Part shown: positions 1 through 64,000 of the stretch, one piece after another | Layout of the letters: each line of letters begins with the position of its first letter | How positions within the stretch are numbered: the first letter of the stretch is position 1 | Assembly (NCBI RefSeq): GCF_000022365.1 | Contig: NC_012804.1 | Span: forward strand, 930,001 to 994,000 | Direction: 5' to 3' | Length of the DNA stretch: 64,000 bases | Source of the DNA: Thermococcus gammatolerans EJ3 | GTDB taxonomy: Archaea > Methanobacteriota_B > Thermococci > Thermococcales > Thermococcaceae | Position numbers and translations under genes: made by a program | Notes under the pieces: model-generated | Databases searched by the model: none | Seen by the model: only the letters and a program-made list of their open reading frames with translations | Told to the model about the DNA's origin: nothing

Positions 1-350
1 TCCTCTTCTCTAATGTATACAATTTCAATTGCTTCTGAGTATCTATTTATTGCTTCATCAAATTTTGCGATCGCGTCTTTGAACTTCTTCGATCTGAGCA
101 GTTTTTCACCATCGTGCCTTAACTTCAGGGCATTGCTGAGTATGAACTCCGGATCCGGAGCAACGTGGTAGAAAGCCTCCTTGGCGAGTTTAAGCGCGCG
201 TTCCGTGTCATCAAGCTGGAGGGCGGCTTTTATATCCTCTAAATATCTTTTCGAGGTCTCCGGGTCGGAACCTGGAAGGTCAAGCCGCATGTAGCGGGCT
301 ATTCTGGGGAGGTATTTCTCCACCTCTTTAAGCTGTCCCAAACTTGCCAT
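1..350 (-). CDS. Helical-repeat (TPR-like) protein, C-terminus outside window
   Basis: An open frame runs from an ATG at 350 through the left edge, so only about the first 116 residues are visible, beginning MASLGQLKEVEKYLPRIARY. A GGAGGGG ribosome site lies 5 nt upstream, which fixes the start. The sequence is all helical and charged. The stretch near residues 83-105 (GEKLLRSKKFKDAIAKFDEA) has the spacing of a TPR or MIT-type helix pair. The gene starts 21 bp after the stop of the large surface protein and is probably cotranscribed with it. No enzymatic motif is visible. A TPR adaptor is the likeliest description; an MIT-like domain is an alternative worth considering because ESCRT-III-like proteins lie nearby. 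Confidence 0.75.
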   Translation of the reverse strand, partial: MASLGQLKEVEKYLPRIARYMRLDLPGSDPETSKRYLEDIKAALQLDDTERALKLAKEAFYHVAPDPEFILSNALKLRHDGEKLLRSKKFKDAIAKFDEAINRYSEAIEIVYIREE

Positions 351-371
351 TCACATCCCCTCCATCAAAAA

Positions 372-3300
372 TCACCCTTCACGGTCTTTACCCCCCATCG
401 ATGCTCCCGCTCCAGGGGAGGAGCCCATGGTGAGTATGTTGGTGATCTGGTTAATAACCTCTTCCTTTGTTGTACTGTATTTGGAATATATCTCCTTTAC
501 CGTGGAGGCATATTGGGAAATTTCCTCCCGAATCCGGGATAGTTTTTCTCTGTTACCTTTCTTGTATGCATCGTCGAGCTCAGCCCGGAGTTCCTGCAGT
601 TTTACTAGAATGTCCCTAGTTTCATCTATGAAGGAGGATTTTTCGGCCTCCTCAATGAGGTTTATAGATTCGAGATAGCTGGCTTTTAAAGCTCGCCTCT
701 GGTTGAACTTCAACCCAATTCCACCGATTCCGAGAAGTAGCAGTACTATTGCTATCAATGGGAACCCCGAGTGGAAGGGTATAATTCCGCCGTATGCTCG
801 GGCAGAGGGCTCGTCCGTACTTGAGGGAGTTGGAGTGGAGCTTTCCATGCTCCGAGTTAAGCTCTCACTGGTACTCTCGGATTTGGTTCTCTGAACAGGG
901 ATCAAGTTAAATTTGAGGGTGGTTTCCTCTCCCCCTTTAATGGACACGCTGTACTCCTTATCTTGGTATCCATCCATCCTCAGTACTATCGTGTGAGTTC
1001 CCACTGGCATTCTGTACTTCTCAAGGGGAGTTCTTCCAACATTTTGGCCGTCTATGATAACGGTTGCTCCGGAGGGATCCGAGTTTATAGTCACGTATCC
1101 GAACTCTGGAACCAGTATGGCCGACAGGTTTACAACTCCATTGGGACCTAGTACAACGACTTTGGAGTAGTTCCTGTAACCTTCCTTGGACACCTCAACG
1201 AGGTACTTACCCGGTGCCAGTCTGAGGCTCAGGGGAGTCGTGGCAATGTATGAGCCGTTTACGTAAACATCCGCATTGGGAGTATCAGATTTAACGTTCA
1301 GAAGCCCCTCCTCAGGTATGAGAGTCACGTTAAGGGTTTTCTTTTGACCGGGCTTAAGCGTTACTGTGATGCTGTACCCCTCGTAGTTTTCTTTCTCAAC
1401 TTTGATGCTGTGCTCTCCGGAGGAGAGGTTGTGATTCTCAATGGGGGTAGTCCCAACGTATGAACCGTCTATGTACACCTTTGCCTCCGCGGGGGAGGAT
1501 ACAATGGTCAGAGAAGCAGGAAGGGGCGTTAGCGTTGCGGAGATCGTCCTTTTGTCACCTCCATTCAGGCTAACGCTTGTTTTGTACGGTTTATACCCTT
1601 CCAGAGCCACTTCCACGGAGTAAGTCCCGGGTGACAAGTTCAGGGAGAGCGGGGTCTTTCCCCTGTTTACGCTGTTTATGTATACCCTAGCTCCAGAAGG
1701 TTCCGACTCAATGGTTAGAGTTGCATGCTCGGGAACAAGTGCCCTATTAATCTTCGTGGTTTCCTCGGGGTTTATCAGAACGCCAACTTCCTGTGAAATG
1801 TATCCGTCCTTGGACAGCTTCACCACGTGATGTCCGATTGAAAGCTGGTAGTTTTCTATGGGTGTTGTTCCTATGTACTTGCCATCCACGTAGACCTTAG
1901 CTCCTGAGGGGGAGGTATGAACCGTGAGGTAGCCCTGTGCAGAGGTCAATGTTGCTGAGATCATTCTGTGCTCACCCGGGGAGAGGGTTACGGTCGTAGT
2001 ATATTCTCGGTACCCATCTTTCGATATACGAATGGAATACTTTCCGGGTGGTAGTACTAGGCCTACAGGTGTGGTGCCGCGATATGTTCCGTTAACATAA
2101 ACCTTCGCGCCGGAAGGATTAGAAGTCACCGTCAGGCTCGCTGACGTTTCGCTGGTGGTACTCTTCTCATTTCCAACTATAGCCACGGGATCTTTGGGGG
2201 CGTATTTGCGGACGAAGATCCAGTCTATGTAGAATGGTTCTCCGCCATATACATATATCTTTGAAAAACCGGAGTACTCATTATCATTAACTGTCCCTGA
2301 AGCAATTACTTGGTATGACTCTGGATCAAGAATCTTAAAGTTTAATTTGCCGTAGTTCCAAGAGATCTCTGCTAAGTACCACTTACTCCAAAGTTCTGGC
2401 GAATCTGCAAGTATCTCTTGCACTGTTTTAACTTTCGAATTGAGGGAAAGTTTGTCCCATAGGAGAGCATCCCATGCATGTGAGAATGCTATTCCATAAC
2501 CTTCATAATTTTCGTTTAGGAGTCCAATCCTATCTGCGTCACCACATTCAATATAATCACGGTATATTTTTGCTACCAATATTGTGGGATAGTTTAGGGT
2601 TCTCCCAATGTCTTTGTAGCCACCATTTATTCCACAATATCCCTCTTTTTGCTTTTTTAAGACAGAAAATCCAAATTTAGATATGTCCCACTTAACACTT
2701 CCATTTTCATAATCCAGCCACCCTGACCACACTGTAAAGTCGTCAAAGAACTCAAACACTTTCTCCCCATCGCTTCTGCTCTGGGCGTTTGGATTCCCGT
2801 AGTAGAGTCTCAGCTTAACCTCTCCATTCGCTGGGATTTTTGGAATTATAGTCCAGATCTTTGCTCTTTTCGCCGTTAAATTCCACTCTTCAATCCAGTA
2901 GGGCAGAAAGTTGTCACTCTCGTCAACGATTCTGACGTCACTACCGTCTGGCTTAGCCTTGGAGAAGTCAAAGTTGCTGGAGTTGAGTTCAATCGAAACC
3001 TGGAAGTTTTCGAGTGTTTGTCCTGACTGCTCTTTTATAGTAACTTCACGGTAGTACTTCCACAGGGAAAGGTCCTCAGGAGTGAGGTACTCAACAACCT
3101 TGCCAACACCCTGCTCGTACAGAGCCTTAACCTCCTCCTCGCTCAGGGCACGGTTATAGATGCGGACTTCATCAAAGTCTCCATAATTATATTCGTTTCC
3201 CCCTGATGGGTTGTATCCAATGTAAATATCAGAGGGTGTTGTTAGCTTTTCAGTCAGCTTGGCTGTGCCAATTTGCTTTCCATTAACATAAAATGTAACG

Positions 3301-4469
3301 TTTTGACCGTCATATGTTGCTGTGACAAAGTACCATGTCCCAGTTTTGAAAGTGTATTCCTCCGGAACTCTTACAAAACCCCGATATGGCACATAGTCAT
3401 AGATTTGAATCCTCTCTCCTGAACTAAATATCTCAAGTCCCCATCCACCATCGTAGTTCTTGTTGTAAAAATCAATGAGTCCAAAATGTACGTCATTCCA
3501 CCATTCATTGATGCGAATAAGCATAGAAATCGTGAACTCACTTAGATCGTCTAATTCATTTGATGGAGTTATACGTACATACGAGCCTCCATCGAACTCA
3601 AACGCCTTCCCCAGAACTCCATCGATGCACTTTGGGTTCCCGTAAATCTCGCCATCGTGCCCGTTGCCACTGTCGTCACGAGCGTCACAGTGGTCAAAGG
3701 AGTAGTAAGCCACCAAGCCGCGGGAGAGGTCAACGGTTCCGGAGCTTGAAGGTTCTGAAGGCTCGGATGTTACCTCAAAAACTCTTATGTTATCAAAGAC
3801 AACCTTGGTGTTTGCATGTCCCGCCGTCAGGACTATTGCGTTAATATTCTCGGTATCGCTGTGCTCCACGGGTATATCATCAGCAACGAGCTTCCCATCT
3901 ATGTAAACATCGTATGTGTTTGTTTTTCTGTTTAAAATGACTTTTACATGATACCACCTTTTAGGCTCCCAAGAGGTTAGTTGGTGTTCCTCTCCCTCTG
4001 AGTATGCGTAGGCGATTCCATTGTGTCTAAATATTACATCCGCGTAGTATCTGCCCCACGAGTCCAAACCACCATTCCAGAAGGCAACTCTGATAACACT
4101 GGTCTTATCCCCACCGCAGCCCTCAGTTCCGTAGCTCTCAGCCCATACGTCAGCTTCGAAACCAATTACCTCCGCGTCGGAATTAAACTTATGCTCTGAA
4201 ACTGCCGCCCAACAACCTTGTGCCGAGAGCATTTGAAACGCCTTAGAGCCTGACTTCACGGGATTTGAAACTATTTTCTGGTATTCTTCCCCCGCCCCAT
4301 CGTAGTCCAGGATCCAGTTTGAGGAAGGATAACTTCCCAAAGAGTAACTTTCAAAGTCGTCAAAGAAGATTGTTTTCTCTGAATTACCAGCGTTTACAAA
4401 GTCCGTCTGTATTCCGAGCATTGAGGTAATCAGGAGCAACAACCAAACTACCACGATAATTTTTCTCAT
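372..4469 (-). CDS. Large surface protein: ConA-like, LamG, DUF2341, six PEGA repeats, TM anchor
   Basis: A 1365-residue secreted, membrane-anchored protein. Residues 1-27 are a signal peptide. About 33-232 form a ConA-like lectin fold. About 246-455 form a LamG jelly roll (GLVAYYSFDH, then FDEVRIYNRALS). About 470-765 look like DUF2341 (KYYREVTI, RLYYGNP). About 777-1190 hold six PEGA repeats of some 69 residues, each with PSGAKVYV-like and GTTP-like cores. A Ser/Thr-rich stalk (about 1192-1225) leads to one membrane helix (about 1236-1257) and a charged cytoplasmic helical tail of about 105 residues. By family knowledge these domains bind glycans or wall material. The inside tail suggests a signalling or cytoskeletal contact. 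The start follows a GGTGGTGGG ribosome site. A weak TATA-like element near 4506 implies its own promoter. Confidence 0.88.
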   Translation of the reverse strand: MRKIIVVVWLLLLITSMLGIQTDFVNAGNSEKTIFFDDFESYSLGSYPSSNWILDYDGAGEEYQKIVSNPVKSGSKAFQMLSAQGCWAAVSEHKFNSDAEVIGFEADVWAESYGTEGCGGDKTSVIRVAFWNGGLDSWGRYYADVIFRHNGIAYAYSEGEEHQLTSWEPKRWYHVKVILNRKTNTYDVYIDGKLVADDIPVEHSDTENINAIVLTAGHANTKVVFDNIRVFEVTSEPSEPSSSGTVDLSRGLVAYYSFDHCDARDDSGNGHDGEIYGNPKCIDGVLGKAFEFDGGSYVRITPSNELDDLSEFTISMLIRINEWWNDVHFGLIDFYNKNYDGGWGLEIFSSGERIQIYDYVPYRGFVRVPEEYTFKTGTWYFVTATYDGQNVTFYVNGKQIGTAKLTEKLTTPSDIYIGYNPSGGNEYNYGDFDEVRIYNRALSEEEVKALYEQGVGKVVEYLTPEDLSLWKYYREVTIKEQSGQTLENFQVSIELNSSNFDFSKAKPDGSDVRIVDESDNFLPYWIEEWNLTAKRAKIWTIIPKIPANGEVKLRLYYGNPNAQSRSDGEKVFEFFDDFTVWSGWLDYENGSVKWDISKFGFSVLKKQKEGYCGINGGYKDIGRTLNYPTILVAKIYRDYIECGDADRIGLLNENYEGYGIAFSHAWDALLWDKLSLNSKVKTVQEILADSPELWSKWYLAEISWNYGKLNFKILDPESYQVIASGTVNDNEYSGFSKIYVYGGEPFYIDWIFVRKYAPKDPVAIVGNEKSTTSETSASLTVTSNPSGAKVYVNGTYRGTTPVGLVLPPGKYSIRISKDGYREYTTTVTLSPGEHRMISATLTSAQGYLTVHTSPSGAKVYVDGKYIGTTPIENYQLSIGHHVVKLSKDGYISQEVGVLINPEETTKINRALVPEHATLTIESEPSGARVYINSVNRGKTPLSLNLSPGTYSVEVALEGYKPYKTSVSLNGGDKRTISATLTPLPASLTIVSSPAEAKVYIDGSYVGTTPIENHNLSSGEHSIKVEKENYEGYSITVTLKPGQKKTLNVTLIPEEGLLNVKSDTPNADVYVNGSYIATTPLSLRLAPGKYLVEVSKEGYRNYSKVVVLGPNGVVNLSAILVPEFGYVTINSDPSGATVIIDGQNVGRTPLEKYRMPVGTHTIVLRMDGYQDKEYSVSIKGGEETTLKFNLIPVQRTKSESTSESLTRSMESSTPTPSSTDEPSARAYGGIIPFHSGFPLIAIVLLLLGIGGIGLKFNQRRALKASYLESINLIEEAEKSSFIDETRDILVKLQELRAELDDAYKKGNREKLSRIREEISQYASTVKEIYSKYSTTKEEVINQITNILTMGSSPGAGASMGGKDREG

Positions 4470-4548
4470 GCTCCCACCACCAACTCCGAAGATGTTTAGC
4501 TGATTTAATAGGGCTTATTTCAAATCTCCCCTTCAAGAGAAATAAAGA

Positions 4549-5166
4549 TCAAAGCTCCTCAAGCCACTCCCCCTCTTTTTTCTTCTCGCGCTCCTCTCCC
4601 GTTACCTTCTCCGCCGCGATCTCGGGCTCAAGTTCACCTTCCTTGACCGCATGGATGGTCCTCATGATCTCGGCCAGCTCCTCGTCCTCCTCGAATTCCA
4701 CTCCGGCTCCGATCGTCTGGTCTGTCATGCCGAGCATTTGGTTGAGGTTCTCGTTGAAGTTCTGGGCATCGAGCTGCATCTCCGCGAGGTGCCTTTCAAG
4801 TTCCTCCGGCGACATGTTCCTGAGCAAATCCCAGGTCGGCGTTCCCTTAAGGAGGGCCTCGTTCTCCTTGATTATCGCGAGGTTGCTGACCAGCATGAGC
4901 TGCTTGTTGAGCTGCATGTGCGTCTTCTGGAGGTTCTGTTTGCGTTTGTTGAGGGTCTTGATCTTCGTCGCTATCGTGAGTTCCTCGCTCTTGGTTCTGG
5001 CTTTCTTTGCCTGTTCGAAAAGCCGGGCTATCTCCCTGTCAATACTTGCAATTTCGTTCTCAATCTTCTGTATCTGGACTTCAAGCTTTATCCTGCTCTC
5101 GTTGAGCTTGTTGAGGGGTATGTCGAGGGGGTTCTTTCTCCCGAAAAATCTTGAGAAGAAGCTCAT
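4549..5166 (-). CDS. Snf7/ESCRT-III-like coiled-coil protein, copy 1
   Basis: 205 residues, no signal peptide. It starts MSFFSRFFGRKN, a short amphipathic N-terminus. A long basic helical hairpin follows (about 20-105), then a shorter helix (about 112-145, PEELERHLAEMQLDAQNFNE), then an acidic tail with GAGVEFEEDEELAEIM. This order (amphipathic start, basic hairpin, acidic C-terminal helix) matches Snf7/CHMP4 proteins, whose equivalent segment is GFGEEFDEDELMAEL. This family assignment is inference; a generic coiled coil is the alternative. It is clearly paralogous to the preceding gene, with the same FGRKN start and the same domain order. Its ATG overlaps that gene by 4 bp and a GGAGGAG site precedes it. 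It is the last gene of the six-gene operon. Confidence 0.8.
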   Translation of the reverse strand: MSFFSRFFGRKNPLDIPLNKLNESRIKLEVQIQKIENEIASIDREIARLFEQAKKARTKSEELTIATKIKTLNKRKQNLQKTHMQLNKQLMLVSNLAIIKENEALLKGTPTWDLLRNMSPEELERHLAEMQLDAQNFNENLNQMLGMTDQTIGAGVEFEEDEELAEIMRTIHAVKEGELEPEIAAEKVTGEEREKKKEGEWLEEL

Positions 5167-5759
5167 AGCTCCTCCTCCTCGGTATCTTTGTCGAGCGAGA
5201 CAACTTTTTCCGCGACCTCCTCAACGTCGGCTTCTCCCGCCTCGACCTGGCTCCAGGCCTTCATGAGCTCCCTCTCGGTCTCGTCTTCGCCCTCCTCGAA
5301 CTCCGCTATCTCCATCTCGAAGACCCTGTTGAGTCCCTCCACCATCTCGTCGAACTCCTTGCCGTCGAGGTTTATCTTTATCAGCGCCTGCTCAAGCTGC
5401 TCGGGTTCCACCTTGCTGAGCTTCTCCCATAGCCCGACCTTCCTGAGTTCCTTCTCGTACTTTTTGACAATGATGAGGTTCTTCACGAGGGTATACTGCT
5501 TCTGGGCCATGGTGAAGTCCTTGAGCTTGAGCTTCTGCTCCATGTCGAGGCTCTTTATCTCCTGGGCGAGCATCTTCTTCTTGAGCTTGTCCGCCCCGAT
5601 GCCCTCCTGAAAGAGCTGCTTCTTTTTCTTCTCGATCTGGTTGAGGTCCTTCTTAAGCCTCTCAAGCCTGTTCTTCAGTCTTATCTCCTCGGCCTGAAGT
5701 TCCCTGAGGGAAAGCTTTTCAACTGTGTTCTTCCTTCCGAATATGTCCCGGATTCCCAT
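5163..5759 (-). CDS. Snf7/ESCRT-III-like coiled-coil protein, copy 2
   Basis: 198 residues starting MGIRDIFGRKN. This ATG is preferred over one 15 nt upstream because a strong GGAGGTG site sits 6-7 nt before it. A basic helical hairpin of about 90 residues (LKNRLERLKKDLNQIEKKKK) is followed by PEQLEQALIKINLDGKEFDE and an acidic tail (EIAEFEEGEDETERELMKAW). It aligns along its whole length with the downstream paralogue, including the FGRKN start. In ESCRT-III proteins the acidic tail folds back on the basic hairpin and controls polymerisation; whether that holds here is inference. It sits 42 bp after the MNT gene and overlaps the next gene by 4 bp, so the two should be coexpressed. Confidence 0.78.
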   Translation of the reverse strand: MGIRDIFGRKNTVEKLSLRELQAEEIRLKNRLERLKKDLNQIEKKKKQLFQEGIGADKLKKKMLAQEIKSLDMEQKLKLKDFTMAQKQYTLVKNLIIVKKYEKELRKVGLWEKLSKVEPEQLEQALIKINLDGKEFDEMVEGLNRVFEMEIAEFEEGEDETERELMKAWSQVEAGEADVEEVAEKVVSLDKDTEEEEL

Positions 5760-5801
5760 TTCAAACACCTCCATGAGCGTTAGGGCGGAAAAACGAAAGC
5801 T

Positions 5802-6191
5802 TCACCCGGCGAGGAGTTCCCTCCTTGCGGCCCTTTCGAGGGGCTCGAAGTCGAGGTACTCTTCAACAGTTCTCTCGACGAAGTTCAGCCTCCTCTCCTC
5901 GTCCCTGCTCAGGATCACCTCTCCTCTGCTCACAACCCTGTACCGGAAGGCGGGCGGCGCGTCGTTCAGTATCCTGACGTCCACTTCCTTTCCAACTAAC
6001 CTTTCGAGCTCAACGGAGAGGGAAAGCTCGTATTCGAGCGGGTTCCCAACTCCCTCCACGTAAACCGCCACGTCAACGTCCCTTGGATGTTCAGTTTCGA
6101 GGATGCTGCCGTGGAGGTAGGCAAAGACCACCTCCGGGTGCTTTTCGAGTGCCTTCTTGAGCTTCTCCTTAATTTCACTGACGTTTAACAT
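5802..6191 (-). CDS. mntA: MNT-type minimal nucleotidyltransferase (antitoxin of HEPN/MNT pair)
   Basis: 129 residues. The nucleotidyltransferase motif is clear: G28-S29 in YLHGS, then D38-V-D40 in HPRDVDVAVYV, and a later acidic D71 in EVDVRIL, giving the GSx8DxD pattern plus third carboxylate. In characterised HEPN/MNT (type VII) pairs the MNT protein AMPylates a tyrosine of the HEPN toxin and inactivates it. The gene starts inside the end of the HEPN gene (17 bp overlap), the usual arrangement. A GGTGGGGG ribosome site lies just upstream. It could act on a substrate other than its neighbour, but the intact motifs and coupling make the TA role the leading reading. Confidence 0.88.
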   Translation of the reverse strand: MLNVSEIKEKLKKALEKHPEVVFAYLHGSILETEHPRDVDVAVYVEGVGNPLEYELSLSVELERLVGKEVDVRILNDAPPAFRYRVVSRGEVILSRDEERRLNFVERTVEEYLDFEPLERAARRELLAG

Positions 6192-6597
6192 ATTCCCCCA
6201 CCGCCCTCACGAACTCCTCAAGGTCTCTCGTGTCTTTTTTCATTATCTCGAAGACGAGCTCATCGTCTATCCGCCAGTACCTGTGGACAAGCACGTTCCT
6301 GAACCTTGCCATCCTTGCGAGCCTTTCGGCGAGATCCTTTTCCACGACTCCAAGCTCCGCAAGTGTTTTGAAGCAATCCGCGTAGCTCTTTGGAACTCTG
6401 CCCATTCTGACCGATATGTGATTGCAGACTGAGAAGGCACCTTCTATGGCGGTTATCAGCAGATACTTGGCCGCGTTCCTCAGCAGGCTGTTTGAGAGGA
6501 ACTCTTCCTTTCCAGCACGGACTATCTCACCGAGCTCCACGAGGGCCCCTTTTATCTCGGCGAGCCTTCTTTCGACGAGTTCCCGGTCTATCTCCAC
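6175..6597 (-). CDS. hepT: HEPN-domain toxin (RNase or target of MNT)
   Basis: About 140 residues, all helical. The HEPN signature Rx4HxY is intact as RNVLVHRY (Arg about 100, His 105, Tyr 107). HEPN toxins of this class are RNases; the Tyr two residues after the His is the AMPylation target in studied HepT/MntA pairs. A GTG at 6597 has a good GAGGTGA site 5 nt upstream and is preferred; a GTG at 6606 gives three more residues (MKG). The stop of the 608-residue coiled-coil gene lies at 6608, so the genes are translationally coupled. It is unusual for a HEPN/MNT pair to sit in the middle of a larger operon. Confidence 0.87.
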   Translation of the reverse strand: MEIDRELVERRLAEIKGALVELGEIVRAGKEEFLSNSLLRNAAKYLLITAIEGAFSVCNHISVRMGRVPKSYADCFKTLAELGVVEKDLAERLARMARFRNVLVHRYWRIDDELVFEIMKKDTRDLEEFVRAVGEYVKRQ

Positions 6598-6607
6598 GCC
6601 CTTCACC

Positions 6608-8434
6608 TCAGAGGAACCCCTCCTTCACGAGGACGTAGCCGACACCCTCGATGAACTTCGTGAGGTAGCCCTTCTCGTTCCTGAGCTCATGAAAGGCCCT
6701 CTTTACCAGATCCTCGGCGAAGTGCTCAACCGCTTCTTCGAGCCTTACGTAGCCCCTCTCCAGAATCCTGCCTTCGAGAAACTCCTTAACCCGGGCGAGA
6801 AGCTCTTCGTCCCTCTCAAGGCGAAGCATCGGCTCAAAGGCCCTCGCGTACTCATCGTGCGGGTTGTAGATCAGCTCCCCGCTCTCAAGGTCGAGCAAAG
6901 CTAAGGAGACGTTCTCGGATATGAAGTTCCTGTGGAACTCGTTCGAGTTGATGTAGTTCGTTATCCTCCTCTCGAAGCCCGTAGGGGATGCAACGAGGAG
7001 GACGATGCGGCCGTTCTTCGCTTCTCTCTTCGCGTCCACGAGGAGTGCGTTGATATCGGCCAGCTCGAGCGGATCGGTGTCGAAGCCGACATCGGCGTAG
7101 CGCTCGGGCCTTCCGTAAAAGCGTGCCCTGACGATTATTTCCTCCTTCTTGCCGAGGAGCTTCTTCTCCCTCAGCCTGACAACAACTTCGGTGTTGTCCG
7201 GGAGGTTCTTGATGTCCCTCTCGCTCAGCTTTCCTTCGTAGCGCTCCTTGTCGAAGGTCGCCCTCTCCTCAACGGCCTCGACTTTGAACGTCCTCCCGAG
7301 GAGCTTAACCTCGTCCTTGAACTTGGCAAGCATTCTGCCCGCGAAGTTCATCTCCATCATCTTGGCCTCGTCAACCTTCACAAAGCGCGAGCCCTTCTCG
7401 ACCTTTCCAGCTAGCTCCATTACTTCTCTGATCCGTCTCGAAATCTCGTCTTCCTTCGCCTTCAGTTCGAGCTCCTTCCTGCGGAGCTCCATCTCTTTCT
7501 GTCTGAGTTCGAGCTCCTTCCGGTGTATCTCCTCCTCCATCGCCCTTACGCTTGCTGTCATCTCCTCCTGCATCCTGCTGAGCTCTTCCTCCAGCATTCT
7601 CCTCGCTTCCTCGTCCTTCATTCTGCTGATCTCCTCGATGAGCCTTGCCTTCTCCTCTTCGAACTGTCTTCTGAGTTCTTCTTTCTCCCTCTTCAGCCTC
7701 TCGATCTCTTCGTCTCTGGCCGTTCTGAGTCTTCTCTCAAGCTCCTCCCTCTCCCGTTCGAAGTTCCTCCGCATCTCTTCCATCTGTTTCCTCAGGTTCT
7801 CCACCTGATGCCTGTAGGCCTTTTCAACGGCCTCCGTCCTCTCGTCTTCCATCAGAAGGTAGTCCCTCATCCAGTCAAAGCGGGCGATCGCCTCACTGAG
7901 GGCCGCGTTCACCTTGCCCTTGTAGGAGTCCCATTTTGTCTTGAGGAAGCCCCTGAGGGCGAGCTTTACCGTCGGATCCTTGAGGAAGTCATCTATCCAC
8001 TTATCCACGCCCCGGTAGTAGTCCCTCAGAAGGTTCAGGATGTTGGTGTCCCTGTGCATTATCATCCTCATGACGTCGTCCTTGGTGTAGATCTCGAAGA
8101 CGTTGTAGCTGAGGACCCTCTCGAGGGCCTCAAGTTCCCGATCGCTGTACCTCCTGCTGGCCGGCTGGTAAAGCTCGCCGTTCTGTTTAAAGCTCCAGGC
8201 GAGTATTGCCAGGGCCCCCTCGAACTTGGCGCGGAAATGGGCGTCCAGGTCCCTTAGGAACCCGCCGCACTCCCCATCAAGGTAGCGGTCGTAGTTCTCC
8301 TTTATCTGCCTCCAGAGCCTTTCCCTCCTCTCAAAGTCTTCCGCCGCCACGTCGAGGCCTTCCTTGAGGACACGCTCTGCCGGACGGAGCAGTTCCTTAA
8401 CGCAGTCCGTTCTTCCTTCGTCGAACAGCCCCAT
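6608..8434 (-). CDS. Unknown 608-residue protein with long coiled coil and C-terminal winged-helix-like end
   Basis: Not recognised by name. Residues about 1-195 are helical and globular. About 197-347 form a long, highly charged coiled coil with repeated MEEE/RRKELELK heptads. About 347-530 are a beta-rich domain containing IVVRARFYGRPERYADVGFD and IVLLVASPTGFERRI, which could be a nuclease-like or receiver-like fold but shows no decisive catalytic set. About 540-608 (RGYVRLEEAVEHFAEDLV) resemble a winged helix. The ATG at 8434 follows GGTGG by 5 nt and comes 1 nt after the upstream stop; a GTG at 8443 is less likely. It feeds directly into the HEPN gene. It could be a scaffold or sensor for the operon. 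Function unknown. Confidence 0.8.
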   Translation of the reverse strand: MGLFDEGRTDCVKELLRPAERVLKEGLDVAAEDFERRERLWRQIKENYDRYLDGECGGFLRDLDAHFRAKFEGALAILAWSFKQNGELYQPASRRYSDRELEALERVLSYNVFEIYTKDDVMRMIMHRDTNILNLLRDYYRGVDKWIDDFLKDPTVKLALRGFLKTKWDSYKGKVNAALSEAIARFDWMRDYLLMEDERTEAVEKAYRHQVENLRKQMEEMRRNFEREREELERRLRTARDEEIERLKREKEELRRQFEEEKARLIEEISRMKDEEARRMLEEELSRMQEEMTASVRAMEEEIHRKELELRQKEMELRRKELELKAKEDEISRRIREVMELAGKVEKGSRFVKVDEAKMMEMNFAGRMLAKFKDEVKLLGRTFKVEAVEERATFDKERYEGKLSERDIKNLPDNTEVVVRLREKKLLGKKEEIIVRARFYGRPERYADVGFDTDPLELADINALLVDAKREAKNGRIVLLVASPTGFERRITNYINSNEFHRNFISENVSLALLDLESGELIYNPHDEYARAFEPMLRLERDEELLARVKEFLEGRILERGYVRLEEAVEHFAEDLVKRAFHELRNEKGYLTKFIEGVGYVLVKEGFL

Positions 8435-8435
8435 C

Positions 8436-8951
8436 TCAACCACCTGCGAACAGTTTCATCTCCTCATCTATCCTATCCGCCAGAAGATCAACAACCTCCC
8501 CATAACCTTCGATTTCGAAAAACACAAAGGTTCGCCCCCCATTTCTGACCCTGAGCCGTATTGTCCCCCTTCCTTTTCTGGTGTAGACGCTGTAGGTTTT
8601 CTCTTCCCCGCTCGATTCCACCTGGGTTGCGTTCATCTTGGAGAGCAGGTAGTCTATGAAGCGCTCAACGACCTTTGCCTCCTCGTCGATGGTGTATTCG
8701 AGCCTTCTTCTCCTCGCCTTCACGGTCTTTCTTACCTCCCTCGCCTCGTAGACCTCGACTTTCTCCTCGGCGTTCCCTTCGAGCCTTGAGAAGAGCTCCT
8801 CAAGGAACCCCTGGGCATCGTCAGTTTCGAGGTAGAAAACCATGCCCCTCGGCTTCTTGACGGTTGCTCTGGATGACCATTTGTCGAGGAGGTAATCGAT
8901 GCGCTTCCTCTCGGCGTCGTTATCGTACGCGACAAAGAGGATATATCCCAT
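8436..8951 (-). CDS. Unknown 171-residue protein, first gene of the HEPN/MNT operon
   Basis: Not recognised. It starts MGYILFVAYDNDAERKRIDY if the ATG at 8951 is used. This start is preferred because a TATA box at 8984-8991 predicts transcription near 8962, leaving a 10-nt leader with GTGGTG; the ATG at 8966 would fall at or before the transcript start. The protein is alpha/beta and soluble. It has a basic stretch (KTVKARRRRLEY) and a C-terminal half predicted as beta then helix (GTIRLRVRNGGRTFVFFEIE). The next gene begins 1 nt after its stop. No catalytic motif is seen. It may be a partner of the large coiled-coil protein, judged only by coupling. Confidence 0.72.
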   Translation of the reverse strand: MGYILFVAYDNDAERKRIDYLLDKWSSRATVKKPRGMVFYLETDDAQGFLEELFSRLEGNAEEKVEVYEAREVRKTVKARRRRLEYTIDEEAKVVERFIDYLLSKMNATQVESSGEEKTYSVYTRKGRGTIRLRVRNGGRTFVFFEIEGYGEVVDLLADRIDEEMKLFAGG

Positions 8952-8983
8952 ACGCACCACTGCCATTTATTTGTCGTTTATCC

Positions 8984-8996
8984 TATTTAAACTTTT
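8984..8996 (-). promoter_or_regulatory. Promoter (BRE/TATA) of the HEPN/MNT-Snf7-like operon
   Basis: On the minus strand AAAAG followed by TTTAAATA forms a good archaeal BRE/TATA box. A transcript would start about 25 nt downstream near 8962. No other convincing TATA box lies between the six genes down to 4549, so this is likely the operon promoter. Confidence 0.6.
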
Positions 8997-9051
8997 CTCC
9001 ATTTCGGAGATATTAAGTTGTGGGATTTTGGCACTACATTTAAATTTGGGC

Positions 9052-9162
9052 AATGCCCTCTACTCATGACGAGCCGGTGGGATTGCTGGATGTTATGGCA
9101 TCAAAGGATAAATGGTTTTTGCTCCTCACCGGTTGGATCAGTCCTCTCCGGGCATTTTAACA
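9052..9162. ncRNA. Candidate structured RNA with nested inverted repeats
   Basis: The 300-bp gap between the kinase stop and the next operon holds two nested helices. An outer perfect 7-bp pair joins 9052-9058 (AATGCCC) and 9150-9156 (GGGCATT). An inner 10-bp pair joins 9072-9081 (AGCCGGTGGG) and 9125-9134 (CTCACCGGTT), with two G-U wobbles. A small hairpin (GATG/CATC) lies at 9089-9102. On the plus strand an ACA follows 3 nt after the outer stem, but the distance from the inner stem (25 nt) is too long for a standard H/ACA guide. A plus-strand TATA-like TTTAAAT at 9039-9045 would start inside the element. The coding strand is undecided. It could instead be an attenuator or terminator of the kinase gene. 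No protein gene is seen in the rest of 8997-9270. Confidence 0.45.
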
Positions 9163-9270
9163 CGAAATCTAGCGGAGATGTTCAATAGTGTACACAAGAT
9201 CCCGACTAAAAATCCGGCGGGAACGTTGCGAGTTTAACTGGACTCAAGAAACTCAAAAAGTAAAAACGGC

Positions 9271-12200
9271 TCAGGGCTTCTCAAAGCCGACCCTGACCCT
9301 GTGGACTATTATCTCGGCCTTCTCAACGAGCTCGGGCGGTATTTCGAGGCCCTCCTCCAGCCTGAACTTGATCTGATCCGCGAGCCTCCGAACCTCATCC
9401 TTCAGCTCGCCCCCAACGTAGAACGCTAAATCGCTTGCGTACTTGTAGGCCTCTCCGGCGTTGTTGGTCTTCAGGTTGATGAGGAGTAGCTCCGTCAGGT
9501 AGTAGGCCGCCCTCCTCCTGTCTCCGAGGGTCTTGCTCTTCCTCAGGCCCTCTGAGTAAGTCATGTTGAGAACCCTCGCGAGGTCGCGCTGGAGCTCCTC
9601 AACCGACTGGTAGCGCTCCTCCTTCCTCTTCGCCAGCATCTTCATTATTATCGGCTCAACCTCCTTGGCCTCGGGGTTAATCTGGCCCGGCGGAACCGGA
9701 TCGTCCCTGAGAATGCCCATCATAACCTGACTGAGCGAGCCCTCGAAGGGGAGCCTTCCGGTGACGAGCTCGTAGAAGATGACGCCGAGCTGCCAGATGT
9801 CAGTCCTCTCGTCCGTGTGGCCGAACTTCTTGTCGATCTGCTCCGGGGCGGCGTAGAAGGGGGTAAAGCTCGTTGTCGTCGTCGCGCTCATGCTCTCCTC
9901 GAGAACCTTGCTCAGCCCCCAATCGCTGATCTTTGGTAAACCGTTCTTCAGGAGAACGTTGCTCGGCTTAAGGTCACGGTGAACGATCTTCTTGGAGTGT
10001 GCGTACTTCAGGCCTTCGGCGATGTTGAAGACGATCAGCGAAGCTTCATCCACCGGCAGGGGCTTCCGGAGTTTTGCGAGAGAACTTTCGCAGTACTCCA
10101 TCTCAAGGTACGGGACTGGCAGGACGTTAACGTCGTAGAGCTCGACGATGTTCGGGTGCTTTAAGTGGAGCCAGTTGGTTATCTCGCGCACGAAAGCCCT
10201 TCCAATGGCAGGATCGAGGGTCTTCGGGATCTTGAGGGCGATGACTCTGCCGTCCTTCCTCTTTGCTTTGTAAACCCTCGCGAAGCCGCCCTCTCCAATG
10301 TACTGGAAGTCGGAGTAGAGCTCCTGGAGAGCCTCGACCGGGTTGAGGATGGGCGTGCTCGTTAACGGCGTTGGGGTTCTCGCGGAAACCCTGGCGGTCC
10401 TGCTCACCCTCACCGGGAAGGTGTGGGAGAGCGAGCCCTTCTCCGACTCGACCTTCACCGTGAAGTCGAAGTCACCGAGGAACCTGGGCTTAACGGTCAC
10501 GCTCTCGCCTATCGTCTTGCCGGGCCTTATCCTCGGGAACTCCACCCTTTCCTCGCTCAGCTCGAAGTAGTCGGTGTTCTCGCTCAGGTCAACTGTTAAG
10601 CCCAGCGGATCAGAGAACTTGTTGGTTACTATTATCGAGACCTCGTTCTCGGCCTTGTGGAGCATCTCCTCGGGAACGGTGATCCTGACGCTCTCCCTGA
10701 GGAGTTCGAGCTTCCTCTTCTCTTCGAGCTTTGAGAGGCGCTCCCTTATGGCCTCTTCTCCCTCGCCTATTGCCTGCGCTATCTCAAGCGCCTCGGTGTA
10801 GAGTTTCTGGGCCCTCGTGAGGTCGTTCTCTTCGAGGGCCCCGTCCCCCTGCGAGACGAGGTTGTCCATGCGCGTCCGGAGGGAGTCGAGGAGCGACTCC
10901 ACCTCCTCCGCCCTTCCGAGGGCCGGGGCAAGGACCATCGCCTCGTTGATGACCGAGACAGCCTCGCCGTAGGATCTCCTCTCGATGAGCTCTTTCGCCT
11001 TGCTTATGAGTTCTGAAAGCTTTTCAAGGTTTCTGGCGATCTCTTTCTGGGCTTTCACCCTGTCAATTCTCTCCCTGACCTCTTTCTCCTTTCCGAGGAG
11101 TTCGGCTAGGGGCATGGCCTTCAGGTAGGTGGAGACGGCCCGGTCGTACTGTCCGCTTGAGGCCAGTGCGTCCCCCTCCTCAAGGAACTTGGAGATCACA
11201 GAGTTCACCGCGTTGTTGAGCTCCTCCCTGAGGGAGGGATGGGAGTTCGCTATCCGGAGGGCTTTCCTGTACTTTCCTTTTGCCTCCCCAACCCTGCCCT
11301 GGGCGGCTAGGCTCTCGATTTTGGCTGTTATCTCTTTGAGTTGGTTTTCGAGCTTGAGGATGAGGTTTTCTTCGATCCTGCGGGCGCGCTTCTCCATTCC
11401 CGCTCTGCTCAGTGCCTTTTTGAGCCGGTTAAGGTTTTCTAACGCCTCCTCCGGCCTTTCTCCAGCCATTGCGAGGAGGAGTCCCTCGGCCTCGTCGAGG
11501 GTACTTGTGAGGTTCGCCCTGATCTCTGCCTCTTTTTCGGGCGAGGTCTTTCCGGCCATCGGGAGGGCTTCCGCGAGGGCTATGGCCTTTTCAATTGGGT
11601 CGAGGGTTTCCGCCCCGGTGAGGAGTCTTTCGAGGTCGTTTTCCTTCGGCGCTGGTTTCTGGGGTTTTGGTTTTCCGCCTTTGGCTTTAGCGGCGATGCC
11701 TCCAACGAGGAGGAGGCCGATGACGGCGGCGATGTAGAGGGGGTTAATTCCACTGCTGGCTTTCTTGTAATATTGAGTCTTTACCTCCGCATTTGTGTCC
11801 TGGATCTGAGCGTTGGTGTCATGTATTTCTGCGTTGGTATCGTGGACTTCTGCGTTCGTTGATTCCACTTGAGCGTTTGTATTCTCAACCTGGGCGTTTG
11901 AATCATTGCAGAACTCACACCCCGGCAGGTTTCCATCTGACGGAAGCCTGAGAACCCAAAAGTCATCATCACCAGCGCCGAAGCTCTCAGTGTAGCCAGC
12001 CACTATAACGTCCCCGTTCTCCGCAACGGCAACCGCGTTAGCCTCCTCCCAATAACTCCCGCCGTAAGTCTTCTGCCATTTAACGTTCCCATTCTCGTCC
12101 AAACGAAGAACCCAAACGTCTCTACTACCAGCGCCGAAGCTTCTCGTGTAGCCTGCTACTATCACGTCCCCGTTATCAGCTATCGCAACCGCGGTAGCAT

Positions 12201-12590
12201 AATCCCGCTCACTCCCGCCGTAAGTCTTCTGCCACTTCACGTTACCGTTCTCGTCAAGCCTGAGAACCCAAGCGTCACTTTTCCCAGCGCCGAAGCTCCA
12301 AGTGTAGCCTGCAACTATAACGTCCCCATTCTCAGCTATCGCAACCGCATTACCGCCAACGTTTTTTGCCCAGATCACGTTTCCACTTGCATCAAGTCTC
12401 ATAGTGAAAGAACCTGTAACAATAACGTCCCCGTTCTCCGCAACGGCAACCGCGGAAGCCACATCATAATCTTTACCGCCATAACTCTTAACCCACCAGG
12501 GCCCGCCATCGTCCGCTTTAACGGCGGGAGAACCCACTCCAAGGAGGCCGTTAGGAGCAGGATGATAAGGAGCAGCGACCCCTTATTCAC
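9271..12590 (-). CDS. Receptor-like Ser/Thr protein kinase, apparent frameshift after the signal peptide
   Basis: The long frame covers 1088 residues from a GTG at 12537. The outer part (1-200) has four SBBP-like beta-propeller repeats of about 48 residues (GDVIVAGYT, WVLRLDENGNVKWQKTYGG). Residues 212-253 are six seven-residue repeats of the TNAEVHD kind, then a membrane helix at about 264-284. Inside follow helical/TPR-like repeats (300-610), a beta-sandwich (615-710) and a Hanks-type kinase (about 741-990) with GEGGFARV, K769, HRDLKPSN at 853-860, DWG instead of DFG at 872-874, and APE. The sequence just upstream encodes a clean signal peptide (MNKGSLLLIILLLTASL from GTG 12590, with GGTGGTG before it), but in another frame. 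Either a sequencing error or a real mutation lies near 12538-12548. Confidence 0.85.
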
Positions 12591-12697
12591 AGCACACCAC
12601 CCGGCCTACTACGGCACTTCATGATAAGAGGTTTTCGGCCCCTCCGTGATTCTCCCCTGTGCATCCTGCCGCAATAACCGAATCATAGTTATACCCC

Positions 12698-12714
12698 ACG
12701 GGTATTATACCCGT
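12698..12714. promoter_or_regulatory. Palindrome ACGGGTA-3-TACCCGT
   Basis: Perfect 7-bp arms with a 3-bp spacer, followed by a plus-strand TATA-like GGTATAAAA at 12717-12725. It lies in the divergent region between the kinase and the ATPase gene. Its sequence differs from the 35-bp array that follows, so another regulator may bind it, possibly one acting on the kinase. Confidence 0.5.
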
Positions 12715-12745
12715 CAGGTATAAAACGAAAACCCGCCGCTCTTTG

Positions 12746-12864
12746 TTGCCGGTCGAGAACCGGCAAGAGTTTATAAAGTCTTGTCGAATGACAATCGCTA
12801 CTTATTTATAAACCCTTGCCGAACGACGTTCCGCAAGGTATATAAATCACGGGGCGTACGTGAT
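12746..12864 (+). promoter_or_regulatory. Array of 35-bp-phased palindromes with a TATA box in each unit
   Basis: Three units start at 12746, 12781 and 12816, exactly 35 bp apart. Each begins with TTG-Y-CG and a palindrome: TTGCCGGT-5-ACCGGCAA, then TTGTC-GAAT-GACAA, then TTGCCGAAC-3-GTTCCGCAA (one mismatch pair). Each is followed at offset 23-24 by a TATA box (TTTATAAA, TTTATAAA, TATATAAA). A different palindrome, ATCACG-7-CGTGAT, sits at 12846-12864 between the last TATA box and the ATG at 12868. The last TATA box predicts a leaderless transcript at about 12867. The layout suggests cooperative repression by a protein binding one face of the DNA, probably autoregulation. Confidence 0.8.
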
Positions 12865-12867
12865 CCC

Positions 12868-14076
12868 ATGGTTGACCTTGAAGAGTACAACCCCTGGTGG
12901 GTGCACGAGGAAGACCCAGACGTCGAGGAGTGGAGGGACTTAGAGTACCGCTACGTCCCCTCGTGGATAAATGACCTCTCGCTCGAACCCTTCTCGGTGA
13001 ACTTCCTCGTCGGGCCGAGGAGGGTCGGCAAAACCCTTGGGGTGAAGCTCCTCATAAAAGAGCTCCTCCGTGAGAGGGAGAACCCATACGAAATCTTTTA
13101 CTTCGACTGCACGATGCTCGACGACCAGAACGACCTCTCCGCCGTTCTCAGGGAGTACCTGAAGCTCAGAGACGCCAAGGGGATAAAGGGCTCCCTCATA
13201 TTTCTCGACGAGGTTACCTCGGTCAGGAACTGGTGGAAGGCGATAATAGACCTGATAAACAGGAGAAAGCTCAGGAACGACGTCGTCACCGTTATGGGCT
13301 CCGTCTCCGTCAACCTCGACCGGGCGGTTGGCCGTTTCGCGGGGAGGAGGGGTAACGGGAGAGTCCTTGAGGTAATGCCCCTCGGCTTCAGGGACTACTA
13401 TAAGCTGGTTACAGGCGTTGAGGACTACTTCGACGGGAAAGGCCAGGACGCCTTCGAAAGCTACCTCCAGACCGGCGGCTACGCCGCTTACCTGAACAGG
13501 AGGATCAGAAAGGGGGACATAGTCGGCTCGCTAAAGGCCGACCTGAGGAGCCTGGAGAAGGAGAAAGACCCCGAGATAGCGAGGGAGATACTGGGGGCCA
13601 TCATATCCAAAGCGCCCAGCCCGCTCTCGTACCGCGAGATCGGTGAGGAAGCCGGAGTCAACAGGGACACCGTGAGGAGCTACGTTTCCGTTCTTTCGGA
13701 GCTCAAAGTACTCTTAGAAATTCCCTTCTCCCAGTGGGGAAAGGAAGTCGTCCCGAAGAAGAACAGGAAGTTTGCCATCAGGGACCCGCTGATGGCGAGG
13801 GCCTTCGCCGAGTGGAGCAGGGTTAGGATCGAGGACTCGGTGCTCTACGAGTGGGTCGTTCAGGAGCACCTCTACCGGAAGTTCAGGGAGGTTTATTACT
13901 TTAGAACTGGCGAATACGAGATCGACGCCGTTGTTCCTGGGATGAGGGTCGAGGTAAAGTCCGGGAAAAGGGGCGGCAGGTATCCAAAGGACGTCATCGT
14001 GCTCGGCGGGAGAGAGGTTCCCCGCTTCCTCTACGGCATAGACTACAGCCCCGTCATCGAGTACGAGAACGTTTGA
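12868..14076 (+). CDS. AAA ATPase with DUF4143-like C-terminus (archaeal ATPase family)
   Basis: 402 residues from ATG 12868, starting MVDLEEYNPWWVHEEDPD; the frame extends 29 codons upstream through the operator array but that part is non-coding by context. Walker A is GPRRVGKT (about 49-56), Walker B is SLIFLDEVT (about 109-117). A helix-turn-helix-like segment lies at about 252-275 (LSYREIGEEAGVNRDTVRSY). The C-terminus has YEIDAVV then RVEVKSGK, the D...ExK pattern of a PD-(D/E)XK nuclease-like fold. This is the AAA_14/DUF4143 class, abundant in Thermococcales and of unclear role. A paralogue lies at 49407. The gene stands alone, convergent with the GTPase gene. Confidence 0.88.
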   Translation: MVDLEEYNPWWVHEEDPDVEEWRDLEYRYVPSWINDLSLEPFSVNFLVGPRRVGKTLGVKLLIKELLRERENPYEIFYFDCTMLDDQNDLSAVLREYLKLRDAKGIKGSLIFLDEVTSVRNWWKAIIDLINRRKLRNDVVTVMGSVSVNLDRAVGRFAGRRGNGRVLEVMPLGFRDYYKLVTGVEDYFDGKGQDAFESYLQTGGYAAYLNRRIRKGDIVGSLKADLRSLEKEKDPEIAREILGAIISKAPSPLSYREIGEEAGVNRDTVRSYVSVLSELKVLLEIPFSQWGKEVVPKKNRKFAIRDPLMARAFAEWSRVRIEDSVLYEWVVQEHLYRKFREVYYFRTGEYEIDAVVPGMRVEVKSGKRGGRYPKDVIVLGGREVPRFLYGIDYSPVIEYENV

Positions 14077-14082
14077 GGGAAC

Positions 14083-15249
14083 TTACCTCGCGTGAATCTC
14101 CACTATGTCCCCGTCTTCCAAAACGTGATCTGCTCCGACCCTCTGGCCGGGGAACTTGACGCTCTTGCCCCAGACCCTCGCATAGCGGAAGTTCTTGGCG
14201 AAGTCCTTGTGAATCCTCTCGGCCAAATCCATGACGGTTGAACCTTTCTTGAGGGCGACCGGAGGATAAGCCGGCTCCTCTCCGGGGCTCTTGGTGAAGA
14301 CGCGGATGATTCCGGCCAAATCGTAGAGCTCGTCCTTCAGCTTCTCAAGGTTTATGCCCTTCTTCGCCGATATCGGGATTATCTTGAAGCGGTCGCCGTA
14401 GGCCTTAACGAGCCTCTCGTAGTTCTCCCTACTGCCGGGAGCGTCGCCCTTGTTGGCTATGATTATCGCCCTCCTCCAGACTAGGCTCTCGTCTATGGCA
14501 TCGGCGAACTCTTCAAGCGTCACGGGCTCCTTGACCGTTATCTCCGCCGAGTGTATGCGCTCCTCGCGGAGCATCTTCATGACTTCCTGAATGTCGCCCT
14601 TTATGTTCTCCTGACCGTTGATGACGATTCCGCCCATCGCTGTCCTCTTGATTTCGACCCTCGGCCTCCTCTTGTTGACCTTTATTCCTGCCCTCTCGAA
14701 CTCCCTCAGGAGAACCTCCATCTGCCTGATCGGATCCTGGGAGAGGTCAACGACTATCGCTATGGCATCGGCGTTCCTTACCACGCTCAGGAGCTGGGGC
14801 CCCATTCCTTTACCCAAGGCGGCGCCCTCAACGAGACCGGGAACCTCTACCAGCTGAATTTGAACGTCCTTGTGATGCATCATTCCGGGAATTGGCTTAA
14901 CCGTTGTAAAAGCATAGTCAGCAACGTCCACATCGACGTTTGTGAGGGCACGAAGGAGGGAGCTTTTGCCAACGTTCGGTAAACCGGCAAGGACTATCTG
15001 CGCCGCGCCCTCCTTTCTGACGGCCATCGAGGGCCCGCCACCGCTCTTGCGCATCTGCCTCTGCTTCTCAAGCTCCTTCCTGAGCTCCGCTAACCTTCGC
15101 TTTATCTGGAGGCGGAGCTTCTCGGTTCCCTTGTGCTTTGGAACCGTTGCGTACATCTTTTCGAGGGCTCGGATCTTCTCGGGAATTGTCTTTGCGTTCC
15201 TGTATTCCTCCTCGGCAGCGAGGTACTCCGCTGTCACGTTCGTTGGCAT
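14083..15249 (-). CDS. DRG/Obg-family GTPase with TGS domain
   Basis: 388 residues from ATG 15249 with GGGAGGG 4-5 nt upstream; the frame continues further upstream, but that crosses the divergent promoter. A helical N-terminus (1-90) is followed by a G domain: G1 GLPNVGKSS (about 95-103), G3 in VEVPGLVEG, G4 NKGD. The C-terminal 70 residues are a TGS domain (YPPVALKKGSTVMDLAERIH). DRG GTPases bind RNA or ribosomes and are universal in archaea and eukaryotes. The exact cell role in archaea is not settled. It ends 6 bp from the ATPase gene, tail to tail, and shares a divergent upstream region with the Lrp gene. Confidence 0.93.
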   Translation of the reverse strand: MPTNVTAEYLAAEEEYRNAKTIPEKIRALEKMYATVPKHKGTEKLRLQIKRRLAELRKELEKQRQMRKSGGGPSMAVRKEGAAQIVLAGLPNVGKSSLLRALTNVDVDVADYAFTTVKPIPGMMHHKDVQIQLVEVPGLVEGAALGKGMGPQLLSVVRNADAIAIVVDLSQDPIRQMEVLLREFERAGIKVNKRRPRVEIKRTAMGGIVINGQENIKGDIQEVMKMLREERIHSAEITVKEPVTLEEFADAIDESLVWRRAIIIANKGDAPGSRENYERLVKAYGDRFKIIPISAKKGINLEKLKDELYDLAGIIRVFTKSPGEEPAYPPVALKKGSTVMDLAERIHKDFAKNFRYARVWGKSVKFPGQRVGADHVLEDGDIVEIHAR

Positions 15250-15355
15250 TCTATCCCTCCCGGGATTATGGGCGAGGGCGATTTTATAAAAGTATGGCCT
15301 TTTGATGATCGGCAACTTTATATATCCTTTCGAAAATTTTTTAGGGGTGGTTCCC

Positions 15356-15826
15356 ATGCGCGGTAGAATGGATGAGATAGACCGGAAGATACTCATGATC
15401 CTGCAGAAAAACAGCCGATCCTCCCTGAGGGAGATTTCCAAGGAAGTTGGCCTCGCGGAATCGACCGTTTACGAGAGAATCAAGAAGATGAGGGAGAGGG
15501 GGATAATCAGGCGCTTTACCGTTCTTCTGAATCCTGAAGCTCTCGGCCTGGGAATGCTCGCCTTCGTTCTGATAAAGACGAAAGCGGGGATGTATGCCAA
15601 GGTTGCGGAAGAGCTCAGCAAGTACCCCAAGATAGTAGAGGTCTACGAGACTACCGGAGATTACGACATGATAGTTAAAATAAGGGCCAGGGACAGCGAT
15701 GAGCTCAACCGTTTCCTCGACGCGATAGGGGATATAGAGGGCGTTGAATCGACCCATACGATGGTCGTCTTAAAGGTTCACAAGGAGAGCAGCGAGCTGC
15801 CAATTGAGGAGCCCACAATCTTTTAA
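15356..15826 (+). CDS. Lrp/AsnC family transcriptional regulator
   Basis: 156 residues. ATG 15356 is chosen because AGGGGTGG lies 5 nt upstream and a TATA box (TTTATATAT at 15308-15316) would start the transcript near 15337. The N-terminal HTH reads MDEIDRKILMILQKNSRSS then LREISKEVGLAESTVYERIK. The C-terminal half is the RAM/AsnC ligand domain (YETTGDYDMIVKIRARDSDE). Lrp proteins form dimers or octamers, bind amino acids and control nitrogen and energy genes. The ligand cannot be read from sequence. It is a single gene followed by the H/ACA RNA candidate. Confidence 0.93.
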   Translation: MRGRMDEIDRKILMILQKNSRSSLREISKEVGLAESTVYERIKKMRERGIIRRFTVLLNPEALGLGMLAFVLIKTKAGMYAKVAEELSKYPKIVEVYETTGDYDMIVKIRARDSDELNRFLDAIGDIEGVESTHTMVVLKVHKESSELPIEEPTIF

Positions 15827-15880
15827 ACCCCCGGCTGGTAATCACTATCGCCGACAGCGGGGGGACAATACCCCTCGCAC

Positions 15881-16008
15881 GGGCTCGGTCTACCCGCCTC
15901 CGTGAGGTGCTCGGGTTCGATGAACGGAGCGTGCTCACGCCGAGCCCACAGGGCCGGGAGCATCCACCCGTGCGAGCGGTGAGCTCGGGCCTCTGTGCCC
16001 GGCCCACA
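15881..16008 (+). ncRNA. Double-hairpin H/ACA box guide sRNA (candidate)
   Basis: A GC-rich 130-nt stretch shows two hairpins, each with an 8-bp lower stem directly followed by ACA. Hairpin 1 pairs 15881-15888 (GGGCTCGG) with 15940-15947, ACA at 15948; the upper stem pairs CTCCGT (15898-15903) with ACGGAG (15924-15929) and has a GTGAGG/GATGA kink-turn-like tip. Hairpin 2 pairs 15951-15958 (GGGCCGGG) with 15998-16005, ACA at 16006; the upper stem is CCCG (15967) with CGGG (15986). In both, the upper stem to ACA distance is 16 nt, as expected of H/ACA guides. The 3' pocket of hairpin 1 is complementary to CGUGAGC of conserved 23S rRNA. A separate 9-bp stem-loop at 15829-15862 lies before it. 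Confidence 0.72.
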
Positions 16009-16091
16009 CTCAGACAATTTTCGGGGAAACTCCTAAAAATTGAAATCTTTTTCAGTAACTTTGTGCCTTTTCTCAACTCTTTCCACAAAAA

Positions 16092-16138
16092 CCCTTAAGT
16101 CCGTAAGCCTTTTAAGGGCCATGAAGTAAAAACTTCAT
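16092..16138 (+). promoter_or_regulatory. Two palindromic operators before the HTH gene
   Basis: CCCTTAA (16092-16098) and TTAAGGG (16112-16118) form perfect 7-bp arms, the right arm covering the TATA-like TTTTAAGG. ATGAAGT-4-ACTTCAT (16121-16138) is a second perfect palindrome at the likely transcript start. Both lie just before the regulator at 16151, so autoregulation is likely. Confidence 0.55.
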
Positions 16139-16150
16139 AGAGGTGAATGC

Positions 16151-16483
16151 ATGGTTGCAAGGGACGAGGTCTACGAGAAGCTGGAAGGACTGCTCAGGAG
16201 CCTCGGTTTCAAGAAAACGGAGCTCAGGGTGTACAAGCTTCTGCTCGAGAAGAAAAGGCCCATGAGAATCACGGAGATACAGAGGGAGTTGGGTCTCAGC
16301 GAGCGCTCGGTTAGGGAGCACGTTCTCAACCTTTACCGGAAGGGAGTTCTTAAGAGAACTCTGATCGAACAGGGCTGGCTCGGCTACGTTTACACCGCCG
16401 CCTCCCCGAAGGAGCTCATAGAACGCATAAAGGAGAGCATAATACAGAGGATAAACGAAATAGAGAAGGAGATTTCGGACTAA
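16151..16483 (+). CDS. Small winged-helix transcriptional regulator (TrmB/MarR-like)
   Basis: 110 residues from ATG 16151, with AGAGGTGA 5 nt upstream. Residues 20-70 form a winged helix: TELRVYKLLLEKKRPMRI, then ITEIQRELGLSERSVREHV. A glycine-tyrosine wing follows (GWLGYVYTA), then a C-terminal helix (ERIKESIIQRINEIEKEI) suited to dimerisation. There is no ligand domain. The upstream palindromes suggest it represses itself. Its 3' end overlaps the convergent peptidase gene by 4 bp. Confidence 0.85.
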   Translation: MVARDEVYEKLEGLLRSLGFKKTELRVYKLLLEKKRPMRITEIQRELGLSERSVREHVLNLYRKGVLKRTLIEQGWLGYVYTAASPKELIERIKESIIQRINEIEKEISD

Positions 16484-18186
16484 GTCCCCTCCACGATACC
16501 CGTCTCAAGGAGTATTCCCACGAGTCTTTCAAGCCTTTCAAGCTTCTCCTCGTTGATATCGCTGTACTCCTCCCTGAGGGCTTTGTAAGCCTTTTCCTCA
16601 GGTAGTTTCTCCCCGAGCATCACCAGTTCGTGGAGATGGGTTATGACCCTTCTATCCTCAGTTAGCTTCTCAAACTCCTCCGCCAGGGAGGTGTTTCTGC
16701 CCCTTATGAACTCCACCGAGATCCTGCCGCGGGCGCTCCACTTGAGCCACGGCTTTTCCTCAAAGCTGTGGCCAAGATCAATTCCAAGGAACCTCGAATC
16801 CCTCGCGAGTCCGTTCATCACGAGTCTCTCGGCAACCTCGGTTTCGGTCTCCATCGCCAGCTCCCCGAGGTACTTCATTGCATAGCCCCTAGAAACGCGT
16901 TGAAGGTCGTTTTTCTCTCCCCTGGCCAGGAAGAGGACAGCTGAGAGGACACCCCGTCCGATTACATCCAGTGTCGCCCTGCTTACCTTCTCCGGGCTGT
17001 CCTCACTGGAGTGGTAGAACCTGTCCGGCCACGTTATGGGCATCACGGCGGGGACGCCAAAGAAGTTGAAGACATCGTGGTCGCTCCCCATTTCGTAAGG
17101 ATAAGCCTTCACCGGGAGCAAAGGCATCGGAGAGCCCGAAAAGCTCTTTCCGCCCCTCATGTTTGCCAGGGAAAGTGAGGCCTCGATGATGCCCGACAGG
17201 ACTGAGAAGTTCGAGAGGGGAGTTCTGACGACCATTACCGTTGAGCCGGAGCGGTCCACGCTTCCGCCGACCATATCGAGGTTTATAACGGCGTAGTAAT
17301 CCTCCATCCTCGCGTGTTCCTTCACAAAGGCCTGGGTGCCGTAGTACTCAGGGATCCAGAGGAAGGCGAAGCCAAAGCGGAAGGAACCGTTCCAGACGCG
17401 GCTCAGAACCCTCGCGAGCTCCATTAGCATTGCGCTCCCGGAGGCGTTGTCGTTGGCGCCCGGCCTTGGATGGCAGATGTGGGCGGTGAACAGTATGTAA
17501 GGCGGCTCTCCTATCTCAGCGTAGAGTATCGGAAGGGTCTCCCTTTCCCTCACCTCTACCTCAACCCGGAACTTAACCTTTGGAGACTTCCCGGAGAGGT
17601 GCTTTCGTATCGCCTCCTCTGCCCACGTCTCAGGGACGGCCAGGGCTGGAATCCGGGCCCATTTGAGATCGTCCTTCGAGAGGAACAGGCCTATGTACGG
17701 AACCGCGCTTCCGGTTCCCCTCCTGTAGGCGAGGAACGCAGCTGCACCGCTCTCATTGGCCCGTCTGTAGGCTTTTCTCCAGTTCTCTCCCACGAGAACT
17801 ACCTTGCCCTCGGCCCTCTCCCAGTCCTCCTCCCTGATTATCGGCAGAACCTCACCCTCTCCCTCTCCGGGGGGACTGTGGGCCATCGCCACGAGGGGAG
17901 TCCTTGAGGAGTTCAGTCTGTGCCCGTCGAACTCGATCTCGGCCCCCACGAGATCCCACGCTATTGGAGACCTCAGCGTGAGGTACCAGCTCTCTCCATC
18001 GTATTTCTCCCTGATAAGCCTGCTCGAAACTCCCCAGGCAGAAAGCTCTTCCTCAATGTATCTAACGGCCTCAACGAGCTCTTTTGAACCCTGTATCCGG
18101 TGGAACTGGCTTATCTCAACGATGTCGTGGAGAATCCGTTCGGAGCTTAAAACCTCCGACTCCCTGAGAAACGGCATGATTCCCAT
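16480..18186 (-). CDS. M28-type zinc aminopeptidase with inserted PA-like domain
   Basis: 568 residues, no signal peptide, so cytosolic. The zinc-site motifs of family M28 are visible in order: TAHICHPRPGANDNASG (His, Asp), WIPEYYG (Glu-Glu/Tyr position), NLDMVGG (Asp) and FYHSSEDS (His). Between residues about 90 and 200 lies a PA-like insert (EGKVVLVGENWRKAYRRANE). The last 130 residues are helical. The closest description is the DUF4910/M28 aminopeptidase group. GGAGG lies 8 nt before the ATG at 18186; an ATG at 18177 is possible. It is the last gene of a KaiC-like/unknown/peptidase operon, 3 bp after the previous stop. Confidence 0.85.
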   Translation of the reverse strand: MGIMPFLRESEVLSSERILHDIVEISQFHRIQGSKELVEAVRYIEEELSAWGVSSRLIREKYDGESWYLTLRSPIAWDLVGAEIEFDGHRLNSSRTPLVAMAHSPPGEGEGEVLPIIREEDWERAEGKVVLVGENWRKAYRRANESGAAAFLAYRRGTGSAVPYIGLFLSKDDLKWARIPALAVPETWAEEAIRKHLSGKSPKVKFRVEVEVRERETLPILYAEIGEPPYILFTAHICHPRPGANDNASGSAMLMELARVLSRVWNGSFRFGFAFLWIPEYYGTQAFVKEHARMEDYYAVINLDMVGGSVDRSGSTVMVVRTPLSNFSVLSGIIEASLSLANMRGGKSFSGSPMPLLPVKAYPYEMGSDHDVFNFFGVPAVMPITWPDRFYHSSEDSPEKVSRATLDVIGRGVLSAVLFLARGEKNDLQRVSRGYAMKYLGELAMETETEVAERLVMNGLARDSRFLGIDLGHSFEEKPWLKWSARGRISVEFIRGRNTSLAEEFEKLTEDRRVITHLHELVMLGEKLPEEKAYKALREEYSDINEEKLERLERLVGILLETGIVEGT

Positions 18187-18189
18187 ACC

Positions 18190-18636
18190 TCATTCCTCCC
18201 CCAACTTGAGCATCCTCGGTATTTCGAGGTGCTTGAGGGTGTCCAAAAACTCGGGGGGAAGGACGAGCCTGGTTGTCTGGAGAAAGCGGGCAAACTCGAC
18301 CTCGAGCCCTTTACCCTCTCCAGTTCTTTCCTCGGCCCTCCTCATTTCAACCCTGGGCTTAACCTTCTCCTCTGTTAACTTGCCCTTCTCGATCAGGCCG
18401 AGGTTTATCTCCTCCTGCCTTCTGTTTGAGCCCTCAACCTTTCCCCTGTTGTAGGCACTCTTGATGAGCTCGTAGACCCCAAGTTCCTTTGCCCTCCGGT
18501 AGAGTTCCTCCTTCCTGTCCCTCACCCACGATATCCACTCGCTGTGGCCCCTGTAACCGATGAAATAGCCGAACTCGTAGGCCTCCTGCAGGAGCTTCTT
18601 TATCTCGGCCTTCCCGTTGTTTTCGCTCTTCCCCAT
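18190..18636 (-). CDS. Unknown 148-residue helical protein
   Basis: Not recognised. It starts MGKSENNGKAEIKKLLQ, with GAGGTGG 5 nt upstream. It is soluble and mostly helical, with a conserved-looking aromatic block (EFGYFIGYRGHSEWISWV), a basic middle and a C-terminal FLQTTRLVLPPEFLDTLKHL. It lies 9 bp after the KaiC-like ATPase and 3 bp before the peptidase, so it is part of that operon. By position it may be a partner of the ATPase; nothing in the sequence proves this. Confidence 0.75.
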   Translation of the reverse strand: MGKSENNGKAEIKKLLQEAYEFGYFIGYRGHSEWISWVRDRKEELYRRAKELGVYELIKSAYNRGKVEGSNRRQEEINLGLIEKGKLTEEKVKPRVEMRRAEERTGEGKGLEVEFARFLQTTRLVLPPEFLDTLKHLEIPRMLKLGEE

Positions 18637-18645
18637 GTTACCACC

Positions 18646-19359
18646 TCAGAAAGGCGCCTCGTTGTACACCTTTATTCCCTCGTCCGTAAAGCGTATCCGC
18701 TTGAGGTTGCTGTCGTGGGGAACGCCCCTCATCTTCAGCACCTGCATCGCTCGGATCATCTGATAGTTGCGCATGAAGTGGTGGATCACAAGAACGCCGT
18801 CCACGAGGTAGTGCTCGTCGGTGTACCTCTCGCCCTGGAGCATCTCTGAGGTTATCAGTGTTGTTGTTTCGAGCTCCTGGAGGGCCCTTATGAATCTTCC
18901 CAGGGCCCAGCGCTTGTTCTCGGGATCCTTGACAAGGTGTTCCATTGAGGTAAATGAGTCGATTACGGCCCTCTTTATTCCCTCCTCGCTTATGATCTGG
19001 AGGATGCTGTTGAAGAGCTCGTTCCAGGTTAGGCGGTACTCGGCCCTGAGGAGGATCCTGCCGAGGTCGTGGAAGGTTATCATCTTCGACTTGGTATAGC
19101 CGAGCAGGCCGAAGTTGTACCTCAGCATGTCCTGAAGGATTATCCTCGGATCCTCGACGAGGGACACGAAAACACCCTTCTCCCCGTTTCTTGCGCCCTC
19201 GACCAGAAACTGAACCCCCATCGTGGTCTTTCCGCTTCCGGGGGGGCCTGTTATCAGGTAAACCCTGCCGGGCAGAAAGCCCCCTCCTATTATGTCGTCA
19301 AGGCCCGGAACTCCCGAGGGAACGCGGTCAAGGCTCTTAAGGATCTCACCCACGTACAA
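18646..19359 (-). CDS. KaiC-like RecA-superfamily ATPase
   Basis: 237 residues, single KaiC domain. Walker A is GPPGSGKTT (about 39-47), the Walker B strand is RAVIDSFTS (about 135-143). The N-terminus reads VPSGVPGLDDIIGGGFLPGR, typical of KaiC/RadA relatives. The start is a TTG at 19359, with GGTGA 6 nt upstream; a GTG two codons later is less likely. A minus-strand TATA box (GCTTAAATA near 19400) precedes it. Such archaeal KaiC paralogues are linked to signalling and to archaellum-like regulation, but the partner here is unknown. It leads an operon with the 148-residue protein and the peptidase. Confidence 0.88.
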   Translation of the reverse strand: MYVGEILKSLDRVPSGVPGLDDIIGGGFLPGRVYLITGPPGSGKTTMGVQFLVEGARNGEKGVFVSLVEDPRIILQDMLRYNFGLLGYTKSKMITFHDLGRILLRAEYRLTWNELFNSILQIISEEGIKRAVIDSFTSMEHLVKDPENKRWALGRFIRALQELETTTLITSEMLQGERYTDEHYLVDGVLVIHHFMRNYQMIRAMQVLKMRGVPHDSNLKRIRFTDEGIKVYNEAPF

Positions 19360-19455
19360 TTCACGTCACCGGTTTGAGATACGCACTCCACGTATTTAAG
19401 CTTAAGCTCCGCTCGATTTATAACACCAAACCTCAACTGGTTAGGGGGTGAGAGA

Positions 19456-20088
19456 ATGTCCGTCAGGTTGATAGCCTTTGACCTAGAGGGGACGCTCGTG
19501 AAATCAGTTTCGGGATGGGTCGAGCTCCACAAGCGCTTTGGGACGTGGGAAAAGGGTAAGGAGTACGCCGAGATGTTCTTTCGGGGTGAGATAGACTACC
19601 CCACGTGGGCGGATCTCGACGCTTCCCTCTGGCGGGGGCGCAGGCGGGAGGAGATAATGGAGTGGGTGGAGAGCGTTGAGTACATGGACGGGGCCTTTGA
19701 ACTGATCGAGTTTCTTAGGGAGAAGGACTTCAAGATCGCGATACTGAGCAGCGGGCTCATGTGCCTCGCCGAGAAGGTGGGGAAGGAACTCGGGGTCGAT
19801 TACGTCTTTGCCAACGAGCTTGAATTTGACGAAGAGGGGAGAATAACGGGGAAAGTAACACCACACGTGGACTTCGAGGGAAAGGGGACAATCCTCCGCA
19901 GACTCAAGGAAGAGCTTAAACCAGAACTCACGGTTGCGGTTGGGGATGGCTACAACGATCTGGCGATGTTCCGTGAGGCCGATGTCAGCATAGCGATAAA
20001 CCCCCACGAGGGCGTCGAAGGGGATCACGTGGTCGAGAGCCTCCACGAGGTCAGGGAGATAATTGAAGGACTGCTTGAGGAGGAGTGA
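19456..20088 (+). CDS. HAD-superfamily phosphatase, phosphoserine phosphatase-like
   Basis: 210 residues. HAD motif I is DLEGTL (about 9-14), motif II is the Ser in ILSSGL, motif III a Lys before motif IV, and motif IV is VGDGYNDLAMF. A helical cap (residues 20-75) follows motif I, as in SerB. Phosphoserine phosphatase activity is plausible from DxEGT and GDGxND, but archaeal relatives also act on other phosphomonoesters. The ATG at 19456 has GGGGGTGAG just upstream and a TATA box (TTTATAA at about 19417). It is divergent from the KaiC-like gene and followed by two guide RNA candidates on the same strand. Confidence 0.88.
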   Translation: MSVRLIAFDLEGTLVKSVSGWVELHKRFGTWEKGKEYAEMFFRGEIDYPTWADLDASLWRGRRREEIMEWVESVEYMDGAFELIEFLREKDFKIAILSSGLMCLAEKVGKELGVDYVFANELEFDEEGRITGKVTPHVDFEGKGTILRRLKEELKPELTVAVGDGYNDLAMFREADVSIAINPHEGVEGDHVVESLHEVREIIEGLLEEE

Positions 20089-20118
20089 GGTTTTTAAGGC
20101 CGATCCCCAACCCTCTGT

Positions 20119-20178
20119 GGGCCCGGCTGCCCGCCCTCTCCGCTGAGGGGTGATGCGGGGGTTCCGGTCGGGCCTACA
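20119..20178 (+). ncRNA. Single-hairpin H/ACA box sRNA (candidate)
   Basis: A 9-bp lower stem (20119-20127 GGGCCCGGC with 20167-20175 GTCGGGCCT, one G-U) is followed at once by ACA (20176-20178). The upper stem CCCGC (20130-20134) pairs with GCGGG (20155-20159). A kink-turn-like GTGAT lies on its 3' side and a CCCTC/GAGGG tip stem closes the hairpin. The upper stem to ACA distance is 16 nt, as in archaeal H/ACA guides. The 5' pocket is short unless the lower stem opens by two pairs, which leaves the target unclear. Confidence 0.62.
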
Positions 20179-20182
20179 GGGG

Positions 20183-20231
20183 ATGATGACCTTTTGCTTT
20201 GCCGAGCGGTGATGAGCACGCCCTTCCCTGA
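20183..20231 (+). ncRNA. C/D box guide sRNA (candidate)
   Basis: All four boxes are in order: C ATGATGA (20183-20189), D' CCGA (20202-20205, one base off CTGA), C' GTGATGA (20209-20215), D CTGA (20228-20231). Both guides are exactly 12 nt (20190-20201 and 20216-20227) and the D'-C' spacer is 3 nt, the classic archaeal format. GGGG before C and CCC after D can form the terminal stem. It begins 4 nt after the H/ACA candidate and ends just before the stop of the convergent peptidase gene. It should direct 2'-O-methylation at the nucleotide paired five positions from D or D'. Confidence 0.75.
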
Positions 20232-20234
20232 CCC

Positions 20235-21458
20235 TCAAAGTCCGGCCGTCTTCAGCACGAGCCACCAGAACACATCGCCCCAGAAGAAGGCTATGAGGAA
20301 ACCGATGAAGATGCTCGGGGCGAAGGGCATGGCCTTTTTCCTGAGGAACCTGTTCTCGATCTTTCCCTCCTCCACGAGGGCCTTAAGCTTCTCTATCTGC
20401 TCGCGCGAGAGCCCCTCGGCCGTAGGGGACGCGATCACTTCACCCCTCACCGGGGACGTGAGCACGCTTAGATCTCCCTCCTTAATGGCCCTCACGAGCA
20501 GTTCAAAAAAGCCGGAGCGCTCTCTCCTGACCTCACCGTTCTCGATGTAGATGGTCTCCCCGAGGATGTCCCACTCCCCCAGCTCCTCAACCGTTACCTC
20601 CTCCACGAGGGCCTCCTCGCGGAGAACCCTGACGACGGAGAAGAAGACCTTGAACAGGTAAAGCACGACGGCGAGCTTTAGGAAGCCGTAAGCTGCATCA
20701 AGTCCGAGGAGGTACGTGAGGTAGGCGAGGGAAGCCAGACCGATGCCATCACCGACGCGCCGGTACTTTCCAAAGATGAGGATGGTGACTATCGTTAGAA
20801 GGTAGCGCACGGGGGCGGGAAGAGTCCACCCTGCCCTCTGGAGAAGAACTGAGACCGCTACTCCGGCCATGAGCCAGAGCGCCACTTCAACGGAGAGGTT
20901 TGCCTTCTCAAAGAGAACCTGTCTGAGTTTTTTGGTCTTTTTCCTCGCTATCAGCACACCGAGGGCGTAGGCGAAGAGAAAGGGAAAGACCGCGAGGATG
21001 CTGTTGAAGAGTACTGCAATCGGGTAGAGCGGGTATCTGACTTCGTACGGTGCGACAACACGGGCATAATGGAGCGGGTACGGCAGGAGGGCCGAAAAGC
21101 CGGCCAAAACGAGAACGTCGCCTGAAGCCCAGGCCCCGGCGTAGTAGAGGATCAAACCGAGAACCAGGCCAACGAAAAAGCCTATTATCCCGGCGAGAGC
21201 TACCAGGGGATTACCCGATTTCAGGCCGAGGTATAGGTAGATGAGTATCCCCGCCTCAACGGCGGGAACTGGTATCTTCGTTAGAACTGGATTAAGGGGC
21301 ACTTCCTCTTCTTCCTCAAGACCCCTGAGCCTTTCGACCAGAGCGAGGAGGGGAAAAACGTGGTTGTCAAATATGAAGCCGGTCTTGAGGTCGGTGTAAG
21401 AGGTGAGGATTCCCATGAATGATCCAACTAGCAGTATAAGAATCGTAAGGGGATCCAT
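20235..21458 (-). CDS. Archaeal prepilin/class III signal peptide peptidase (A24 family)
   Basis: 407 residues, multi-pass membrane protein. The two catalytic aspartates of type IV prepilin peptidases are visible: D23 in [10 protein letters not shown] and the GD of [13 protein letters not shown]. It is longer than FlaK-type enzymes because it has extra hydrophobic segments and a soluble insert. The ATG at 21458 is preferred over a TTG at 21464 because GAGGGG lies 6 nt before it. It directly follows the class III pilin-like gene (10 bp), its probable substrate. This pairing points to the EppA-type role, cleaving before the hydrophobic helix of QxxxEY-type pilins. Confidence 0.85.
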
Positions 21459-21468
21459 CGGCAACCCC

Positions 21469-21633
21469 TCACAGGTCCTCCAGAACGTTCTTGCGGACGG
21501 CCTTTGCGTAGCTCGAAACCGTCTGCTGGAGCTGTTTTGTCGTGTCGAGAACTGTTCTAAGGGCTATTGCCACGAGTATCAGCGCGGCCGCAAGCATGAA
21601 CAGGTACTCCAGAGCTGTCTGGGCTCTCCTCAT
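21469..21633 (-). CDS. Small class III signal-peptide pilin-like protein
   Basis: 54 residues: [20 protein letters not shown], then a short polar tail. The [11 protein letters not shown] start followed by a hydrophobic helix is the class III signal peptide (cleavage before Q, then ALEY) of DUF361-type archaeal pilins. GGAGGCG lies upstream of the ATG. A TATA box (CTTTTAAAT near 21672, minus strand) starts the unit. The gene is 10 bp before the peptidase. At this size the mature protein would be about 50 residues, nearly all helix, so it may be a minor pilin or an assembly subunit. Confidence 0.85.
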
Positions 21634-21705
21634 GCTCTCGCCTCCACTTCTATTTCGGGATCATTAGATTTAAAAGTTTCCCCAAAACTCTTTCCGGGGG
21701 CCAAG

Positions 21706-22044
21706 ATGAAGGTTTACAGACTGTTCGTTCGCGATGAGTACCTCGACTTCATAAAGTCGGGTGAGAAGAGGATAGAGGTTCGCGTCGCCTACCCACAGCT
21801 CAGGAGAATCCAGCCGGGGGACAAGCTCATCTTCAACGACTCGATTCCGGCAGTTGTTACAGAAGTCAAGCGCTACGAGACATTTAGGCAGGTTCTGCGC
21901 GAGGAACCCATAAAGAAAATCTTTCCCGACGAGCCGAGTTTTGAGAGAGCCGTAAAGCGGTTCCACAACCTCTACCCCAAGTGGAAGGAGAACCGCTACG
22001 GCGTGATAGCCATAAAGTTCAAGCTCGTCGGTGAGGAAAGATGA
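21706..22044 (+). CDS. ASCH-domain protein
   Basis: 112 residues from ATG 21706, with a GGGGG tract 4-5 nt upstream; upstream in-frame sequence crosses the pilin gene on the other strand and is not coding. The ASCH/PUA-like fold is shown by [19 protein letters not shown] and the GDKLIFND turn. ASCH domains bind RNA or nucleotides; related bacterial proteins are coactivators or amidohydrolases. Its stop overlaps the start of a second ASCH gene by 4 bp, so the two are probably made together. Confidence 0.85.
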
Positions 22045-22610
22045 AGCACCTCGAATTCGACGGAAGATACGCGGAGGCGATACTGAAGGGGAAGAAGAGG
22101 GCAACCGTCAGGCTGGGCAGAAGGCCCAACCTCAGGGAAGGCGATACCGTTCTAATCCACGCAGGTGGCTACGCCCTCGGAAAGGCCGTAATAGAGAGGG
22201 TCGAAAGTAAGACCGTGAAGGAGCTCACCGATGAGGATGCCTTCCTCGACGGCTTTTCCAGCAGGGAGGAGCTGATTGAAGCCCTGAAGGAGCACTACAA
22301 GTACGTAAACGACGACTCCAAGGCCCACGTGGTAGTATTTCGCCTTGTGGAGAAGTTTGACAAACCCGTGATGAGCTCCGACTACGCCTACGAGGGCAAC
22401 CTGCCGGTTGAGATAGCGGAGAAGGCTTTGAAGTACCTCGACCTGCCCGAGGAGGATAGAAAACTGATAGAGCTCTTCCTCAAGACCGGGAGCCTGAGGA
22501 AAGCGGCCTACAGACTTGGCGGTCTCAACAAGCGCTACTTGATAAGGGACGCACTTAGAAGGGCCTACGAAGAGCTGAAAAAGAAGGGAATCATGGGGTC
22601 GAAGGTTTAA
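22041..22610 (+). CDS. ASCH-domain protein with C-terminal helical/HTH-like extension
   Basis: 189 residues. Residues 1-105 form an ASCH domain ([40 protein letters not shown]). Residues 115-189 are helical and contain [20 protein letters not shown], which looks like a helix-turn-helix. RNA binding plus a second nucleic-acid contact is plausible. It starts 4 bp inside the preceding ASCH gene and its TAA overlaps the convergent RNase III-like stop. Confidence 0.82.
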
Positions 22611-22993
22611 AGGGACAGCCTCTTCCCGATGAGCCTCAGCAGTTCCCCGAGGGCCACACCGAGGGCCTCTTTGCTCCTGTACGGGTGGAGGACGTCCTCG
22701 GTGAAGTTTGCTCTGAGCACTTCAACGGCTTCCTCTATCGTGAACGCTCCCTCCAGCCATGCGTACGCTATTATTGCCTCCGCTATGTCACCCTTTCCGT
22801 GTTTGTCAGTCCTCGGCGGGACGAGGTGCCTCAGCTTCGCCCGTTCTATCGCGATGGCCAGTGATGAGTTCGGAACCCTTCCCCCCGTTGGCCGGCCCGT
22901 AAACTCACTCAGTGCGAGGGAGTAGATGAAGTTGATGAGGGAATCGCCGAGGGTCGAAAGGCCTTTGTCCTTGAAATCACGAACGTACTTCAT
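22607..22993 (-). CDS. Archaeal RNase III-like protein
   Basis: 128 residues from ATG 22993, with GGGTGAT 4 nt upstream; the longer frame upstream overlaps the glycosyltransferase gene. The two halves of the RNase III active site are visible: STLGDSLINFIYSLAL (equivalent to the ExLGDA motif) and KGDIAEAIIAYAWLEG (equivalent to ADxxEAxIGAxYLD). There is no double-stranded RNA-binding domain. This is the short archaeal Ribonuclease_3_2 family. It likely works as a dimer on structured RNA. It follows the glycosyltransferase stop by 5 bp. Confidence 0.82.
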   Translation of the reverse strand: MKYVRDFKDKGLSTLGDSLINFIYSLALSEFTGRPTGGRVPNSSLAIAIERAKLRHLVPPRTDKHGKGDIAEAIIAYAWLEGAFTIEEAVEVLRANFTEDVLHPYRSKEALGVALGELLRLIGKRLSL

Positions 22994-22998
22994 TTGGA

Positions 22999-24024
22999 TC
23001 ACCCGAAGAAAGCTTGCATGTGCCAGAGGCCGACATAGTAGGTCGAAATCAGCAGGATAAGAGCTATGATCGAGAATATCACGCGGTTCATCTTCTCTCC
23101 AAGCACGGTCCAAGCCGGCACTGCCGGAAGGAGGAGTCTCGGTGTACTTATGGAGGGAACCCCTGTAACGAGATACTGGAGAATCACGAAGGGAGCCGAA
23201 AAGAGAAACTCTTTGACCCGCTTCTCCTTTAGCAGGATGAGGAGTCCGGCCGTGTAGGTGAGGAGAAATGCCCATGAATGAACAACCCAGTGTATGCCCC
23301 TGAGGTGGAAGTCCCTTATCCTCCAGGGCTGGTTAGTGAACCAGCTGTCCATCATCCATTTTATCTGGGCTACCGGCCCCCTCATCTTTGCATCCCACTG
23401 CTTTTCGATGTCAAAATAAACCCAGGGACTGCCACCGACTGAATTGAAAAAGAGCAGGAGGACAAGACCAAAGGCTGAAAACGGGATGAGAAACCTGATC
23501 CTCTTCCCATCCAGCAGGAAAGCGAAGATCAGAAGGCCCATTGTATACTTGGCGAGAACAGCAAGCCCGAGGAAAATCCCCGATAACTCCGGTCTCTTCT
23601 CCCTGAGATCATAGGCCAAAAGGGCGAGGGAGAGTGCCATTGCCTCGCTGTACGGTGCGGTGGTGAAGAGGACGTAGGCAGGGTTCAGGGCCAGGAAGAG
23701 GGCGGGCTTGAGGCCCCATCTCCTGAAGACGATGAGGGGCGGGACTACGCTCAGCAGGTTTACGATAATGAACGCCGCAAGCCACGTTTCTATACCCAAT
23801 AGGGAAAGAAGCCTTATCGTGGCGGGAAAAAGGGGGCCAAACGCCAGCTCATGTATGTCATAGTAACCTTCATCCGCTATTTTTATGAAATGCTCCCCGT
23901 CCCACCTCATACAGAACTTTTCGATCTCAAAGTCAGCACCAGCCAACAGCACGAGCTTGGAGACTACTATTGCCACGATGAGTATGATGAACTTTTTTTG
24001 GCTGTCGCTTAACTTTACCCTCAT
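22999..24024 (-). CDS. PIG-V-like membrane mannosyltransferase
   Basis: 341 residues with about nine membrane helices. The loop after the first helix reads MRWDGEHFIKIADEGYYD, the WDG...IAxxGY signature of PIG-V/PIG-M type GT-C glycosyltransferases, where the acidic residue binds the dolichol-phosphate sugar. A probable sugar transferase for lipids or N-glycans. A TATA box (CTTTTAAAGG, minus strand, centred near 24049) predicts a transcript start at the ATG 24024, so a leaderless mRNA; the frame continues upstream but over the rpoL end. It is followed by the RNase III-like gene. Confidence 0.8.
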   Translation of the reverse strand: MRVKLSDSQKKFIILIVAIVVSKLVLLAGADFEIEKFCMRWDGEHFIKIADEGYYDIHELAFGPLFPATIRLLSLLGIETWLAAFIIVNLLSVVPPLIVFRRWGLKPALFLALNPAYVLFTTAPYSEAMALSLALLAYDLREKRPELSGIFLGLAVLAKYTMGLLIFAFLLDGKRIRFLIPFSAFGLVLLLFFNSVGGSPWVYFDIEKQWDAKMRGPVAQIKWMMDSWFTNQPWRIRDFHLRGIHWVVHSWAFLLTYTAGLLILLKEKRVKEFLFSAPFVILQYLVTGVPSISTPRLLLPAVPAWTVLGEKMNRVIFSIIALILLISTYYVGLWHMQAFFG

Positions 24025-24055
24025 AAAGAGGACAAGAGGAAAACTCTTTAAAAGG

Positions 24056-24343
24056 TTATCCCTCAATCGCGGATTTCCACGCCTCAAGTACCGCCCTCGC
24101 CCGGTCAAAGACCCTCTGAGCGGCCTTTTCAAGTGCCTCCTCCGGGCTCTCCTTTCCGTCGGTCACGATCTTGAAGCGCGGCTTTCTGGCCATGAGAATC
24201 GGATGGTCGATTGAGTAGGCCGCGAACTTGACGTGCTTGTCCTCGTGGAGTGTTTCAACCAGAAGGTTCGCGAACGTGTGGTCTTCCCCTTCAAGGTAGA
24301 ACTCGAAGGTGTTACCTTCCCTCTTGATGACCTCAATCCTCAT
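24056..24343 (-). CDS. rpoL: DNA-directed RNA polymerase subunit L (Rpo11)
   Basis: 95 residues from ATG 24343 ([20 protein letters not shown]), chosen because GGGGTGAT is 4 nt upstream; ATG 24349 is also possible. It has the alpha-NTD-like core [20 protein letters not shown] and the AAYSIDHPI motif of RpoL/Rpb11. With RpoD it forms the assembly platform of archaeal RNA polymerase. The start lies inside the end of the DUF2067 gene, so translation is coupled. Confidence 0.96.
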
Positions 24344-24968
24344 CAGCATCACCCCTGAGACGCTTTAATACCTCCTCCAGAGCCTGCTCCTTGTTCTTCA
24401 CGAGTTCGTATTTAAACTTATCCTCTTTCCACTCGGCCAAGCCGAGATCAACGAGAAGCTCCAGAACTTCCTGGGGATCCATATCGAACGCTACCGAGAC
24501 CGGAAGGACGACTTCCCTGATCTGTCTTGTCGTCTGAAGTGCTATCTCCGACAGCGTGAGACCCAGCCTGCGCACGAGCTCGACAATCTCGTCCCAGGGT
24601 AGGGAGGTCACCAGTTCGCCTTTGGCCTCATCCACTTCCGCCCTCTCTCCCAGCAGCTCGAGGGTTTTAAGTATAATCGGGAGGGACACGCTCGTTCCCG
24701 CCTCTCGGAATACGTCGTCGGGGGAGTAGTGGTAGAGGCCGCGCCTGTCCGGGTAGAGCTTTGCCCTCACCCTGTTGTGTATGGCCCTGATTTTGGCTAT
24801 TGCCTCCCGTATCTCCTCCTTTGTGCCCTGGACGTTCACCTTTATGGAGTCGAGCTTGCCGTGGACGTATATGAACGCCGGAAGTGAGAGCCTCTGGAGT
24901 TCTTTCATGAACTCCTCCTTCTCCCTGTCGTCGCGCACGTGTATCGTGATGACGCGCTTTGCCCTCAT
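24333..24968 (-). CDS. DUF2067-like conserved archaeal protein
   Basis: 211 residues: an N-terminal alpha/beta domain ([37 protein letters not shown]) and a C-terminal helical half ([38 protein letters not shown]) that may be a winged-helix-like fold. It probably belongs to the archaeal DUF2067 family. It sits between csl4 and rpoL, a conserved archaeal neighbourhood, which suggests a link to RNA processing or transcription. Its ATG directly follows the csl4 stop and its end overlaps rpoL by 11 bp. Confidence 0.78.
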
Positions 24969-25556
24969 TCAGATCACCATCTTGCGGTAGAGAGTTGAAA
25001 GCTTTCTCGTCTCGACGTTGCCGCACTTGGGACATATGAGCTTGTCCCCGCGCCGTATGAGCGGCGTCCTGCAGCGCGAGCAGAAGGCGTAAACCACACC
25101 AAGGTCGGGGGCCCGGGTAGTGAGCTGGATCGGGCTCTTCTCGTTTGAGATGACCCTCGCCCGAACTATATCACCAACTTTGAACTCCCTGCTCATATCC
25201 TCAACGAAGCCGTTCTTTACCTGGGAAACGTGTATACCCGCGAGCTTGGACGTCGCTATCTCCCTGCTCCCCTTCCCCTCGATTCTAAGGAGCTGGACTA
25301 TAACTACCTGGGGTTTTACCTCCAAAACCTGAGCTAGGACAGTGTCCCCCACCTCTGGAAGCGGTGGCGTGTCGGTCACCGGTTCAACGCTTATCTCCAT
25401 TTTCTCCCTGTTTATCTTGACCCTCCCGGCCCGAGTTGCGATGAGGTTTCCGTTCTCCTCTTTAACACCCTCGCCGGGCAGGTACTCCTCGATTACACCC
25501 AGATAATCCCCCGGGAGAACAAGCTCTCCTTCTTTGGCCGGTTTTTTAGCCTCCAT
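24969..25556 (-). CDS. csl4: Exosome subunit Csl4
   Basis: 195 residues. An N-terminal domain with LPGDYLGVIEEYLPGEGV, a central S1 domain (VGDTVLAQVLEVKPQVVIVQ, FKVGDIVRARVIS) and a C-terminal zinc ribbon (CSRCRTPLIRRGDKLICPKC). Csl4 caps the archaeal exosome and selects RNA substrates. GGAGGTGGGGG lies 1-2 nt before the ATG, and a TATA-like ACTTAAAAG (minus strand near 25593) starts the csl4-DUF2067-rpoL unit. Confidence 0.95.
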   Translation of the reverse strand: MEAKKPAKEGELVLPGDYLGVIEEYLPGEGVKEENGNLIATRAGRVKINREKMEISVEPVTDTPPLPEVGDTVLAQVLEVKPQVVIVQLLRIEGKGSREIATSKLAGIHVSQVKNGFVEDMSREFKVGDIVRARVISNEKSPIQLTTRAPDLGVVYAFCSRCRTPLIRRGDKLICPKCGNVETRKLSTLYRKMVI

Positions 25557-25644
25557 TCCCCCACCTCCGTTGGAATTCCCCCAAAGATCTTTTAAGTCTT
25601 TGCCAGCCCGATAACCTTAAATCGTTCCCTGCCAATTAGAGACC

Positions 25645-26286
25645 ATGTTTGGATCCTACGAGCTGAAAACCCAGTTCATAAAGGTTCCCGGGACAAAGAT
25701 TCACCTGCTTGAGGAGGGCGAGTTCGTAAGGTACCGCAGGGGTGATGTCACGAGGACGATCAAAAAAAGCTCTGGTGGTAGAATAATCCTTCTCCCCGCC
25801 CCCGCCGTCGGTTATGGGGTTGGTCTTCTCATGATCAGGCTTAAGAGCCCACTCGTCGTCCCCCCTGGAGAAAAGGTAGAGGGCTACGTCAGTGCCCCCG
25901 TTGAGCTCGACGTTCTTGTGGGGGGGCTCTCAATAGACAGGTTCTCCCTTACCCGGGAAAAGTATGCCCTCTACGGCACGATAGAGGCCGGCGCCATAGC
26001 CCGTTACTGGGTCTCGGAGTTTTCAGAAAAAGAACCCGAAAGCGTTTGTGTTGTTAAGCTGAGCGTCGTAAACGCTTCCACAGAGTGGAAGGCCATTGAC
26101 AAGGTGGTGTTTCCCATAAAAGGCAGCACCATGTACTACAGGGAGGGAAGGGCATACTATCCCCTCATCACGGTCAAACTCGGCAACGGTTTCCCAGAGA
26201 TAAACAACACCGGTATGGCACCTGAGGACGACCTCGTAAGGGTTGGAAGCGTCAAGACACTCCCCAATTTTATCATGAGGTGGTGA
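25645..26286 (+). CDS. DUF432 protein, MscS partner
   Basis: 213 residues, mostly beta, no signal peptide. The sequence (PGTKIHLLEEGEFVRYRRGD, PLVVPPGEKVEGYVSAPVEL) fits DUF432, a family commonly next to or fused with MscS channels. Here it overlaps the start of the MscS gene, which supports a joint role, perhaps a soluble regulator of channel gating. A TATA box (CCTTAAATC at 25615-25623) predicts transcription at the ATG itself, so a leaderless mRNA. Confidence 0.85.
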   Translation: MFGSYELKTQFIKVPGTKIHLLEEGEFVRYRRGDVTRTIKKSSGGRIILLPAPAVGYGVGLLMIRLKSPLVVPPGEKVEGYVSAPVELDVLVGGLSIDRFSLTREKYALYGTIEAGAIARYWVSEFSEKEPESVCVVKLSVVNASTEWKAIDKVVFPIKGSTMYYREGRAYYPLITVKLGNGFPEINNTGMAPEDDLVRVGSVKTLPNFIMRW

Positions 26287-26288
26287 CC

Positions 26289-27413
26289 GTGTTTTCGAAC
26301 CTCAGCAACGCGACCAACATAACGATAAGCCTCGGTCCGACGAAGATAACGATAGGCCTCTGGTCGGTCTTCGAGGCGGCACTGATACTCCTCTTGGGCT
26401 TTGTTGTTGCGAGGCTCCTGAGGCACCACATAGTTGAGCTCTCCTCCAGCGTGAAGCACGTGTGGATAATCAACGAGGACACCGCCAAGACCGTCCACAA
26501 CATGGTGGTTCTCATAGCTCTCTTCTACGCCCTTAAGGTGCTCGGGTTGCTCGACTACAAGGTTGGCGGGTCCTCTGTCAGCGAGATCCTGAGCGCTCTC
26601 GTGGTCTTCTATTCTGTCTACGTTCTGGCCAAGAAGTCCAAGGATTACCTCATCATGCACGCGGCACCCTCCGAGCTTCCAGAGGTTCAGATAAAGGCCA
26701 AGATCCTCTACTACACCCTCATAACGATAGCGTTCTTCATAGCCCTCAACATAGCCGGACTCACCGGAAGGCTCACCACGATAATCGCGGCCGCTGGCAT
26801 AACGGGTATCGTCCTCGGTTTTGCCTCCCAGACGGTCATAGCGAACTTCATCTCCGGTCTCTTTCTTTACTCCGACAAACCCCTTGAGATAGGCCAGGCG
26901 ATACGGCTTGAGGTAGAGGGCAACGTTGTCGAGGGTGTCGTCGAGGACATAAGGATACTCTCCACCCGGATAAGGCAGTGGGACGGAACCCTCGTGAGGG
27001 TTCCAAACGAGAAGCTGTTCAACAGCAACATAATAAACCTCCAGAAGTTCCCGGTCAGGAGGGTGGACATCGTCGTCGGAATCGCGTACAAGGAGGACAC
27101 CTCGAGGGCAATAGATGTCATCAGGCGGACTCTGGATGAGATGCCGCTCGTACTGGCCGAGCCGGAGCCCTGGATTTACGTTACCGAGCTGGGGGACAGC
27201 AGCGTGAACCTCTCCGTCAGGGCGTGGGTTCCGAGCGATAAGTGGTTTGACGTCAGAACTGAGATTGTGGAGAGAATAAAGCGCGCGCTCGACGATGCCG
27301 GCATAGAGATCCCGTTCCCCCAGAGGGTCAACTGGTTCCCGGAACCGATACGGATAAAGCTCGAGGATTCCGATTCCTCAAACACTTTTATAAGAGGTGG
27401 GGAAAAGTTTTAG
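26289..27413 (+). CDS. MscS-family mechanosensitive channel
   Basis: About 374 residues with four to five membrane helices in the first half. The pore helix is recognisable (TTIIAAAGITGIVLGFASQT, followed by VIANFISGLFLY), then the beta domain (IGQAIRLEVEGNVVEGVVED) and a C-terminal alpha/beta cage. It opens under membrane tension and releases solutes. The start is probably GTG 26289, since GGTGGTGA is 2-3 nt upstream; GTG 26280 adds three residues. It is cotranscribed with DUF432. The thrS promoter lies in its last 30 bp (TTTTATAAG at 27388-27396). Confidence 0.92.
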   Translation: MFSNLSNATNITISLGPTKITIGLWSVFEAALILLLGFVVARLLRHHIVELSSSVKHVWIINEDTAKTVHNMVVLIALFYALKVLGLLDYKVGGSSVSEILSALVVFYSVYVLAKKSKDYLIMHAAPSELPEVQIKAKILYYTLITIAFFIALNIAGLTGRLTTIIAAAGITGIVLGFASQTVIANFISGLFLYSDKPLEIGQAIRLEVEGNVVEGVVEDIRILSTRIRQWDGTLVRVPNEKLFNSNIINLQKFPVRRVDIVVGIAYKEDTSRAIDVIRRTLDEMPLVLAEPEPWIYVTELGDSSVNLSVRAWVPSDKWFDVRTEIVERIKRALDDAGIEIPFPQRVNWFPEPIRIKLEDSDSSNTFIRGGEKF

Positions 27414-27445
27414 TAATTCAAAGCTAGGGAAGGGTGGTGGTAGGA

Positions 27446-29326
27446 ATGAGAATGCTTCTGATACACGCCGACTACCTCGAGTACGAGGTCAGGGACAAGG
27501 CCCTGAAAAATCCCGAGCCGATAAGCGACGAGCAGAGGAAGGGCAGGCTCGACGAAGTTCTGGCGGTTTTCATAAGCGTCGAGAAGGTTGACGAGGCAAA
27601 CCCCGAAGAGGTCGTCGGGAAGGCGGTAGCCGAGATAGAGGACGTTGCGAAGCAGGTCAAGGCCGAGAGGATATTCGTTTACCCATTCGCCCACCTCAGC
27701 AGTGAACTGGCGAAACCTGACGTTGCCCTCGAAGTGCTCAAAAAGATAGAGGAGAAGCTCAAGGAGAAGGGCTACGAGGTCAAGCGCGCTCCCTTCGGCT
27801 ACTACAAGGCCTTCAAGCTGAGCTGTAAGGGGCACCCGCTGGCCGAGCTCAGCAGGACGATAGTCCCGGAGGAAGGAGTCAGCAAGGAGGAGCGCAACAT
27901 AGCCCTCGAGAAGGAGGAGAAAGAGTTAGTCAGCTACTGGTACATCCTCACCCCCGAGGGAGAGCTCATAGAGGTTGACAAGTTCGACTTCACCGGCCAC
28001 GAGAACCTGAGGAAGTTCGTCAACTACGAGATAGCCAAGAATAGGATTGCCGACAGGGAGCCGCCTCACGTCAGGCTCATGCTCGAGCACGAGCTCGTTG
28101 ACTACGAACCGGGAAGCGACGCCGGAAACCTCCGGTATTATCCAAAGGGCAGGCTGATAAAGGGCCTCCTTGAGCAGTACGTCACCGAGAAGGTCGTCGA
28201 GTACGGAGCGATGGAAGTTGAGACCCCCATCATGTACGACTTCGAGCACCCTGCTCTCGAGAAGTACCTCAACCGCTTCCCCGCCAGGCAGTACATCGTC
28301 AAGAGCGGTGACAAGAAGTTCTTCTTAAGGTTTGCCGCCTGCTTCGGCCAGTTCCTCATCAAGAAGGACGCCATTATAAGCTACCGCAACCTCCCGCTCA
28401 GGATGTACGAGCTCACAAGGTACTCCTTCAGGCGCGAGAAGAGCGGTGAGCTCTCAGGCCTGAGGCGTCTCAGGGCCTTCACGATGCCAGATATGCACAC
28501 CGTCGCCAAGGACCTCAAGCAGGCGATGGACGAGTTCAAGAAGCAGTACAAGCTCAGCATGGAGGTTCTCAGGGGAGTCGGTCTCACTCCTGACGACTAC
28601 GAGGTTGCCATAAGGTTCACCCACGACTTCTGGGAAGCTAATAAGGACTTCATCGTCGAGCTGGCTAAGATAATCGGCAAGCCCGTCCTCATCGAGATGT
28701 GGGACCAGAGGTTCTTCTACTTCATCCTCAAGTTCGAGTTCAACTTCGTTGACAACCTCGACAAGGCGGCCGCTCTAAGTACCGTCCAGATTGACGTCGA
28801 GAACGCCGAAAGGTTCGGCATAACCTACTACGACGAGGAAGGCAAGGAGCGCTACCCGCTCATACTCCACTGCTCGCCGAGCGGAGCCATCGAGCGCGTT
28901 ATGTACGCAATCCTTGAGAAGCAGGCGAAACTGCAGGCCCAGGGCAAGAAGCCGATGTTCCCGCTCTGGCTCAGCCCGATACAGGTTAGAGTGATTCCGG
29001 TCAGCGATGACGTTCTCGACTACGCGCTCTACGTCGCCGGCAAGCTTGAAGGCGCGAAAATAAGGGTGGACGTTGACGACACCAACGACAGGCTCAACAA
29101 GAAGATAAGGAAGGCCGAGAAGGAGTGGGTTCCCTACATCATCGTCGTCGGCAAGAACGAGAAAGAGCAGAACACAGTCACCGTCAGGAGGAGGGAGGAC
29201 GGCAAGCAGGTCGAGATGCAGTTGGAAGACCTCATCAGGGAAATCAGGCAGAAGACCGAGGGCTTCCCCTACAAGCCGAGGCCGTTACCGCTTCTCCTCA
29301 GCAGGAGGCCCAAGTTCAGGGGCTGA
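27446..29326 (+). CDS. thrS: Threonyl-tRNA synthetase, archaeal type
   Basis: 626 residues from ATG 27446, with GGTGGTAGG just upstream. Residues 1-145 are the archaeal DTD-like editing domain ([18 protein letters not shown]), which clears Ser-tRNA(Thr). The class II catalytic core follows: motif 1 near [10 protein letters not shown], motif 2 [18 protein letters not shown], motif 3 [13 protein letters not shown]. The last 100 residues are the anticodon-binding domain ([19 protein letters not shown]). Full length for the family. It overlaps the convergent gene at 29316 by 11 bp. Confidence 0.97.
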
Positions 29327-30074
29327 AGCCCTTGATTTTCCTTATCCCAAATCTCTCCCTTCCTGTTTTTCCAGTCTTAATGAGGAGGTATTCCTCCGGC
29401 TTGAAGTCGCGGAGCGGTGCCTTGAGGAAATATAGGTGCTCCTCGATCTGATTTCTCCCTATGAAAACCTTTGAGAGGAGAACGTAGTCGCTCAGCTCAA
29501 CGATCCAGGCGGTAAAGCTCTTAGAGACCGTGTCCTTGTTCAGTGGAAGCACCATAAAGCTCTCAACTTGAAGCTTTGAGTACTGGGCCATGAGCTGGCC
29601 AAACATCTTTACGGTGGCCTCCTCACCGGCTATCTGGGTCACTCCATGGAGGGGGTAAACGATGCGCAGCAACCGTTTTCCTTGGAGTTTGGGGATTATC
29701 TTATCTTGATATATCCGGAGTATCTTGGGGTTAAGGGTTTCGGGATCAACTGAATCAAGATAGAAAACGTTCTTTTTGTCATTTCTCAGCCCGTAACGGG
29801 ATCCAAAAACGTCGATGATGAAGAGCCTGTCCTCGTTGAGGCTTTCCTCGGCGTTAAGACCAGTCAGCTTGAGGTCCCGGAGGAGGTATTCAACGGGTCT
29901 GATGTAGTTGGTAATAACCACTGCCCAGTCACGCTCCACGAACTCCTTTGCCATAACGAACGGAAGCTCCCAGACGTTCGAGTATGTCTCATAGATGATA
30001 GCGAGGATGGATCCAGGGATGAAGTTTTTCATGAACTGGTCGACGGGGAATTCCTCCTCATAATCACCCGCCAT
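29316..30074 (-). CDS. KaiC/RecA-like protein with a degenerate P-loop
   Basis: 252 residues. The layout resembles a KaiC/RadA-type domain ([20 protein letters not shown], then [20 protein letters not shown], then [10 protein letters not shown]), but the place of the GxxGSGKT loop reads YETYSNVW, with no glycines, Lys or Thr. It therefore probably cannot hydrolyse ATP and may be a structural or regulatory subunit. Fold assignment is inference from strand order only. It is a single gene, convergent with thrS. The 86-bp gap upstream (30075-30160) holds only AT-rich promoter-like sequence. Confidence 0.72.
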
Positions 30075-30160
30075 GTGGACCCCCTTTGAATATTAGTTTT
30101 TTCTGCCTAAAAAGATTGTGAATAAACGACGATCAAATTAAGAAGAATGCACCAACATGT

Positions 30161-30778
30161 TCAAGTCATGAGCATATTCTCGATTATCTTTATTGCTTCG
30201 GCTATCCTCCTGTCCGGCCTCTCGTCGTCCTTCGGTATTTCGAGGTTTATGACCAGCCTCTCGTCCCTCTCATCTTCAAGGTCGTAAACTTCGAGCTCTT
30301 CAACCTCAACGTCCCCAAAGACGCTCTGGATTTCGGGCCCGAGGATCTTGCCCTCGTTGCCGTACACCTCGACCCTGACGACGTTGTCGGTCGTGGAGAC
30401 CACAACCACTATCTCGTACTCACCGACCCGCTTTATGAAGCGTAGGGCATTACCGTATCCTACAACTTCCTCCTTGAATCCCATCTGGAGCATGGTGCTC
30501 CTTATTGAAGCAGTTTTGGCCTTTATCCGATTCATAATCCTCTCGCGAAGCTTGGCGCTCTCCTCAAGGGCCTTCTTAATTCCCTCTCCCGCTCTCTCAA
30601 CAGGTCCCTCCCATATACCAACTATCTTTATACCAGAAGAGGTCGGCCTGAACTCCAGCCGGAGGGAATCGACGTCAAAATCGCGTATGTCATCTACCCT
30701 GAGCTCGCCGAGGGTCATTATGTCGAACTCTATCCTCGCGGTGCTGCCGAAGGCCCTTCCCCTGAACTTCAAGCCCAT
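30161..30778 (-). CDS. Unknown conserved 205-residue protein
   Basis: Not recognised. The start is probably ATG 30778 (MGLKFRGRAFGSTARIEF). Residues 1-60 are beta-rich, about 60-105 a basic helix (EESAKLRERIMNRIKAKTAS), about 105-170 beta again, then an acidic helical end (PDRRIAEAIKIIENML). It is soluble, with no signal peptide. A minus-strand TATA-like TTTTTAAAGG near 30808 gives a short leader. It stands alone between the RecA-like gene and bud32. The 150 bp before bud32's end are AT-rich and hold no further gene. Confidence 0.75.
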   Translation of the reverse strand: MGLKFRGRAFGSTARIEFDIMTLGELRVDDIRDFDVDSLRLEFRPTSSGIKIVGIWEGPVERAGEGIKKALEESAKLRERIMNRIKAKTASIRSTMLQMGFKEEVVGYGNALRFIKRVGEYEIVVVVSTTDNVVRVEVYGNEGKILGPEIQSVFGDVEVEELEVYDLEDERDERLVINLEIPKDDERPDRRIAEAIKIIENMLMT

Positions 30779-30936
30779 CACCACTCACGCCTCATTACCA
30801 TTCCTTTAAAAACCTTCCCCCACCCAGCTTAGAGCTCGATCAATTTTTGTATTGTTCCAAGATTTCGTGAAATTTTTCCAGAATTTTCGTTTAAAATTGA
30901 AATAACTCCGGAAATCTTGGGGGTCTTCAAAAACGT

Positions 30937-31602
30937 TCAGCCTGTCCAGCTCCTCTCCCTGTACCTCCCCCTGCTCTCTATCTCCTCTATTTTCTCCTCG
31001 ATTTCCTTCCTCGTTTCATCGCCGAGAACTTCAGCATAGCCCTCGAGAACTGCCTTAAAGCCCTCCCCGAACCAGGTGTAGTGTGTGCTCTCCATTGCCC
31101 TCTTGAGAAGGTGCAAATCAACGCCCCTCGCCTCAAGCGTTGAGTCGAAGTCAGCCAAACCAAAGTCTATAAGGTAGACCTTCCCCTCGCGGAGAATCAT
31201 GTTGCTCGTTGTTAAGTCGCCGTGAACTATTCCCGCCTTATGGAGTCTTGCCACCTGTTTCCCGATTTCCCGGCAGAGGTTTAAGCGTTCTTCCATTGGG
31301 ACTTCTTCCAGATGCTCCTTCAGGCGTTTTCCCTCTATGAACTCCATGACGATTGTCATATCGCGCAGGTTCACCTCGTAGACGTGGGGGCAGTTCACAC
31401 CAAAGGCCTTTGCCCTGTGGAGGATTCTCGCCTCCCTAACGGTTCGCTCCTTCCTCAGCTTAACGTCTATCTCCCGGATCCTGTACCTCTTAGGAACCCT
31501 GTGCTTCACGATTACCTTCTCCTTCAGCAGGTCAACGCCGAAGACCTCTTCAAAGGTTCCCTCGTAGATTTTTGCTTCGGCTCCCTGGGCTATGAGTTTC
31601 AT
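30937..31602 (-). CDS. bud32: KEOPS complex kinase/ATPase Bud32
   Basis: 221 residues from ATG 31602 (MKLIAQGAEAKIYEGTFEEV), with GGTGGTG 2 nt upstream; the frame continues upstream across the thermosome start but that is a shadow. Kinase motifs: IVKHR with the ATP-binding Lys, HGDLTTSN catalytic loop, LIDFGLAD in place of the DFG strand. It is the compact, Bud32-type fold with a C-terminal basic tail (RGRYRERSWTG). Within KEOPS it supports t6A modification of tRNA with Kae1. In many archaea Bud32 is fused to Kae1; here it is separate. Confidence 0.95.
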   Translation of the reverse strand: MKLIAQGAEAKIYEGTFEEVFGVDLLKEKVIVKHRVPKRYRIREIDVKLRKERTVREARILHRAKAFGVNCPHVYEVNLRDMTIVMEFIEGKRLKEHLEEVPMEERLNLCREIGKQVARLHKAGIVHGDLTTSNMILREGKVYLIDFGLADFDSTLEARGVDLHLLKRAMESTHYTWFGEGFKAVLEGYAEVLGDETRKEIEEKIEEIESRGRYRERSWTG

Positions 31603-31717
31603 CACACCACCGATTTTAGCTCTCGGTTGTAGTTTTAGCCCTTTCCATAACCTCCCCCGAATTTTCCTGTCGATTGACCAAAAATTAGCCGAAAATTTGA
31701 ACAATTTGAACCAAAAA

Positions 31718-31726
31718 TTTATATAG
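31718..31726 (+). promoter_or_regulatory. Thermosome promoter TATA box
   Basis: TTTATATAG preceded by an A-rich BRE-like CCAAAAA. The transcript should start near 31747, giving a leader of about 33 nt that contains GGAGG. The strong match fits a highly expressed, heat-inducible gene. Confidence 0.65.
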
Positions 31727-31779
31727 AGTGCTGACGAATGGATTCTGCAAAAAAGCAAAACGTTTGGAGGAATGTCAAA

Positions 31780-33423
31780 ATGAGTATGAGCGGACAGCCG
31801 GTCGTTATTCTGCCGGAGGGAACCCAGAGGTACGTCGGAAAGGACGCCCAGAGGCTCAACATCCTCGCGGCGAGGATTATTGCCGAAACCGTTAGAACGA
31901 CCCTCGGCCCGAAGGGTATGGACAAGATGCTCGTCGACAGCCTCGGCGACATCGTCGTTACGAACGATGGAGCAACCATCCTCGACAAGATTGACCTTCA
32001 GCACCCTGCTGCCAAGATGATGGTTGAGGTTGCGAAGACTCAGGACAAGGAGGCCGGTGATGGTACCACCACTGCCGTCGTCATTGCTGGCGAGCTTCTC
32101 AAGAAGGCTGAGGAACTGCTCGACCAGAACATTCACCCGAGCATAATCGTCAAGGGCTACACTATGGCGGCAGAGAAGTCCCAGGAAATACTCGATGAGA
32201 TAGCCATAACCGTTGATCCGGACGACGAGGAGACCCTCCTCAAGATAGCGGGCACCTCCATCACCGGAAAGAGTGCCGAGGCCCACCGCGAGCTTTTAGC
32301 GAAGCTGGCCGTTGAGGCAGTCAGGCAGGTCGCCGAGAAGGAGGACGGAAAGTACAAGGTTGACATCGACAACATCAAGATTGAGAAGAAGCCCGGCGAG
32401 AGCGTTGAGGAGAGCGAGCTCATCAGGGGTGTCGTCATCGACAAGGAGGTCGTTCACCCGAGGATGCCCAAGAGGGTTGAGAACGCCAAGATTGCACTCA
32501 TAGGAGACGCCTTAGAGGTCAAAAAGACCGAGACAGACGCCAAGATAAACATCACCAGCCCGGACCAGCTCTTTGACTTCATAGAGCAGGAGGAGAAGAT
32601 GCTCAAGGAGATGGTCGAGGCCATAGCCAAGACCGGAGCGAACGTTGTCTTCGTCCAGAAGGGCATCGATGACCTCGCCCAGCACTACCTCGCCAAGTAC
32701 GGCATAATGGCCGTTCGCAGAGTCAAGAAGAGCGACATGGAGAAGCTCGCCAAGGCCACTGGGGCGAAGATAGTCACCAACGTTAAGGATTTGACTCCTG
32801 AAGACCTCGGTGAGGCCGAGCTTGTCGAGCAGAGGAAGGTTGCTGGAGAGAACATGATATTCGTTGAGGGCTGCAAGAACCCGAAGGCCGTGACAATACT
32901 CATCAGGGGCGGAACCGAGCACGTCGTTGACGAGGTCGAGCGCGCCCTTGAGGACGCTATCAAAGTAGTCAAGGACGTCATGGAGGATAGCGCAATCCTC
33001 CCCGCTGGTGGTGCTCCCGAGATTGAGCTCAGCATCAGGCTCGACGAGTTCGCCAAGCAGGTCGGTGGCAAGGAGGCGCTCGCCATTGAGGCCTTCGCAG
33101 AGGCCCTCAAGATAATCCCGAAGACCCTCGCCGAGAACGCCGGTCTCGACCCGGTTGACGTAATGGTCAAGGTTATCAGTGAGCACAAGAACAAGGGCCT
33201 TGGAATCGGCATAGACGTTTTCGAGGGCAAGCCAGCTGACATGCTCGAGAAGGGTGTCATCGCTCCGCTCAGGGTCACCAAGCAGGCCATCAAGAGCGCC
33301 AGCGAGGCCGCAATAATGATACTCAGAATCGACGACGTCATAGCGGCAAAGCCCAGCAAGTCCGAGGGAAGTCAGGGCGGGGGAATGCCCGGCGGCATGG
33401 GCGGCATGGACATGGGCATGTGA
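31780..33423 (+). CDS. ths: Thermosome (group II chaperonin) subunit
   Basis: 547 residues from ATG 31780 ([20 protein letters not shown]), with GGAGG 9 nt upstream. The longer frame from 31738 lies mostly before the ribosome site. Chaperonin motifs: [36 protein letters not shown] and the C-terminal [14 protein letters not shown] tail. It forms the double-ring ATP-driven folding machine. Thermococcales usually have two subunits; which one this is cannot be decided from this window. Confidence 0.97.
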
Positions 33424-33494
33424 TGCCCTTTTCTACTCATTTCTGACCAAAAGGTTTTATTTTCCACTTCTTCCACATTCTTAGGGGTGAGACG

Positions 33495-34370
33495 ATGGGG
33501 CTTGAGATGTGGCTCCGAACTGGTCTTCTGATGGCAATCCTCACGGGACTGCTCATGGGAATAGGCTACCTCTTCGGCGGGCCACAGATAGCTTTCATTA
33601 TGTTCCTATTCGCCATGCTCTTCAACTTCATCACCTACTGGTACAGTGACAGAATTGTGCTGAGCTGGTACAACGCGAGGATAGTTGACGAGATGGAGGC
33701 ACCAGAGCTCTACGCCATAGTCAGGAGCCTCGCCGAGCGGGCGGGACTTCCAACGCCAAGGGTGGCGATAATCCCGACCGAGACTCCGAACGCGTTCGCA
33801 ACAGGAAGGGACCCGAAGCACGCAGTGGTGGCCGTAACTCAAGGACTCCTCAGGATTCTCAACAGGGACGAGCTTGAAGGTGTAATCGGCCACGAGCTGA
33901 CCCACATCAAGAACAGGGACATCCTCATCGGAACTGTGGCAGCCGCAATGGCCGGGGCAATAATGCAGCTCGCCTACTGGGCAAGATGGATAGCCATCTT
34001 CGGCTCCTACGACGACAGGGATGACGGAGGAAACGTTTTAGCGGCAATCCTCGTGGCTGTCCTGGCGCCAATCGCGGCGATGCTGATTCAGGCAGCGATA
34101 AGCCGTTCGAGGGAGTTCCTTGCCGACGAGGGAGGTGCTAGGATAAGCGGAAAGCCTTGGGCGCTGGCGAGTGCACTGATGAAGATAGAGCAGGCCGTTC
34201 GCTACAGGCCGATGCGTGAGGGCAACCCGGCAACGGCCCATATGTTCATCGTCAACCCGTTCAGGGGAATGAGCATCGCCGAGCTGTTCTCAACCCACCC
34301 GCCGACCGAGAAGAGGATTGAAAGGCTCAGGAAGATAGCCGAGGAGATGGGCTACGTCCCCAACTTCTGA
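33495..34370 (+). CDS. htpX: HtpX-family membrane zinc protease
   Basis: 291 residues. Two N-terminal membrane helices (10-55), the zinc motif HELTH in [14 protein letters not shown] (about 132-136), two more membrane segments (about 150-200), and the third ligand Glu in [11 protein letters not shown]. HtpX degrades damaged membrane proteins in heat stress. AGGGGTGAG lies 4 nt before the ATG. It follows the thermosome gene by 71 bp with its own T-rich promoter region, a sensible heat-shock neighbour. Confidence 0.95.
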
Positions 34371-34435
34371 TTCTTCCCCCTTCCACATGTTTTGGCTCAT
34401 TAGTAACATAAGTGGATAATTAAATAATGAAAGGG

Positions 34436-35509
34436 TCACGAGAGCCTCACGAGCACGCCGTGAGTTATCTTCAAGTAAACTTTGCTTCCTTCTGGGTGGA
34501 TCTTCGTCGCTTTGGTCTGCACTCTTATGTTCTTACCCTCGACCTCGACGAGGTAATCAACTATATCCCCGAGGAATGTTGCCCTTTTTACCGTACCCTC
34601 AACAGTGTTTTCCGCCGGGCTTTCAAGGAGCTCTATCTCCGAGGGCCTTACGACAAATATTAGCTTTCCCTGTTTTTTCAGCGGTGGGGCGCAGGTAACC
34701 CTCACCTTGCCCCCGAAGAGCACGACTTCGGCCTTATTCTCCTCAATCCTGACCTTGTCGAACTTCAGAAAATTGGCCAGACCGATGAACCCGGCAACGA
34801 ATGAATCGGCCGGTCTCTTGTAAATCTCCCATGGTGAACCCGTCTGGTGTATTACCCCGCTTTTCATAACGGCGATTCTGTCGCTCATGGCCATAGCCTC
34901 GGCCTGGTCGTGTGTAACGTAGACTATCGTGATGCCTATCCTTTTCTGGAGCTCCTTTATCTCGAAGCGCATCTCCTCTCTTAACTTGGCGTCCAAGTTA
35001 CTTAGAGGTTCGTCGAGTAGCATAACCTCGGGCTCCATAACGAGCGCCCTTGCGAGGGCGACGCGCTGCTGCTGACCACCGGACAGCTGATGGGGATAGC
35101 GCTTCTCGAAACCCCTCAACCGAACCATTTCAAGTGCGTGTTTAACCCTTCTCTCTATTTCCTCTCTGGGCAGCTTTCTGATCTTCAGCGGGTACGCAAC
35201 GTTGTCAAACACTGTCATATGTGGCCAGACCGCATAGTTCTGAAAAACCATTCCTATGTTCCTCTTTTCTGGTGGCACGAAGACTCCCTTGGCCGGGGAG
35301 GACACGAGTTTGTCGCCTATGTAAATCTCACCGTTGGTGGGCTCCTCCAGACCGGCTATCATTCTGAGCGTCGTGGTTTTTCCGCAGCCGCTTGGACCGA
35401 GAAGGGTCATGAACTCCCCATCCTTAATGTCGAGGTTTATCCCCCTGACGGCGGTAACCTCTCCAAACTTCTTAACCAGATTAACGAGCCGTATTCCCGC
35501 CAATTTCAC
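34436..35509 (-). CDS. ABC transporter ATP-binding protein (iron/MOI type)
   Basis: 357 residues. Walker A GPSGCGKTT (about 38-46), Q-loop VFQNYAVWP, signature LSGGQQQR, Walker B VMLLDEPLSNLDAK, H-loop VTHDQ. A TOBE-like regulatory domain fills the C-terminal 120 residues. It resembles the FbpC/PotA/MalK group. Last gene of the solute-binding/permease/ATPase operon, overlapping the permease gene by 4 bp. The 65 bp before htpX's stop hold nothing obvious. Confidence 0.93.
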   Translation of the reverse strand: MKLAGIRLVNLVKKFGEVTAVRGINLDIKDGEFMTLLGPSGCGKTTTLRMIAGLEEPTNGEIYIGDKLVSSPAKGVFVPPEKRNIGMVFQNYAVWPHMTVFDNVAYPLKIRKLPREEIERRVKHALEMVRLRGFEKRYPHQLSGGQQQRVALARALVMEPEVMLLDEPLSNLDAKLREEMRFEIKELQKRIGITIVYVTHDQAEAMAMSDRIAVMKSGVIHQTGSPWEIYKRPADSFVAGFIGLANFLKFDKVRIEENKAEVVLFGGKVRVTCAPPLKKQGKLIFVVRPSEIELLESPAENTVEGTVKRATFLGDIVDYLVEVEGKNIRVQTKATKIHPEGSKVYLKITHGVLVRLS

Positions 35510-37164
35510 AACCCCCTTGCTCCAATTTTTCCTGTGATCTTATTAACCGCGAGCTGGACCAAAATAACAACCACCGCAACAACGGCGGAGAGGGCATACG
35601 CTGCGGTGTACTGACCCTCCTCCATGAGGTTGTAGGTGGCAACACCAATCGTGGGGTGGTTCGGAGGATAGATTATTATCGAGACCGTCAGTTCACTGAG
35701 AGTAGGCATGAAGACCAGTATCCATGCCGCTATGAGGCCGGGTTTAATGAGGGGGAGGACTATGTTCTTCATCGTCGTGAGCCAGTTTGCACCACACATC
35801 AGGGAGGCCTCTTCGAGAGTTCTGTCTATCTGGAGCAGGGAACCGACCGTTGTCCTGACACCGTAGGAAAGGTACCTGATGAAGTAAGCGAAGGGTATTA
35901 TCCACAGTGTGTTGAAGATAGGTGTCTTGATGAAGGCGAGGATTATGGCCACGCCGACCACAGTTCCTGGAAGGGCATAGGGAACCGAGGAGAGCCAGTC
36001 CATGAAGAGACGACCCTTCACGTTGGTTTTTACGATCATGTATGCCAGCAGGGCTCCGAAGAGCGTAACTATCGTTGAGGCAGTAAATGCCGAGAAAACG
36101 CTGGTCTTCAGCGCCGCAGTCGTTGTTTCGTCTTCCATCAGGACGAACTTGAAGTTGCTGAGGGTGAAGGAGGAAAGGCTGGTAAGCGGTGAGTACAGGT
36201 TTTTAAGGAACGCGCTGAAGAACAGTGAGAAAAGCGGGATCACGGAGGTTAAGGCCAGGAACAGGAAGACGAAAAGTGCCACGAGCCCCTTACGCCGGCC
36301 GAGTGCTATCACCGCTGGCCTTACGGTCTTTCCAGTGAGGGTCGTGTACCTCTTCTGTCCAAAGGATCTCTTCTGAATGAGCAGGGCGAGTCCGGTTATG
36401 ATAACGAGGATCAGGGAGTAGGCTATGGCGCGGTCTATATCGGGAATCGAAAGAGTGCTGTAAATCCTCGTTGTCAGGACGTAGTAGTGGGCCCTGTCCC
36501 CGATGAGAGCTGGAATGCCGAAGTTCGCACACGTGGCAACAAAGGCCAGGAGCGCTCCCGAGGCTATACTGGGCATCACCAGGGGTATTGTGATGTCCTT
36601 TGCGACTTTGAATGGCCCAGAGCCGCTCATCCTTGCGGCCTCTTCAAGCGATGGATCCATCTGCTCAAGGGCCGCAGCAACTGTGAGGAAAACGTAAACG
36701 TAGAACTTGAGCGTCATGACGAGAACGAGGCCCGGGAAGGAGTATATGTTAACTATGTTGCCGCTTCCCCCCAGCCCGTTCCAGATCCTGTTTATGTATC
36801 CAACGTAGGGCGCCGCGAGCTGGATCCAAGCTATGGCGCTGACGTAGGGTGGCAGGATGAAGGGCAGGACTGCAAGAAAGCGAACCACCTTTCTCCCGGG
36901 CAGATTCGTCCTGACAACGAGGAAGGCTAACGGGACTCCTATGATAACCGCAAAGAAGGTCACTATAACCGCAAGTTTGAGCGTGTTGAGAGTATAAACC
37001 CACGTGTTCGGGTCTGAGGCTATGACCTTATAGGCGTACCCAAAGCCCTTCTCACCGAAGAGACTCTTGTATATCAGCGCCACGAGGGGATAGGCTATCG
37101 TTACGAGGAGAACCACCAGTGAGAACAGCCACATTGCCTGGGTGAACGTTATCTTCCTCTCCAT
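35506..37164 (-). CDS. ABC transporter permease, double-domain FbpB type
   Basis: 552 residues from ATG 37164, with GGAGGGAG 5 nt upstream. About 12 membrane helices in two homologous halves, each with an EAA loop (LEEAARMSGSGPFKVAKDIT and LEEASLMCGANWLTTMKNIV). A fused double permease is typical of Fe3+ (FbpB) and thiamine (ThiP) importers. Together with an FbpA-like binding protein this favours ferric iron. It starts 30 bp after the binding protein stop. Confidence 0.92.
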   Translation of the reverse strand: MERKITFTQAMWLFSLVVLLVTIAYPLVALIYKSLFGEKGFGYAYKVIASDPNTWVYTLNTLKLAVIVTFFAVIIGVPLAFLVVRTNLPGRKVVRFLAVLPFILPPYVSAIAWIQLAAPYVGYINRIWNGLGGSGNIVNIYSFPGLVLVMTLKFYVYVFLTVAAALEQMDPSLEEAARMSGSGPFKVAKDITIPLVMPSIASGALLAFVATCANFGIPALIGDRAHYYVLTTRIYSTLSIPDIDRAIAYSLILVIITGLALLIQKRSFGQKRYTTLTGKTVRPAVIALGRRKGLVALFVFLFLALTSVIPLFSLFFSAFLKNLYSPLTSLSSFTLSNFKFVLMEDETTTAALKTSVFSAFTASTIVTLFGALLAYMIVKTNVKGRLFMDWLSSVPYALPGTVVGVAIILAFIKTPIFNTLWIIPFAYFIRYLSYGVRTTVGSLLQIDRTLEEASLMCGANWLTTMKNIVLPLIKPGLIAAWILVFMPTLSELTVSIIIYPPNHPTIGVATYNLMEEGQYTAAYALSAVVAVVVILVQLAVNKITGKIGARGL

Positions 37165-37194
37165 TTTAGCTCCCTCCAAGAAATAAAAAGGAAA

Positions 37195-38259
37195 TCAGCC
37201 CATAATCTGGGAGAACTGATTCCTGACGTCCTCGAGCTGGGAGGAGAGCTTCTCCCAATCGATGTCGATTTTGGGTATGTCACTCACGTTGGGCGTTCCT
37301 TTCGGTGGTGTAACGTCAGTTCTGGCCGGGATTATGCCGTATTGAACCAGTAACTCCTGAACATCCTTTGAGAGCAGGAAGTCTACAAAGGCTTTAGCCG
37401 CATCTGGATTCTTCGTGCTCTTCATTATCGCTATTGGGCTCGGTATCACAACGGTTCCATCCTCGGGGTAGACGTAGTTTATAGGTGCCCCCTCCTCCAT
37501 TGATTGTCTAACCATGTAGTCCAGCGTCACGCCAATGGGGTCTTGGCCTTCTATTATCGCGTTTTTAACCGCGCCGTTGCTCTTCAGAACCACGATTCCC
37601 ATTGATCTGGCGTTTTTGAAGTAGTCCCATCCGTACTTCTGGCTGATGCCGTAAACCCATGCCGTGGCCGCGCCGGAGTAGAGGGGGTTCGGAATGGCCA
37701 CCCATCCCTCAGCTTTGTTCCACGGGCTGGGGAGGGAAGCTTTGTAGTTGGGATCTGTGAGGTCCGTCCACTTCTTGGGTGGGTTTTTAACTATGTTAGT
37801 ATTGTACGCTATGACCGGGGCAATAAACCTCCCGGCGATCCAGTAGCCGTCGGGATCCTTGGCGAAGTCGGGAACCTTGTCAGCGTCTTTGGGTGTATAT
37901 TTCATCAGAACACCTTTGTTTTTCAAGTAGATAGTGTTTCCGGGGTCAGCAAGCCATACGACATCGGCAATGATCTTCCCCGACTCGATTTCGGCGTTTA
38001 GTTTGGTCATGACCTTGGAGGCCCCGCTTCTGTAAACCTCAACCTTAACGTTTGGATATTTCTTCTGGAACTCGTCTGCTATCTTGACGGCTATGTCCTT
38101 TGGAATGGAAGTGTAGAAGTAAATCGTTCCGCTTATCTGGGTTTCACTTCTGCTTGAGGACGAGCTCGAAGTACTGCTGCCCCCGCCGCCTATGCATCCA
38201 CTTCCAACTAACCCAAGCACCAAGACAAAAACTAACAGAGAGGCAAATATCTTTTTCAT
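37195..38259 (-). CDS. Lipoprotein solute-binding protein, FbpA-like (iron-type ABC)
   Basis: 354 residues from ATG 38259 (MKKIFASLLVFVLVLGLVGS), with GGGGTGA 5 nt upstream. A lipobox (VGSGC) is followed by a Ser-rich linker, so it is anchored by lipid. The mature part starts SGTIYFYTSIPKDIAVKIAD and has ADVVWLADPG, as in ferric-iron binding proteins (FbpA/AfuA). The ligand could also be an organophosphonate or another anion complex. First gene of the importer operon. A minus-strand TATA (TTTTTATATTG near 38298) precedes it. Confidence 0.9.
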   Translation of the reverse strand: MKKIFASLLVFVLVLGLVGSGCIGGGGSSTSSSSSSRSETQISGTIYFYTSIPKDIAVKIADEFQKKYPNVKVEVYRSGASKVMTKLNAEIESGKIIADVVWLADPGNTIYLKNKGVLMKYTPKDADKVPDFAKDPDGYWIAGRFIAPVIAYNTNIVKNPPKKWTDLTDPNYKASLPSPWNKAEGWVAIPNPLYSGAATAWVYGISQKYGWDYFKNARSMGIVVLKSNGAVKNAIIEGQDPIGVTLDYMVRQSMEEGAPINYVYPEDGTVVIPSPIAIMKSTKNPDAAKAFVDFLLSKDVQELLVQYGIIPARTDVTPPKGTPNVSDIPKIDIDWEKLSSQLEDVRNQFSQIMG

Positions 38260-38417
38260 GGGAGTCACCCCAAATAAATGGAAGTTTTAGCAATATAAAA
38301 ATTTTGGAAACCTTATGTTTTGGAACCGGGGTTTAAGTCCAAACTTCATACCCCTTAGAATTGTCTGACGCACGTCTTCGTGGAGGGAGAGCTTATTCAC
38401 AAGGCGGATTGGTGATT

Positions 38418-38689
38418 TCAGCTTTCCAGCTTTTCATACTTTTCTTCAAACTTCTCAAGCTTCTCTCTAAGTACCTTTGCCTTCTCACGGGCGCTCCTCC
38501 TGAGCTTTGCTTTTTCCCTTCACTTTCAAATCGGTTCTCCCTAATCCTGTGCTCCATGTCCTTCCACAGCTTTCTGAACTGGTAGAAGTATTCCGAAAGC
38601 TCAAGCTCATCTCCATAGATTACAACGTGATTCCCAATGACCTTAATCTGGACGTAAAGCGGAAGTTCCTCGAAGACCTTAACTGCCAA
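38418..38689 (-). pseudogene. Small coiled-coil protein gene with an apparent frameshift
   Basis: The first part reads MAVKVFEELPLYVQIKVIGN and continues to about ENRFESE near 38522. In the same frame the rest looks unnatural (GKKQSSGGAPVRRQ). A shift by one base at the GGGAAAAA tract (about 38508-38516) opens REKAKLRRSAREKAK and ends KFEEKYEKLES at a stop at 38418-38420, a natural charged helix. So a one-base indel separates the halves. The intact protein would be about 90 residues, N-terminal beta and C-terminal helix. Start is a TTG at 38689 with no strong ribosome site, 12 bp after the SDR stop. Function unknown. Confidence 0.6.
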
Positions 38690-38701
38690 AATAAACTTTT
38701 C

Positions 38702-39505
38702 TCAGAGGTCAACGCTCCTCGTCATCGCGCCGTCTATGACTACGGTGGAGCCGAGCATGTATTCGGCCTCATCGCTGAGCAGAAAGGCCACGAGCGAGCC
38801 GAGTTCGCTCCATCTTCCCGTTCTGCGCAGGGGTGTTCTTGAGAGGACTTCCCTCTCCCAGGTTTCTTCGAAGGACTTTCCCCTCGCCTCGGCAACCGCC
38901 TTGAGGTTCTCTCGCGCACCGGGCGTGTCGAAGCTGCCGAGCAGAACGGAGTAGGCCCGAATTCCTTTGCTCCCGTAGGTTCTCGAAACGCTCTTCGCCA
39001 GCTGAACCAGTCCGGCGCGCGTTACATCTGCTAAAACGAGCGGTGGCATGGGCTCCTTTATCGAGACAGAGTTCAGATAGACGAGAACGCCTTTCCGCTT
39101 CCTCTCGAGCCATTCTCTGATGAGAAGCGTCGTCAGGTAGCCAGGTGCAACTGTGTGCAGAGCGGAAGCCTCAATCCAGTCAAGGTAAGTGGCTTCGTGG
39201 AGAAGGCACGGCTCACAGCGGACGTTTCCGGCGTTCCAGACGAGAGCGTCAACTCCCCCGAGGAGCTCCCAGCTTTCTTTCACGAGGTTCTCAAGGTTCT
39301 TCTGGTCAAAAAGATTGGCCTCAACGGAGTAAACCTCGCCGTAGCTCAAGAGCTCGTCGAGGGCCTTTCTCAGGTTCTCCTCGTTTCTGGAGCTTATAAC
39401 AACCCTCGCGTTCCTCTTCAAAAGCTCCCTCGCGACGTTGAAGCCTATCCCGCGCGAGGATGCCGTCACTATTACGCCCATTCCCCCAAGGTCGACCTCA
39501 ATCAT
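38702..39505 (-). CDS. Short-chain dehydrogenase/reductase family protein lacking the YxxxK pair
   Basis: 267 residues, Rossmann fold. The cofactor motif is TASSRGIG (about 14-21) and the NAG-like motif is WNAGN. The catalytic Ser is present (LNSVS), but thirteen residues on, where YxxxK is expected, the sequence reads LADVTRAG: Ala for Tyr and Arg for Lys. Activity as a normal SDR is doubtful; it could be a binding protein or use another mechanism. ATG 39505 starts MIEVDLGGMGVIVTASSRGI. The following small frameshifted gene is probably in the same unit. Confidence 0.88.
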   Translation of the reverse strand: MIEVDLGGMGVIVTASSRGIGFNVARELLKRNARVVISSRNEENLRKALDELLSYGEVYSVEANLFDQKNLENLVKESWELLGGVDALVWNAGNVRCEPCLLHEATYLDWIEASALHTVAPGYLTTLLIREWLERKRKGVLVYLNSVSIKEPMPPLVLADVTRAGLVQLAKSVSRTYGSKGIRAYSVLLGSFDTPGARENLKAVAEARGKSFEETWEREVLSRTPLRRTGRWSELGSLVAFLLSDEAEYMLGSTVVIDGAMTRSVDL

Positions 39506-39671
39506 GGTAGCACCTTTCCCCAGCGACTAATAACCTTTGTCCCCCTGACGAATTAGGCTTCCCGAATTTGGGGAATCTCCGTCACTATGGCAAGGTTTTT
39601 GGGAAAAGAAACTTAAAGTGCAAAACCTTCGGTTTTCAACAGGTTTTTCTAAAAATTTTGGGGGTGATAAA

Positions 39672-40718
39672 GTGAAGTTCTACGTCTGCAGGGAGAAGAG
39701 CGGGCCAAAGCCCTTCAAGGTCGCAATCATCGGCGCAGGTCCAGCGGGGCTTACAGCGGCGGGCTACCTCGCGTGCAGGGGCTACGAGGTTCACGTCTAC
39801 GACAAGATGCCAGAGGGCGGGGGGATGGTCGCCTTCGCGATTCCAGAGGTTAGAATACCGATAAAAACCGTAAGGGAAGGCGTTAAAGACCTCGAAAGGC
39901 TCGGCGTGAACTTCCACTTCAGGACGAAGGTCGTCTACGACTCCCCGCGGGAGCTCGGAGACGAGTGGGCCGAGCACTTCGTATCTCTGGAAAGGCTCCT
40001 CGCTGAGTTCGACGCCCTTCTCATTGCAACGGGCGCCTGGCGTCCGAGGAAGCTGAAGGTTCCGGGCGTTGATTTGCCGGGCGTTTACGACGCGCTTAAG
40101 TTGCTCCACCACATAAAGATGGCGAGGATAGGCTACTACCCCTGGGAGAAGGTTCCCGATTTGAAGGGCAGGCACGTCGTCATAATTGGAGCGGGCTACA
40201 CTGCCGTTGACGTCGCAATTGAATCGAGACTCCTCGGCGCTGAAAAGGTCACTATGGTCTACCGCCGCTCCCTTGAGCAGAGCTACGCAAAGGTCGAAAT
40301 CAGGAAGCTCATAGAGGAAGGGCTTGAGTTCATCGAGATGGCCACCCCAGTAAGAATCATCGGCGAAAGCAGGGCCGAAGGGGTTGAGTTCGCGAGGACG
40401 AGAATCGTCGAGGGAACCGTTGTGACAACGGACGAAAGGTTCATCGTTGACGCTGATATCGTCGCCTATGCCATCGGCCAGCTGCCGACGAGCCCGATTC
40501 GCGAGGTAGTCTGTGCCAACGAGAAAATCCTTAAGGAGGCAGGGATTTTCTTCGCGGGAGACGTCGTCGCGCCGAGGAACATCGGAACCGCGATGCGCGA
40601 GGGAAGGGCAAGGGCGAAGGAGATAGAGGAGTGGCTCACAAAGAAGGCGCCGAAAAAGGTCTTCCCCGTCCCCGTTACGACCAGGCTGATAGGCTCGGTC
40701 CTGAGCGGGAAGTGCTGA
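39672..40718 (+). CDS. GltD-like FAD/NAD(P)-dependent oxidoreductase
   Basis: 348 residues from GTG 39672, with GGGGGTGAT 3-4 nt upstream; a TATA box (ACTTAAAG near 39612) fits. FAD site AIIGAGPAGLTAAGYLA (about 17-33), NADPH site VVIIGAGYTAVDVAIE (about 170-185), and a second FAD contact FFAGDVVAPRNIGTAM. This is the small-subunit type fold of glutamate synthase and NfnL-like proteins, but it lacks an N-terminal Fe-S cluster domain. In Thermococcales such proteins transfer electrons between NAD(P)H and other subunits. No large subunit is adjacent. Confidence 0.9.
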   Translation: MKFYVCREKSGPKPFKVAIIGAGPAGLTAAGYLACRGYEVHVYDKMPEGGGMVAFAIPEVRIPIKTVREGVKDLERLGVNFHFRTKVVYDSPRELGDEWAEHFVSLERLLAEFDALLIATGAWRPRKLKVPGVDLPGVYDALKLLHHIKMARIGYYPWEKVPDLKGRHVVIIGAGYTAVDVAIESRLLGAEKVTMVYRRSLEQSYAKVEIRKLIEEGLEFIEMATPVRIIGESRAEGVEFARTRIVEGTVVTTDERFIVDADIVAYAIGQLPTSPIREVVCANEKILKEAGIFFAGDVVAPRNIGTAMREGRARAKEIEEWLTKKAPKKVFPVPVTTRLIGSVLSGKC

Positions 40719-40730
40719 CGAAAGCTTTAA

Positions 40731-41765
<1,035 letters not shown>

Positions 41766-41837
41766 TGCCCTTTTCTTTCCAATCTCTCTGACCTTCCTTC
41801 TTGTCTGCACTGTGGCTCCCCAAGTGCTCCAAAATGC

Positions 41838-41864
41838 TTTTATTTGTGCATGCAATATGTGCAT
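41838..41864 (+). promoter_or_regulatory. Promoter and repeat-type operator of the glycerol operon
   Basis: TTTTATTT at 41838-41845 is the TATA box; transcription would start near 41866, 12 nt before the TTG start. TGTGCAT occurs twice (41845-41851 and 41858-41864), the first overlapping a perfect TGCATGCA palindrome. These sites lie between TATA box and start, where a repressor would act. Confidence 0.45.
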
Positions 41865-41877
41865 CAGGGGTGGAATC

Positions 41878-43308
41878 TTGACGCTGACGTTTGATGAAGT
41901 CCTTAAGCGCCCCAAAAGGGGCAGCGTTGATGAAGCCATCGCCGAACTCAAAAATCTTCTTGGGGACAAGGTTTCGACCAAGCCGGCTGACCTCTTTTCG
42001 TACAGCCACGACTACTGGCTCATAACCTTCCACTGGTTGCTGAAGGGTAAAGTTCCAGCGCTTCCTGATGCGGTGGTGTTTCCGGAGAGCGAGGAGGACG
42101 TTGTGAACGCAGTTAGGGTGGCTCACGAAAAGGGCGTTCCTCTCTACCCATACGGCGGCGGCTCTGGAGTTCTGGGGGGAACAGTGCCGGAGTACGGGGG
42201 CATAGTGGTTGACCTGAAGCGCCTCAGGGATTTGCGGCTTTATGAGGATGACCTTATGGTCGAGGCCGGGGCTGGAGTCAACGGGTATTACATCGAGGAG
42301 TACCTCAACAGACGGGGCTACACACTCGGCCACTTTCCGCAGTCGCTCTATCCCTCAACGGTGGGCGGCTGGGTTGCCACCAAGGCTATAGGCCAGTTCT
42401 CGACCAGATACGGCGGCATCGAGGATATGGTGCTTGGCCTGAGGGCGGTAATTCCGCCGGGGAAGCTCATCGAGCTCAAACCACACCCAAGGACGGCAAC
42501 GGGCCCGGACCTGCGGAAGCTCTTCGTTGGGAGCGAGGGAATATTCGGCATCGTGACGAGGGTGTGGCTCAAAGTTCGTCCCTACCCTGAGGAGCGCTTT
42601 CTGCTCTCCTTTGCATCGGAGAGCCTTGAGGAGGCTCTGGACTCAGTCAGGCGGATACTCCACCGCGGTGCGAGGCCGGCAGTGGTGAGGATATACGACC
42701 GGGTCGAAACGAAGAGGCACTTCTACAAATTCGAAGAGCTGTACGGAAAGATAGGGACGGTCATCATAGTCGAGGGGGACTCCAGGCTGGCAAGGGCCGA
42801 GAAAGAAATCGTCGAGAGGGAGTTCAAAGGGGTGCCTGCCGGGGAGGAACCCGTGAGGCACTGGCTGGAGACGAGGTTCAACGTGAAGGAGATATCCGAG
42901 TTCGCGCCGATCGGCGTGGTCATAGACACGATAGAGGTTGCGGTAAACTGGAGCAGGGCTGCGGAACTTTATGAGAACGTCATCAGGGCCATGAAGTCCG
43001 TGAAGGGCACGCTGATGGCTTCCGCCCACGCTTCGCACTTTTACGACCAGGGGGTCTGCTTCTACTTCACCTTTGCGGGCGTTCCCCCGAGGGGCAGAAG
43101 CGCGGGGGAGTTCTACAACGCGGTCTGGGATGCCGCAATGAGGGCCACGCTCGATAGTGGAGGCACGATAAGCCACCACCACGGGATAGGCCGTCACAGG
43201 CGGGGATGGCTCGCGGAGGAGCTGGGAGATGCCTACGAGGTGCTGAGGAAGGTTAAGCTCGCGATAGATGAGAAGGATGTTATGAACCCCGGTAACATGG
43301 TGATGTGA
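41878..43308 (+). CDS. AGPS-like FAD-binding oxidoreductase of the glycerol operon
   Basis: 476 residues from TTG 41878, with AGGGGTGG 4 nt upstream and a predicted transcript start at about 41866, which excludes the earlier in-frame ATGs. A PCMH-type FAD domain (LPDAVVFPESEEDVVNAVRV, YGGGSGVLGG, TVGGWVATKAIGQ) is followed by the FAD-oxidase C domain. The end has SHHHGIGRHRRGW, the His-rich motif of alkyl-DHAP synthase (AGPS), which sets it apart from plain GlcD. In this operon it may oxidise glycerol phosphate or a related substrate; AGPS-like ether chemistry is an alternative. It abuts the Fe-S gene with no gap. Confidence 0.85.
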   Translation: MTLTFDEVLKRPKRGSVDEAIAELKNLLGDKVSTKPADLFSYSHDYWLITFHWLLKGKVPALPDAVVFPESEEDVVNAVRVAHEKGVPLYPYGGGSGVLGGTVPEYGGIVVDLKRLRDLRLYEDDLMVEAGAGVNGYYIEEYLNRRGYTLGHFPQSLYPSTVGGWVATKAIGQFSTRYGGIEDMVLGLRAVIPPGKLIELKPHPRTATGPDLRKLFVGSEGIFGIVTRVWLKVRPYPEERFLLSFASESLEEALDSVRRILHRGARPAVVRIYDRVETKRHFYKFEELYGKIGTVIIVEGDSRLARAEKEIVEREFKGVPAGEEPVRHWLETRFNVKEISEFAPIGVVIDTIEVAVNWSRAAELYENVIRAMKSVKGTLMASAHASHFYDQGVCFYFTFAGVPPRGRSAGEFYNAVWDAAMRATLDSGGTISHHHGIGRHRRGWLAEELGDAYEVLRKVKLAIDEKDVMNPGNMVM

Positions 43309-44445
43309 ATGCCTGGAAAGTGGGACTGGCTCAAGGACGAAATCGGCTTCTCGAACCTTCTTACAGGCGGAAGGATGATCTTCAAGGTCGTTCAGGGGAA
43401 GCTCTCGGCGGATGACCTGACCAAGTGCGCCCTCTGTCCCAACATGTGCCGCCACGCCTGTCCAGTTTCGATAGTTGAAGGGCGCGAAACGACCTCCCCC
43501 GCGGGAAAGGCGCGGATCGCGCTCATGATACGCGAGGGACGGCTCGAACTGAACCTCGACAACCTGGAGCCCCTGTACACCTGCCTCGGCTGCGACCTGT
43601 GCACCCTCTACTGCCCGTTCGAGTTCTCGGTCGCCGACCTCATCCGGCCGGTGAAGGAAGAGGCCGTGAGTAGGGGCGTGGTGTTCGAAGAGTTCAGGAA
43701 AGTTTTTGAAAACCTCGAAACGTCGGGAGACATCTACGGGAACGCTGATTCGGGTGCGGACGGTTCGGGGAAAGTCCTCTACTTCAGAGGCTGCACCGTG
43801 AGGAACGAGAGGCCAGAACTGGCCGAAAAGACCCTGACCCTCCTCGATAAGCTCGGTTATGAAGCCTTCACCATAAGCGAGACCTGCTGCGGCCTCCCAG
43901 CGTACAACCTTGGCAATACGGAGCTGTTTAAGAAGGTCGCCAAGAGAACCGCGGAGAAGCTCAACGCAACCGGTGCAGAGCTGATAGTCACCTCGTGCCC
44001 CTCTTGTGCCTACACCTTCCGCGTTCTCTACCCCAAATACGGGATAAAGCTCAAACCTCAGGTTCTACACATAACGGAGCTCCTTGGCGAGGTCATCGGC
44101 GGTCTGAAGCTGAAGGGAGCTGGAACGGTGACCTACCACAACCCCTGCAGGCTCGCGATGCATCTCGGGCGGAGGGGGCTCCTCAAGAGCCTACTGGAGA
44201 ACGTGGAAGGGCTTGAAATCAGGGAGCCGCGCAGGGAGCTCTTCTGCTGCGGTCACGGTGGGAGTGCCGTCTCAAGACTGAAGCCGGAGCTCGCCAAGGA
44301 AATTGCCGCGGAGAGGAGGGAGCAGCTCAGGGACGGCGCGGCCAGAGTCGTGACGGCCTGCCCGAGCTGTGAACTGGCACTCAACGGTGATGGTCTGGAG
44401 GTTCTCGATATAGTCGAGTTCCTGCTGGAGATGATGGAAGAATGA
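43309..44445 (+). CDS. GlpC/GlcF-like Fe-S heterodisulfide-reductase-type subunit
   Basis: 378 residues. Two 4Fe-4S motifs near the N-terminus (CALCPNMCRHACP and CLGCDLCTLYCPF) and two CCG domains (CCGLPAYN..., CCGHGGSAVS, with CPSC repeats). This is the electron-transfer subunit type of GlpC, GlcF and HdrB. It should take electrons from the flavoproteins encoded next to it and pass them to a membrane or soluble carrier. The end overlaps the GlpA gene by 4 bp. Confidence 0.9.
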   Translation: MPGKWDWLKDEIGFSNLLTGGRMIFKVVQGKLSADDLTKCALCPNMCRHACPVSIVEGRETTSPAGKARIALMIREGRLELNLDNLEPLYTCLGCDLCTLYCPFEFSVADLIRPVKEEAVSRGVVFEEFRKVFENLETSGDIYGNADSGADGSGKVLYFRGCTVRNERPELAEKTLTLLDKLGYEAFTISETCCGLPAYNLGNTELFKKVAKRTAEKLNATGAELIVTSCPSCAYTFRVLYPKYGIKLKPQVLHITELLGEVIGGLKLKGAGTVTYHNPCRLAMHLGRRGLLKSLLENVEGLEIREPRRELFCCGHGGSAVSRLKPELAKEIAAERREQLRDGAARVVTACPSCELALNGDGLEVLDIVEFLLEMMEE

Positions 44446-46205
44446 GCCTCGAATCAAAGGTTCGGAAGGTCCTTGGAAGGTTTCCTTACGAAATTACCTT
44501 CGAGATCAGGGACGGCGTGGTCTTCCTCGACGGGGAAGTGGAGGCTTACGAGGAATGGGTCGAGATCGGGCTTGCAGTGGGGAACATTAAGGGCGTTGAG
44601 GGCGTGGTGAACAGGATAAAATGGAAGGACTACCCGGAGGAGGAGCTCAGGCGTAAGGAAGAGCGGAGGAGGAAGCTCTACGAGAAAAACAAGGGTAGAA
44701 TTATCGGCGAGTACGACGTCGTCATAATCGGGGGCGGTGTTACCGGGACGGCGATAGCGAGGGAGCTCTCAAAGTACCGTCTGAAGGTCGCCCTCCTCGA
44801 AAAGGCCACCGACGTTTCTGTGGGGGCATCAAAGGCGAACAACGGGATGATACACCCCGGAGTGGCTCCGAAGCGCGGCACGCTCAAGGCCAAACTCAAC
44901 GTCAGGGGAAACGCGATGTATGATGAGCTTGCAAGGGATTTGGGGGTCAAGTTCAAGCGCGTCGGAAGCCTCTGGCTGATAACCCCGCGGACACTCCAGA
45001 AGTACAGGAGATACCTCCCGGGCCCGTTCTACAAATTCGTCTCGGCCTACATCTTCCCGTACCTCGTGAAGCTCAAGGGCATGCTGAACGGCGTTAAGGG
45101 AATACGCATAATCAGAGGCGAGGAGATATGGAAACTGGAACCCAAGGCCACGAGGGAGGCCTGGGCCGCGGTTTACGTGCCGTCAACGGGAATACTTGAC
45201 CCCTATGACCTCGTCGTGGCCCTGGCAGAAAACGCGATTGCCAACGGGGTTGAAATACACCTCGAGACAGAGGTGGTGGGCTTCATCAGGGAAGGGGAGA
45301 CCATTAAGGGCGTCGTTACGAACAGGGGGACTTTTCTGGCGAGGTACGTCGTGAACGCCGCCGGCGTTTTCGCTGATGAGATAGCCGAGCTCGCCGGCTC
45401 GAGGGAGTACACCATACACCCGAGGAAGGGCGTGATCCTTCTCTTCGACAAAGAGCTTGAGGGATGGGTGAACCACTGCGTCACCGAGCTCAGGTTTCCT
45501 GCGCCGGCCCACACCAAGGGGGGTGGCATAAACCCCACCGTTCACGGAAACATCCTCTGGGGGCCGACTGCAGTGGAAGTGCCGGATAAAACCGACACGT
45601 CAGTCCATCCCGAGGAGATCGAAGAGATACTCGAGCGCTACAGGGAGATATACCCGGACTTTCCGAGGCACAGGATAATCCGCTACTTTGCCGGGGTCAG
45701 GGCGCCGACCTTCACTGAGGACTTCATAATAAGGCCCGCCAAGTGGGTGAAGAACCTCCTCCACGTCGCTGGGATACAGTCTCCCGGGCTCGCGTCAGCA
45801 CCTGCGATAGCGGAGTACGCCGTCGAGCAGCTGCGCTCGATGGGACTCATTCTGGAGCCGAAGCCCGACTTCAACCCGCACAGGGAACCGATCCCTCGTG
45901 CGAGCGAGATGAGCCTTGAGGAACTCGATAGGAGGATAAAGGAAGATCCGCGCTGGGGCAACATCGTGTGCACCTGCGAGATGGTCTCGGAGGCTGAAAT
46001 AGTGGAGGCGATACGCCGGGGCGCGAGAACCCTTGACGCCATCAAGAGACGTACGAGGCTTGGGATGGGGACGTGCCAGGGCGGTTACTGCACGCTGAAG
46101 GCGGCGGAGATTCTCTCAAGGGAGCTGGGAATCCCGATCTCCCAGGTCGTCAAGGAGAACGGTGGGAGGCTCTTCAACGGTGCAGTCAGGGGTGAGGAAC
46201 CGTGA
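44442..46205 (+). CDS. glpA: Glycerol-3-phosphate dehydrogenase GlpA with N-terminal BON domain
   Basis: 587 residues. Residues 1-65 are BON-like (VRKVLGRFPYEITFEIRDGV, then GVEGVVNRIKW), uncommon on GlpA. A DAO flavoprotein core follows: YDVVIIGGGVTGTAIARELS (about 90-109), GASKANNGMIHPG, VRAPTFTEDFIIRPAK. The C-terminus carries a BFD-like [2Fe-2S] motif (VCTCEMVSEAE, then GTCQGGYC). It oxidises G3P to DHAP using FAD. The BON domain may hold it to the membrane lipid surface. Overlaps its neighbours by 4 bp on both sides. Confidence 0.92.
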   Translation: MSLESKVRKVLGRFPYEITFEIRDGVVFLDGEVEAYEEWVEIGLAVGNIKGVEGVVNRIKWKDYPEEELRRKEERRRKLYEKNKGRIIGEYDVVIIGGGVTGTAIARELSKYRLKVALLEKATDVSVGASKANNGMIHPGVAPKRGTLKAKLNVRGNAMYDELARDLGVKFKRVGSLWLITPRTLQKYRRYLPGPFYKFVSAYIFPYLVKLKGMLNGVKGIRIIRGEEIWKLEPKATREAWAAVYVPSTGILDPYDLVVALAENAIANGVEIHLETEVVGFIREGETIKGVVTNRGTFLARYVVNAAGVFADEIAELAGSREYTIHPRKGVILLFDKELEGWVNHCVTELRFPAPAHTKGGGINPTVHGNILWGPTAVEVPDKTDTSVHPEEIEEILERYREIYPDFPRHRIIRYFAGVRAPTFTEDFIIRPAKWVKNLLHVAGIQSPGLASAPAIAEYAVEQLRSMGLILEPKPDFNPHREPIPRASEMSLEELDRRIKEDPRWGNIVCTCEMVSEAEIVEAIRRGARTLDAIKRRTRLGMGTCQGGYCTLKAAEILSRELGIPISQVVKENGGRLFNGAVRGEEP

Positions 46206-47446
46206 AGGACGTCGTTGTGATCGGCGGAGGGCCGAGCGGGATGGCCGCGGCGGTTAAGCTCGCCGGTAAGGGCTACGATGTCGCGCTCATCGAACGAAAG
46301 GAAGAACTCGGAGGTATCCTCGACCAGTGCATCCACGACGGCTTCGGGACCAAAATATTCGGAAAGGCCCTCTCCGGGCCGGAGTTTGCGGGCCACTTTA
46401 TGGATGAGGTTAGCAAACTCGGCCTTGATGTGCACCTGAACACGTACGTCAAATCCGTAAACGCCGGGGGAGACGTCAAGGAGCTTGTGACGGTGAGCCC
46501 GCGAGGTGTCGAGCGCATAAAGGCCCGCTCGATAGTGTACGCCATAGGCTGCAGGGAGAGGCACCCCTTCGAGATAAAGGTCGGTGGGACGAGGCCCGCT
46601 GGTGTTTACACGGCCGGAATGGTGCAGAGGCTCGTGAACCTCTACGGAATCCTACCCGGGAGGAGAGTCCTCATAGTCGGCGGCGGGGACGTTGGCATGA
46701 TCGTCGCCAGGCATCTTTACCTGGAAGGGGTTGAGTCTATAACCGTCGTCTTTCCGGAGGAGTTCTTCGTTGGTCTCCCGAGGAACGTCCAGCAGTGCAT
46801 CCTCGACTTCAACATACCTTTCAGGCCGAGGACGGTGGTGAAGGAGATGGTGGGGAAGGAGCGCGTTGAGGGAGCTATCCTCGTGAAGGTCGACGAGAAC
46901 TGGAGGCCCATACCCGGCACCGAGGAGTTCTACCCCTGCGACACGGTGATATTCTCCGTTGGCCTCGTGCCCTATGCCAAGAAGTTGAGGGCAATTGGGG
47001 CCGAGATAGACCCGAGAACCAGAGGGCCGGTCGTGAACGAGTTCTTCGAGACGACCGTGCGGGGGGTCTTTGCCGCCGGCAACCTCGTCCAGATATTCGA
47101 CTACGTTGACGACGCCGTTGAGAGCGCTTACATCGCGGCAGACGGCGTTGAGAAGTACTTGAAAGGCGAGAAGCGGCTTGATAACCCAGTACCCTTCAAG
47201 CCCGGGAGCAACGTCCGGACGCTGACGCCCCACCGGCTGGAATGGAAGGACGAGAGACCGGTGGTTGCTTTCCTCAGGCCTGCCGTCGAAGGTCGCGCAT
47301 GGATAATCGTCAGGGGCGGGAATGGAGAGATTCTGAAGAAGGAGTTCCGGCAGTACGTGAGGCCATCGACGCTTGAGCGGATTGAAATCCCCCGTGAAGC
47401 TATCAGCGGGGCGGAAGAGGTGTATGTGGATGTCGCGAGAGTATGA
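46202..47446 (+). CDS. GlpB-like NAD/FAD-dependent oxidoreductase
   Basis: 414 residues from a GTG that overlaps glpA by 4 bp. FAD motif VVVIGGGPSGMAAAVKLAGK at the start, LGGILDQCIHDGFG, a second dinucleotide site VLIVGGGDVGMIVARHLY (about 158-175) and GVFAAGNLVQIFDYVDD. This is the class that in many anaerobes pairs with GlpA and DUF1667. It likely accepts electrons from GlpA or passes them to an NAD(P)- or ferredoxin-type partner. The last 75 residues are a beta-rich extension (VEVYVDV end), also seen in this group. Confidence 0.88.
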   Translation: MKDVVVIGGGPSGMAAAVKLAGKGYDVALIERKEELGGILDQCIHDGFGTKIFGKALSGPEFAGHFMDEVSKLGLDVHLNTYVKSVNAGGDVKELVTVSPRGVERIKARSIVYAIGCRERHPFEIKVGGTRPAGVYTAGMVQRLVNLYGILPGRRVLIVGGGDVGMIVARHLYLEGVESITVVFPEEFFVGLPRNVQQCILDFNIPFRPRTVVKEMVGKERVEGAILVKVDENWRPIPGTEEFYPCDTVIFSVGLVPYAKKLRAIGAEIDPRTRGPVVNEFFETTVRGVFAAGNLVQIFDYVDDAVESAYIAADGVEKYLKGEKRLDNPVPFKPGSNVRTLTPHRLEWKDERPVVAFLRPAVEGRAWIIVRGGNGEILKKEFRQYVRPSTLERIEIPREAISGAEEVYVDVARV

Positions 47447-47798
47447 GGTTCTCTGCATCCGGTGTCCCAAGGGGTGCAGGCTGAGGATCACGGTCGAGGG
47501 GAACGAGGTCCACGTCTCGGGCTTCGCCTGCCTTGAGGGCAAGAGATTCGGGGAGGAGGAAGTGAGGAACCCGAGGCGGATTGTCACGACGACCGTTAGG
47601 ATACTCAACGCCCGCTATCCGCGCCTTCCGGTGAGAACGGCAGAACCCGTGCCCAAGGACAAAATCCGGGACGTTATAGAGGCCCTCAAGGGGGTTGTCG
47701 TGAAGGCCCCGGTTCGGCGCGGCCAGGTTATCGTGAAGGATGTTGCTGGAACCGGTGTTGATGTGATTGCGGAGCGCGATATGGAGGCGGTTGGATGA
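47430..47798 (+). CDS. DUF1667 small Cys-containing protein
   Basis: 122 residues from ATG 47430, with GAGGTG 7 nt upstream. Cysteines CIRCPKGC (about 9-16) and FAC (about 34) could bind a metal or Fe-S centre. DUF1667 genes nearly always follow GlpA/GlpB-type flavoprotein genes in anaerobes, so it is probably a third subunit or electron transfer factor. It overlaps GlpB by 17 bp and the kinase by 4 bp. Confidence 0.85.
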   Translation: MSREYEVLCIRCPKGCRLRITVEGNEVHVSGFACLEGKRFGEEEVRNPRRIVTTTVRILNARYPRLPVRTAEPVPKDKIRDVIEALKGVVVKAPVRRGQVIVKDVAGTGVDVIAERDMEAVG

Positions 47799-49291
47799 GT
47801 TACTACCTCATCCTGGACGTTGGGACTACGAACGTCAAGGCCTACGCTTTTTCCGAGGAGGGGGAGGTGCTCCTGAAGAAGAGCATGAGAACACGGCCCG
47901 TTTATCCGGAGCCTGGCTGGGCCGAACTCGACCCCGAAGAGCTCATTGAAACGGTCAGGCGGCTCATAGACGGGGTTACCTCTTCCCTTGGGATGCCAAA
48001 GGGAATGGCCATCACCAACCAGCGGAGCTCCACCGTCGTGTGGGACGACGAAGGAGCGCTCCACAACATGATAACCTGGCAGGACACGAGGACCAAAGAT
48101 ATCGTGGAGGCCTTTTCCCGCAACTTCCTCGTTCGCTTTGGTAGGGCTCTCGGAAAGGTCTTCTACGGACTCTCCCGCATCGTTCCCGGAATAGCCAGCC
48201 TACCAAAGGGAGCCTATATAATCACCCTGGCCCACGTGGGCTTCGGCACTTCCCACTCCTCGATGCACCTACGCTGGCTAATGGACAACGTGCCAGAAGT
48301 CAGGAAGGCCGTCGAGGATGGAACTGCGAAGTTCGGCACGATGGACAGCTGGATAGCGTGGAACCTGACGGGGAAGCATGTGACGGACTACACGAACGCA
48401 TCCGCGACGGGCCTCTTTGACCCGTTCTACCTCAAGTGGAGCGACAACATCATGGGCATCGTGGGAATTCCCAAGAAAATTCTTCCCGCCCTCCAGCCGA
48501 ACGACCTCCCAGTGGGGGAAACGGACTACGGTGTGCCCCTCCTCACGATGGTGGCGGATCAGCAGGCGGCCCTTTACCGTGCGGGTGTTGAGCCGGGGAG
48601 CGCGAAGATGACCCACGGAACGGGGACGTTCATTGACCTGAACGTAGGCGAGAAGCCGAAGCCAGCGTCGCCAGGCCTCTACCCGATGGTCGCCCTTAAA
48701 ACCAGGAAAAAGACGCTCTACCTCCTCGAGGGAATAATAAACGCCTCCGGCTCGGCCGTTGACTGGCTCCTGAGCGTTGGCCTCATCAAGGACTACTCTG
48801 AGATCAGCGCTGCGTTTAAAGATCCCACCCTTCCAAGGGTGCTCTTCATACCCGCCTTCGCCGGCCTCTCGACGCCCTATCTGAAGCCTGAGTTCAGGGG
48901 AGCGCTCCTCAACCTGTCCTTCAGCGTAAGGAAGGAAGACATCATCAAGGCGCTCATAGCGGGGATAGCGATGAGGGTCGCGGAGGTTATAGCCGCCATG
49001 GAATCGGGAACCGGGGTTGAGATTGGCTCCCTGACCTCCGACGGGGGCGCTTCGCAGATCGACCCGCTCCTGCAGTTGATAGCCGACTTCAGCGGGAAGA
49101 GAATAGTTCGGCCGGTGGAGCTCAACGGCTCCGCGCAGGGAACCTTCATGATAGCACGCGCGGTTGCCGAGGGAAGTGACGTCCTGAGCGCGTGGGAGAA
49201 ACCTATGGTGGAGAGGGTCTTCGAGCCGAGCGGGGAGAAGCACGAGGACTTCAGAAGGCTGTGGGAGGAGTTCATGGGAAGGCTGCTCTGA
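47795..49291 (+). CDS. glpK: FGGY-family sugar/glycerol kinase, probable glycerol kinase
   Basis: 498 residues. The FGGY fold is clear: LDVGTTNVKAYAFSEEG at the start, TNQRSSTVVWD, ITWQDTR, the ATP region THGTGTF and the second signature SDGGASQIDPLLQLIADFSG. Glycerol kinase is the natural reading from the operon, which oxidises glycerol phosphate; another triose or polyol substrate cannot be excluded from sequence. It is the last gene of the operon and overlaps the DUF1667 gene by 4 bp. The 108 bp after it hold the operator array of the next gene. Confidence 0.87.
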   Translation: MSYYLILDVGTTNVKAYAFSEEGEVLLKKSMRTRPVYPEPGWAELDPEELIETVRRLIDGVTSSLGMPKGMAITNQRSSTVVWDDEGALHNMITWQDTRTKDIVEAFSRNFLVRFGRALGKVFYGLSRIVPGIASLPKGAYIITLAHVGFGTSHSSMHLRWLMDNVPEVRKAVEDGTAKFGTMDSWIAWNLTGKHVTDYTNASATGLFDPFYLKWSDNIMGIVGIPKKILPALQPNDLPVGETDYGVPLLTMVADQQAALYRAGVEPGSAKMTHGTGTFIDLNVGEKPKPASPGLYPMVALKTRKKTLYLLEGIINASGSAVDWLLSVGLIKDYSEISAAFKDPTLPRVLFIPAFAGLSTPYLKPEFRGALLNLSFSVRKEDIIKALIAGIAMRVAEVIAAMESGTGVEIGSLTSDGGASQIDPLLQLIADFSGKRIVRPVELNGSAQGTFMIARAVAEGSDVLSAWEKPMVERVFEPSGEKHEDFRRLWEEFMGRLL

Positions 49292-49320
49292 GGGTTCTGT
49301 TTCGATTTATGAGGGAATAG

Positions 49321-49407
49321 TTTGCACTTCCACTGCAAAGAGATTTAAAAATGATTTGCAATAAGAGTGCAAAATCTTTATAAATACCTTTGCACTATAA
49401 ATGCACA
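49321..49407 (+). promoter_or_regulatory. Array of 34-bp-phased palindromes with TATA boxes (second ATPase)
   Basis: Three palindromes start at 49321, 49355 and 49389, exactly 34 bp apart. The first two are TTTGCA-7-TGCAAA; the third is TTTGCA-7-TGCACA. The first two are followed by A/T-rich TATA elements (ATTTAAAAA and TTTATAAAT at 49377-49385). The last TATA box predicts transcription near 49406, at the ATG. The sequence differs from the 12746 array, but number, spacing, TATA position and the kind of gene downstream are the same. Confidence 0.8.
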
Positions 49408-50564
49408 TGCTTGAGGTACAGAACCCATGGTGGATTGGTGAACCCGACAGGGACTGGGAGCTCTTTGAAAAGCTCACCTACAGGGTCAGGCCGAAATGGC
49501 TTGATGAGCTCTCGTTGAGGCCCTTCTCCCTCAACTTCGTCGTCGGCCCGAGAAGGGTCGGGAAGACCATGGGAATAAAGCTCCTCATTAGGGAACTCCT
49601 CAAAAAAGTCCACACTCCCTACGCCGTCTTTTACTTCAGCTGTGACGTGCTTGAGGACTACAAAGAGCTTTTAGAGGTTCTAAACGAGTACCTAAGGCTG
49701 AAGAGACGAAAAAGCGTTAAAACGGCCTTTATATTCCTCGACGAGGTCAGCCTCGTGGATGACTGGTGGCGTGCCTTGAAGTTCCTCATAGACAGAGGCG
49801 AGTTGAGGAGCGACGTCATCACGGTGACCGGCTCGATTTCCCTGACGGTAGGCAGGCATTTTGAGACCTTCGGCGGCAGAAGGGGGAACGGAAAAACAAT
49901 CGAGGTCATGCCGCTGAGCTTCTATGAACACTACAACCTTTTCTACGACGAGTTCTTCCCCTCAATGGGGGAAGAGGTCTTCGAGAACTACATTGAGACC
50001 GGAGGATACTTGGCATACATGAACGGCACCCTTAAGGTCGAGGAGCTCGTGGGCTTCCTGAAGGCCGACTTGAAAGCTTTAGACCGCTCGACCGACCTTG
50101 CGAGGGACGTTATGGGTGCGATACTTGATAAGGCTCCCTCACCTACATCCTTCAACGCGATAGCGAAGGTAGTTGGAATCTCCCCCCACACCGCGAGGGA
50201 TTATGTTGAGCTCTTCGAGGCCTTCCACGTCCTCCTGCAGGTTCTCTACCTTGGAGGCGACGGGAAGGTCTATCCGCGGAAGGAGAGGAAGCTAATCCTC
50301 CGCGACCCGCTCATCGTGAGGGCCATGGAGCTCTGGACGAGGAGGAGGATTGATAAAGCGGTTCTCTACGAGTGGCTCGTCCAGGAGCACCTGTACAGGA
50401 AGTTCGGGGAGGTTTACTATTACAGGAACTCCTACGAGGTTGATGCAATCGCTGGAAACCTGAAGGTCGAGGTGAAGTCGGGGGAGAGAAGGGGGAGGTA
50501 TCCGAGGGACGTTAGAATCCTGAAGGGCCCGGAGGTTCCGGGATTCCTTTACAACCTCACTTAG
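49407..50564 (+). CDS. AAA ATPase with DUF4143-like C-terminus, second copy
   Basis: 385 residues from ATG 49407 (MLEVQNPWWIGEPDRD); ATG 49401 adds two residues. Walker A VGPRRVGKT (about 39-47), Walker B AFIFLDEVS. A helix-turn-helix-like segment FNAIAKVVGISPHTARDYVE lies near 251-270. The C-terminus has YEVDAIA then KVEVKSGERRGRYP, the D...ExK arrangement. It aligns along its length with the ATPase at 12868, but under a different operator sequence. Leaderless by TATA spacing. Its end overlaps a small convergent gene by 8 bp. Biochemical role unknown. Confidence 0.87.
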   Translation: MLEVQNPWWIGEPDRDWELFEKLTYRVRPKWLDELSLRPFSLNFVVGPRRVGKTMGIKLLIRELLKKVHTPYAVFYFSCDVLEDYKELLEVLNEYLRLKRRKSVKTAFIFLDEVSLVDDWWRALKFLIDRGELRSDVITVTGSISLTVGRHFETFGGRRGNGKTIEVMPLSFYEHYNLFYDEFFPSMGEEVFENYIETGGYLAYMNGTLKVEELVGFLKADLKALDRSTDLARDVMGAILDKAPSPTSFNAIAKVVGISPHTARDYVELFEAFHVLLQVLYLGGDGKVYPRKERKLILRDPLIVRAMELWTRRRIDKAVLYEWLVQEHLYRKFGEVYYYRNSYEVDAIAGNLKVEVKSGERRGRYPRDVRILKGPEVPGFLYNLT

Positions 50565-50706
50565 CAAATTCCCTTATCCCCTTCACGTCCCTCCACTGAA
50601 CCAGCCTGAGGAGCTTAACCGTGTAGGCTATCTCAAGCGCGTTCTCCTCCGGGTTTTCGAGGAGTTTGTCGAGCCGGTTGAGTAAGTCCTCCTCCGCTCG
50701 CTTCAT
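50557..50706 (-). CDS. Small unknown helical protein (49 residues)
   Basis: ATG 50706 opens MKRAEEDLLNRLDKLLENPE and the frame ends REFAK at a TGA inside the end of the ATPase gene. Codon content is natural (charged helix, LEIAYTVKLLRLVQWRDV). The frame is open upstream as far as PIEVKSDEA, without a better start. It is downstream of tiaS on the same strand. It could be a short protein or the tail of a decayed gene. No known motif is seen. Confidence 0.45.
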   Translation of the reverse strand: MKRAEEDLLNRLDKLLENPEENALEIAYTVKLLRLVQWRDVKGIREFAK

Positions 50707-50741
50707 GGCCTCATCCGACTTGACCTCTATTGGCCCGAATG

Positions 50742-50771
50742 ATAATCGCGATTATGATAATCCTGATTATC
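50742..50771. repeat. Two adjacent AT-rich palindromes
   Basis: ATAATC-GC-GATTAT (50742-50755) directly abuts GATAATC-CT-GATTATC (50756-50771), both perfect, with centres 15 bp apart. The second covers the tiaS stop. They may be a hairpin terminator, an operator for the small gene, or both. Confidence 0.5.
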
Positions 50772-52056
50772 ATCCCGAGTTCCCTAGGGCTTCTAAAACT
50801 CTCTCTTCCCCACCCGGCAGCACCAGCGGCCTCGACAGATGCTTCCTCGCGTCAGGAGGAACCTCATAAATCTTCCTCTCCAGCTCGCGAGGGACTTCAA
50901 CCGGAATCAGCTTTTTCGGCATTCTGTAGCCACAGCGCTTGCACTTGAGGTAGTCGCCCTTGCTCTTCATCGTTCCCCCACAGCGCGGGCACTTGGGCTT
51001 TCTGTATTCGATTTTCGGGACGAGTTTCACTGGATAGAACTTTTCGAGGTTGAGCGTTAGAACGCCCTCGTGCTCCTTAACCCCTCCAGCGGCAATGATT
51101 TCATCGCCGGGCAGGAGCTTCCGAACGTAGTTCCTGAACTTTTTCGTCGGCTCGAAGGCCGCGACACGTATCTTCCCTGTCTCGTCCTCAAGCTCGAAGA
51201 AAACGTGCCTCCCGCGCTCCCAGTATGGCTTGGAAACCCTTCCCCTGACGACCGCGCTGTCGTATAGCTTCAGCTCGCCGATTTTCTTTGGGGTAAGGTG
51301 ATCGTCGGTGTTCTGGTTCGTCTTGTAGAGCTGGTAGAAGGCAACGGGCTCCCCAAAGCGGACCATCTCAAAGGTCTGGAGAACCCTTCCCCGGTCAATT
51401 CCCCTGAGTCCGACTAGAACGGGGTCTTTGCCGTGAGGCGCTATTAAGATGGTTCTCTTGTAGGGGTCAACGTTGTCGTAAGTGAAAGGATAGCTCCACC
51501 TGTCTGCTAAAAACACGCTCTCTGCATCAACCTTCCTTGGCGTCCCCCAGTTCTCCGGCTCGCGGTAAGCTAAAAGCTCGTAGGTGAAGCGCTCAAGGGG
51601 ATAGCCAATTGAAGCGAGCGCGCCTATTATTCCCCTGCCGAGCTTGAACTTGAAGAACTCCGCACCAACTTCCCTCGCGACTCTTTCAGCCTCTTCGATG
51701 GTTACGTGCTCCCTTAAAGCTTTGAGCGAAAACTCTTGAAGCTCTTCGGGGATTTCGCCCTCGAAAAAGACGACGCCTGGGTTGGTGTTCTCGTGGGTGA
51801 AGTCTGCCAGCTGGTTGACGTAGAACAGCACGAGGTCCTTAACTTCCGGAACAGCCTCCTCATCGACCTCAAAGGTCATCGCAACCGCTCCGTTCCCGCG
51901 CGTCTTGTAGGGGATGTTCGGGTTCAGCCTTATCAGCCTCGGAAGGTCGGTGGGTTCAGCTAAGCGGGAAATCTCGCGGTAGAGGAGCGCCCCGAGGTAG
52001 GTCGTGCACATGCCGTTGGGTGAGTCCGTGTCGTCTATTCCGATGTGGAGGAGCAT
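50770..52056 (-). CDS. tiaS: tRNA(Ile2) 2-agmatinylcytidine synthetase TiaS
   Basis: 428 residues from ATG 52056 ([20 protein letters not shown]). The N-terminal IDDTDS motif, [11 protein letters not shown], the central ferredoxin-like catalytic region, an OB-fold ([20 protein letters not shown]) and a zinc ribbon ([20 protein letters not shown]) are all present. It puts agmatine on C34 of tRNA(Ile) so that AUA is read correctly. A minus-strand TATA (TTTTTAAG near 52083) predicts transcription at the ATG, so leaderless; the longer frame upstream overlaps the next gene. Confidence 0.95.
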
Positions 52057-52085
52057 GGTTGGAGAAAAGAGAGAGGGCTTAAAAA

Positions 52086-52595
52086 TCAAACGCCTTTGGG
52101 GAGGACCTTCCTGAACTCTTCCCTGTCGAGACATGGCTGGTTTCTCTTCAGTCTCACGGCCGCGACCTTGTAGTTGCCCTTTCCAGCGAACCGGCAAACC
52201 TTGTCGGGCTCGTCCACGAGCCTCGCGACCGCGTATGTGATTCCGGCCCTTTCAATGTAGTCTATTACCGTGTCCCAGAAGCCGGTGAAGATCACCACAC
52301 ACTTCCTGTTGGGGTTAAAGGGCTTCAAATCCTCGTCGATTGGGGGCAGTCTCTTGACGACGCACTCGCTCGGGAAGTCGTGGGCCTTGATCCTTTTCAC
52401 GAGCTCGGGCATCTCACCGGTTTTCTCGAAGTGCTCAAGTTCCTCCTTTGAGACCTCGACGGGCTTTGGTGAGTAGCAGAGGAACTCCTCGTCGTGGAAC
52501 ATCATGTAGGTTCCGTCCCTCAAGAACATGAAGGCTATTCTCTCACGGGGCAGGTCAAAGATGTAGCTGGAGTTGCTCTTTTTGACCTCGTACAT
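52086..52595 (-). CDS. Unknown 169-residue protein
   Basis: Not recognised. ATG 52595 ([20 protein letters not shown]) with GGTGG 5 nt upstream. The N-terminal 60 residues are beta strands ([20 protein letters not shown]); the rest is alpha/beta with scattered cysteines ([47 protein letters not shown]). It may bind a small molecule or act in tRNA metabolism next to tiaS, but this is only context. It lies between moaC and tiaS on the same strand. Confidence 0.72.
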
Positions 52596-52642
52596 CCAAA
52601 CCACCGGCCCAACTGGGTATGGACATTTATAACCCTAACTGG

Positions 52643-53107
52643 TCATTTCTGTTTAATCTTCTCAACGACGTGGACGTCCTCGATTCTCGTCACCGGGTAC
52701 TGGCCGTTTTCGTCCTTCTCGACGGCTTTAACCATGTCCCATATCGTGAGCAACGCGACGGTTACGCCGGTTAAGGCTTCCATCTCGACTCCGGTTTTGT
52801 AGTATGCGCGAACCTCGCAGGTGGCCTCGATGTAGTCCTTTCCAAACTCGAAGGTTATGTCAACGCCGGTCAGTGGTATCGGGTGGCAGAGGGGGATCAG
52901 CTCGGGCGTCTTCTTCACCGCCAGAATCCCCGCTATCTGGGCCGTCGCTATGACGTTTCCCTTCTTCGTCTTCCCTGCCTTAATCAGCTCTATCGTCTCC
53001 GGTTTTAGCTTTATCCTGCCCTTGGCAACGGCCTTTCGAAAAACGACGTCCTTGTGGCCAACCTCAACCATCTTAACTCCCCGCTCATCGACGTGGGTCA
53101 GCTCCAT
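52643..53107 (-). CDS. moaC: Cyclic pyranopterin monophosphate synthase MoaC
   Basis: 154 residues from ATG 53107 ([20 protein letters not shown]), with GGGTGAT 3 nt upstream. The family motif is [20 protein letters not shown], plus [20 protein letters not shown]. MoaC makes cPMP, the first stable step toward molybdopterin, here the tungsten/molybdenum cofactor of aldehyde ferredoxin oxidoreductases. It is divergent from the esterase gene. Confidence 0.96.
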
Positions 53108-53188
53108 TCTATCACCCAAATTGGTTCCATATGATTCGACTAAAACCTTTGGGTTAACGCTATAAACAACTTTGGCAATCTGTGAGCG

Positions 53189-54496
53189 GTGGTGAAGTTG
53201 AGGAACACGAAAGCCCTCACGCTGTTCATCGTGATCCTTCTTATCGCGTCCCTTGGATGCATCGGAGGCTCGAACGGTACTGGAGCTTCATCCACGACCT
53301 CCTCAGAGGGAACATCCTCGCCCCCAAAGACCACTACACCAATGACCTCGAGTGTGGGCTCGAGCACCTCAAGCGTCGAAACAACAATCTGGCGTCCTCC
53401 ACAGGGTGAGAAAAACGTAACCGTAACTTTCGTCGTCTCCGTGCCGGAATACACGCCCCAGAACGCCAGCGTTTACATTGCGGGCGACTTCAACGGCTGG
53501 AATCCAAAGGATGAACGTTTCAGACTACAGAAGCTCCAAGACGGGAGGTGGGCGATAAACCTCACCTTCCCGTACGGGACGGTTATAAACTTCAAGTTTA
53601 CGCGGGGCTCATGGGAGAGTGTGGAAGTTGGACCCTCCGGCGAGGAAATCCCGAGCAGGCACTTCATTTTCAGGAAAGGAGGTGTGTACGAGCTCAGGGT
53701 CTATAACTGGCACGACCACGTTGAAAGGGTCGCTCACACCATAAGCGGCAACGTGAAGGTATTCAAGATGTTCTCCTCACAGCTCAACAGGACGGTTCGC
53801 GTCTGGGTCTACCTTCCACCGGACTACGGCAAAAACGAGAAGAAGAGGTACCCCGTTCTCTACATGCTCGACGGTCAGAACCTTTTCGACAACGCAACGG
53901 CCTTCGCAGGAGAATGGGGGGTTGACGAGACCCTTGAATATCTCTACAACAAAACGGGGTTCTCGATAATAGTGGTTGGAATTGACAACGGTGGGGAGAG
54001 GAGGATAGACGAATACGCACCCTGGGTAAACGCCGAGTACGGAAGGGGTGGCCTGGGCAACGCAACGCTCGATTTCATAGTGGAGAACCTCAAGCCGTAT
54101 ATTGATGCCCTCTATAGAACGGAGCGGGAGGAAACTGGGATAATGGGCTCTTCGCTCGGCGGCCTGATGGCAATCTACGCCGGCTTCAGACATCCGGATA
54201 TCTTTAAGTACGTTGGGGCGATGAGCTCAGCCTTCTGGTTCAATCCGGAGATCTACGATTTCGTAAGGAACGCTCCTAGTGGCCCGGAGAAAATCTACAT
54301 CTACTGGGGAACCTCCGAAGGGAGCAACCCGGAGAAAATAGCAGAGGACAACCTCAAGATTGTTGAGATCCTGAAGGAAAAGGGATACGTCGAGGGACAG
54401 AACCTCAAGGTGGTCGTCGAGGAGAAAGGAGAACACAACGAGCTTTACTGGGGGAAGCACTTTGGTGAGGCCGTAACCTGGCTCTTCGGCGGATAA
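53189..54496 (+). CDS. Lipoprotein esterase with starch-binding-like (CBM20/48) domain
   Basis: 435 residues. A lipoprotein signal ([16 protein letters not shown]) is followed by a Ser/Thr linker (about 28-65). About 70-165 form a CBM20/48-type beta-sandwich ([20 protein letters not shown]). From about 185 there is an esterase D-type alpha/beta-hydrolase: GSSLGGL with the catalytic Ser (about 310), and a C-terminal His in [14 protein letters not shown]. It may cleave acetyl or feruloyl esters on bound polysaccharide. The start is GTG 53189, predicted leaderless from a TATA box (CTATAAACA near 53160); a TTG nine nt later has a better ribosome site. Confidence 0.88.
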
Positions 54497-54527
54497 ACTT
54501 TTTATCCCTTTTCCCGTCCTTTTAACG

Positions 54528-56255
54528 ATGAAGCTGAAACTCAACTCAGAAGCCAGGGCAATATTGCGGGCGATAAAGGAGGAGATAAGGAGAAGAACGG
54601 TCCTCCCAGAGAGTTCGACCCTTCTTGAGAAATTCGAGCCCACCTCCGATCCTGGGGAGATACGGAGGAGACAGGAGTACTTCCGAGAAAAGCTCCCCCT
54701 CGTCAAGGAGGGTATCGGGGAGTACATAGCCCGGGTGAAGCCGATCCGTTTTAGGAGGGAGTACCTCCACGACAGGGTGCTGATAGTCGATGAGAGCGAA
54801 TTCGAGAGGGCAAGTTCTTTTGGGCTCTGTGAGGTCTCTACCGAGTCCGTTGATCCCTCAGAGTACCCCCTTGTTCTCAGCACCGTTGGTTACGGCATCG
54901 ACGTTGAGTTAAGTCCCGCGCAGATAGCACCGGAACTTTACGTCCTGCCCCTCTGGGAGAACCGGGAAACGTTGGAGGCCCTGGCGAGGATAGGGGAGAG
55001 CCTCGGAAGGAAGAGCGTCGCCCGGGAAATCCTGCGCGAGCTCGCCCCGCTCAAGGAGGTCATGGAAAGGAGAAGAGTTCTTGAGAGCCTCGACGAACTC
55101 GTGGCGGAGAAGGAGAGGGAACTAAACGAGAAGATCTCCGAGAAGCTGGAGCGCTTTAGCCTGACCCTCACCGGGAAGGAGCTTGTCGAGTTCCTGAGCG
55201 AGCTGAGGGCTGGCAACTACGATGCAATCTTCAGACACTTCGGTGGAATCGAGGGGGAGATCCTCGACCTAATCAACGAGGCCGAGAGCGAGCTGGGTGA
55301 GAGGCTTGGCGTTGCCGTTGAACTCTTCCCGCGGGACGAGATGTATCCCGTTCGGGCCGCTCCAGAGCGGGTTGAGGCCCTTTACCAGGAACTCGAAAGG
55401 GAGCTAAAGGTGGAACTCTACCTGAAGAGCAGGGGGATACTTGAGAGAATAGCCCATCTCCTTCCCGGGCTCAAAAAGGAGCTCGAATCGGTTAAAGAGC
55501 TCGACTTTTTGAGGGCCGTTAAGGATTTCACGAGAGGTTTCTCGTTTCCAGAGCTCTGGAGTGGTGGCATCGCCTTCGTAAACGGGAGGCACCTTTTCAT
55601 CGAGAACCCTCAGCCTGTCAGCTACGTTGTTGGCACCAAACCGGTGAACTTCAGCGTTCCCGGCTCTGAGAATATAGCCGACGAGAGGGTCGTCATCCTC
55701 ACGGGAGCCAACAGCGGCGGGAAGACGAGCCTGCTCGAGCTGATAACGCAGATCGAGGTGCTCTTCCACATGGGTTTCCCTGTTCCAGCTGAGAGAGCAT
55801 GGCTCGAACCCCTAGACGAGGTTTTCTTCTTCAGGAGGAAGAGGAGTATCTATGGTGCCGGGGCCTTTGAGACCGCGCTCCGCTCCTTTGTTCGGGCGCT
55901 CAGGGGAGAGGGAAGAAAGCTAATCCTCATAGATGAGTTCGAGGCTATAACAGAGCCAGGTGCGGCGGTGAAGATAATAGGTGAACTCCTGCGGATAGCC
56001 CACGGGAAGGGCTTTTACGTGGTTATTGTGTCCCATCTCGGTGAGGATCTGAAAAATGAACTGCCCTTTGCGAGGGTGGACGGGATAGAGACCAAGGGAC
56101 TTGACGAGAGCCTGAACCTCATCGTGGACAGACAGCCGCGCTTCGGAAGGATAGGGAGAAGCACCCCGGAGCTCATAGTGGAGAGGCTTGCCCGGAAGAG
56201 GAGAGGAGCCGAGAGGGAGATATTCGAGAGGATTCTGCGGGCCTTCAGACCTTGA
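54528..56255 (+). CDS. Archaeal MutS-family ATPase (MutS2/MutS5-like)
   Basis: 575 residues. Residues about 1-340 are helical, with a lever-like coiled region (LDELVAEKERELNEKISEKL). The ATPase domain carries Walker A LTGANSGGKTSL (about 391-402), Walker B KLILIDEFEAIT and a family-like IVSHLG switch. There is no mismatch-recognition domain and no Smr nuclease at the end. This short archaeal group is annotated MutS-related; its role, perhaps in recombination intermediates, is not settled. A TATA box (CTTTTTATC near 54500) makes the ATG leaderless. Overlaps the convergent MATE gene by 11 bp. Confidence 0.9.
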   Translation: MKLKLNSEARAILRAIKEEIRRRTVLPESSTLLEKFEPTSDPGEIRRRQEYFREKLPLVKEGIGEYIARVKPIRFRREYLHDRVLIVDESEFERASSFGLCEVSTESVDPSEYPLVLSTVGYGIDVELSPAQIAPELYVLPLWENRETLEALARIGESLGRKSVAREILRELAPLKEVMERRRVLESLDELVAEKERELNEKISEKLERFSLTLTGKELVEFLSELRAGNYDAIFRHFGGIEGEILDLINEAESELGERLGVAVELFPRDEMYPVRAAPERVEALYQELERELKVELYLKSRGILERIAHLLPGLKKELESVKELDFLRAVKDFTRGFSFPELWSGGIAFVNGRHLFIENPQPVSYVVGTKPVNFSVPGSENIADERVVILTGANSGGKTSLLELITQIEVLFHMGFPVPAERAWLEPLDEVFFFRRKRSIYGAGAFETALRSFVRALRGEGRKLILIDEFEAITEPGAAVKIIGELLRIAHGKGFYVVIVSHLGEDLKNELPFARVDGIETKGLDESLNLIVDRQPRFGRIGRSTPELIVERLARKRRGAEREIFERILRAFRP

Positions 56256-57639
56256 CGTACTTCCACCGTCCCCTTCTGAATATCCACCAGTACATCGCGG
56301 CACTCGTGAATGTCTCGAGGCTCATCGCTATCCACGCGGCTATGACTCCCATCCCCCTGAAGGTAAAGCCCGGGAAGGTAAAGCCCAGAACTTTGAAGCT
56401 GGGTACCTCAAAACCGAAGCCGAGGAGATATGCGGGAAGAATCCTGAAGAGCAGTTTGCTTACGGCTGTAACGTACATCGGGCTCTTGGTATCGCCGGCA
56501 CCTCTTAAAGCCCCGCTGAGGACGAAGACCCAGCCGAGGGGGATCTCGCTTATCCCCACTATTATGAGGTATATGCTCGCAAGCCTCAGCACCTCACTGT
56601 AGTGCGGATCACTTGGATCGAGGAAGGGCATGACGAGGTAGCGCGGGAAGAGTATAAGGATGATGGCCATTATACTCATGAAGGCAGTTATCATTTTGAG
56701 GGCTTCCTTCACCGTTTTCTCGGCCAGGTCTGGTCTTTTTGCACCGAGGCTCTGGCCGACGAGGGCTGACGAAGCCACGTTGAATCCGAAAGCCGGCATG
56801 TAGGCGATGCTCTCTATCCTCAGACCTATCTGGTGGGCGCTGAGGGCTATGCTCCCGAACCTCGTGACTATCGTCATGTAGAGGAAGTTGTAGAAGCTGA
56901 AGAGACCGCGCTCCACGAGGGCTGGAATCCCTATCCTCACGATCCTCTCGATGAGGGACAGGTCGAACCGCCAGCTGGGTCTCAAACGGAGTACGAGCCT
57001 CCCCGTTAGGAGAAGGTAGAAGCCGATGAGGAAAGAAACCGTTATTCCGATCCCGGATGCCCACGCCGCGCCAACTGGGCCGAGCCTGGGGAAGCCAAGT
57101 TTACCGTAGATCAGGAGGTAATCGAGGGTCGCGTTTATGATGTTCATCATAATGCCGAGCTTCATCGGTGTTTTGGTGTCCCCAGCCCCCCTTAGTGCGG
57201 AGAAGAACGTGAACCCAACGAACCTTATGGGGTAGAACAGGAAGAGAACCCTGAGGTAGGAGTAGGCCAAGCTGAAGGTCTCTCCCCTTGCCCCCATGAT
57301 CCGCAGCACATCATCGCCGAGAAACCAGCCGAACAGGAACACCGGAATGCCGAGGAGGAAGGCAAGGTAGAGGCTCTGTTCCAGAACGAGCTCCGCCTTT
57401 TCAAAGTCCTTTGCCCCCACAAACCTGGCAACGAGTGCGAGCGTCCCAACGGAAACCGACATCATTATCGGGAACATGAACCAGCTTATCTGGCCCCCAA
57501 GACCGACGGCACCGACCGCTATGGCGCTGACGTGGCCCACCATCAGAGTATCGACTAAGTTGAGCAGAGTTTGGGAGATGTTCCCCAGTATCGCTGGCCA
57601 CGCGAGGGACCACAGTTTCCTCCGGAGGTTCTCTTCCAT
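56245..57639 (-). CDS. MATE-family multidrug/cation efflux transporter
   Basis: 464 residues with about twelve membrane helices in two related halves. Typical MATE segments: LAWPAILGNISQTLLNLVDT, FSALRGAGDTKTPMKLGIMM and the repeat FVLSGALRGAGDTKSPMYVT in the second half. MATE proteins export drugs or metabolites against Na+ or H+. Substrate unknown. A minus-strand TATA (CCTTAAATATC near 57676) precedes a short leader. It is not closely similar to the two MATE genes at the right edge. Confidence 0.92.
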   Translation of the reverse strand: MEENLRRKLWSLAWPAILGNISQTLLNLVDTLMVGHVSAIAVGAVGLGGQISWFMFPIMMSVSVGTLALVARFVGAKDFEKAELVLEQSLYLAFLLGIPVFLFGWFLGDDVLRIMGARGETFSLAYSYLRVLFLFYPIRFVGFTFFSALRGAGDTKTPMKLGIMMNIINATLDYLLIYGKLGFPRLGPVGAAWASGIGITVSFLIGFYLLLTGRLVLRLRPSWRFDLSLIERIVRIGIPALVERGLFSFYNFLYMTIVTRFGSIALSAHQIGLRIESIAYMPAFGFNVASSALVGQSLGAKRPDLAEKTVKEALKMITAFMSIMAIILILFPRYLVMPFLDPSDPHYSEVLRLASIYLIIVGISEIPLGWVFVLSGALRGAGDTKSPMYVTAVSKLLFRILPAYLLGFGFEVPSFKVLGFTFPGFTFRGMGVIAAWIAMSLETFTSAAMYWWIFRRGRWKYVKV

Positions 57640-57704
57640 GTCGATCTAAACGATAAAAGAAGAATTGATATTTAAGGCTTTCCGAAGAAGCGAGAAAGAG
57701 GGGC

Positions 57705-58115
57705 TCACTCGCCCCTGACCTTTTTAATCTGAATCCTGCCGAGGGTCTCCCAGTACTCGACGGTTATGCCCTCCTTGAGCTGGTCCTTGACCTCGTCCTC
57801 GACACCGGTCTCGATCGGGACGTCGTAGAGCTCGTAGGTCTCCATGTCCATGATCTGGACGGTGTCGGGGGTTATCGCGATGACCTGACCGACGCGCTTG
57901 TCGATGATCGGAACGTCAACTTCCGCGCTGGTCGGCTTAACGATGCTCCTGACCTTTCCGTCGAAGATTCCAACGGCCTCAATCCTGGCCTTGGCGGACC
58001 CGTGCTTTCCAGGGGAAGAGACCGTTATGTTCACGATCCTGCAGGGTTCGCCGTCGATGATTATGTACCTCCCGGGCTTGAGCTTGCTGACCTGAACCTT
58101 GGTCTTGTCTCCCAT
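57705..58115 (-). CDS. eif5A: Translation initiation factor aIF5A
   Basis: 136 residues. The hypusination loop is [12 protein letters not shown] with the Lys at about 37. An SH3-like N-terminal half and an OB-fold C-terminal half complete the protein. It is modified by the deoxyhypusine synthase encoded at 40755 and helps ribosomes through difficult peptide bonds. GGGAGGTAT lies a few nt before the ATG; a TATA box (TTTTTTAAATGG, near 58160) is on the minus strand. Confidence 0.97.
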
Positions 58116-58181
58116 CTCTCATACCTCCCGTAAGCGTTCTATTCCAACTCGGAAGGGCCATTTAAAAAATTTTTGAAGGGC

Positions 58182-59573
58182 TCAGCGGCCCCTTCTGGAG
58201 CCTGCCATCAGATAGTTGTTAAAGAGCATCGGTAGGAAGAGCAGCAGGCCCACCAGTATGCCCAGCGGTATGTAGGAACCCTTGAAGCTCAGCATAGTCC
58301 TCAGGGATATGAGGCCTATCACCGCTGAGGCCAGCACTCCGACTCCGATGAGTCTCCGATCAACGGGGGAGACGCCTACCAGCAGAGGTGCACCCTCGAG
58401 GGCTATTATCAACCCACCTACGCCTAAGAGGGCCGCTAGGAACATCACCTTGATCCCGCTTACCATCATGGCAGCGGAGAGAATTAAGACTATCCCGCTG
58501 ACGAAGGAGACGCTCGTGTTCCTCTTCATCTGAAACATCTCCGCCGAGATCTGGGCGCCTATCTCAACGAGCACTATGAGCGTCGTGAACCCTGCGAGGA
58601 AGAGCGATCCCATAAGGAGGAAGATTATGGCCGAGCTTCCACCGATGCCACTCTCGCGGATTATGTCGGGGATGAGATAGAAGGTCTCGATGGCCTTAAT
58701 CGGGCTTTGGTTACTTTTGCCTCCGTAGTCTTCAAGCTTGTGGAAGTCCATAAAGAGCTTCATCGACTTCTCCGAGGGGATTTGGGGGTTGTTAAAGGCG
58801 GTCTCATAACTCTGGTACGCGGCCCCAATCGCGTAAACGGTCGTGAAAGCGGCAGTGAAGCTCAGCAGTATCTGGAGGAGAAGCACGACAGCGAGGAGCT
58901 TCCTGAAATCGAGGTCTGATGGGGCAAAGCTTCCGAGGACGTAGTAAACACCCGCTCCGAGACCGAGGCTGAGCAGAACCGTGATCAGCATCATTATCGT
59001 GCCCCTTGCAGTTAGAGGGTGATCAAAGGATAACACCGCGTGCCTGTAGGAGTTTAGGTAGTTCAGTGCGGTTTCACTTCTAACGAAGTCGTAAACTTGA
59101 GCCCTCATCAGGAAAAGGGAGACGAAGGCAAACACTATGAAGAGCACCGCAAGTATTCCTATGAACTCCACGGAGCGGCCCCTCAGTATTATCAGGAACA
59201 GCCATATCAGCGTTACGATTACCAGGAGGAGTAGAATGAGCATAGTGGGGCCCAGGTCGAAGAGCTTGATGAGGGCAAAACCGGAGTAGTACAGGTTTAT
59301 TGCCCCAAAGAGCATCAAGAACATCAGCAGGATTATGGTGATCGCGGGGAGCCTTGAGACCTTCACCATGAACTCGTGAATGAGGTAGCGCGTTTTCCGC
59401 GTTGCCTCAAGCTCGCCGTAGATCAGGATCAGCCCAACGCCGAGTGCCACGAGAGACAGGACAAAGCCCTTGAGACCGAAGGCGATGTAGTACTTCGGCA
59501 TCAGAAGAAAGTTCAGCACTCCCAGGATGTATCCGGTTATTAAGAGGGCCATCAGGGTTGACATCTTTCTCAT
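58182..59573 (-). CDS. Multi-pass membrane protein, distantly NSS-like
   Basis: 463 residues with about 11-12 membrane helices and few polar residues outside a loop near 270-310 (PQIPSEKSMKLFMDFHKLED). The stretch GGSSAIIFLLMGSLFLAGFT, then TLIVLVEIGAQI, recalls helix 8 of the neurotransmitter:sodium symporter family, but the helix 1 signature is absent, so this is a weak guess. It may be a transporter or a scaffold. GGAGGG lies before the ATG at 59573. Divergent from the phosphoesterase gene. Confidence 0.7.
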   Translation of the reverse strand: MRKMSTLMALLITGYILGVLNFLLMPKYYIAFGLKGFVLSLVALGVGLILIYGELEATRKTRYLIHEFMVKVSRLPAITIILLMFLMLFGAINLYYSGFALIKLFDLGPTMLILLLLVIVTLIWLFLIILRGRSVEFIGILAVLFIVFAFVSLFLMRAQVYDFVRSETALNYLNSYRHAVLSFDHPLTARGTIMMLITVLLSLGLGAGVYYVLGSFAPSDLDFRKLLAVVLLLQILLSFTAAFTTVYAIGAAYQSYETAFNNPQIPSEKSMKLFMDFHKLEDYGGKSNQSPIKAIETFYLIPDIIRESGIGGSSAIIFLLMGSLFLAGFTTLIVLVEIGAQISAEMFQMKRNTSVSFVSGIVLILSAAMMVSGIKVMFLAALLGVGGLIIALEGAPLLVGVSPVDRRLIGVGVLASAVIGLISLRTMLSFKGSYIPLGILVGLLLFLPMLFNNYLMAGSRRGR

Positions 59574-59662
59574 TTCAATCCCTCCCTTCGAACAGACTGG
59601 AATTAAAACGTTCCAAAAATATAAAAGGGTTGTGGACTATGGAGCGAATTTGGGGGATGGGA

Positions 59663-60310
59663 ATGCTTGTGGTGGCCGTAACAGACGTCCACGGGGATTC
59701 AAAGGCCGCGGAAGAGCTCGCCGAGAGGATAGTGAAGATGGAAAGGGAACCAGATGCAATATTTATAGCCGGGGACATCACTAACTTTGGGAGTGCCAGC
59801 GTTGCGGAGAAAGTTCTAAGACCTCTGCTTGAGCTGGGAATACCGATCGTGGCAGTTCACGGCAACTGTGATGGCAGGGACGTTCCAGAGTACCTTGAGG
59901 AGCTCGGGATCTCAGCCCACGATAGGCGGGTTGAAGTCAGGGGGATTGGGGTGGTGGGCATCGGCGGGTCAAATATAACACCTTTTCACACGATCTGGGA
60001 GCTGAGCGAGGAGGAGATCGAGGCAATCCTGAGGAGGAACTATCGGGCTGGAGATGTAATCCTGTCCCACGTCCCGCCATATGGGACTAAGGTGGATCTA
60101 ACCCGTTCCGGCATTCACGTGGGGAGCAAAGCCTTGAGGAAGTTCATCTGGGAAAACAAGCCACCCTTAGTTATTACCGGGCACATCCACGAGGCGAGGG
60201 GGGTGGACAAGGTGAACGGGAGCCTTGTGGTCAACCCCGGACCTCTATTCAGGGGCTACTACGCCCTTGTGGAGATTGAGGAAACACGCGTATCTTTGAT
60301 GCGCCTCTGA
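59663..60310 (+). CDS. Calcineurin-like metallophosphoesterase
   Basis: 215 residues from ATG 59663, with GGGGGATGG upstream and a TATA box (AATATAAAAG near 59622) giving a 10-15 nt leader; ATG 59657 adds two residues. Metal motifs: TDVHGD (DxH), FIAGDITN (GD), VHGNCDG (GNxD), LSHVPPYG (H) and TGHIHEARG (GHxH). A YfcE/MJ0936-like phosphodiesterase is the closest description. Substrate unknown. Followed 47 bp later by the prolyl oligopeptidase gene. Confidence 0.9.
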   Translation: MLVVAVTDVHGDSKAAEELAERIVKMEREPDAIFIAGDITNFGSASVAEKVLRPLLELGIPIVAVHGNCDGRDVPEYLEELGISAHDRRVEVRGIGVVGIGGSNITPFHTIWELSEEEIEAILRRNYRAGDVILSHVPPYGTKVDLTRSGIHVGSKALRKFIWENKPPLVITGHIHEARGVDKVNGSLVVNPGPLFRGYYALVEIEETRVSLMRL

Positions 60311-60356
60311 GCAACCCTTTTATATCTTCTGTACTAACGTTAAGACGGTGATTTTC

Positions 60357-62204
60357 ATGGAGGATCCCTACATCTGGGCGGAGAACCTGAAGGATGAGCG
60401 CGTTCTGAAGCTCGTCGAGGAGGAGAACAAGCGCTTTAGAGAGTTCGTGGGCGAGCTGAGCGACGAGCTCTTCCCCGAGGTCTGGGAGTACTACTCAATT
60501 CCAACGCTTCACCAGGTGAAGCTAACGGAGAGGGGCATCATAGGGATGTACCGCGAGGGGGAGGGGCAGGTTATCAGATGGCTCGGCGGGGATGCCATAG
60601 TTGACTCAAAGGAGCTTGAGAAAGAACTTAACGACGAAGTTCTCCTTCAAGGCTTCACGGCAGATAGAAAGGGTAGATTCTTAGCCTACAGCTTCTCGAT
60701 AGGCGGTGCAGATGAGGGGATAACAAGGATAGTAGACCTCGAAACCGGCGAACTCCTTGAGGAATTCAAACCTTCCGTGTGGAACGTCACATTTCTTGAG
60801 AACGGCTACTACTTCGCCCGCTTTTACAGGCACGGCGAAACGCCCGACGGGGTTAAAGCTCCTGCTGAAAGACTCTTCTGGAAGGACGAAAGTGGGGAAA
60901 AGATTGTCTTTGGCGAAGGGCTCGGTTCCGGCTACTTCATCTCGCTGGGGAAGAGCACAGACAGCAAAACGGCGATGGTAACAGTTACCTTTGGCTGGAA
61001 CAGCGCGGAAATCTACGTCGGCCCGATAGATGAACCGGAGAAGTGGGAGAAAGTTTACTCAGCAGAAGTTCCGGTTGAGCCGGTTGACGTTCGCGACGGC
61101 ACGCTCTACCTCTTAACGAAGGAAGGAAAGGGTCGTGGAAAGCTCATTGCCGTAATGGACGGAGAACTCATGGAGATAATCCCGGAGGGCGAGTTTCCGC
61201 TGGAGTGGGCCGTTCTGGTTGGAGACAAAATCCTCGCGGGCAGGCTCGTGCACGCGAGCCACATACTTGAGGTTTACTCCCTCAGCGGAGAGAAACTCGG
61301 GGAGATAACCTTCGACCTCCCTGGGAGCGTCTATCCGCTCGACACCGATGGGAAGAAGGTTTTACTCCGCTACGAGAGCTTCACAGTCCCTTACAGGCTC
61401 TACGAGTTCAATGGAGAGCTCAAGCTCGTCGAGAGGCAAGAAATCGAGGGGAGCTTCAATGTTGAAGAGGACTTCGCGGTCTCGAAGGACGGAACCAAAA
61501 TCCACTACTTCCTCGTGAAGGGCGAGAGGGACGAGAAGAAGGCCTGGGTCTTCGGATACGGAGGCTTCAACATCTCGCTAACTCCGCGCTTCTTCCCACA
61601 GGCGATTCCCTTCATAAAGCGCGGGGGAACCTTCGGAATGGCGAACCTGCGCGGTGGAAGCGAGTACGGCGAGGAGTGGCATCGCGCTGGAATGAGGGAG
61701 AACAAGCAGAACGTCTTCGATGACTTCATAGCCGTCCTTGAGAAGCTCAAGCGCGAAGGATACAGGGTAGCGGCGTGGGGCAGGAGCAATGGAGGCCTCT
61801 TGGTGTCCGCCACGCTTGTCCAGAGGCCGGACGTCATGGATTCCGCTTTGATAGGCTACCCCGTCATCGACATGCTCCGCTTCCACAGGCTCTACATCGG
61901 CAGCGTGTGGGTTCCGGAATACGGCAACCCCGACGACCCGAAGGAGAGGGAGTTCCTGCTGAAGTACAGCCCCTACCACAACGTGAAGCCAGCAAAATAC
62001 CCTCCGACGCTTATCTACACGGGCTTACACGACGACCGCGTGCACCCTGCCCACGCCATAAAGTTCTTCCTGAAGCTGAAAGAAGTTAGTAGGGACGTTT
62101 ACCTCCGCGTCGAGATCAAGAGCGGGCACATGGGCGCTTCCCCAGAGACGAGGGCGAGAGAACTGACCGATTTGCTCGCCTTCGTGCTCAGGACTCTGGC
62201 TTGA
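60357..62204 (+). CDS. Prolyl oligopeptidase (S9A)
   Basis: 615 residues from ATG 60357 (MEDPYIWAENLKDERVLKLV), with GGTGAT 6 nt upstream; the GTG at 60348 adds three residues. No signal peptide. Residues about 55-350 form the beta-propeller; the hydrolase domain has Ser in WGRSNGGLL, Asp in TGLHDDRVHP and His in KSGHMGAS. It cuts short peptides after Pro and is cytosolic. Length matches the archaeal family. TATA box TTTTATAT at 60317-60324. Confidence 0.95.
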   Translation: MEDPYIWAENLKDERVLKLVEEENKRFREFVGELSDELFPEVWEYYSIPTLHQVKLTERGIIGMYREGEGQVIRWLGGDAIVDSKELEKELNDEVLLQGFTADRKGRFLAYSFSIGGADEGITRIVDLETGELLEEFKPSVWNVTFLENGYYFARFYRHGETPDGVKAPAERLFWKDESGEKIVFGEGLGSGYFISLGKSTDSKTAMVTVTFGWNSAEIYVGPIDEPEKWEKVYSAEVPVEPVDVRDGTLYLLTKEGKGRGKLIAVMDGELMEIIPEGEFPLEWAVLVGDKILAGRLVHASHILEVYSLSGEKLGEITFDLPGSVYPLDTDGKKVLLRYESFTVPYRLYEFNGELKLVERQEIEGSFNVEEDFAVSKDGTKIHYFLVKGERDEKKAWVFGYGGFNISLTPRFFPQAIPFIKRGGTFGMANLRGGSEYGEEWHRAGMRENKQNVFDDFIAVLEKLKREGYRVAAWGRSNGGLLVSATLVQRPDVMDSALIGYPVIDMLRFHRLYIGSVWVPEYGNPDDPKEREFLLKYSPYHNVKPAKYPPTLIYTGLHDDRVHPAHAIKFFLKLKEVSRDVYLRVEIKSGHMGASPETRARELTDLLAFVLRTLA

Positions 62205-62205
62205 C

Positions 62206-63645
62206 TCATTCTTCCTCCTCTATTATCCTCTTCATCCAGCTTCCCCTGAGGAACCACAGGAGGGCAACGAGAGCGGCCAAAAAGTTGCTCATTCCCATCC
62301 CGAAGAACACGCCCCTGCTGCTCATCCCAAAAAGCTCTGCCAGCGGGATCCTTATGCTGATCTCGTGGTCGAGTATAACCTCCGAGATCATTATCGCCGG
62401 AACGTAGCCGAAAGCGTAGCTTAGGGGAATCCTCAAGCCCCAGAGGCGAAGCATGCTGAGGATCATGCTCTTTTTGGTGTGGCCCGCCGAGCTGAAGGTT
62501 CTCGTCACGACGACAAAGATCCCGTTGAAGAACGGAACGGATATCAGGAAGTACTTGAGCACGTACTCGCTCTGGGCTATGACCGCGGGATCGTTCAGGA
62601 AGACCTTGAAGATCGGCACCCTGAATATTCCGATGATGAGGATCGCGAAGGATGCTATGAGGAAATTAACCATCATGGTTCGCTCCGCTATCCTCTTGGC
62701 CCTTTCGTAGTTTTCAGCGCCGACGTTCTGGGCTATCATCGTTCCCATCGCCATGCTTATTCCCCGGGAGATGCTGGTTATGAAGTTGACGAGTCGGGTG
62801 GTTATAATGTAGGCCGCGTAGACTACGTCGCCGTAGCCGTAGATGATTCTCGTAAGGACGACGAACCCGAAGTTGTTGGCGGACTGACCAACGGCCGAAG
62901 GCAGACCAACCCGGAATATCTTGGAGTAGAACTCTAAGTCCGGTTTTAGGGTTTCCTTGGTCAGGTAAAGCCCCGTACGCCCGCTGGTGAGCAGCCTGAG
63001 TCCTATAAGGGCACCCGTCCCGTTGGACAGAACCGTAGCTATTGCGGCCCCTTCAACTCCGAGGTCGAGTAGAAATATGAAGACAGGATCGAGGACGATG
63101 TTCATAAAAACAGTCAGCATGCTGACCTTGACAGGTGTTTTCGTATCTCCAGCTGCCCTCATCAGGGCAGAGAAAGCCATGAATGAGAACGATAAAGGAA
63201 CCCCCGCAAAGACAACGGTGGCGTAGGCCTTGGCGTGGGGATAAACGTTGGGTGTCACCTTCATGAAGTGAAGCGCGTAGGGAAGGACGGCGAGGCTTAT
63301 TATAGCGGTCAGCGTGGAGAAGATCAGCATGAGGGAGTAGAGTGCTCCAGCGGAGCGGTTGGCCTTCTCATACCTCCCCGCTCCAATGTACTGACCGACC
63401 AAGGCAAACCCAGCCATAGCGAATCCCATGCCAAGGGCCATCAGAGTCCCTATTATCGGCCAGCTCGTTCCGGGGGCCGCTAGGGCTTCCCTCCCTATCT
63501 TGCCAAGCCAGAATGTATCGGTTATGTTATAGAGAACCTGAATGAGGTTGCTCACTATGAGGGGGTAAGCTAAGCGGAGCAACGTTCTCTCTATCGGGCC
63601 TGTGAGTATCTCCTCGCGCATTCGCTGAACCTTTCCCCTTTCCAT
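62206..63645 (-). CDS. MATE-family transporter, tandem copy 1
   Basis: 479 residues from ATG 63645, with GTGGTG 3 nt upstream. About twelve membrane helices; MATE motifs FSALMRAAGDTKTPVKVSML and SSAGHTKKSMILSMLRLWGL. It lies one base after the convergent peptidase stop. Its C-terminal third is very close to the truncated gene next door (same SGHTKKSMILSM, RLWGLR and RGSWMK blocks), which points to tandem duplication. Confidence 0.92.
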   Translation of the reverse strand: MERGKVQRMREEILTGPIERTLLRLAYPLIVSNLIQVLYNITDTFWLGKIGREALAAPGTSWPIIGTLMALGMGFAMAGFALVGQYIGAGRYEKANRSAGALYSLMLIFSTLTAIISLAVLPYALHFMKVTPNVYPHAKAYATVVFAGVPLSFSFMAFSALMRAAGDTKTPVKVSMLTVFMNIVLDPVFIFLLDLGVEGAAIATVLSNGTGALIGLRLLTSGRTGLYLTKETLKPDLEFYSKIFRVGLPSAVGQSANNFGFVVLTRIIYGYGDVVYAAYIITTRLVNFITSISRGISMAMGTMIAQNVGAENYERAKRIAERTMMVNFLIASFAILIIGIFRVPIFKVFLNDPAVIAQSEYVLKYFLISVPFFNGIFVVVTRTFSSAGHTKKSMILSMLRLWGLRIPLSYAFGYVPAIMISEVILDHEISIRIPLAELFGMSSRGVFFGMGMSNFLAALVALLWFLRGSWMKRIIEEEE

Positions 63646-63688
63646 GGGCACCACAGTGAGATCATTATCGAAACGTGCCTATAAAAAC

Positions 63689-64000
63689 TTACTCCTCCTC
63701 GATTATTGCCTTCATCCAACTACCGCGGAGGAACCACGCGAGCGCTACCAGCGCGCCGAGGACGTTGCTTAGCCCCATACCGAGCCACAGCCCCGCTGTG
63801 TCCTTCGTCAAAACGCCGAGGCCGTAGCTCAGCGGGAGCCTCAGCCCCCAGAGGCGGAACATGCTGAGGATCATACTCTTCTTAGTGTGGCCCGAGCTCT
63901 GGAAGACGTTGTTAACCGCTGAAAAGATTCCGAAGAACGGGAGCGAGGCGGAGAAGTACTCCACAACCTTCGCGCTCTCCGCTATTATCGCCGGGTCGTT
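63689..64000 (-). CDS. MATE-family transporter, tandem copy 2 (N-terminus outside window)
   Basis: Only the last 103 residues are in the window, from NDPAIIAESAKVVEYF to a stop at 63689. The sequence repeats the C-terminus of the neighbour with short changes: FQSSGHTKKSMILSMFRLWG and RGSWMKAIIEEE. It stops 43 bp before the start of copy 1 and is probably in the same unit. The rest lies beyond the right edge. Confidence 0.88.
   Translation of the reverse strand, partial: NDPAIIAESAKVVEYFSASLPFFGIFSAVNNVFQSSGHTKKSMILSMFRLWGLRLPLSYGLGVLTKDTAGLWLGMGLSNVLGALVALAWFLRGSWMKAIIEEE

What the first reader, a model, noticed from the sequence alone, without database searches (positions are those of the whole stretch)
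12746..12850. Three palindromes phased at exactly 35 bp, each with its own TATA box
Units at 12746, 12781 and 12816 share TTGYCG starts and put a TATA box at the same offset (23-24). This is more regular than normal archaeal operators and looks like a cooperative array or an iteron-like element. The downstream ATPase carries its own HTH-like segment, so autoregulation is a natural hypothesis.
Basis: partly seen in the sequence, partly recalled or inferred. Interest (0 to 1): 0.82.

Follow-up and report, generated by a model that had tools for sequence, protein, structure and literature searches.

The report
Private operator arrays of defence-like ATPases
The three evenly spaced palindromes are real and belong to a widespread pattern: each gene of a very common, poorly understood archaeal and bacterial ATPase family (a candidate virus-defence family) appears to carry its own private set of DNA landing sites, about 32-35 bases apart, at its own promoter, which the ATPase itself probably binds to control its own production.

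Summary
Confirmed and extended. Three 21-bp dyads at exactly 35-bp register (12746-12836), each followed by a TATA box, precede an AAA_14/DUF4143 ATPase (ATG 12868). Among 47 promoters in the window, only the two genes of this family show a significant 32-35-bp palindromic repeat. In Thermococcaceae, 105 of 105 site-to-site intervals upstream of about 80 family members are 33-35 bp, although each clade has a different palindrome. The TATA box almost always lies midway. Beyond Thermococci, 13 of 16 significant promoters show 32-35 bp, and within single genomes paralogues have different palindromes at the same phase. The palindrome changes with the recognition helix of the ATPase's own winged HTH, beyond what overall relatedness explains (partial Mantel r=0.24, p=0.002; other domains not significant). 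Near-perfect operators occur only at their own gene. Best reading: local autoregulation, most likely cooperative repression, by the ATPase. Binding, sign of regulation and signal are untested. The proteins match PDC-S01, a defence candidate reported as fourth most common in prokaryotes and awaiting validation. The iteron idea is not supported. The phase does not need TATA boxes, since it persists in bacteria.

The parts
12746..12766 (.). Operator 1: TTGCCGGTCGAGAACCGGCAA, 21-bp dyad, centre -112 from ATG
12770..12777 (+). TATA-like box 1 (TTTATAAA), midway between operators 1 and 2
12781..12801 (.). Operator 2 (register copy, degenerate here; contains perfect 14-bp dyad 12781-12794), centre -77
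   Evidence: in-register copies in L003-L010
12805..12812 (+). TATA-like box 2 (TTTATAAA)
12816..12836 (.). Operator 3: TTGCCGAACGACGTTCCGCAA, centre -42; no other copy within 3 mismatches in the genome
12839..12846 (+). TATA box 3 (TATATAAA), inferred promoter; centre about 25 nt before the ATG, so a leaderless or near-leaderless mRNA is inferred
   Evidence: start site inferred
12868..14076 (+). AAA_14/DUF4143 ATPase, 402 aa, PDC-S01-like; presumed autoregulator
12997..13398 (+). AAA_14 ATPase domain (residues 44-177; Walker A GPRRVGKT with R52 variable, Walker B DE114-115 invariant in 70 family members)
13570..13779 (+). Winged HTH (residues about 235-304) in the AlphaFold2 model
   Evidence: pLDDT 93.7
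13663..13701 (+). Recognition helix, residues 266-278 (within NRDTVRSYVSVLSEL); its similarity tracks operator similarity between subfamilies
13849..13959 (+). C-terminal PD-(D/E)XK-like segment (E328, E351, D353, E362, K364 conserved)
   Evidence: assignment inferred and as in PMC12988326
49320..49408 (.). Second array in the window (clade B): 49320-49340, 49354-49374, 49388-49408, 34-bp phase, TTTGCA-type palindromes, upstream of the paralogue
49407..50561 (+). Paralogous AAA_14/DUF4143 ATPase (about 51% identical) with its own, different array

Best explanation
The array is the autoregulatory operator of the downstream AAA_14/DUF4143(-PD-(D/E)XK) ATPase. A dimer (or two protomers of an oligomer) uses the winged HTH in the DUF4143 region to read one 21-bp dyad. 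Neighbouring dyads sit about 33-35 bp apart so that bound units touch and load cooperatively. In archaea the TATA box falls between two operators, so occupancy would shut out TBP/TFB and the gene limits its own expression; loss of occupancy (titration, ATP state or an invasion signal) would release it. Each paralogue has its own palindrome and recognition helix, so members in one genome do not cross-regulate. Shown: the array, its phase, privacy, conservation and covariation. Inferred: direct binding, cooperativity, repression rather than activation, and the releasing signal.
For: (1) Specificity: of 47 promoters in the window, only this gene and its paralogue have a significant 32-35-bp palindromic pair. 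(2) Conserved phase with changing sequence: clades A-F use different palindromes, yet all 105 intervals are 33-35 bp (34: 83, 35: 21, 33: 1), and the TATA centre lies 16.5-17.5 bp from a palindrome centre in all but two of about 107 cases, which lie at 14.5. (3) Depth: outside Thermococci 13/16 significant promoters have d=32-35 and 22/73 loci overall, versus 2-7 of about 72 in four control placements. In one methanogen-related MAG, one Kerfeldbacteria MAG and one KSB1 MAG, 23/39 paralogue promoters versus 1/39 controls. (4) Recognition: the helix is the least conserved segment between clades with clearly different operators (A-C identity 0.20 vs AAA 0.43) but more conserved than AAA where operators match (C-F 0.73 vs 0.61). 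Partial Mantel given the AAA domain: helix r=0.24 p=0.002; rest of wHTH p=0.18, C-terminus p=0.26. Distant proteins sharing the SPHT helix (clade B, Bathyarchaeota L109, Aenigmarchaeota L112) share TTTGCA operators. (5) Privacy: own operator is unique in the genome up to 3 mismatches; in this genome clade-B operators with 0-1 mismatch occur only at the clade-B gene. (6) A winged HTH is predicted with high confidence.
Against: No binding, expression or start-site data. The helix-operator correlation is modest. The prospective test gave one exact hit (L235 SHKT) and one partial (L234 VHQT instead of the predicted KT). Many bacterial promoters show no significant array. Thermococcaceae loci are related, so the counts are not fully independent. 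Clade A, unlike B and F, has no operator over the start codon, so repression there would rest on the site upstream of the TATA box.
Confidence: 0.82

Rival explanations
1. A separate host regulator, not the ATPase, binds these palindromes.
For: Archaeal operators of many unrelated regulators are palindromes around TATA boxes (general knowledge); no binding data exist for this ATPase.
Against: The palindrome changes with the ATPase subfamily and its recognition helix, differs between paralogues in one genome, and is absent from the other promoters tested in the window. A separate regulator would have to be private to each paralogue.
Confidence: 0.08
2. The array is first of all an assembly platform or self-recognition site for the ATPase-nuclease (activity control, sequestration), bound by the same wHTH, with transcriptional effects secondary.
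For: PD-(D/E)XK-like residues and AAA motifs are conserved; the proteins match a defence candidate; the phase persists in bacteria without archaeal TATA boxes, so it reflects the protein.
Against: Arrays sit at the family promoter with rigid placement relative to TATA and start codon in archaea, as expected of operators.
Confidence: 0.15
3. Iteron-like replication or partition element.
For: Closest solved folds to the model are archaeal Cdc6/Orc1-type AAA+ initiators with a winged HTH.
Against: TM-scores are only about 0.3; two arrays within 37 kb of one chromosome; 1-3 units only; strict promoter placement; many paralogues per genome in some species.
Confidence: 0.03
4. Chance, or a by-product of duplicated TATA-box units.
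For: A short AT-rich unit can repeat by chance; own-sequence p is only 0.003-0.0005.
Against: Conserved over clades, genera and phyla with shuffled and positional controls.
Confidence: 0.01

Closest known systems
PDC-S01 (PADLOC defence candidate; AAA ATPase + PD-(D/E)XK)
   Same: The window protein matches PDC-S01 models (E=2.9e-27); array-bearing bacterial relative L169 matches at E=3e-154. The paper gives the same domain make-up (PMC12988326).
   Different: No paper found in the library describes its promoter, operator or DNA target; the Thermococcales proteins are divergent members.
Autorepressing Walker ATPases with an HTH (plasmid ParA type Ia) and other repressors with tandem operators
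   Same: An ATPase carrying an HTH binds palindromes in its own promoter, with cooperative assembly (PMC8465637, title and abstract only, listed; general knowledge).
   Different: Different ATPase family (AAA_14/DUF4143), no partner genes or centromere seen, rigid 32-35-bp phase, and a different palindrome for each paralogue.
Archaeal Orc1/Cdc6 initiators on origin recognition boxes
   Same: AAA+ fused to a winged HTH reading repeated DNA sites; top structural matches.
   Different: Low TM-score (about 0.3), extra nuclease-like domain, promoter rather than origin sites.
C-protein operators of restriction-modification systems
   Same: Tandem palindromes at a promoter of a defence module controlling its own expression (general knowledge).
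   Different: The regulator here is apparently the ATPase itself, not a small dedicated controller.

Membership tests
Autoregulatory cooperative operator array | Repeated palindromes at the regulator's own promoter, beyond chance | tested here: met
Autoregulatory cooperative operator array | Site sequence covaries with the regulator's DNA-reading helix | tested here: met
   prospective check 1 exact of 2
Autoregulatory cooperative operator array | Fixed spacing compatible with protein-protein contact | tested here: met
   33-35 bp in 105/105 intervals
Autoregulatory cooperative operator array | Regulator binds the sites and changes its own transcription | not testable with these tools
   needs EMSA, footprinting, reporter
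PDC-S01 | Profile match over ATPase and C-terminal domains | tested here: met
   E=2.9e-27, residues 44-356; AAA_14, DUF4143; PADLOC's own cut-off is not shown by the tool
PDC-S01 | Conserved PD-(D/E)XK active-site residues | tested here: met
   E351 and D353 invariant, E328, E362, K364 at least 90% in 70 sequences; fold assignment of this domain not tested separately
PDC-S01 | Anti-viral activity | not testable with these tools
   validation pending for most such candidates according to PMC12988326
Iteron / replication origin | Repeats linked to one origin per replicon | tested here: not met
   two arrays in this window alone; many array-bearing paralogues per genome elsewhere
Iteron / replication origin | Origin activity or skew signature | not tested
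   -

The most novel reading that the evidence does not exclude
A very common candidate defence family (PDC-S01-like AAA_14/DUF4143 nucleases) is built as self-addressed modules: every copy carries a private palindrome array with a protein-set period of about 33 bp, read by its own recognition helix through a readable residue-to-base code. The array serves as promoter switch and as assembly or guard platform, so that loss of occupancy during invasion raises expression or activates the enzyme.
Probability: 0.25. Interest if true: 0.88.

Novelty: new variant of a known kind. Interest (0 to 1): 0.74.

Why it matters
PDC-S01 is reported as the fourth most common defence system or candidate across prokaryotes (9,986 in Archaea and 29,494 in Bacteria; PMC12988326), and validation is pending for most such candidates. 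The arrays give a concrete, testable DNA target for many members, a predicted way to read specificity from about four residues of one helix, and a reason why genomes can hold many paralogues without cross-talk. They also give a sequence signature for finding members and for choosing reporter assays that could reveal the triggering signal.

Tried and rejected
Strict single-palindrome scoring (at least 7/8 outer pairs) missed many true sites; clade matrices were needed. Simple base autocorrelation gave a peak at 34 bp (z=14.9) in promoters, but coding-like peaks in the controls, so a combined repeat-plus-dyad score with positional controls replaced it. The profile search of PDB sequences found nothing. 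Structure search gave only distant AAA+ matches. Literature: no held paper pairs DUF4143 with Thermococcus or describes such operators. An ATCAC-N9-GTGAT dyad in the leader (12846-12864) is not kept in L005, L006 or L010 and was dropped. The ATACC element at 12691-12721 is not part of the array (absent from L007-L010).

Full report
WHAT IS THERE. The window is part of a complete 2,045,438-bp Thermococcaceae chromosome (the size fits Thermococcus gammatolerans EJ3, from memory). Upstream of a 402-aa ATPase (ATG 12868) lie three units beginning TTGCCG, TTGTCG and TTGCCG at 12746, 12781 and 12816, with TATA-like octamers at offsets 24, 24 and 23. Units 1 and 3 are 21-bp dyads. Unit 2 is degenerate here (a perfect but off-register 14-bp dyad) and better formed in relatives. 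Against shuffles the 35-bp pair has p=0.003 and the 70-bp pair p=0.0005. With the same kind of score on 47 gene promoters of the window, only this gene and its paralogue at 49407 give a significant pair at 32-35 bp.

THE PROTEIN. It is AAA_14 plus DUF4143. A 70-sequence alignment keeps Walker A, Walker B and PD-(D/E)XK-like residues. AlphaFold2 gives a confident model (mean pLDDT 93.7) with helices and strands that fit a winged HTH at about 235-304 and a recognition helix at 266-278. Best PDB fold matches are AAA+ proteins of the Orc1/Cdc6, RuvB and RFC kind, at low TM-score; no PDB sequence relative was found. PADLOC places it with PDC-S01.

CONSERVATION IN THERMOCOCCACEAE. Homologues were found in 57 of 94 genomes. 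Promoters of 83 genes plus the window paralogue were read and the proteins placed in a tree. Clades carry different palindromes: A (own) TTGCCGAAYgnCRTTCGGCAA; B TTTGCAGTnnnACTGCAAA; C TTGAGAACTnnnAGTTCTCAA; D TGTAAAGTnnnACTTTACA; E TTGGTAATnnnATTACCAA; F TTGAGAATTnnnAATTCTCAA. Sites were called without any spacing rule (other than at least 15 bp apart), yet all 105 intervals are 33-35 bp: 34 bp in most clades, 35 in A and A2. Clade G has one site. TATA boxes are centred 16.5-17.5 bp from a palindrome centre in all clades with arrays (two outliers at 14.5), i.e. midway. The gene plus array sits in different neighbourhoods in different genomes, so the array travels with the gene.

BEYOND THERMOCOCCI. 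Relatives in other archaea and in bacteria were scanned at the projected start. Of 16 significant promoters, 13 have d=32-35; overall 22 of 73 loci do, versus 7/71, 6/72, 2/73 and 3/73 in control placements. Tested members carry AAA_14 and DUF4143 and match PDC-S01. In three genomes with many paralogues, 23 of 39 promoters have d=32-35 versus 1 of 39 controls, and the palindromes differ from gene to gene. Bacterial spacers such as those of L117 and L123 hold no TATA box, so the phase is probably a property of the protein rather than of TBP.

WHO READS IT. Between clades with clearly different operators the recognition helix is usually the least conserved part; between C and F, which share TGAGAA operators, it is better conserved than the ATPase domain. 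Over 19 groups, helix similarity predicts operator similarity after correcting for ATPase-domain similarity (partial Mantel r=0.24, p=0.0018), whereas the rest of the wHTH (p=0.18) and the C-terminus (p=0.26) do not. Pairings: SPHT with TTTGCA (clade B, Bathyarchaeota, Aenigmarchaeota); SHKTVF with TTGGTA (clade E, Culexmicrobium); HVT with TTGAMAGTT (clade G, L115, L119); SYKVVQ with TTGAGAA (C, F). A prediction written beforehand for two genes of another genome was met exactly for one (SHKT) and only in part for the other (VHQT). One further G107 paralogue (L237, PVKT) also has KT with a different operator, so the code is not that simple.

PRIVACY. In its own genome the clade-A operator has no other copy within 3 mismatches. 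In the family scan, the 0-1-mismatch clade-B hits listed for this genome all lie at the clade-B gene (the listing was truncated, so this was not checked for every genome). This argues for local autoregulation, not a regulon.

HOW IT PROBABLY WORKS. The protein binds its dyads through the wHTH; units about 33-35 bp apart load cooperatively; in archaea this covers the TATA box between them and, in clades B and F, the start site. With TATA centred about 25 nt before the ATG in clade A, a leaderless transcript is inferred. Steps shown: anatomy, phase, privacy, covariation. Steps inferred: binding, cooperativity, repression, signal. A hint on signal: an AAA_14/DUF4143 gene of Thermus thermophilus (TT_P0211) is listed at 6.6-fold in a table on expression changes caused by the presence of plasmid DNA (PMC4406477).

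WHAT IS KNOWN. PDC-S01 is described as the fourth most common defence across all prokaryotes, with validation pending for most such candidates (PMC12988326). I found no description of its operators in the held library; papers outside that library were not searched.

LIMITS. No wet data; related loci inflate counts; correlation is modest; bacterial arrays are weaker and not universal; start codons of distant homologues are projected.

Noticed in passing
12691-12721: Two tandem ATACC-N5-GGTAT dyads 16 bp apart. The same element occurs, usually once per genome, in 15 of 94 Thermococcaceae genomes; in six of the loci read it lies 4-21 bp before the start of an ATPase (MKFYDREKEIELLRR...), which looks like the PF01637 type. 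That gene is missing here, so this looks like an orphan operator; a second ATPase family may carry its own private operators.
   Followed up: partly
12537-12590: The Ser/Thr kinase gene (9271-12537, minus strand) has a signal-peptide-like start (VNKGSLLLIILLLTASLEW) in another frame just upstream, suggesting a frameshift near its 5' end (read).
   Followed up: no
49320-50561: Second AAA_14/DUF4143 gene with its own, different array (clade B) at 34-bp phase.
   Followed up: yes
genomes of L121, L123 and L117 (G107, G106, G105): Single genomes hold 13-28 matches to this ATPase family (some being two pieces of one gene), often each with its own palindrome.
   Followed up: partly
L236 and L240: Two paralogues with recognition helices RQTVSNY and RQTISNY both have GTTAA-containing operators, a further possible code pair.
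   Followed up: no

Follow-up and report, generated by a model that had tools for sequence, protein, structure and literature searches.

The snoR9 family of Pyrococcus and Thermococcus (Rfam RF00065) combines two classes of guide RNA in a single gene, with an H/ACA hairpin (Pab21) that is followed by a C/D sRNA (sR9), and it has been described in this form in 2008 (PMC2241582) and in 2015 (PMC4652768). The latter account cites RNA-seq data for P. abyssi, the one species for which these sources give co-transcription of the two halves, and the sR9-Pab21 composite as such is in print for P. abyssi, P. furiosus, P. horikoshii and T. kodakarensis. Pab21 of P. abyssi is reported to act as a pseudouridylation guide in vitro (PMC3726423). 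For T. kodakarensis, Table 1 of PMC9014305 lists sR01 (TKOc and Sno. 19) as a circular C/D sRNA of 62 nt at positions 47786-47847, with 395 circular reads among 2,167 aligned ones, compared to 7 among 1,776 in an RNA-ligase knockout, and with a start site at 47910. Note that this circle was undetected by RT-PCR, for which the same source suggests heterogeneous junctions.

The locus studied here is located in a stretch of 64 kb from T. gammatolerans, referred to as the window, whose numbering is used throughout. The RF00065 model matches positions 20119-20245 (+) over its full length (model positions 1-128 of 128) with 107.6 bits and an E-value of 3.8e-24 for the window, the gathering score of the family being 90 bits. 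The composite gene is real and already described, and the T. gammatolerans copy is a Thermococcus member of snoR9 (sR9-Pab21) with the anatomy, order, guides and boxes of the family. The original prediction, made from the sequence of this region, had implied that the combination of H/ACA and C/D guides was novel, a notion that has to be given up, since the pairing was published as snoR9 and is what defines that Rfam family. The published P. abyssi coordinates, 230,449-575(-), coincide exactly with the match that our search retrieved in the corresponding genome (G004). As a separate observation, a second C/D sRNA of P. abyssi (snoPyro_CD, 54.9 bits; L006:1685-1742 (+)) is found in divergent orientation approximately 58 nt upstream of snoR9. 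The sole further Rfam match within the window is HgcF (Pab35), an H/ACA guide RNA at 15850-16019 (+), about 4 kb upstream of snoR9, with a score of 148.6 bits.

All elements of the gene are on the + strand. A TATA-like promoter element, TTTTTAAGG, at 20091-20099 lies some 20 nt upstream of the 5' end of the H/ACA half (20119-20178), whose assignment as the ortholog of P. abyssi Pab21 is based on sequence, Rfam match, fold and covariation in 36 sequences. Its P1 stem, formed by 20119-20127 with 20167-20175, is followed by the pocket with the 5' guide CCCGCC (20130-20135) and the 3' guide UUCC (20162-20165), and then by the upper stem, where C/D-like K-turn motifs can be read in CUGA (20143-20146) and UGAUG (20151-20155). 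The ACA box occupies 20176-20178, and the hairpin thus ends in ACA at 20178 as had been predicted. In the adjoining C/D half (sR9; 20179-20235) a short terminal stem, GGG with CCC, flanks the C and D boxes. The C box ATGATGA (20183-20189), 4 nt after ACA, is followed by a D' guide of 12 nt (20190-20201), the D' box CCGA (20202-20205), the C' box GTGATGA (20209-20215), a D guide of again 12 nt (20216-20227) and the D box CTGA (20228-20231). The complete C/D sRNA expected from 20183 onward is therefore present with all four boxes and with two guides of the anticipated length, each of which pairs with rRNA over 10 nt. In contrast to RF00065 snoR9, where the D' box is the canonical CUGA, it reads CCGA here, and CTGA in most relatives. 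The sequence features of RF00065 are otherwise found, with a 5' hairpin that carries ACA and K-turn motifs, a full set of C, D', C' and D boxes downstream of it, and guides with complementarity to rRNA, for which shuffling gave chance rates of 1.5%, 6.7% and 2%. A strict C/D pattern with up to three substitutions, applied to both strands of the 64 kb, matched the locus in three overlapping registers and one other place, with a background of 0.4 matches on average in each of 20 mononucleotide shuffles. The gene is flanked upstream by that of a HAD-family hydrolase (19456-20088, +) and downstream by the convergent gene of an archaeal A24 (prepilin-type) peptidase (20235-21464, -), whose stop codon touches the 3' end of the sRNA.

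The family was surveyed in 94 Thermococcales genomes. The C/D half is present in 85 of these, 84 being recognized by the exact double guide pattern and G059 with one mismatch, and the pattern had no match in the remaining nine (G003, G034, G045, G046, G050, G052, G055, G063 and G083), three of which (G034, G046 and G055) have a completeness of at least 94%. With a covariance model restricted to the hairpin, 62 genomes scored at least 54 bits, the next score being 40.7 bits. Each of these 62 strong hairpins, including that of G072, which has ACG in place of ACA and was counted as intact, is linked to a C/D half, the spacing from ACA to the C box is 3-7 nt, and the order of hairpin and C/D half is constant wherever the hairpin is present. 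The boxes, on whose conservation in relatives the original prediction had been made to depend, are found in these copies. Some variation was nevertheless seen: the C box has drifted in many Thermococcus copies and reads ATGACGA instead of ATGATGA in 35/85, and CCGA occupies the D position in 25/85 relatives. In nine of the 85 (L032, L033, L034, L076, L077, L080, L081, L104 and L105) the linker between D' and C' is extended, with 27-34 nt instead of the usual 15-17 nt between the guides, and often contains a GC-rich hairpin.

Folding energy and covariation contribute to very different degrees. The hairpin folds with -36.9 kcal/mol and a z-score of -1.91, and as the joined halves reach a z-score of only -0.64, folding energy by itself is weak evidence. 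For covariation we aligned 36 hairpins, a subset of the 62 intact ones chosen so that near-duplicates were avoided. In their stems standard pairs make up 94.4% of the pair cells, both sides have changed in 9 of 16 pairs, and 44 compensated cells were counted, compared to 15.6 in shuffled alignments, none of 500 shuffles being as high. Sliding the stem partners against each other abolished the signal, and the stems are weakest at the base of the upper stem, whose lowest pair is unpaired in 16 of the 36 rows. Among the lines of evidence read from sequence, it is conservation that argues strongly for the locus.

The search for targets was conducted in rRNA, with numbering counted from the start of the Rfam match. 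Matching the C/D guides to rRNA, as had been suggested along with the prediction, yielded 10 Watson-Crick pairs with 23S rRNA of the same genome for either guide, from which 2'-O-methylation is predicted at G207 for the D' guide and at G55 for the D guide, and both sites also occur in 23S rRNA of P. abyssi and T. kodakarensis. Equal pairing was obtained with 295 of 20000 shuffled D' guides, with 1347 of 20000 shuffled D guides and with 299 of 20000 random 12-mers from the window, and because shuffled guides reach such lengths, matches in a single genome are only suggestive. The core of the D' guide is identical in all 85 genomes and that of the D guide in 84, a single base being changed in the remaining one. 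The H/ACA pocket fits best at U870 of 16S rRNA (U879 in P. abyssi), in the context GGAA-UU-GGCGGG, where UUCC pairs with GGAA and CCCGCC with GGCGGG. These 10 Watson-Crick pairs leave one base of the pocket unpaired, a C at hairpin position 18, and the site is unique in the 16S plus 23S rRNA of three species; a perfect site was obtained for 409 of 20000 shuffled H/ACA guides. The pairing of the 5' guide is kept in 59 of 62 genomes, varying by C-to-U, and that of the 3' guide in 61. In the published in vitro substrate of Pab21 the target U is directly followed by another U (PMC3726423), and the UU at position 870 fits this description, so that we infer U870 to be the pseudouridylation target of the H/ACA half. 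Another candidate was U1066 of 23S rRNA (U1084 in P. abyssi), derived from a 5' guide of 9 nt. It is not strictly excluded, but was dropped as the target would be followed by A rather than by the U of the Pab21 substrate, and as U870 gives 10 Watson-Crick pairs. Near-invariance together with pairing to rRNA makes it likely that both guides are functional. For the H/ACA half, in vitro activity is published for Pab21 of P. abyssi; the methylations are predicted from target pairing.

With respect to transcription, 60 of the 62 linked loci have a TATA-like 8-mer at 18-30 nt upstream of the hairpin, compared to 4-17 of 62 for other, equally sized windows, and at this distance before the C/D half it occurs in none of the 62. 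As to genomic position, and excluding three extra loci, two repeats in G059 and one chance match, the sRNA shares its strand with the A24 peptidase in 66/85 genomes and, again in the intergenic region of these genes, with the HAD hydrolase in 10/85, the window being one of the latter; both orientations thus occur between the same two convergent genes (20089-20234 in the window). In the remaining nine, the Pyrococcus group (g3), neither gene adjoins the sRNA, and unlike the copy described here, those of this group lie elsewhere.

The hairpin is not retained throughout. An intact one is missing from 23 of the 85 genomes with a C/D half, comprising all 12 C/D-bearing members of group g4, 2/2 of g2, 1/1 of g6, 2/7 of g5, where both share a common deletion breakpoint, and six genomes of g1. 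Among the latter the hairpin is absent in G041, G067, G054 and G064 and eroded in G056 and G066; eroded copies were classified by eye on sequence and folds, and losses were counted by structure only. In hairpin-less loci a TATA-like 8-mer is located 18-30 nt before the C/D half in 13 of 23 cases, a figure that is the weaker for AT-rich regions also scoring 6-11 of 23 in control windows. In the eroded copies the promoter stays approximately 75-80 nt away, with the former hairpin site in between. Neither a hairpin nor a promoter at the usual place is found in G054 and G064, where the peptidase stop codon marks the start of the C/D half. With the hairpin gone and the C/D half beginning directly at that stop codon, the C/D half of L104 and L105 may derive by cleavage from the mRNA 3' end. 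The C/D half from one hairpin-less genome (L045) is recognized as snoPyro_CD (RF00095, 48.2 bits), a stand-alone sR9 with no hairpin upstream. Among the seven covariance-model matches below 41 bits that were inspected (L106-L112), none was an unlinked copy of the H/ACA guide, the matches lacking the UUCC guide or being other H/ACA RNAs. Three of these weak matches (L106, L107 and L110) are tandem H/ACA hairpins with a different guide, some of them in genomes without snoR9. With 62 of 85 hairpins intact, 23 missing and all hairpins linked, the H/ACA half is therefore a losable cassette between the promoter and a constant C/D core, and it was lost or eroded several times. We found no description of repeated hairpin loss with retention of the C/D half in the snoR9-family literature covered, most of the relevant older papers being outside that coverage; the observation may be new, although such a negative is no proof of novelty.

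How the two halves are matured can be approached with the data from T. kodakarensis. Mapped to the genome of this species (G023), the circle at 47786-47847 is exactly the C/D half of snoR9. It begins one base downstream of the C adjoining ACA, the published position holding within 5 nt, and the start site (47910) precedes the hairpin by two nt. The 5' end of a precursor is thus at the hairpin, and the C/D half also exists alone. sR01 is accordingly the C/D half of the same family; the table in PMC9014305 contains this part only, and the H/ACA half is implied by the start site. From these data and the promoter analysis we consider it very probable that one promoter produces one primary transcript with two guide modules that are later separated. 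The single composite transcript of both guide classes that the original prediction had put forward is supported by the one TATA-like box before the hairpin, the lack of one between the halves, and the co-transcription published for P. abyssi. The alternative given there, a processing of one RNA by the other, does not follow from the T. kodakarensis circle, which consists of the C/D half alone and shows that the halves become separated. From a single RNA polymerase promoter, a precursor with both modules would arise, on whose L7Ae-binding K-turns both RNPs would assemble co-transcriptionally. The H/ACA module with Cbf5-Nop10-Gar1-L7Ae would pseudouridylate U870 of 16S rRNA, and the C/D module with L7Ae-Nop5-fibrillarin would methylate G207 (D' guide) and G55 (D guide) of 23S rRNA at the 2'-O position. 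A cut close to the ACA box, a few nt away at most, would yield two RNAs, one H/ACA and one C/D, the latter of which could be ligated into a circle. The separation in T. gammatolerans, its cutting agent and the use of both halves in vivo are presumed.

Other arrangements have to be weighed against this one. That the halves are chance neighbours, or that just one of them is a real RNA, would be in line with joined halves that fold no better than shuffled sequences and with guide pairings that are individually weak, yet covariation, 62 linked copies in 94 genomes, the Rfam match and published expression in relatives all oppose such a reading; conservation rules it out, and we assign it practically no probability. 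A stable composite RNP, in which one mature RNA retains both guides, has a precedent in human scaRNA U85, described as a composite C/D-H/ACA scaRNA in PMC4041459, and the narrow spacing from ACA to the C box in all 62 linked loci would suit it, as would the fact that neither the relocation in the Pyrococcus group nor the orientation relative to the flanking genes has altered the order. U85, however, is a eukaryotic Cajal-body RNA, a single stable molecule with localisation signals of its own, and the halves of snoR9 likely mature separately, so that the resemblance is one of analogy and not of membership. As a C/D-only circular RNA is reported for T. kodakarensis, 23 of 85 genomes have the C/D half without an intact hairpin, and the predicted targets are divided between the two subunits, 16S and 23S, a stable composite appears distinctly unlikely.

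The dependence could also run from one half to the other, the assembly of the C/D RNP and the ligation of the C/D RNA setting the 3' end of the H/ACA RNA. Since the start of the T. kodakarensis circle lies one base beyond the C following ACA, a single cut could serve both RNAs. Strong hairpin matches never occur without a C/D half, and a terminal stem of 3 bp is possible in 85/85 loci if an offset of one nt and G-U pairs are allowed. On the other hand, HgcE, HgcF and HgcG of the same genome mature with no C/D partner found within 300 nt, as judged by the strict pattern with its limited sensitivity, and the hairpin may depend on the promoter only. We therefore regard maturation of the H/ACA half by the C/D half as rather unlikely.

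The separation of two modules from one precursor leaves room for a further, tentative interpretation that we consider possible, if on balance improbable: the hairpin would be an optional cassette that is parasitic on the constant C/D gene, uses the C/D promoter and obtains its 3' end from the cut that frees the C/D RNA for circularisation. As lineages lose the hairpin cleanly and the distance between promoter and C/D half stays the same, the guided pseudouridine would then be dispensable, and the two methylations would not. The value of the survey lies in a natural experiment, with the pseudouridine guide missing from 23 of 85 genomes and both methylation guides nearly unchanged. It makes two questions accessible, namely which of their rRNA modifications are dispensable to hyperthermophilic archaea, and whether both classes of guide RNA are matured by a single processing cut.

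What the first reader, a model, noticed from the sequence alone, without database searches (positions are those of the whole stretch)
49321..49407. Same array geometry, different palindrome, in front of the second ATPase
Three TTTGCA-7-TGCAAA-type palindromes at 34-bp phase, TATA boxes between, leaderless start. The two ATPase genes are paralogues. Geometry is kept while sequence differs, as expected if each ATPase recognises its own operator and avoids cross-talk. This would be a general private-operator system for this abundant archaeal ATPase family.
Basis: partly seen in the sequence, partly recalled or inferred. Interest (0 to 1): 0.85.

Follow-up and report, generated by a model that had tools for sequence, protein, structure and literature searches.

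The report
ATPase genes with private self-operator arrays
A large family of archaeal (and some bacterial) DNA-binding ATPase-nucleases, listed as candidate antiviral genes, appears to switch itself off through regularly spaced DNA palindromes at its own start site, each gene type using its own palindrome that matches its own DNA-reading helix.

Summary
Three 19-bp palindromes (TTTGCA-N7-TGCAAA) lie 34 bp apart at 49321-49407, with TATA boxes in the 15-bp spacers, ending on the start codon of an AAA_14-wHTH-DUF4143 ATPase. The paralogue at 12868 has a TGCCGA-type array at 35 bp. Of 90 Thermococcaceae homologues, 82 carry such arrays (83 peak at 34-35 bp; control genes none). Most other archaeal homologues do too, and some bacterial ones at about 41 bp. 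Arms are conserved, centres and flanks are not. Arrays occur only at these genes, or as orphan arrays where the gene is absent. Operator type follows the start of the wHTH recognition helix, not overall kinship: SPHT goes with TTTGCA in two clades that the rest of the protein separates (p-AU 1.7e-9), SYK with AGAA, SHxTV with TTGATA. Rules written down beforehand held in 20 of 20 new archaeal homologues, a few of them near-duplicates. Most likely each ATPase dimer binds its own palindromes and represses its own promoter without cross-talk; binding and repression are inferred. 'Three units' is not general (2-4), and the system is not archaea-only. The family is PADLOC's PDC-S01, an untested antiviral candidate. 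I found no published report of these operators.

The parts
49321..49339 (.). palindrome unit 1, TTTGCACTTCCACTGCAAA
   Evidence: 0 mismatches; arms 1.26 and 1.53 bits, centre 0.07 bits over 20 homologues
49340..49354 (+). 15-bp spacer 1 with upstream TATA-like box TTTAAAAAT
   Evidence: 0.89 bits
49355..49373 (.). palindrome unit 2, TTTGCAATAAGAGTGCAAA
   Evidence: 0 mismatches; arms 1.78 and 1.84 bits, centre 0.09
49374..49388 (+). 15-bp spacer 2 with main TATA box TTTATAAAT (49377-49385)
   Evidence: 1.58 bits; about 30 nt upstream of ATG 49407
49389..49407 (.). palindrome unit 3, TTTGCACTATAAATGCACA (1 mismatch), covering the predicted transcription start and the A of the start codon
49407..50564 (+). 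AAA_14-wHTH-DUF4143 ATPase gene (ORF called from 49401; ATG 49407 is the conserved start)
   Evidence: PF13173 4.5e-21, PF13635 6.1e-8; PADLOC PDC-S01 8.7e-29; AF2 pLDDT 92
50082..50306 (+). winged helix-turn-helix (residues about 228-302); recognition helix residues 262-274 = 50184-50222 (SPHTARDYVELFE)
   Evidence: AF2 secondary structure; covaries with operator
50418..50480 (+). PD-(D/E)XK-like nuclease motif: invariant E346, D348, E357, near-invariant K359
   Evidence: naming it a nuclease motif rests on knowledge of the PD-(D/E)XK fold
12747..12765 (.). paralogue array unit 1, TGCCGGTCGAGAACCGGCA
12782..12800 (.). paralogue array unit 2 (degenerate), TGTCGAATGACAATCGCTA
12817..12835 (.). 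paralogue array unit 3, TGCCGAACGACGTTCCGCA; TATA boxes at 12770, 12805 and 12839
12868..14076 (+). paralogous AAA_14-wHTH-DUF4143 ATPase (helix NRDTVRSY)

Best explanation
The array is a private self-operator. Each AAA_14-wHTH-DUF4143 protein, most likely as dimers through its winged helix, binds the 19-bp palindromes that surround its own TATA box and cover its own transcription start, and so represses its own gene. The pattern (about 34 bp: 19-bp site plus 15-bp TATA-bearing spacer) is fixed by promoter geometry, while site sequence is set by the recognition helix and wing, so paralogues in one cell do not cross-regulate. Shown: array geometry, conservation pattern, restriction of the site to its own gene (or orphan arrays), and coupling of site sequence to the start of the recognition helix across archaea. 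Inferred: physical binding, dimerisation, repression rather than activation, and the benefit (keeping a probably harmful ATPase-nuclease at a low, self-limited level).
For: Phase 34 or 35 in 83 of 90 Thermococcaceae homologues, z>3 in 82, against 0 of 42 control genes (84 of 92). Footprint-like conservation: arms 1.3-1.8 bits, central 3 bp below 0.1 bit in units 1 and 2, upstream 0.29. TATA with 7-8 of 8 matches in 92 of 115 spacers. Type A array in 23 of 94 genomes with no control hits, always at the type A gene except two orphan arrays. Sliding 8-residue windows over the whole protein: the top 11 predictors of operator similarity, relatedness removed, all lie in residues 223-306, i.e. the wHTH (42 clusters, region p 0.001, best window family-wise p 0.044). 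On a tree built without the wHTH, helix class needs 15 changes; SPHT lies in two clades (p-AU 1.7e-9) and all 7 such rows have TTTGCA; 13 of 13 SYK rows have AGAA. Rules noted before the sequences were fetched held in 20 of 20 new archaeal homologues.
Against: No binding or expression data. About 10 Thermococcus genomes keep a good type D array without any homologue at 1e-30; these read best as gene-loss scars, but their good preservation is unexplained. Some homologues have one weak or no recognisable site (L048, L134, L354). SHxTV rows fit less tightly (13 of 17). Strict independent-pair counts are too few for significance on their own (SPHT and SYK 2 pairs each, all concordant; SHx mostly undecided). 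Some of the 20 held-out cases are near-duplicates (e.g. L339, L351, L352).
Confidence: 0.82

Rival explanations
1. A separate transcription factor (Lrp-, TrmB- or MarR-like) encoded elsewhere binds these arrays and controls the ATPases.
For: Archaeal Lrp-like regulators bind clustered palindromes, and Ss-LrpB's own promoter has three sites.
Against: It would need one separate factor per palindrome type, each spreading with its ATPase type and absent from every other promoter; operator sequence is best predicted by the ATPase's own wHTH residues.
Confidence: 0.07
2. The arrays are recombination or transposition sites of a mobile ATPase-nuclease cassette (ends or homing targets), not operators.
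For: Patchy distribution (57 of 94 genomes), varied upstream flanks, orphan arrays without the gene.
Against: Arrays sit on one side only, locked to TATA box and start; no second copy at the 3' end in nearly all genomes; type A copies mostly share a downstream neighbour region, so movement is rare.
Confidence: 0.06
3. The arrays are iteron- or ORB-like origin sites bound by an Orc1/Cdc6-like AAA+ protein.
For: The predicted fold is nearest to Cdc6/Orc1 bound to origin DNA (2qby 4.2e-8, 2v1u 7.6e-7).
Against: Those matches are partial (TM 0.3-0.4) and shared by many AAA+ plus wHTH proteins; two or more different arrays per chromosome, patchy genes and TATA-locked spacing do not fit replication origins; no plasmid record carries a match.
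Confidence: 0.02
4. The ATPase binds its array but mainly activates its own promoter (positive autoregulation, as with Ss-LrpB or C proteins at low dose).
For: Ss-LrpB and restriction-modification C proteins act as both activators and repressors of their own genes.
Against: Sites straddle the TATA box and overlap the start, where binding should block TBP, TFB or polymerase.
Confidence: 0.1

Closest known systems
PDC-S01 / COG1373-like AAA_14-DUF4143 proteins (phage defence candidate)
   Same: The protein belongs here: PADLOC PDC-S01 model E 8.7e-29. PDC-S01 is reported as the fourth most common defence system across prokaryotes, with experimental validation pending for most such candidates (PMC12988326).
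   Different: No operator or self-regulation found described for it in the papers searched.
Ss-LrpB autoregulation (Sulfolobus)
   Same: A dimeric archaeal HTH protein binding three sites in its own control region (PMC6497280, PMC2995911).
   Different: Lrp family, not AAA+; also regulates other genes; sites lie in front of its promoter.
Restriction-modification C proteins and their incompatibility groups
   Same: Self-acting HTH regulators of a nuclease with group-specific operators (PMC3874152).
   Different: A separate small protein; here the regulator would be the ATPase-nuclease itself.
Lambdoid phage cI and OR1-OR3 immunity types
   Same: From general knowledge: three palindromes with fixed layout, repressor-specific sequence, self-regulation, no cross-talk between types.
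   Different: Phage switch between two promoters; unrelated protein; different spacing.

Membership tests
AAA_14-DUF4143 / PDC-S01 | AAA_14 ATPase domain with intact Walker motifs | tested here: met
   PF13173 4.5e-21; G49 P50 R51 V53 G54 K55 T56 and L113 D114 E115 invariant
AAA_14-DUF4143 / PDC-S01 | DUF4143 C-terminal region | tested here: met
   PF13635 6.1e-8, above its cut-off
AAA_14-DUF4143 / PDC-S01 | PADLOC PDC-S01 profile match | tested here: met
   8.7e-29 over residues 44-352
AAA_14-DUF4143 / PDC-S01 | antiviral activity | not testable with these tools
   candidate status only in the literature read
private autoregulatory operator | repeated palindromes over the gene's own promoter | tested here: met
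private autoregulatory operator | sites absent from other promoters | tested here: met
   exceptions are orphan arrays
private autoregulatory operator | operator sequence covaries with the protein's DNA-reading residues | tested here: met
private autoregulatory operator | the protein binds the site and changes transcription | not testable with these tools
   needs gel shift and reporter tests
Orc1/Cdc6 initiator | sequence-level relation to Orc1/Cdc6 | tested here: not met
   no PDB sequence match for profile A1; fold similarity partial only

The most novel reading that the evidence does not exclude
A very widespread prokaryotic family of candidate defence ATPase-nucleases is self-addressed: every lineage carries its own operator type read by a simple recognition-helix code (SPHT reads TTTGCA, SYK reads AGAA, SHxTV reads TTGATA, NRD reads TGCCGA, bacterial KNTL reads AAGATCA). 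The ATPase is thus both effector and repressor, possibly loading as an AAA+ ring over two to four dimer sites, and privacy of the operators sets incompatibility groups that let many copies share one cell.
Probability: 0.45. Interest if true: 0.9.

Novelty: new variant of a known kind. Interest (0 to 1): 0.82.

Why it matters
It gives a first concrete, easily tested molecular activity to one of the commonest unexplained gene families in prokaryotes, listed as a defence candidate. It also offers a natural set of dozens of protein-operator pairs with a readable code, useful for studying how DNA specificity is rewired without cross-talk, and suggests that these genes need tight self-control.

Tried and rejected
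A first type D array pattern had a wrong spacer length and found nothing; it was corrected. A profile search of PDB sequences found nothing. Plasmid records had no match, and viral contigs only eight distant ones. An independent-pairs test was underpowered. A first version of the co-variation test with 18 clusters gave a region p of 0.002 but a family-wise p of only 0.07; with 42 clusters this became 0.044. RNA structure as the function was set aside because the upstream palindromes lie before the predicted transcript start.

Full report
Observation. The three palindromes are exactly where stated (49321, 49355, 49389), 34 bp apart. The only perfect copies of the site in the 2.05-Mb genome are two of these three. 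The spacers are 15 bp and hold TATA boxes. The third unit ends on the A of ATG 49407, the start codon kept in homologues.

The gene and its relatives. The ORF encodes an AAA_14 ATPase domain and DUF4143. The AF2 model (mean pLDDT 92.4) shows an AAA+ core, a winged HTH at about 228-302 and a C-terminal alpha/beta region with invariant E346, D348, E357 and near-invariant K359, which I read as a PD-(D/E)XK nuclease core. PADLOC names the family PDC-S01. Its own genome has seven DUF4143 matches and about fifteen ATPase_2 (PF01637) genes above cut-off.

Generality in Thermococcaceae. 94 genomes gave about 95 homologues. Upstream regions were scored for two alike palindromes at any phase from 24 to 45 bp. 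70 of 92 peak at 34 and 14 at 35. With a second statistic 82 of 90 exceed z = 3, while 42 control genes of the window average z = 0.25 with a maximum of 2.8. Each protein clade has its own half-site: A TTTGCAGT, B TGTAAAGT, C TGCCGAAC (automatic consensus TGnCGATT), D TGAGAACT, E TTGGTAAT, G TTGATAnT, H TGTGAAAGT. Unit number varies from two to four; group H has four. Conservation over 20 type A genes is high in arms, near zero in the centre of units 1 and 2 and low upstream of the array.

Privacy. The two-unit type A pattern occurs in 23 of 94 genomes, none with the reversed control. All hits abut the type A gene except one each in G014 and G036, beside tiaS (loci L206, L207), where no ATPase remains. 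The type D pattern occurs in 54 genomes. About 20 of these are orphan arrays between a gene ending in ISIKV and a YjbQ/UPF0047-like gene (gene naming from knowledge), and ATPase-bearing genomes often have the same upstream gene family, so I read them as scars of gene loss.

Beyond Thermococcaceae. Homologues from Crenarchaeota, Bathyarchaeota, Hydrothermarchaeota, Diapherotrites, Nitrososphaerales and other archaeal genomes have their own paired palindromes at 32-35 bp (9 of 11 with z above 3). A second set of 34 from other archaea has median z 5.3, 24 above 3. Most bacterial homologues have none, but six of those with, or near, a KNTLKRYLEYL helix have AAGATCA-N6-TGATCTT, in several cases twice about 41 bp apart.

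The code. Helix and operator were compared over clusters. With overall relatedness removed, operator similarity is best predicted by windows in the turn and start of the recognition helix (255-268), the wing (293-306) and the first wHTH helix region (223-234); region p 0.001 over 42 clusters. I wrote down helix-to-site rules, then fetched homologues from other archaea. Under the rules as written, 20 of 20 had the predicted site as best-scoring class; with classes widened afterwards to SH[VRL] and SHKTV[FE], 27 of 29. A few of these are near-copies of each other or of L127. On a tree of everything but the wHTH, SHRTV proteins (L320, L321, L338) nest among SYKT proteins, and L320 and L338 carry TTGATA where the SYKT sisters carry AGAA. 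SPHT proteins fall in two clades (AU p 1.7e-9), all with TTTGCA.

Mechanism. From these facts the simplest account is direct self-recognition. A dimer on a 19-bp palindrome covers about two turns of DNA; sites on both sides of the TATA box and over the start would exclude TBP, TFB and polymerase. Binding, dimerisation and sign of control are inferred. AAA+ ring assembly over several dimers is speculation.

Comparison. Layout and logic resemble Ss-LrpB (three sites in its own promoter region; PMC6497280, PMC2995911), restriction-modification C proteins with operator-based incompatibility groups (PMC3874152) and lambdoid immunity types (general knowledge). PDC-S01 is described as a very common, mostly untested defence candidate (PMC12988326). 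Searches for DUF4143, COG1373, AAA_14 and PDC-S01 found no mention of such operators in the open-access library, which lacks most subscription journals.

Wider hint. Among 17 ATPases of the own genome (AAA_14 and PF01637), start-site palindromes are far stronger than in control genes (mean z 3.0 against -0.06, Mann-Whitney p 9e-8), so single private palindromes may be common in the related PF01637 ATPases as well.

Noticed in passing
window 50740-50772: Two overlapping TGATAATC-NN-GATTATCA palindromes between the ATPase and tiaS 3' ends (expected 0.1 by chance); similar TGATAAT...ATTATCA repeats stand beside tiaS in L206 and L207.
   Followed up: partly
L208-L227 (e.g. L208:1475-1527): Orphan type D arrays, many with perfect arms, between two convergent genes in about 20 Thermococcus genomes, ten of which have no homologue at 1e-30; why they persist is unclear.
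   Followed up: partly
own-genome loci L106, L111, L112, L114, L116, L118: PF01637 (ATPase_2) genes carry strong, mutually different single palindromes at their starts, e.g. CCCCAGTAGTTAACTACTGGGG.
   Followed up: partly
L156, L163, L165, L175, L197, L199: Bacterial relatives with AAGATCA-N6-TGATCTT palindromes, often paired about 41 bp apart, matching a KNTLKRYLEYL-type helix.
   Followed up: partly
window 50565-50735, minus strand: Short stretch downstream of the ATPase, read on the minus strand, that looks like the tail of a broken gene.
   Followed up: no
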